NCBI GenBank assembly: GCA_016783505.1
Contig: JADHWK010000070.1
Location: 1-9,817, forward strand
Source of the DNA: Candidatus Zhuqueibacterota bacterium
Lineage (GTDB): Bacteria > BS750m-G25
DNA: 9,817 nucleotides
Direction of reading: 5' to 3'
Both the position numbers and the translations under genes were made by a program. Positions 1 to 9,817 of the stretch are shown here, one piece after another. Each line of letters starts with the position of its first letter. Position 1 is the stretch's first letter. The notes under the pieces were generated by a model, which had not been told where the DNA came from, searched no databases, and was given only the letters and a program-made list of their open reading frames with translations.

Positions 1-1769
1 ATCAGTTGGTCTCCGAACTGGTGTCCGGGGATCGGCGAAAAGAAGTTGAGGAGTATGTGGAGAGGACCCGAAGGATCACCGAAATAGAACGGACCTCAAC
101 GGAAAAGGAAAAAACGGGCCTGTTCATCGGTCGTAATGTAATCAACCCGGTAAACAGCGAACGAGTTCCCATCTGGATCTCCGATTACGTTCTGGAAAGC
201 TACGGCACAGGAGCGGTGTTCGCCTGCCCGGCCCACGATCAACGGGATTTTGAATTTGCCAACAAATTTGGTCTGAAAATTCAGGAGGTCGTTCGTCCCC
301 CTCAGGGCCCCTCCCCGCTGGATGAGATGAAAGCCGCCTACCTCGATTCAGGGGTGATGGTCAATTCAGGCCCATACAACGGCCTGAGCAATCGAGAATG
401 TAGCCGGAAAATCGTAGACGACCTTTCCTGTCATGTGGGGGCGGAAAAGACAGTCCAGTATAAACTCCGGGACTGGCTCATCTCCCGACAGCGCTACTGG
501 GGGACTCCCATCCCCATTATTTACTGTCCTCGCTGCGGGGAGGTGCCTGTTCCCGAAGAAGAACTCCCCGTCTTTCTTCCTGAAAAAGTCGAATTCAAGG
601 TTGCTGGTGAATCCCCCTTAACCACCAATCCTGATTTCGTCAACACCCCTTGTCCCCGTTGCGGTGAGCCGGGGAGAAGAGAGGTGGACACCATGGATAC
701 CTTCGTCTGTTCCTCCTGGTATTTCCTCCGCTTCGTTGATCCGGACATTGATTCCTTCCCCTTCAATCGGGGACTGGCGAATAAATGGCTGCCGGTGGAC
801 CAATACGTGGGAGGGGCCGAACATGCTGTAATGCATCTGCTCTATGCCCGGTTTTTCACTATGGCCCTCCACGACATGGGGTTGATTGATTTTGAAGAAC
901 CCTTTCTGAAATTGAACCACCAGGGGATGATCCGCAATAACGCCTACTTCTGCCCCAGACACGGATACCTCCCCAAAGATAGAACCGAAAGGGATGGGAA
1001 AAACCTATGCTGCACAACTTGCGGTTACCCTTTAGAAATACGGGATGAGAAAATTTCCAAATCCAAATACAATTCTGTGGATCCAGAACAATATATCCAC
1101 CAATACGGCGCCGATACCTTTCGGATGTATCTTATGTTTATGGGATCCTACGAAGAGGGGGGAGTGTGGTCTGAAAAAGGGATCACCGGCATCCATCGGT
1201 TCGTAAACCGGGTCTGGAGGCTGGTGAACTTACTGCAGAAAACCCCGCCCGAGGGATGGGAAACGGGAAAAAGCCCCGAGCTGGAGCGCCTGCGCCATTA
1301 CACCATCAGGGAGGTAACCGGTGACCTGGAGGGATTTCATTTCAACACCGCCATCTCCAGGTTGATGGAATTAACTAACTCTCTTTATCTTTATATTCAG
1401 GATGTTCCCCCCGAGGAACAACACCGGGAAATATTAAAAACTACAGAAGAGGCGTTAATAACCCTTTTAGCCCCATTTGCTCCCCATCTGTCTGAAGAAC
1501 TATGGCACCGGATCGGCGGTGAGCACAGCATCTTCGATCAAACCTGGCCGGCTTATGATGAAGATAAGATACTTCTGGAGAAGGTTACCATCGCCATTCA
1601 GGTCAACGGAAAGCTGCGGGACCAGATGGAAGCCCCCCTTGATATAGAGGATGAACTCTTAAAAGAGATGGCCTTAAGTCAGCAAAAAATAAAGAAATAC
1701 GTTGAGGGCCACCGGATTCTGAAGACCATTGTGGTTAAAAATAAACTGTTGAATATAGTCGTCCAATAG
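1..1769 (+). CDS. leuS: Leucyl-tRNA synthetase, C-terminal part (5' truncated by window edge)
   Basis: Class Ia aminoacyl-tRNA synthetase that charges tRNA-Leu with leucine in the cytoplasm. The reading frame is open to the left edge, so the true start lies outside; about 588 residues of a usual 800-870 are visible. The fragment begins inside the CP1 editing domain, with the hallmark YGTGAV and AHDQRDFEFA motifs (about nt 201-260). It continues with DWLISRQRYWGTPIP (about 471-515), two CPRCG zinc knuckles (from nt 525 and 651), and a second Cys-rich insertion (CPRHG and CCTTCG) just before the KMSKS loop. That loop reads KISKS (1050-1064), a tolerated variant. The anticodon-binding helical domain and the C-terminal VNGKLRD motif follow, and the protein ends normally at TAG 1767-1769. 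The call is secure. The second Cys cluster is probably a metal-binding elaboration of the leucine-specific insertion, which is inference. I see no clear rho-independent terminator directly after the gene. Confidence 0.97.
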   Translation, partial: QLVSELVSGDRRKEVEEYVERTRRITEIERTSTEKEKTGLFIGRNVINPVNSERVPIWISDYVLESYGTGAVFACPAHDQRDFEFANKFGLKIQEVVRPPQGPSPLDEMKAAYLDSGVMVNSGPYNGLSNRECSRKIVDDLSCHVGAEKTVQYKLRDWLISRQRYWGTPIPIIYCPRCGEVPVPEEELPVFLPEKVEFKVAGESPLTTNPDFVNTPCPRCGEPGRREVDTMDTFVCSSWYFLRFVDPDIDSFPFNRGLANKWLPVDQYVGGAEHAVMHLLYARFFTMALHDMGLIDFEEPFLKLNHQGMIRNNAYFCPRHGYLPKDRTERDGKNLCCTTCGYPLEIRDEKISKSKYNSVDPEQYIHQYGADTFRMYLMFMGSYEEGGVWSEKGITGIHRFVNRVWRLVNLLQKTPPEGWETGKSPELERLRHYTIREVTGDLEGFHFNTAISRLMELTNSLYLYIQDVPPEEQHREILKTTEEALITLLAPFAPHLSEELWHRIGGEHSIFDQTWPAYDEDKILLEKVTIAIQVNGKLRDQMEAPLDIEDELLKEMALSQQKIKKYVEGHRILKTIVVKNKLLNIVVQ

Positions 1770-1795
1770 TCAATGAATCAGTTAGTCAATAAATC
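1767..1795. repeat. Short imperfect direct repeat at the end of leuS
   Basis: TAGTCAATGAATC (1767-1779, starting on the leuS stop codon) recurs as TAGTCAATAAATC (1783-1795) with one mismatch and a 16-nt period. It sits at the sharp transition from GC-rich leuS to AT-rich sequence. It may be chance or a local duplication. I did not find a matching copy at the other end of the AT-rich island, so it is not supported as an attachment site. Confidence 0.4.
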
Positions 1796-2162
1796 GTTAT
1801 AAATCTATGCTCAGGGTGAAATGAACAGGAAAGCATGGAATCTTCATCTTCATCTTTCTTTTTATGATAAAAGGAGCGGTTGTTATTACAACACAAAAAG
1901 CGTTCGATGAATGATTTTTTATTTTCATCTTGATTTTAAAACTTTTTTTTTGTAATTTGTTGAGGTAATTTGTATCAACCAGGTAGGTGTTCCTAATTTT
2001 GCATCCGAAAGCCTGAATAATTTGTTTGGACAAGCTATGGATTTCCAGAAGATAAGCCAGGGTTTCTAGCATTGTTTTACGTAGTATTGTAACTTACATT
2101 ATCGCTGATGAATTGATTTATTACAATTAGGAAAATTATTGCACTCATTTTAGGAGAAAATT
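1770..2162. other. AT-rich non-coding spacer between leuS and the zinc-ribbon gene
   Basis: This stretch of 393 nt has no convincing gene. A 91-codon open frame on the minus strand (1797-2072) is low in complexity at its C-terminal half, lacks a ribosome-binding site and matches no family I recognise, so I treat it as non-coding. A possible -10 element (TACAAT, 2122-2127) lies about 35 nt before the next start codon, but no good -35 accompanies it. A strong Shine-Dalgarno (AGGAG, about 2152-2156) marks the start of the following gene. Base composition here resembles the three genes downstream more than leuS, so the compositional break falls at the leuS stop. Confidence 0.6.
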
Positions 2163-2879
2163 ATGACAGACTTTTTTAAGAAGATCTTTAACAAGCAAAG
2201 AAGCAATACAGGAAGGGAATCAGAACCCATTTGTCCTTATTGTAAAAAGATTTTGGAGCAACGACCACAACGTAAGAAAAAATGCCCTTTCTGTAAAAAC
2301 TTTATTTATACTCGTAGATTGCCTCCGAATTACGAAATAGTATTAGTAACTGAGGATGAAGCAAAGAAGATAGACTTAGAAAAAGAAAAATTTTTTTTCA
2401 GGCAAAGATGGCTTGATACCTTAAAGCAATATGGAATTACAGAAAGAATTTTTAATATTCGTAAGGACGAACTTTCCCAAAGAAATCAAAAGGAAGCAAA
2501 TGACCGAGATGTATTCTGGTCATTATTTAATGAAATCAACCAAGAAGCAATGAAAACTGGAGATTTCCAGACATTAAAAACTATCTATTATTCTATGGCT
2601 ATGTTTCTTAATGAAGAGGGTAAGGAATGCTTCGATCTTCTTCAACAATCGGCAAAGATGGAACTGTTGGTAATTAAAAGACGGGGCGTTATCAAAAAAG
2701 TTCAAATTATAACTGCTGGTCATAATAGCTGCTCTAATTGTAGAAAATCAGAGAATAAGATTTTTAGTATAGACGAGGCTCTTGAAAAAATGCCCATTCC
2801 ATGTAAAGAATGCACTACTACATTATATGATGAAAATAAAGGATTTTGTAGATGTCGCTATATACCATCGATGATCTAA
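2163..2879 (+). CDS. Zinc-ribbon protein with three pairs of cysteines, function unknown
   Basis: A 238-residue protein I cannot assign to a characterised family. It is soluble, with no signal peptide or membrane segment. The N-terminus holds a four-cysteine zinc ribbon (C24-x2-C27 and C41-x2-C44, separated by a lysine/arginine-rich turn). The middle (about 55-180) is charged and helical. The C-terminus is a second Cys cluster: H187, C190-x2-C193, C214-x2-C217 and C229-x-C231, with the shape 'CxxC...IFSIDEAL...PIPCKEC...CRCRY'. That shape recalls the Cys-rich tail of phage Mu gpF-like (minor head) proteins, where a short CxxC-(K)xF...P.P-C..CRC module recurs, but no Mu F core is recognisable. 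Start chosen at ATG 2163, preceded by AGGAG at 6-7 nt spacing. Composition is AT-rich, unlike leuS. A nucleic-acid or metal-binding role is a guess from the zinc knuckles only. Confidence 0.8.
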   Translation: MTDFFKKIFNKQRSNTGRESEPICPYCKKILEQRPQRKKKCPFCKNFIYTRRLPPNYEIVLVTEDEAKKIDLEKEKFFFRQRWLDTLKQYGITERIFNIRKDELSQRNQKEANDRDVFWSLFNEINQEAMKTGDFQTLKTIYYSMAMFLNEEGKECFDLLQQSAKMELLVIKRRGVIKKVQIITAGHNSCSNCRKSENKIFSIDEALEKMPIPCKECTTTLYDENKGFCRCRYIPSMI

Positions 2880-2901
2880 TTAAGAATTGAAAGGAAATAA
2901 A

Positions 2902-3363
2902 ATGATGGATTTTAAAAAATCAGGTGTTGGGATTTTTATATTTCTGTTTGTTCTGATACCAATAGCTTATGGGGCATTTATAGCGTTTACACCAATATCT
3001 TTTGAAGATGATCCAGTCAAAATAAGGCGAGCAACGGCATTAATATTTGTGGAAGGTAAAGAAGCCCGGTATGAAATTTACATAAAAAATGATTCTGATC
3101 GGGACTTGCTTGGGATTAAGTTTACAGTGGTTTTTTACGATAAATATTGGGATTTTGTCACTGTCCGAGAGATTGAACATTCAAGTTTAGTTAGTATGGA
3201 AACTGATTCAACTAAAATTGAATTGAAAAAACCTGATTATGGATTAGAAAAAGCCTATAATGGTATTATAGCTGTGACTGCTATACTCTATCGTTACGAT
3301 AATATATGGAAACGATCACTGGATGAAGCTATCAAAAAATATACCGAAAAAATTAAAAAATAA
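2902..3363 (+). CDS. Small membrane-anchored protein with extracytoplasmic beta-rich domain, function unknown
   Basis: About 153 residues. The frame is open back to a TTG at 2887, but the Shine-Dalgarno AAGGA (about 2891-2895) fits ATG 2902 (6-nt spacing) or ATG 2905, so I start there. The N-terminus is MMDFKKSGVG followed by a strongly hydrophobic stretch of about 20 residues (FIFLFVLIPIAYGAFIAF), which reads as an uncleaved signal anchor. The rest has alternating hydrophobic/polar strands with a 'YEIYIKNDSDRDLLGIKFTV' segment. This resembles the beta-sandwich pattern of small exported domains that begin with a 'xIxNxSxxxlxxvxvxv' strand pair (FxLYD-like), but the similarity is by eye only. 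It ends in a lysine-rich tail. It follows the zinc-ribbon gene by about 22 nt and is AT-rich like it, so the two are probably co-transcribed. No function is assigned. Confidence 0.75.
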   Translation: MMDFKKSGVGIFIFLFVLIPIAYGAFIAFTPISFEDDPVKIRRATALIFVEGKEARYEIYIKNDSDRDLLGIKFTVVFYDKYWDFVTVREIEHSSLVSMETDSTKIELKKPDYGLEKAYNGIIAVTAILYRYDNIWKRSLDEAIKKYTEKIKK

Positions 3364-3403
3364 ATTTTATGAAAAGATTCAACCAATAACTTGAGATTCT
3401 ATC

Positions 3404-4063
3404 ATGTTTACAAGAAGTGTTCTTGAAACTCTTATTATTGATGATAGAGTTGACAAGGATTCCCTCGCCGAAAGACTGGATCGAATACAAAAACACCTAT
3501 GTAGCAATAACGTGCAACGTGCGGCTGACCTTGCAACCGAATTGAGGGTGGCAAGTATTTTCTTGAATTTGAATGAACTAAAATGCATAGTATTTTGTGA
3601 GAAACCAGATTTACGATGTACGATACATGGCTATGATGTAAGCATTGAAATTCGGAAGTTTCGTTTTAAGAGTGAGGATGTAGAAAACCAAAAACGACTA
3701 GAACAAGCATTGGAACAGGGAGAACTGGTAGATTATGGCAATCTAGCTTACTTTGTGGAATTTGTGGAAGATGCACTTAAGCAAAAAATCCTAAAAGCCT
3801 TAGACAAATCGGATTACTATCTCTACCTGCTCTCTGAAAGTACACACCAAATTGAGGATGTGGAAATAAAAATTGCCCTAAAGGACATAATAAAAAGAGA
3901 TACTGGTTTACGCCGAGTCGCCGGTTTGTTTTACCAAACTTTAAATCGTCCGGTAGACACTTCTCCAATTCGATTTGTTGTTTTGAATGCTGAAAAAGCT
4001 TCAAATGCAGTTTTAGACGCCTTTGAGAGTTCAAGATTTTTTAACATTGTTAAAATTGATTAG
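3404..4063 (+). CDS. Hypothetical protein with PD-(D/E)XK-like residue pattern
   Basis: A 219-residue soluble protein, 40 nt downstream of the membrane-anchored protein. I do not recognise the family. Residues 40-89 show a pattern reminiscent of the PD-(D/E)XK nuclease fold. There is a helix with a conserved-looking glutamate (AADLATELRVASIFL, E46), then P68-D69 at the start of a strand, a glycine turn, and a strand ending in E82-I-R84-K85, where canonical enzymes have (D/E)-x-K. The x-K position holds Arg, with Lys one residue later, so activity is uncertain. The C-terminal half is helical and charged, without recognisable motifs. The start at ATG 3404 lacks a strong ribosome-binding site (only TTGAG about 8 nt upstream). 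The next in-frame ATG is not visible early, so the start is the least certain part. Composition is AT-rich, shared with the two genes before it. No methylase or helicase partner is present. Confidence 0.7.
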   Translation: MFTRSVLETLIIDDRVDKDSLAERLDRIQKHLCSNNVQRAADLATELRVASIFLNLNELKCIVFCEKPDLRCTIHGYDVSIEIRKFRFKSEDVENQKRLEQALEQGELVDYGNLAYFVEFVEDALKQKILKALDKSDYYLYLLSESTHQIEDVEIKIALKDIIKRDTGLRRVAGLFYQTLNRPVDTSPIRFVVLNAEKASNAVLDAFESSRFFNIVKID

Positions 4064-4186
4064 AGTAACTGACTGAAAAGTGGAAGACAATATTCTTACC
4101 TATCATTGGGGACTAAGGATTGCGTAGGATTTTATTGAAGTTCGAAGTGAGGATAAAAGGAAATTAATCACAATAAAAAGAGGCTA

Positions 4187-4249
4187 TGTCCGAAGCTATT
4201 CTTGTTCTAATTTCTAAAGCTACTGAAAACCAGTGGCTTTTTTGTTGAT
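4187..4249 (+). other. Possible 20-codon mini-ORF overlapping the terminator
   Basis: ATG 4187 opens a 20-codon frame ending at TGA 4247-4249, preceded closely by AAAGAGG. The predicted peptide is MSEAILVLISKATENQWLFC. Its last codons run through the stem, loop and U-tract of the terminator at 4216-4243. The ribosome-binding site spacing is too short (about 2-3 nt) and there is no known peptide to compare, so it may be accidental. Confidence 0.15.
4216..4243 (+). terminator. Rho-independent terminator
   Basis: A 10-bp stem, AAAGCTACTG (4216-4225) with CAGTGGCTTT (4231-4240), contains a single G-U wobble. The loop is AAAAC, followed without a break by a run of six T (4238-4243). This is a textbook intrinsic terminator on the + strand. 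It lies about 150 nt after the PD-(D/E)XK-like gene and about 120 nt before the kinase gene, so it ends the AT-rich gene cluster and insulates the signalling operon. Confidence 0.8.
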
Positions 4250-4298
4250 AGAGCAGGGGACCAGGAACAGAAGAATAACTTTTTTATTCAAAATTATC

Positions 4299-4326
4299 TT
4301 GATTTAATCCATAAAAATATTATATT
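4299..4326 (+). promoter_or_regulatory. Candidate sigma70-type promoter for the kinase-cyclase operon
   Basis: TTGATT (4299-4304) followed after 16 nt by TATATT (4321-4326), or after 18 nt by TATTAT, resembles -35/-10 elements. It lies within a very AT-rich tract between the terminator and the kinase start. AT-rich DNA yields such matches easily, so the position of the promoter is plausible but the exact hexamers are uncertain. Confidence 0.35.
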
Positions 4327-4362
4327 ATAACATAGTTTAAATTTATTAAATAGGAAGGATCA

Positions 4363-6738
4363 GTGGCCCTCTTCAGCGAAGCAAAAAAGATCAATGGGTT
4401 ATACCGGCAACGGGACTGGAACGGGATCGTTCGCATCGCCCGGGATCTGCCACTCAGAGAGATTGACGACATCAAGGTGCTGAACGACATTGCGGTGGCC
4501 TACCGCAGGCTGGACCGAATTGACGAGGCCTTTCAGGTGTGTCAACGTATCTATTCTTTGTATCCGGAACCCGACCTGATAAAGCAGAGCGTTGATCCCG
4601 GCATCCGCTACATGCGGCATCACCAAATCCTGGGCGAAATCTATTATTTAAAGGGAAATTACGATGAGGCTTTAAAGATCTTCGATAAGCTCAAGGTATT
4701 GGGGGATCGCTTTTCCGATAAATTCTTACTGACGGCCAAGATTTACCGGAAGCAGAAGCGATTTAACGAGGCGGCCCGGGAATATCGAAATATGATTACC
4801 CAGTGCCCTAAACGTATTGATTCTGTCATTAAGGGAACGCTGGAGCTAGCCACCGAGGACCCGACCAATGAGGAAACCTACCTGGCATTATATGAAGCTT
4901 ACTCCCATAAAGGATTGCTCAAACGGGTTGTTGCAGATTTAGAAACCCGACTGTCACGGGATGATGAAAACCTACCCGCCGCTTTTGTGGTGGGCTATTT
5001 CCTTTGCTTCAACGGCCAGCCCGAAAAGGGAATCCAAACCCTAATTCATTATCAGCAACAGCATCCCCAGAACCTGGACGCTGCCGTGAACCTGGCCCAG
5101 CTTTTCCTCCTTAACCGCCAGGGATCCCAGGCCTGGGAACTCTACATTGATACTATTAAGCCGGTGGGGGGAAAGGAAGAGACCGTTCTACGGTTGCTTG
5201 AGAAAATCACCGCTCAAAAGGTCGGTGGCGAGAGGGCAGAAGAAGATCTGGCCCATTTCTACATAGAATTGGGCCATTGGGATGGGGCCGAGGAAAAATA
5301 TTCAGCCCTGGCCCGGACTCGGCCGGACGATGAATCTATCAAATCCCAACTGGAGAAGATTTATCATTTCCAGATGGAACAAGCCATCGCCACTGATCGG
5401 TCTGAAGATGGCCTATCGGTCCTGCAAAAGCTTGTCAATCTGAGGCCTGAGAAGGAAGAATACCGCCAGAAGCTGCGTTCCTTGGAAACCCTTATTGTCC
5501 AATCCAAAATTGACGAGATTGAGCGGAAGTTAAAGATTTCCTCCCTGCCCGCCGATAAGGTCAATCGGCTTCAGTTCGAATTGGCCGAACTGTATGAGCA
5601 ACTAAAAGGGGGTGAAAAGCCAGCCCTGTCCTTTTTCCAGAAGGTGGCCCAATCAGATTCCGTCTATCGCCCCCAGGCCATATTGCGTGTAGGTCTTTCC
5701 TTTCTGAACCGGGGGATGGTGGATTTAGCCTTCAAGAACTTCAACGAGATCCTAACCCTCAATTTTGATGAGGAACAAAAAAAAGACTTTGTTTACCAGA
5801 TTGGCATCTTATGTGAGGAAAGGGGCCATCCCGAAAAGGCCAGAGAAATGTATTCATATATTATGGCCCTTGATGTCACCTTTCAGGATGTAGCCCAGCG
5901 GTTGGAGGGTTTGCCCCAAAAGGCCACCCCTTCCCTTGAAAAAGGAAAAGAAATAGATCTCAGTGACCGTTATGAGGAGATTGAAAAGATCGGGGAGGGG
6001 GGAATGGGCATTATCTATCGGGCCACCGATAAAATCTTAAAGCGTAAAGTGGCTATCAAGATGATTAAGGGGGACGTCCAGGCCCATCCCGAGGCGGTGG
6101 AACGGTTCATTCGGGAGGCGCAGTCAGCTAGCCAGCTTCGGCATCCGGGGATCGTTACCATCTACGACATCAACATAGGCCAGCCTATGTGGATTGTGAT
6201 GGAATTCGTGGAGGGCCAGGACTTAAGAAAATTAATGGAGATTCAAAAGTTTAACTGGACTACTTTAAAACCCCTGGCCGTCAAGACCTGTGAGGCCTTG
6301 GGACACGCTCATCAGCACGGGGTAGTACATCGTGATATTAAACCGGACAACATAATGGTTACCGCCGACGGTCAGGTCAAGATCACTGACTTCGGTCTGG
6401 CTCACATCGGAGCCGCTTCCGCCCTCACCCAGGCAGGTCAGGCCCTGGGTACCCCATGGTACATGGCCCCGGAGCAGATCCGGGGGCATGGGGTAGACCA
6501 CCGGGCCGACCTCTATGCCCTGGGGGCTACCTTCTATGAAATCCTGGTCGGCCGCCCTCCCTTTTATGAGGGGGACGTGGCTTACCAGCAGATCCATGAG
6601 CGGCCCCAACCCCCCAACCTCTTGAACCCCGAAATTCCCCAGACCGTCGAAGCCATAATCCTAAAGTGCCTGGAAAAATCCCCGGGAGACCGTTATCAGA
6701 CTTCCAATGATTTAATAGCAGATCTTATAAAGAGCTAA
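4363..6738 (+). CDS. TPR-repeat serine/threonine protein kinase (C-terminal Hanks-type kinase domain)
   Basis: 791 residues. The first 530 or so are helical tetratricopeptide-like repeats for protein binding; clearer units lie near residues 86-115, 121-150, 296-324, 439-468 and 477-506. Residues about 535-789 are a complete Hanks-type Ser/Thr kinase. It has the glycine loop GEGGMG (from G544), the VAIK lysine K566, the catalytic loop HRDIKPDN (D658), DFG (D676) and APE (E704). All catalytic positions are intact, so it should be active. There is no signal peptide, membrane span or PASTA domain, so it is a cytoplasmic kinase rather than a PknB-like surface receptor; the TPR region probably recruits substrates or regulators. 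The start is GTG 4363, behind AGGAAGG (4352-4358), which fits well. The cyclase gene begins 1 nt after its stop, so the two are co-translated and the cyclase is a candidate partner or substrate (inference). Confidence 0.93.
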   Translation: MALFSEAKKINGLYRQRDWNGIVRIARDLPLREIDDIKVLNDIAVAYRRLDRIDEAFQVCQRIYSLYPEPDLIKQSVDPGIRYMRHHQILGEIYYLKGNYDEALKIFDKLKVLGDRFSDKFLLTAKIYRKQKRFNEAAREYRNMITQCPKRIDSVIKGTLELATEDPTNEETYLALYEAYSHKGLLKRVVADLETRLSRDDENLPAAFVVGYFLCFNGQPEKGIQTLIHYQQQHPQNLDAAVNLAQLFLLNRQGSQAWELYIDTIKPVGGKEETVLRLLEKITAQKVGGERAEEDLAHFYIELGHWDGAEEKYSALARTRPDDESIKSQLEKIYHFQMEQAIATDRSEDGLSVLQKLVNLRPEKEEYRQKLRSLETLIVQSKIDEIERKLKISSLPADKVNRLQFELAELYEQLKGGEKPALSFFQKVAQSDSVYRPQAILRVGLSFLNRGMVDLAFKNFNEILTLNFDEEQKKDFVYQIGILCEERGHPEKAREMYSYIMALDVTFQDVAQRLEGLPQKATPSLEKGKEIDLSDRYEEIEKIGEGGMGIIYRATDKILKRKVAIKMIKGDVQAHPEAVERFIREAQSASQLRHPGIVTIYDINIGQPMWIVMEFVEGQDLRKLMEIQKFNWTTLKPLAVKTCEALGHAHQHGVVHRDIKPDNIMVTADGQVKITDFGLAHIGAASALTQAGQALGTPWYMAPEQIRGHGVDHRADLYALGATFYEILVGRPPFYEGDVAYQQIHERPQPPNLLNPEIPQTVEAIILKCLEKSPGDRYQTSNDLIADLIKS

Positions 6739-6739
6739 A

Positions 6740-8440
6740 ATGGCCGATCCCAAAATCATTGAAGAGAAATTAGGCCGGTTTGAGAAGGAAATCCAGGCCT
6801 TTAGCCATGAAATCCAGGGTTTAATTCAGGAACATCCGGATCTGCCAACCCAAAAGGTGCGGGAGCGCCTGATCGGGCTTCTGGATTCATACCAACCGCT
6901 GCGCCGGGAAACCCTCGATTTCGAGCTCTATCGTCAGGAAATGGCCACCCTGATCGAGGTCTCCAACCTTATCAACTCGGTGTTGGAGATGGACAAGCTG
7001 TTAAATCTGATCATGGACATGGCCATCAGGGTGATGGTAGCTGAACGGGGATTTTTAATGCTCAAGGACAAGGACACCGGGGAGTTGGCCGTGCGGGTGG
7101 CCCGGAATATGGAGGAGGAGATGAAGGATCAAAGCCAGTTCACCATCAGTTCCTCCATCTCCAGCCGGGTGGCCCGGGAAGGGGAGCCTATCCTTACTAC
7201 CGACGCCCAGGAAGACGCCCGATTTCAGGGCCAGGCCTCCATTATGGACTATAGCCTAAGATCGCTGATCTGCGTGCCCCTGAAGATTAAGTCCGATGTC
7301 ACCGGGGTCATTTACTTAGACAACCGCACGGTGGGGGGGGCTTTTTCTGATCGAAGCATTAAATTTCTCACCTCCTTTGCCAATCAGGCTGCCATTGCCA
7401 TTGAGAACGCCCGATTGGTGGAGAAAATCCAGCAAGAGACCCGCATGAGATCCAACCTTCAGCGCTACCTTTCCCCCAACCTGGTAGATGACATCATGAA
7501 CAAAAAAAAGGATTTGGCCCTGGGTGGGGAGAGGGTGGAGTGTAGCATCCTGTTTGCAGACATCTGCGGATTCACAGCCCTTTCTGAAAAGATGAGCTCA
7601 GAGGAGGTTGTCAGGATGCTCAACGAATATTTTACACGCATGGCCGATATTATTTTTAAACATGGGGGAACCCTTGATAAATTCATGGGGGATGGTATCC
7701 TGGTATTATTCGGCACCCCTGTGTTTTCAGATCAGAGTGCATTAGAGGCGGTGGACTGCGCCTTCGGCATGCAGCAAGAATCGGAAAAACTGGCCCGGGA
7801 GTGGGCTCAGAAAGGCTGGCCCACCTTTAAAATGCGCATTGGCATCAACACCGGCGCGGTGGTGGCCGGTAACATCGGTTCCCCACAGCGGATGGACTAC
7901 ACTGTCATAGGCGACGGCGTCAATTTAGCCTCCCGGGTTGAGGCCAAAGCTCCACCCGGCGGGGTGCTCATCACCCGGCCAACCCTGGAAAGGGTAAAGA
8001 ATGCCATTCGCTATCAGACTCTGGATCCTGTCCGGCTGAAGGGCAAGACCGAACCGGTGGAAATTTTTCTGGTGACAGATCTCCTGGTGGAAACAGTAAA
8101 GGAATTTCGGGAGTTACGCCGGGAGAAGAGAAAAGAGGCCTCACTTTTCGCCACCTATCGCCACGAAAAGGAAACCAAGGTCAACCAAGGCATTATTCAG
8201 AATATAAGCCCCGGGGGAGTGTTCTTGAGCACCAAGGTGGGTCTTCCGGAGGGGTCCCGACTGGAGCTTAGTTTTAACCTCACCGATGAAATGAAATGCG
8301 ATGGCATCTGGGGAACCATCTGTCAAGCTCAACAATCTCAGGATGATCAAGGACGACCATTTTACAAATTGGGAATAAAATTTGAGCCCCTTTCCCCATC
8401 TGATAACGAAAAGGTCCTCAGCTTTGTATCCCAGACCTGA
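6740..8440 (+). CDS. GAF-adenylate cyclase (class III)-PilZ signalling protein
   Basis: 566 residues, soluble. It makes cAMP from ATP, judged by residues. Domains in order: an N-terminal helical/coiled region (1-70); a GAF sensor (about 75-225); a linker with the QRYLSP segment typical before class III cyclase domains; a cyclase homology domain (about 264-440); and a C-terminal PilZ domain (about 455-566). The cyclase has both metal-binding aspartates (D274 in LFADICGFT, D318 in KFMGDG). The adenine-selecting pair is K314 and D386 (DYTVIGDGVNLASR), and the transition-state residues are N395 and R399. This is the full adenylate cyclase set rather than a guanylate cyclase set. The PilZ part carries RxxxR (R460-R464) and NxSxxG (N488, S490, G493), the c-di-GMP-binding signature. 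Its ATG lies 1 nt after the kinase stop with only a weak AAAGAG upstream, implying translational coupling. The GAF ligand is unknown. Confidence 0.93.
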   Translation: MADPKIIEEKLGRFEKEIQAFSHEIQGLIQEHPDLPTQKVRERLIGLLDSYQPLRRETLDFELYRQEMATLIEVSNLINSVLEMDKLLNLIMDMAIRVMVAERGFLMLKDKDTGELAVRVARNMEEEMKDQSQFTISSSISSRVAREGEPILTTDAQEDARFQGQASIMDYSLRSLICVPLKIKSDVTGVIYLDNRTVGGAFSDRSIKFLTSFANQAAIAIENARLVEKIQQETRMRSNLQRYLSPNLVDDIMNKKKDLALGGERVECSILFADICGFTALSEKMSSEEVVRMLNEYFTRMADIIFKHGGTLDKFMGDGILVLFGTPVFSDQSALEAVDCAFGMQQESEKLAREWAQKGWPTFKMRIGINTGAVVAGNIGSPQRMDYTVIGDGVNLASRVEAKAPPGGVLITRPTLERVKNAIRYQTLDPVRLKGKTEPVEIFLVTDLLVETVKEFRELRREKRKEASLFATYRHEKETKVNQGIIQNISPGGVFLSTKVGLPEGSRLELSFNLTDEMKCDGIWGTICQAQQSQDDQGRPFYKLGIKFEPLSPSDNEKVLSFVSQT

Positions 8441-9233
8441 TTTCAATCGCCGATGTAAAAAAGCCGCCTTGTTGGTTTTAATATTGGCTACTCTTTCAGT
8501 GGGTCTCAAGGGGGTTAGAGCCGGATCCCCATTGAGCACCCCCCAGGACATCTGGCGGGTAGGGGAGGAGCTAATCTATTCGGTGCGGTGGCTTTTCATT
8601 CATCTGGGCACGATTAACGTAAAGGTTGCCCAAAAAATTGAGAATAACGGCCGTTCAGCATATTTGGTTAAGGTCAAGGCTTACTCCAACCCCCTCCTGT
8701 TTTTTTTAGATGTTGATTTAAATATGGAAACCCTGGTGGATGAGGATTTATATTCCCTCCATTATACGGTTAAGGACAAGGTTGACGAGCTATTCGATTC
8801 TACCGAATATGTATTTGATTACAAAAATGAGCAAATGATAATAAAACGGTTTAGCGGGGAAAACCTTGTCAAGACCAAGGATGATACGATACCTTTACTA
8901 CATCCCATGCAGGATTCGGGATCCCTCATCTTTTATGCACGGGGCCAATCCCTTTCACAAGGGATTATTGAAGTACCCACCATTGTCAGCGAGGAGGAGG
9001 TATCCTGCAAAATGGTTTTTACTGGAAAGAAAAGTAAGGTGAAGATAAAGGGCTTAAAACCAGAAATCCAGGAGGTTGTAGAAATTAAAGGATTTTTGCC
9101 AACTAAAGGGGTGGTGGGCTTGAGTGGTGATTATCGGGGGTGGTTCACTGCTGATGAACGGGCCATTCCCTTAAAGGCCCATCTCAACATCTTCCTTGGG
9201 AAGATCGTCATCAACCTGAAGAGTATAAAATAA
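8424..9233 (+). CDS. DUF3108 family exported protein
   Basis: About 269 residues with an N-terminal signal peptide: basic RRCKK, a hydrophobic core AALLVLILATLSVGL, and probable cleavage after VRA (about residue 33). The mature part starts with the DUF3108-type opening 'WRVGEELIYSVRWLFIHLGTINVKV', then predominantly beta strands to the end, as in this periplasmic/outer-surface family of unknown function. The frame extends upstream to TTG 8382, inside the cyclase gene. I prefer TTG 8424 because AAAAGG (8409-8414) sits 9 nt before it and it gives a normal-length signal peptide; no in-frame ATG precedes the hydrophobic core. Either way the start overlaps the end of the cyclase gene (17 nt with the chosen start), so it belongs to the same operon. 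Whether its role is tied to cAMP or kinase signalling cannot be told from sequence. The family call rests on pattern recognition. Confidence 0.8.
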   Translation: MYPRPDFNRRCKKAALLVLILATLSVGLKGVRAGSPLSTPQDIWRVGEELIYSVRWLFIHLGTINVKVAQKIENNGRSAYLVKVKAYSNPLLFFLDVDLNMETLVDEDLYSLHYTVKDKVDELFDSTEYVFDYKNEQMIIKRFSGENLVKTKDDTIPLLHPMQDSGSLIFYARGQSLSQGIIEVPTIVSEEEVSCKMVFTGKKSKVKIKGLKPEIQEVVEIKGFLPTKGVVGLSGDYRGWFTADERAIPLKAHLNIFLGKIVINLKSIK

Positions 9234-9270
9234 CTGTTAATATAATTATTGCGGTTCTTCCCTAAAAAAA

Positions 9271-9372
9271 TTCGAAGCACGATCCCGATCCTTCGGGACG
9301 AAGCACGAAACAAATTCGAATGACACAGACGGGTAATCCGTATGGATGATCAAAATTCAAAATTCGAAATAA
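9271..9372. repeat. Intergenic repeat cluster built of TTCGAA and CGAAGCACGA words
   Basis: Related short words recur over about 100 nt: TTCGAAGCACGA (9271-9282), CGAAGCACGAAA (9299-9310), AAATTCGAATGACA (9312-9325), and AAAATTCAAAATTCGAAAT near 9352-9370. I recall similar TTCGAA/GCACGAA-rich tracts as dispersed intergenic repeats in deltaproteobacterial genomes; this is memory, not a search. It may be a degraded member of a miniature repeat family. Confidence 0.5.
9283..9298. repeat. Palindrome TCCCGA-TCCT-TCGGGA (copy 1)
   Basis: A perfect 6-bp inverted repeat with a 4-nt loop, lying inside the TTCGAA-rich repeat cluster. The same stem with a different 4-nt loop occurs again at 9538-9553. 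It is followed by ACGAAGC rather than T residues, so it is not a standard terminator. Confidence 0.6.
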
Positions 9373-9537
9373 TTTGATTTAGGGTCTAAAGAAAGTCAAT
9401 ATTGGTTGAGGCTAATAGACACGCAAGATGACCTGGAACTGAAAAACAGACAAAAATATTTAGAATAAGAGTTGACCTAACTCACGGTTATCTTCGGCTC
9501 CTAATTGCGAAAGAGTCAGGAACGTTTTGAGCATTTG

Positions 9538-9553
9538 TCCCGAACTTTCGGGA
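9538..9553. repeat. Palindrome TCCCGA-ACTT-TCGGGA (copy 2)
   Basis: The same 6-bp inverted repeat as at 9283-9298, again with a 4-nt loop, about 55-70 nt upstream of the TatT-like start. The flank reads TCGAATTTA, echoing the TTCGAA words of the first cluster. It could be a repeat-family remnant or a dyad operator; the sequence does not decide. Confidence 0.6.
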
Positions 9554-9607
9554 TCGAATTTACTAATGATTACCATAAAACCACGGGAAGAGAAAATTTT
9601 GTTAACG

Positions 9608-9817
9608 ATGCGTATAACCAGAACAGCCCTCGTTTACATACTGACCCTGTTAAGCCTCGGTTGCAGCCTCAACCGTATGGTGGTTCGTTCCACCCAGGGC
9701 ATTCTGGAGAACAGCCTTCGGGCCCTGTATGAGGAGGAAGACATTCCGCTTGCTGAGATAGCCGCCGCCTCAGACTTAAAACTATTGGAAGGGTTGATCA
9801 AGGCCGATCCGGAAAAC
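9608..9817 (+). CDS. TatT-family lipoprotein, TRAP transporter T component (3' truncated by window edge)
   Basis: The first 70 residues of a protein that runs off the right edge. MRITRTALVYILTLLSLGCS is a lipoprotein signal peptide with the acylated cysteine at C19. The lipobox SLGC is slightly off the usual LxGC spacing, with Leu at -2 and -4. The mature start, with RSTQGILENSLRALYEEEDIPLAEIA followed by SDLKLLEGLIKADPEN, matches the opening pattern I know for TatT/TRAP-T proteins. These are periplasmic TPR-like lipoproteins that work with a TRAP solute-binding protein. ATG 9608 is used here. In-frame TTG 9599 is a real alternative, because GGAAGAG (about 9586-9592) lies 6 nt before it but about 15 nt before the ATG. 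If correct, genes for the binding protein (DctP-like) and membrane subunits are expected just beyond the window. Confidence 0.72.
   Translation, partial: MRITRTALVYILTLLSLGCSLNRMVVRSTQGILENSLRALYEEEDIPLAEIAAASDLKLLEGLIKADPEN

Follow-up and report, generated by a model that had tools for sequence, protein, structure and literature searches.

A GAF-adenylate cyclase-PilZ protein with a neighboring kinase gene as a candidate route from c-di-GMP to cAMP

The second messengers cAMP and c-di-GMP are often opposed in bacteria. To our knowledge, the known links between them run mostly via transcription, and the few direct ones lead from cAMP to c-di-GMP turnover. A protein of 566 amino acids (6740..8440, + strand) raises the question of whether the opposite direction may exist as well, i.e., whether an adenylate cyclase could carry a receptor domain for c-di-GMP in its own chain. 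Its gene, delimited by the open reading frame with its ATG start codon, by Pfam matches, and by homologues, lies in a window of 9,817 nucleotides (the whole stretch of DNA that was analyzed), which makes up an entire contig (G000:C8) of a metagenome-assembled genome of 2.5 Mb and roughly 60% completeness.

Domain layout and cyclase class

A reading of this locus made from the sequence only had placed a GAF domain, an adenylate cyclase, and a PilZ domain in one chain, and all three indeed score above their Pfam cut-offs. The GAF domain (residues 83-222; 6986..7405, +) is matched by GAF_2, GAF_3, and GAF, with an E-value of 8.6e-18 for GAF_2 over the same residues. It is followed by a long helix leading to the cyclase (residues 204-241; 7349..7462, +), a probable signaling helix judging from the AlphaFold2 model, in which confidence is low from residue 233 on, and from the homologue alignment, in which this linker is well conserved. 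The class III catalytic domain (residues 267-444; 7538..8071, +), recognized by Pfam, PDB alignment, and invariant residues, matches Guanylate_cyc (PF00211) with an E-value of 1.3e-31 and 110 bits against a curated cut-off of 21.9. The PilZ domain (residues 459-564; 8114..8431, +) matches PF07238 with an E-value of 2.3e-9 and 37.9 bits against a cut-off of 22.5, and with 41.4 bits in the genome search. Owing to its low pTM of 0.38, from which no reliable domain arrangement can be taken, the full-length model was left out on this point. Two more specialized families were approached but not reached: the PilZ domain is related to the gmx PilZ-like paralog domain TIGR02266 without being a member (36.8 bits against a curated cut-off of 68.7), and the TOMM kinase/cyclase fusion TIGR03903 (cut-off 705.75) gave 44.5 bits for the cyclase and 130.6 bits for the kinase encoded next to it, which are two separate proteins. 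In the GAF domain, the region that we take to be the place of the cyclic-nucleotide NKFDE motif reads DNRTVGGAFSDRS, by eye an incomplete match, and we do not claim a cAMP-binding GAF domain.

The catalytic and ligand residues named in the sequence-only reading (D274, K314, D318, D386, N395, and R399 in the cyclase; R460, R464, N488, S490, and G493 in PilZ) all stand at the positions given. One role had to be reassigned, however, as the substrate-specifying site is not D386 but T388, which precedes the transition-state Asn (N395) by seven positions and aligns with RMDYTIIG of Pseudomonas aeruginosa CyaB (3r5g) and RSDFTAIG of CyaC (1wc1). D274, K314, D318, T388, N395, and R399 are invariant in 13 of 13 aligned homologues. 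The domain thus holds the two metal-binding Asp residues, the transition-state Asn/Arg pair, and the substrate Lys with Asp or Thr that define class III, and where the substrate-specifying Asp would stand it has Thr, the mark of class IIIb (T388, invariant in 13). Since this Lys/Thr pattern is that of class IIIb adenylate cyclases, the enzyme is by its residues a K/T-type (class IIIb-like) adenylate cyclase, and its expected product should be cAMP. Among PDB entries, the catalytic domain is matched best by a GAF-controlled cyclase of the Anabaena CyaB1/CyaB2 type (2w01/6fht), in which GAF likewise precedes a class III cyclase and is connected to it through a helix. Unlike the Anabaena type, the protein studied here has one GAF domain, a C-terminal PilZ domain, and a linked gene for a TPR-kinase; we know of no PilZ domain in CyaB1/CyaB2-type cyclases.

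The PilZ fold and its ligand site

Both computable checks that had been proposed for the PilZ assignment were run, and neither refuted it: the profile matches above its cut-off, and the predicted structure contains the barrel. Modeled alone from a 12-sequence alignment, the domain reaches a pLDDT of 91.9 and forms the expected six-stranded barrel with a C-terminal helix. A phmmer search of PilZ alone against PDB sequences returned spurious repeat-protein matches only, so a structure-based search was needed. With Foldseek and VIA-align, the first-ranked folds are c-di-GMP-type PilZ proteins, including Alg44, MapZ, YcgR, and BcsA; VIA-align gives MotI as the best match (Z 15.1, rmsd 2.1 over 104 residues) and a Z of 14.8 for the PP4397-c-di-GMP complex, and one of 13.2 for BcsA (9b8v).

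A PilZ domain with intact binding motifs does not have to act on the enzyme fused to it and can work through a partner protein instead. As a ligand-dependent docking module, PilZ might bind c-di-GMP with catalysis unaltered and bring the cyclase, perhaps together with the kinase, to a partner where cAMP would be made locally. We consider this unlikely but worth weighing, since the closest folds (MotI, YcgR, and MapZ) are all docking proteins and since PilZ is the fastest-diverging domain of the chain, as would be expected of a partner-facing module. Its identity to the window protein across homologues is 20-40% compared to 46-57% for the cyclase, which makes it the least conserved domain as well.

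Against this background of drift, the ligand site stands out. The RxxxR motif (RREKR, residues 460-464; 8117..8131, +) and the [D/N]xSxxG motif (NISPGG, residues 488-493; 8201..8218, +), both already pointed out by the sequence-only reading and read directly here, are conserved in 13 of 13 aligned sequences and in two more homologues (L213 and L214, by reading), and thus in all 15 GAF-cyclase-PilZ proteins. R460, R464, S490, and G493 are invariant in the 13 sequences and make up four of the eight invariant PilZ columns; position 488 is Asn or Asp only. Randomly drawn sets of five positions seldom reach the conservation of the five motif positions (permutation p 3e-5). Such retention of a motif in a fast-changing domain is to be expected if a c-di-GMP site is being maintained.

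This constraint also bears on whether PilZ may have lost its ligand and become a structural or protein-interaction domain, which would leave the cyclase under GAF and kinase control alone. Degenerate PilZ-like tails do occur in related fusions: one REC-REC-REC-cyclase protein (L198; G066:C311) ends in a tail that narrowly misses the Pfam cut-off and lacks RxxxR, and the cyclase fusion L060 has a degenerate tail with the motif lost, which means that a cyclase-linked PilZ does not necessarily bind ligand. In addition, the Asn at position 488, found in 9 of the 13 sequences, is a tolerated variant. However, the invariance of R460, R464, S490, and G493 and the conserved [D/N]488 in a drifting domain disfavor this explanation, as do a separate fusion with the same motif and the occurrence of GGDEF proteins in all member genomes that were checked (see below), and we regard it as quite improbable. 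Binding of c-di-GMP by PilZ is a well-supported prediction. Its stoichiometry can be predicted weakly, as Leu precedes RxxxR in the window protein: in VCA0042, whose L135R entry 3kyg is among the structural matches to our model (Foldseek, VIA-align), Leu at this place reportedly favors a single c-di-GMP molecule, and Arg favors a dimer, by which analogy PilZ may bind a single ligand.

Distribution, kinase partner, and genome context

The full GAF-cyclase-PilZ chain was found in 15 proteins from 14 genomes of Nitrospinota, Tectomicrobia, records labeled Planctomycetota, and the phylum of the window itself. In profile searches, it was present in 3/77 genomes of one Nitrospinota-type phylum, 7/18 of a Tectomicrobia-type phylum, 3/392 sampled genomes of the phylum of a record titled Planctomycetota, and 2/386 genomes of broad spread; within the window's own phylum, the search found the window genome alone, which is the sole member in the search set. 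The domain order, previously called unusual, is therefore rare (its own genome and one other among the 386), but it recurs in several phyla. Homologues that run through PilZ are 37-53% identical in the genome-wide search, and most others end at residue ~445, i.e., at the cyclase end. The 15 proteins form one clade (support 100/98), and most of them carry an N-terminal zinc ribbon, which is absent from the window protein and L136. In a UBA8248 relative (L046 5638-7677 / L207), an in-frame TAG inside PilZ just after RxxxR is either a sequencing error or the mark of a pseudogene or a dispensable PilZ.

The nearest GAF-cyclase relatives, at 35-46% identity, are FHA-GAF-adenylate cyclases (L047-L068) of Acidobacteriota, Coatesbacteria, Desulfobacteraceae, and others, some of which likewise have a Ser/Thr kinase gene nearby. 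Most have an N-terminal FHA domain, and almost none extends beyond the cyclase, whereas the window clade lacks FHA and has gained PilZ. The 133-aa tail of one acidobacterial protein (L050) was considered as a degenerate PilZ and dismissed, as Pfam detects no PilZ there. An FHA-GAF-cyclase-PilZ protein with intact RREHER and DVSRGG motifs (L215; G518:C347), from a genome of the Planctomycetota-titled phylum, falls outside the 15-member clade, and a tree with all fusions in one clade, i.e., with one origin, is rejected with a p-AU of 1.9e-5 for a group that was named after the sequences had been seen. GAF-cyclases join many partner domains (FHA, zinc ribbon, and REC), and the fusion might be a by-product of such shuffling of signaling modules, with no selected coupling of the two messengers. 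We find this very improbable because the order is kept in 15 proteins of one clade across several phyla and because the ligand residues are under strong constraint.

A conserved partner gene that the sequence-only reading had passed over lies directly upstream. It encodes a TPR-repeat Ser/Thr protein kinase (4363..6738, +), identified by Pfam (Pkinase E-value 1.3e-54), its catalytic motifs, and its adjacency, and 1 nt lies between its stop codon and the cyclase ATG. Such a kinase gene directly precedes the cyclase in 11 contexts (the window, L136, L200-L207, and L213), an adjacency that would also suit a docking role of PilZ. The kinases of the ten further contexts are related to that of the window, with 38-47% identity over nearly their full length in the unbroken copies measured. 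In one exception (L042), the kinase is encoded elsewhere in the genome, and the cyclase copies of L041, L043, and L214 are at contig edges and fall outside the 11 contexts. Kinase and cyclase distances correlate with r 0.99 over 11 pairs, uncorrected for species phylogeny, a value that shared ancestry alone could produce.

GGDEF domains are present in 12 of 12 member genomes checked. The single detected GGDEF protein of the window genome is a REC-GAF-GGEEF protein with an RxxD inhibitory site (RSID), and the same genome encodes six cNMP-binding proteins, at least two of which have intact FGE...RSA phosphate-binding motifs. Together with PilZ and the cyclase, a maker and a reader of c-di-GMP as well as a maker and likely readers of cAMP are thus encoded. 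An intact adenylate cyclase joined to a canonical c-di-GMP-type PilZ is well supported by profile, predicted fold, and motif conservation, with further support from the second, separate fusion and from the c-di-GMP synthases of all member genomes checked.

A second cyclase of the window genome (L140 3383-5686, -) has a CHASE2-cyclase-TPR layout without PilZ. Elsewhere in the window are the 3' part of a leucyl-tRNA synthetase gene with editing and anticodon domains, cut by the contig start (3-1769, +), a 238-aa Cys-rich protein (2163-2879, +) whose N-terminal part carries a CxxC pair and whose C-terminal stretch reads CSNCRKSENKIF...PCKECT...CRCRY, and a 219-aa protein encoded between small ORFs and the kinase gene (3404-4063, +); the latter two have no Pfam match. 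Downstream of the cyclase follows a DUF3108 protein (8382-9233, +), whose gene was not found at this place in the homologous loci searched. Rfam gave no match in the window and hence no known riboswitch family.

A proposed route from c-di-GMP to cAMP

The fusion, the binding residues, and the neighboring kinase gene are kept across phyla, which suggests that c-di-GMP probably controls cAMP production. We hold with moderate confidence that c-di-GMP binding to PilZ affects how much cAMP is made, and that the kinase and GAF feed in as well. The enzyme would be a soluble class III adenylate cyclase of the K314/T388 type that works as a dimer and converts ATP to cAMP, and its C-terminal PilZ domain would bind c-di-GMP via R460, R464, N488, S490, and G493. 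The linker that carries RxxxR (residues 446-464) begins right at the cyclase end, and bound c-di-GMP would pull it against the PilZ barrel; this closure may alter how PilZ packs on the cyclase dimer and turn cAMP synthesis up or down, in parallel to the c-di-GMP release of autoinhibited BcsA via PilZ. GAF would act from the other side via the helical linker, and the kinase encoded upstream may add its input by phosphorylation. With only ~15 residues between the cyclase end and RxxxR, PilZ is near enough for direct coupling, which argues against docking, as does the proven allostery in enzyme-PilZ fusions (BcsA; review in PMC7288161).

More tentatively, and at slightly less than even chances, the TPR-Ser/Thr kinase and the GAF-adenylate cyclase-PilZ protein may form a conserved two-gene c-di-GMP-to-cAMP relay, and a canonical PilZ would have been acquired by this cyclase lineage on two or more occasions. 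The cyclase would then integrate c-di-GMP, the state of the kinase, and a signal sensed by GAF, with cAMP as its output.

Known systems share parts of this design. BcsA likewise has a canonical C-terminal PilZ on a catalytic unit but is a glycosyltransferase, whereas the window enzyme is predicted to make a second messenger. A single protein that would couple cAMP and c-di-GMP directly has counterparts in Bd1971, described in PMC6717892 as a cNMP-binding-EAL protein in which cAMP acts on c-di-GMP turnover, and in Lcd1, a cAMP-dependent diguanylate cyclase of Leptospira as cited in PMC12943098. In both, cAMP acts on c-di-GMP turnover, whereas in the window protein c-di-GMP would act on cAMP synthesis. 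Adenylate cyclase is not among the PilZ-fused enzymes in the passages of PMC7288161 and PMC10333796 available to us, although the 221 Pfam architectures given in the former imply that the GAF-cyclase-PilZ order may already sit unremarked in databases. We found no description of a cyclase-PilZ fusion in the literature searched, which includes few subscription papers and does not prove absence. The protein thus appears to combine ordinary parts in an order that is undescribed so far, conserved, and possibly informative. If our reading is true, a cyclase that contains its own c-di-GMP receptor would link c-di-GMP to cAMP in one step, and through the pairing with a Ser/Thr kinase, three signaling currencies would meet on a single enzyme, in phyla that have been little studied.
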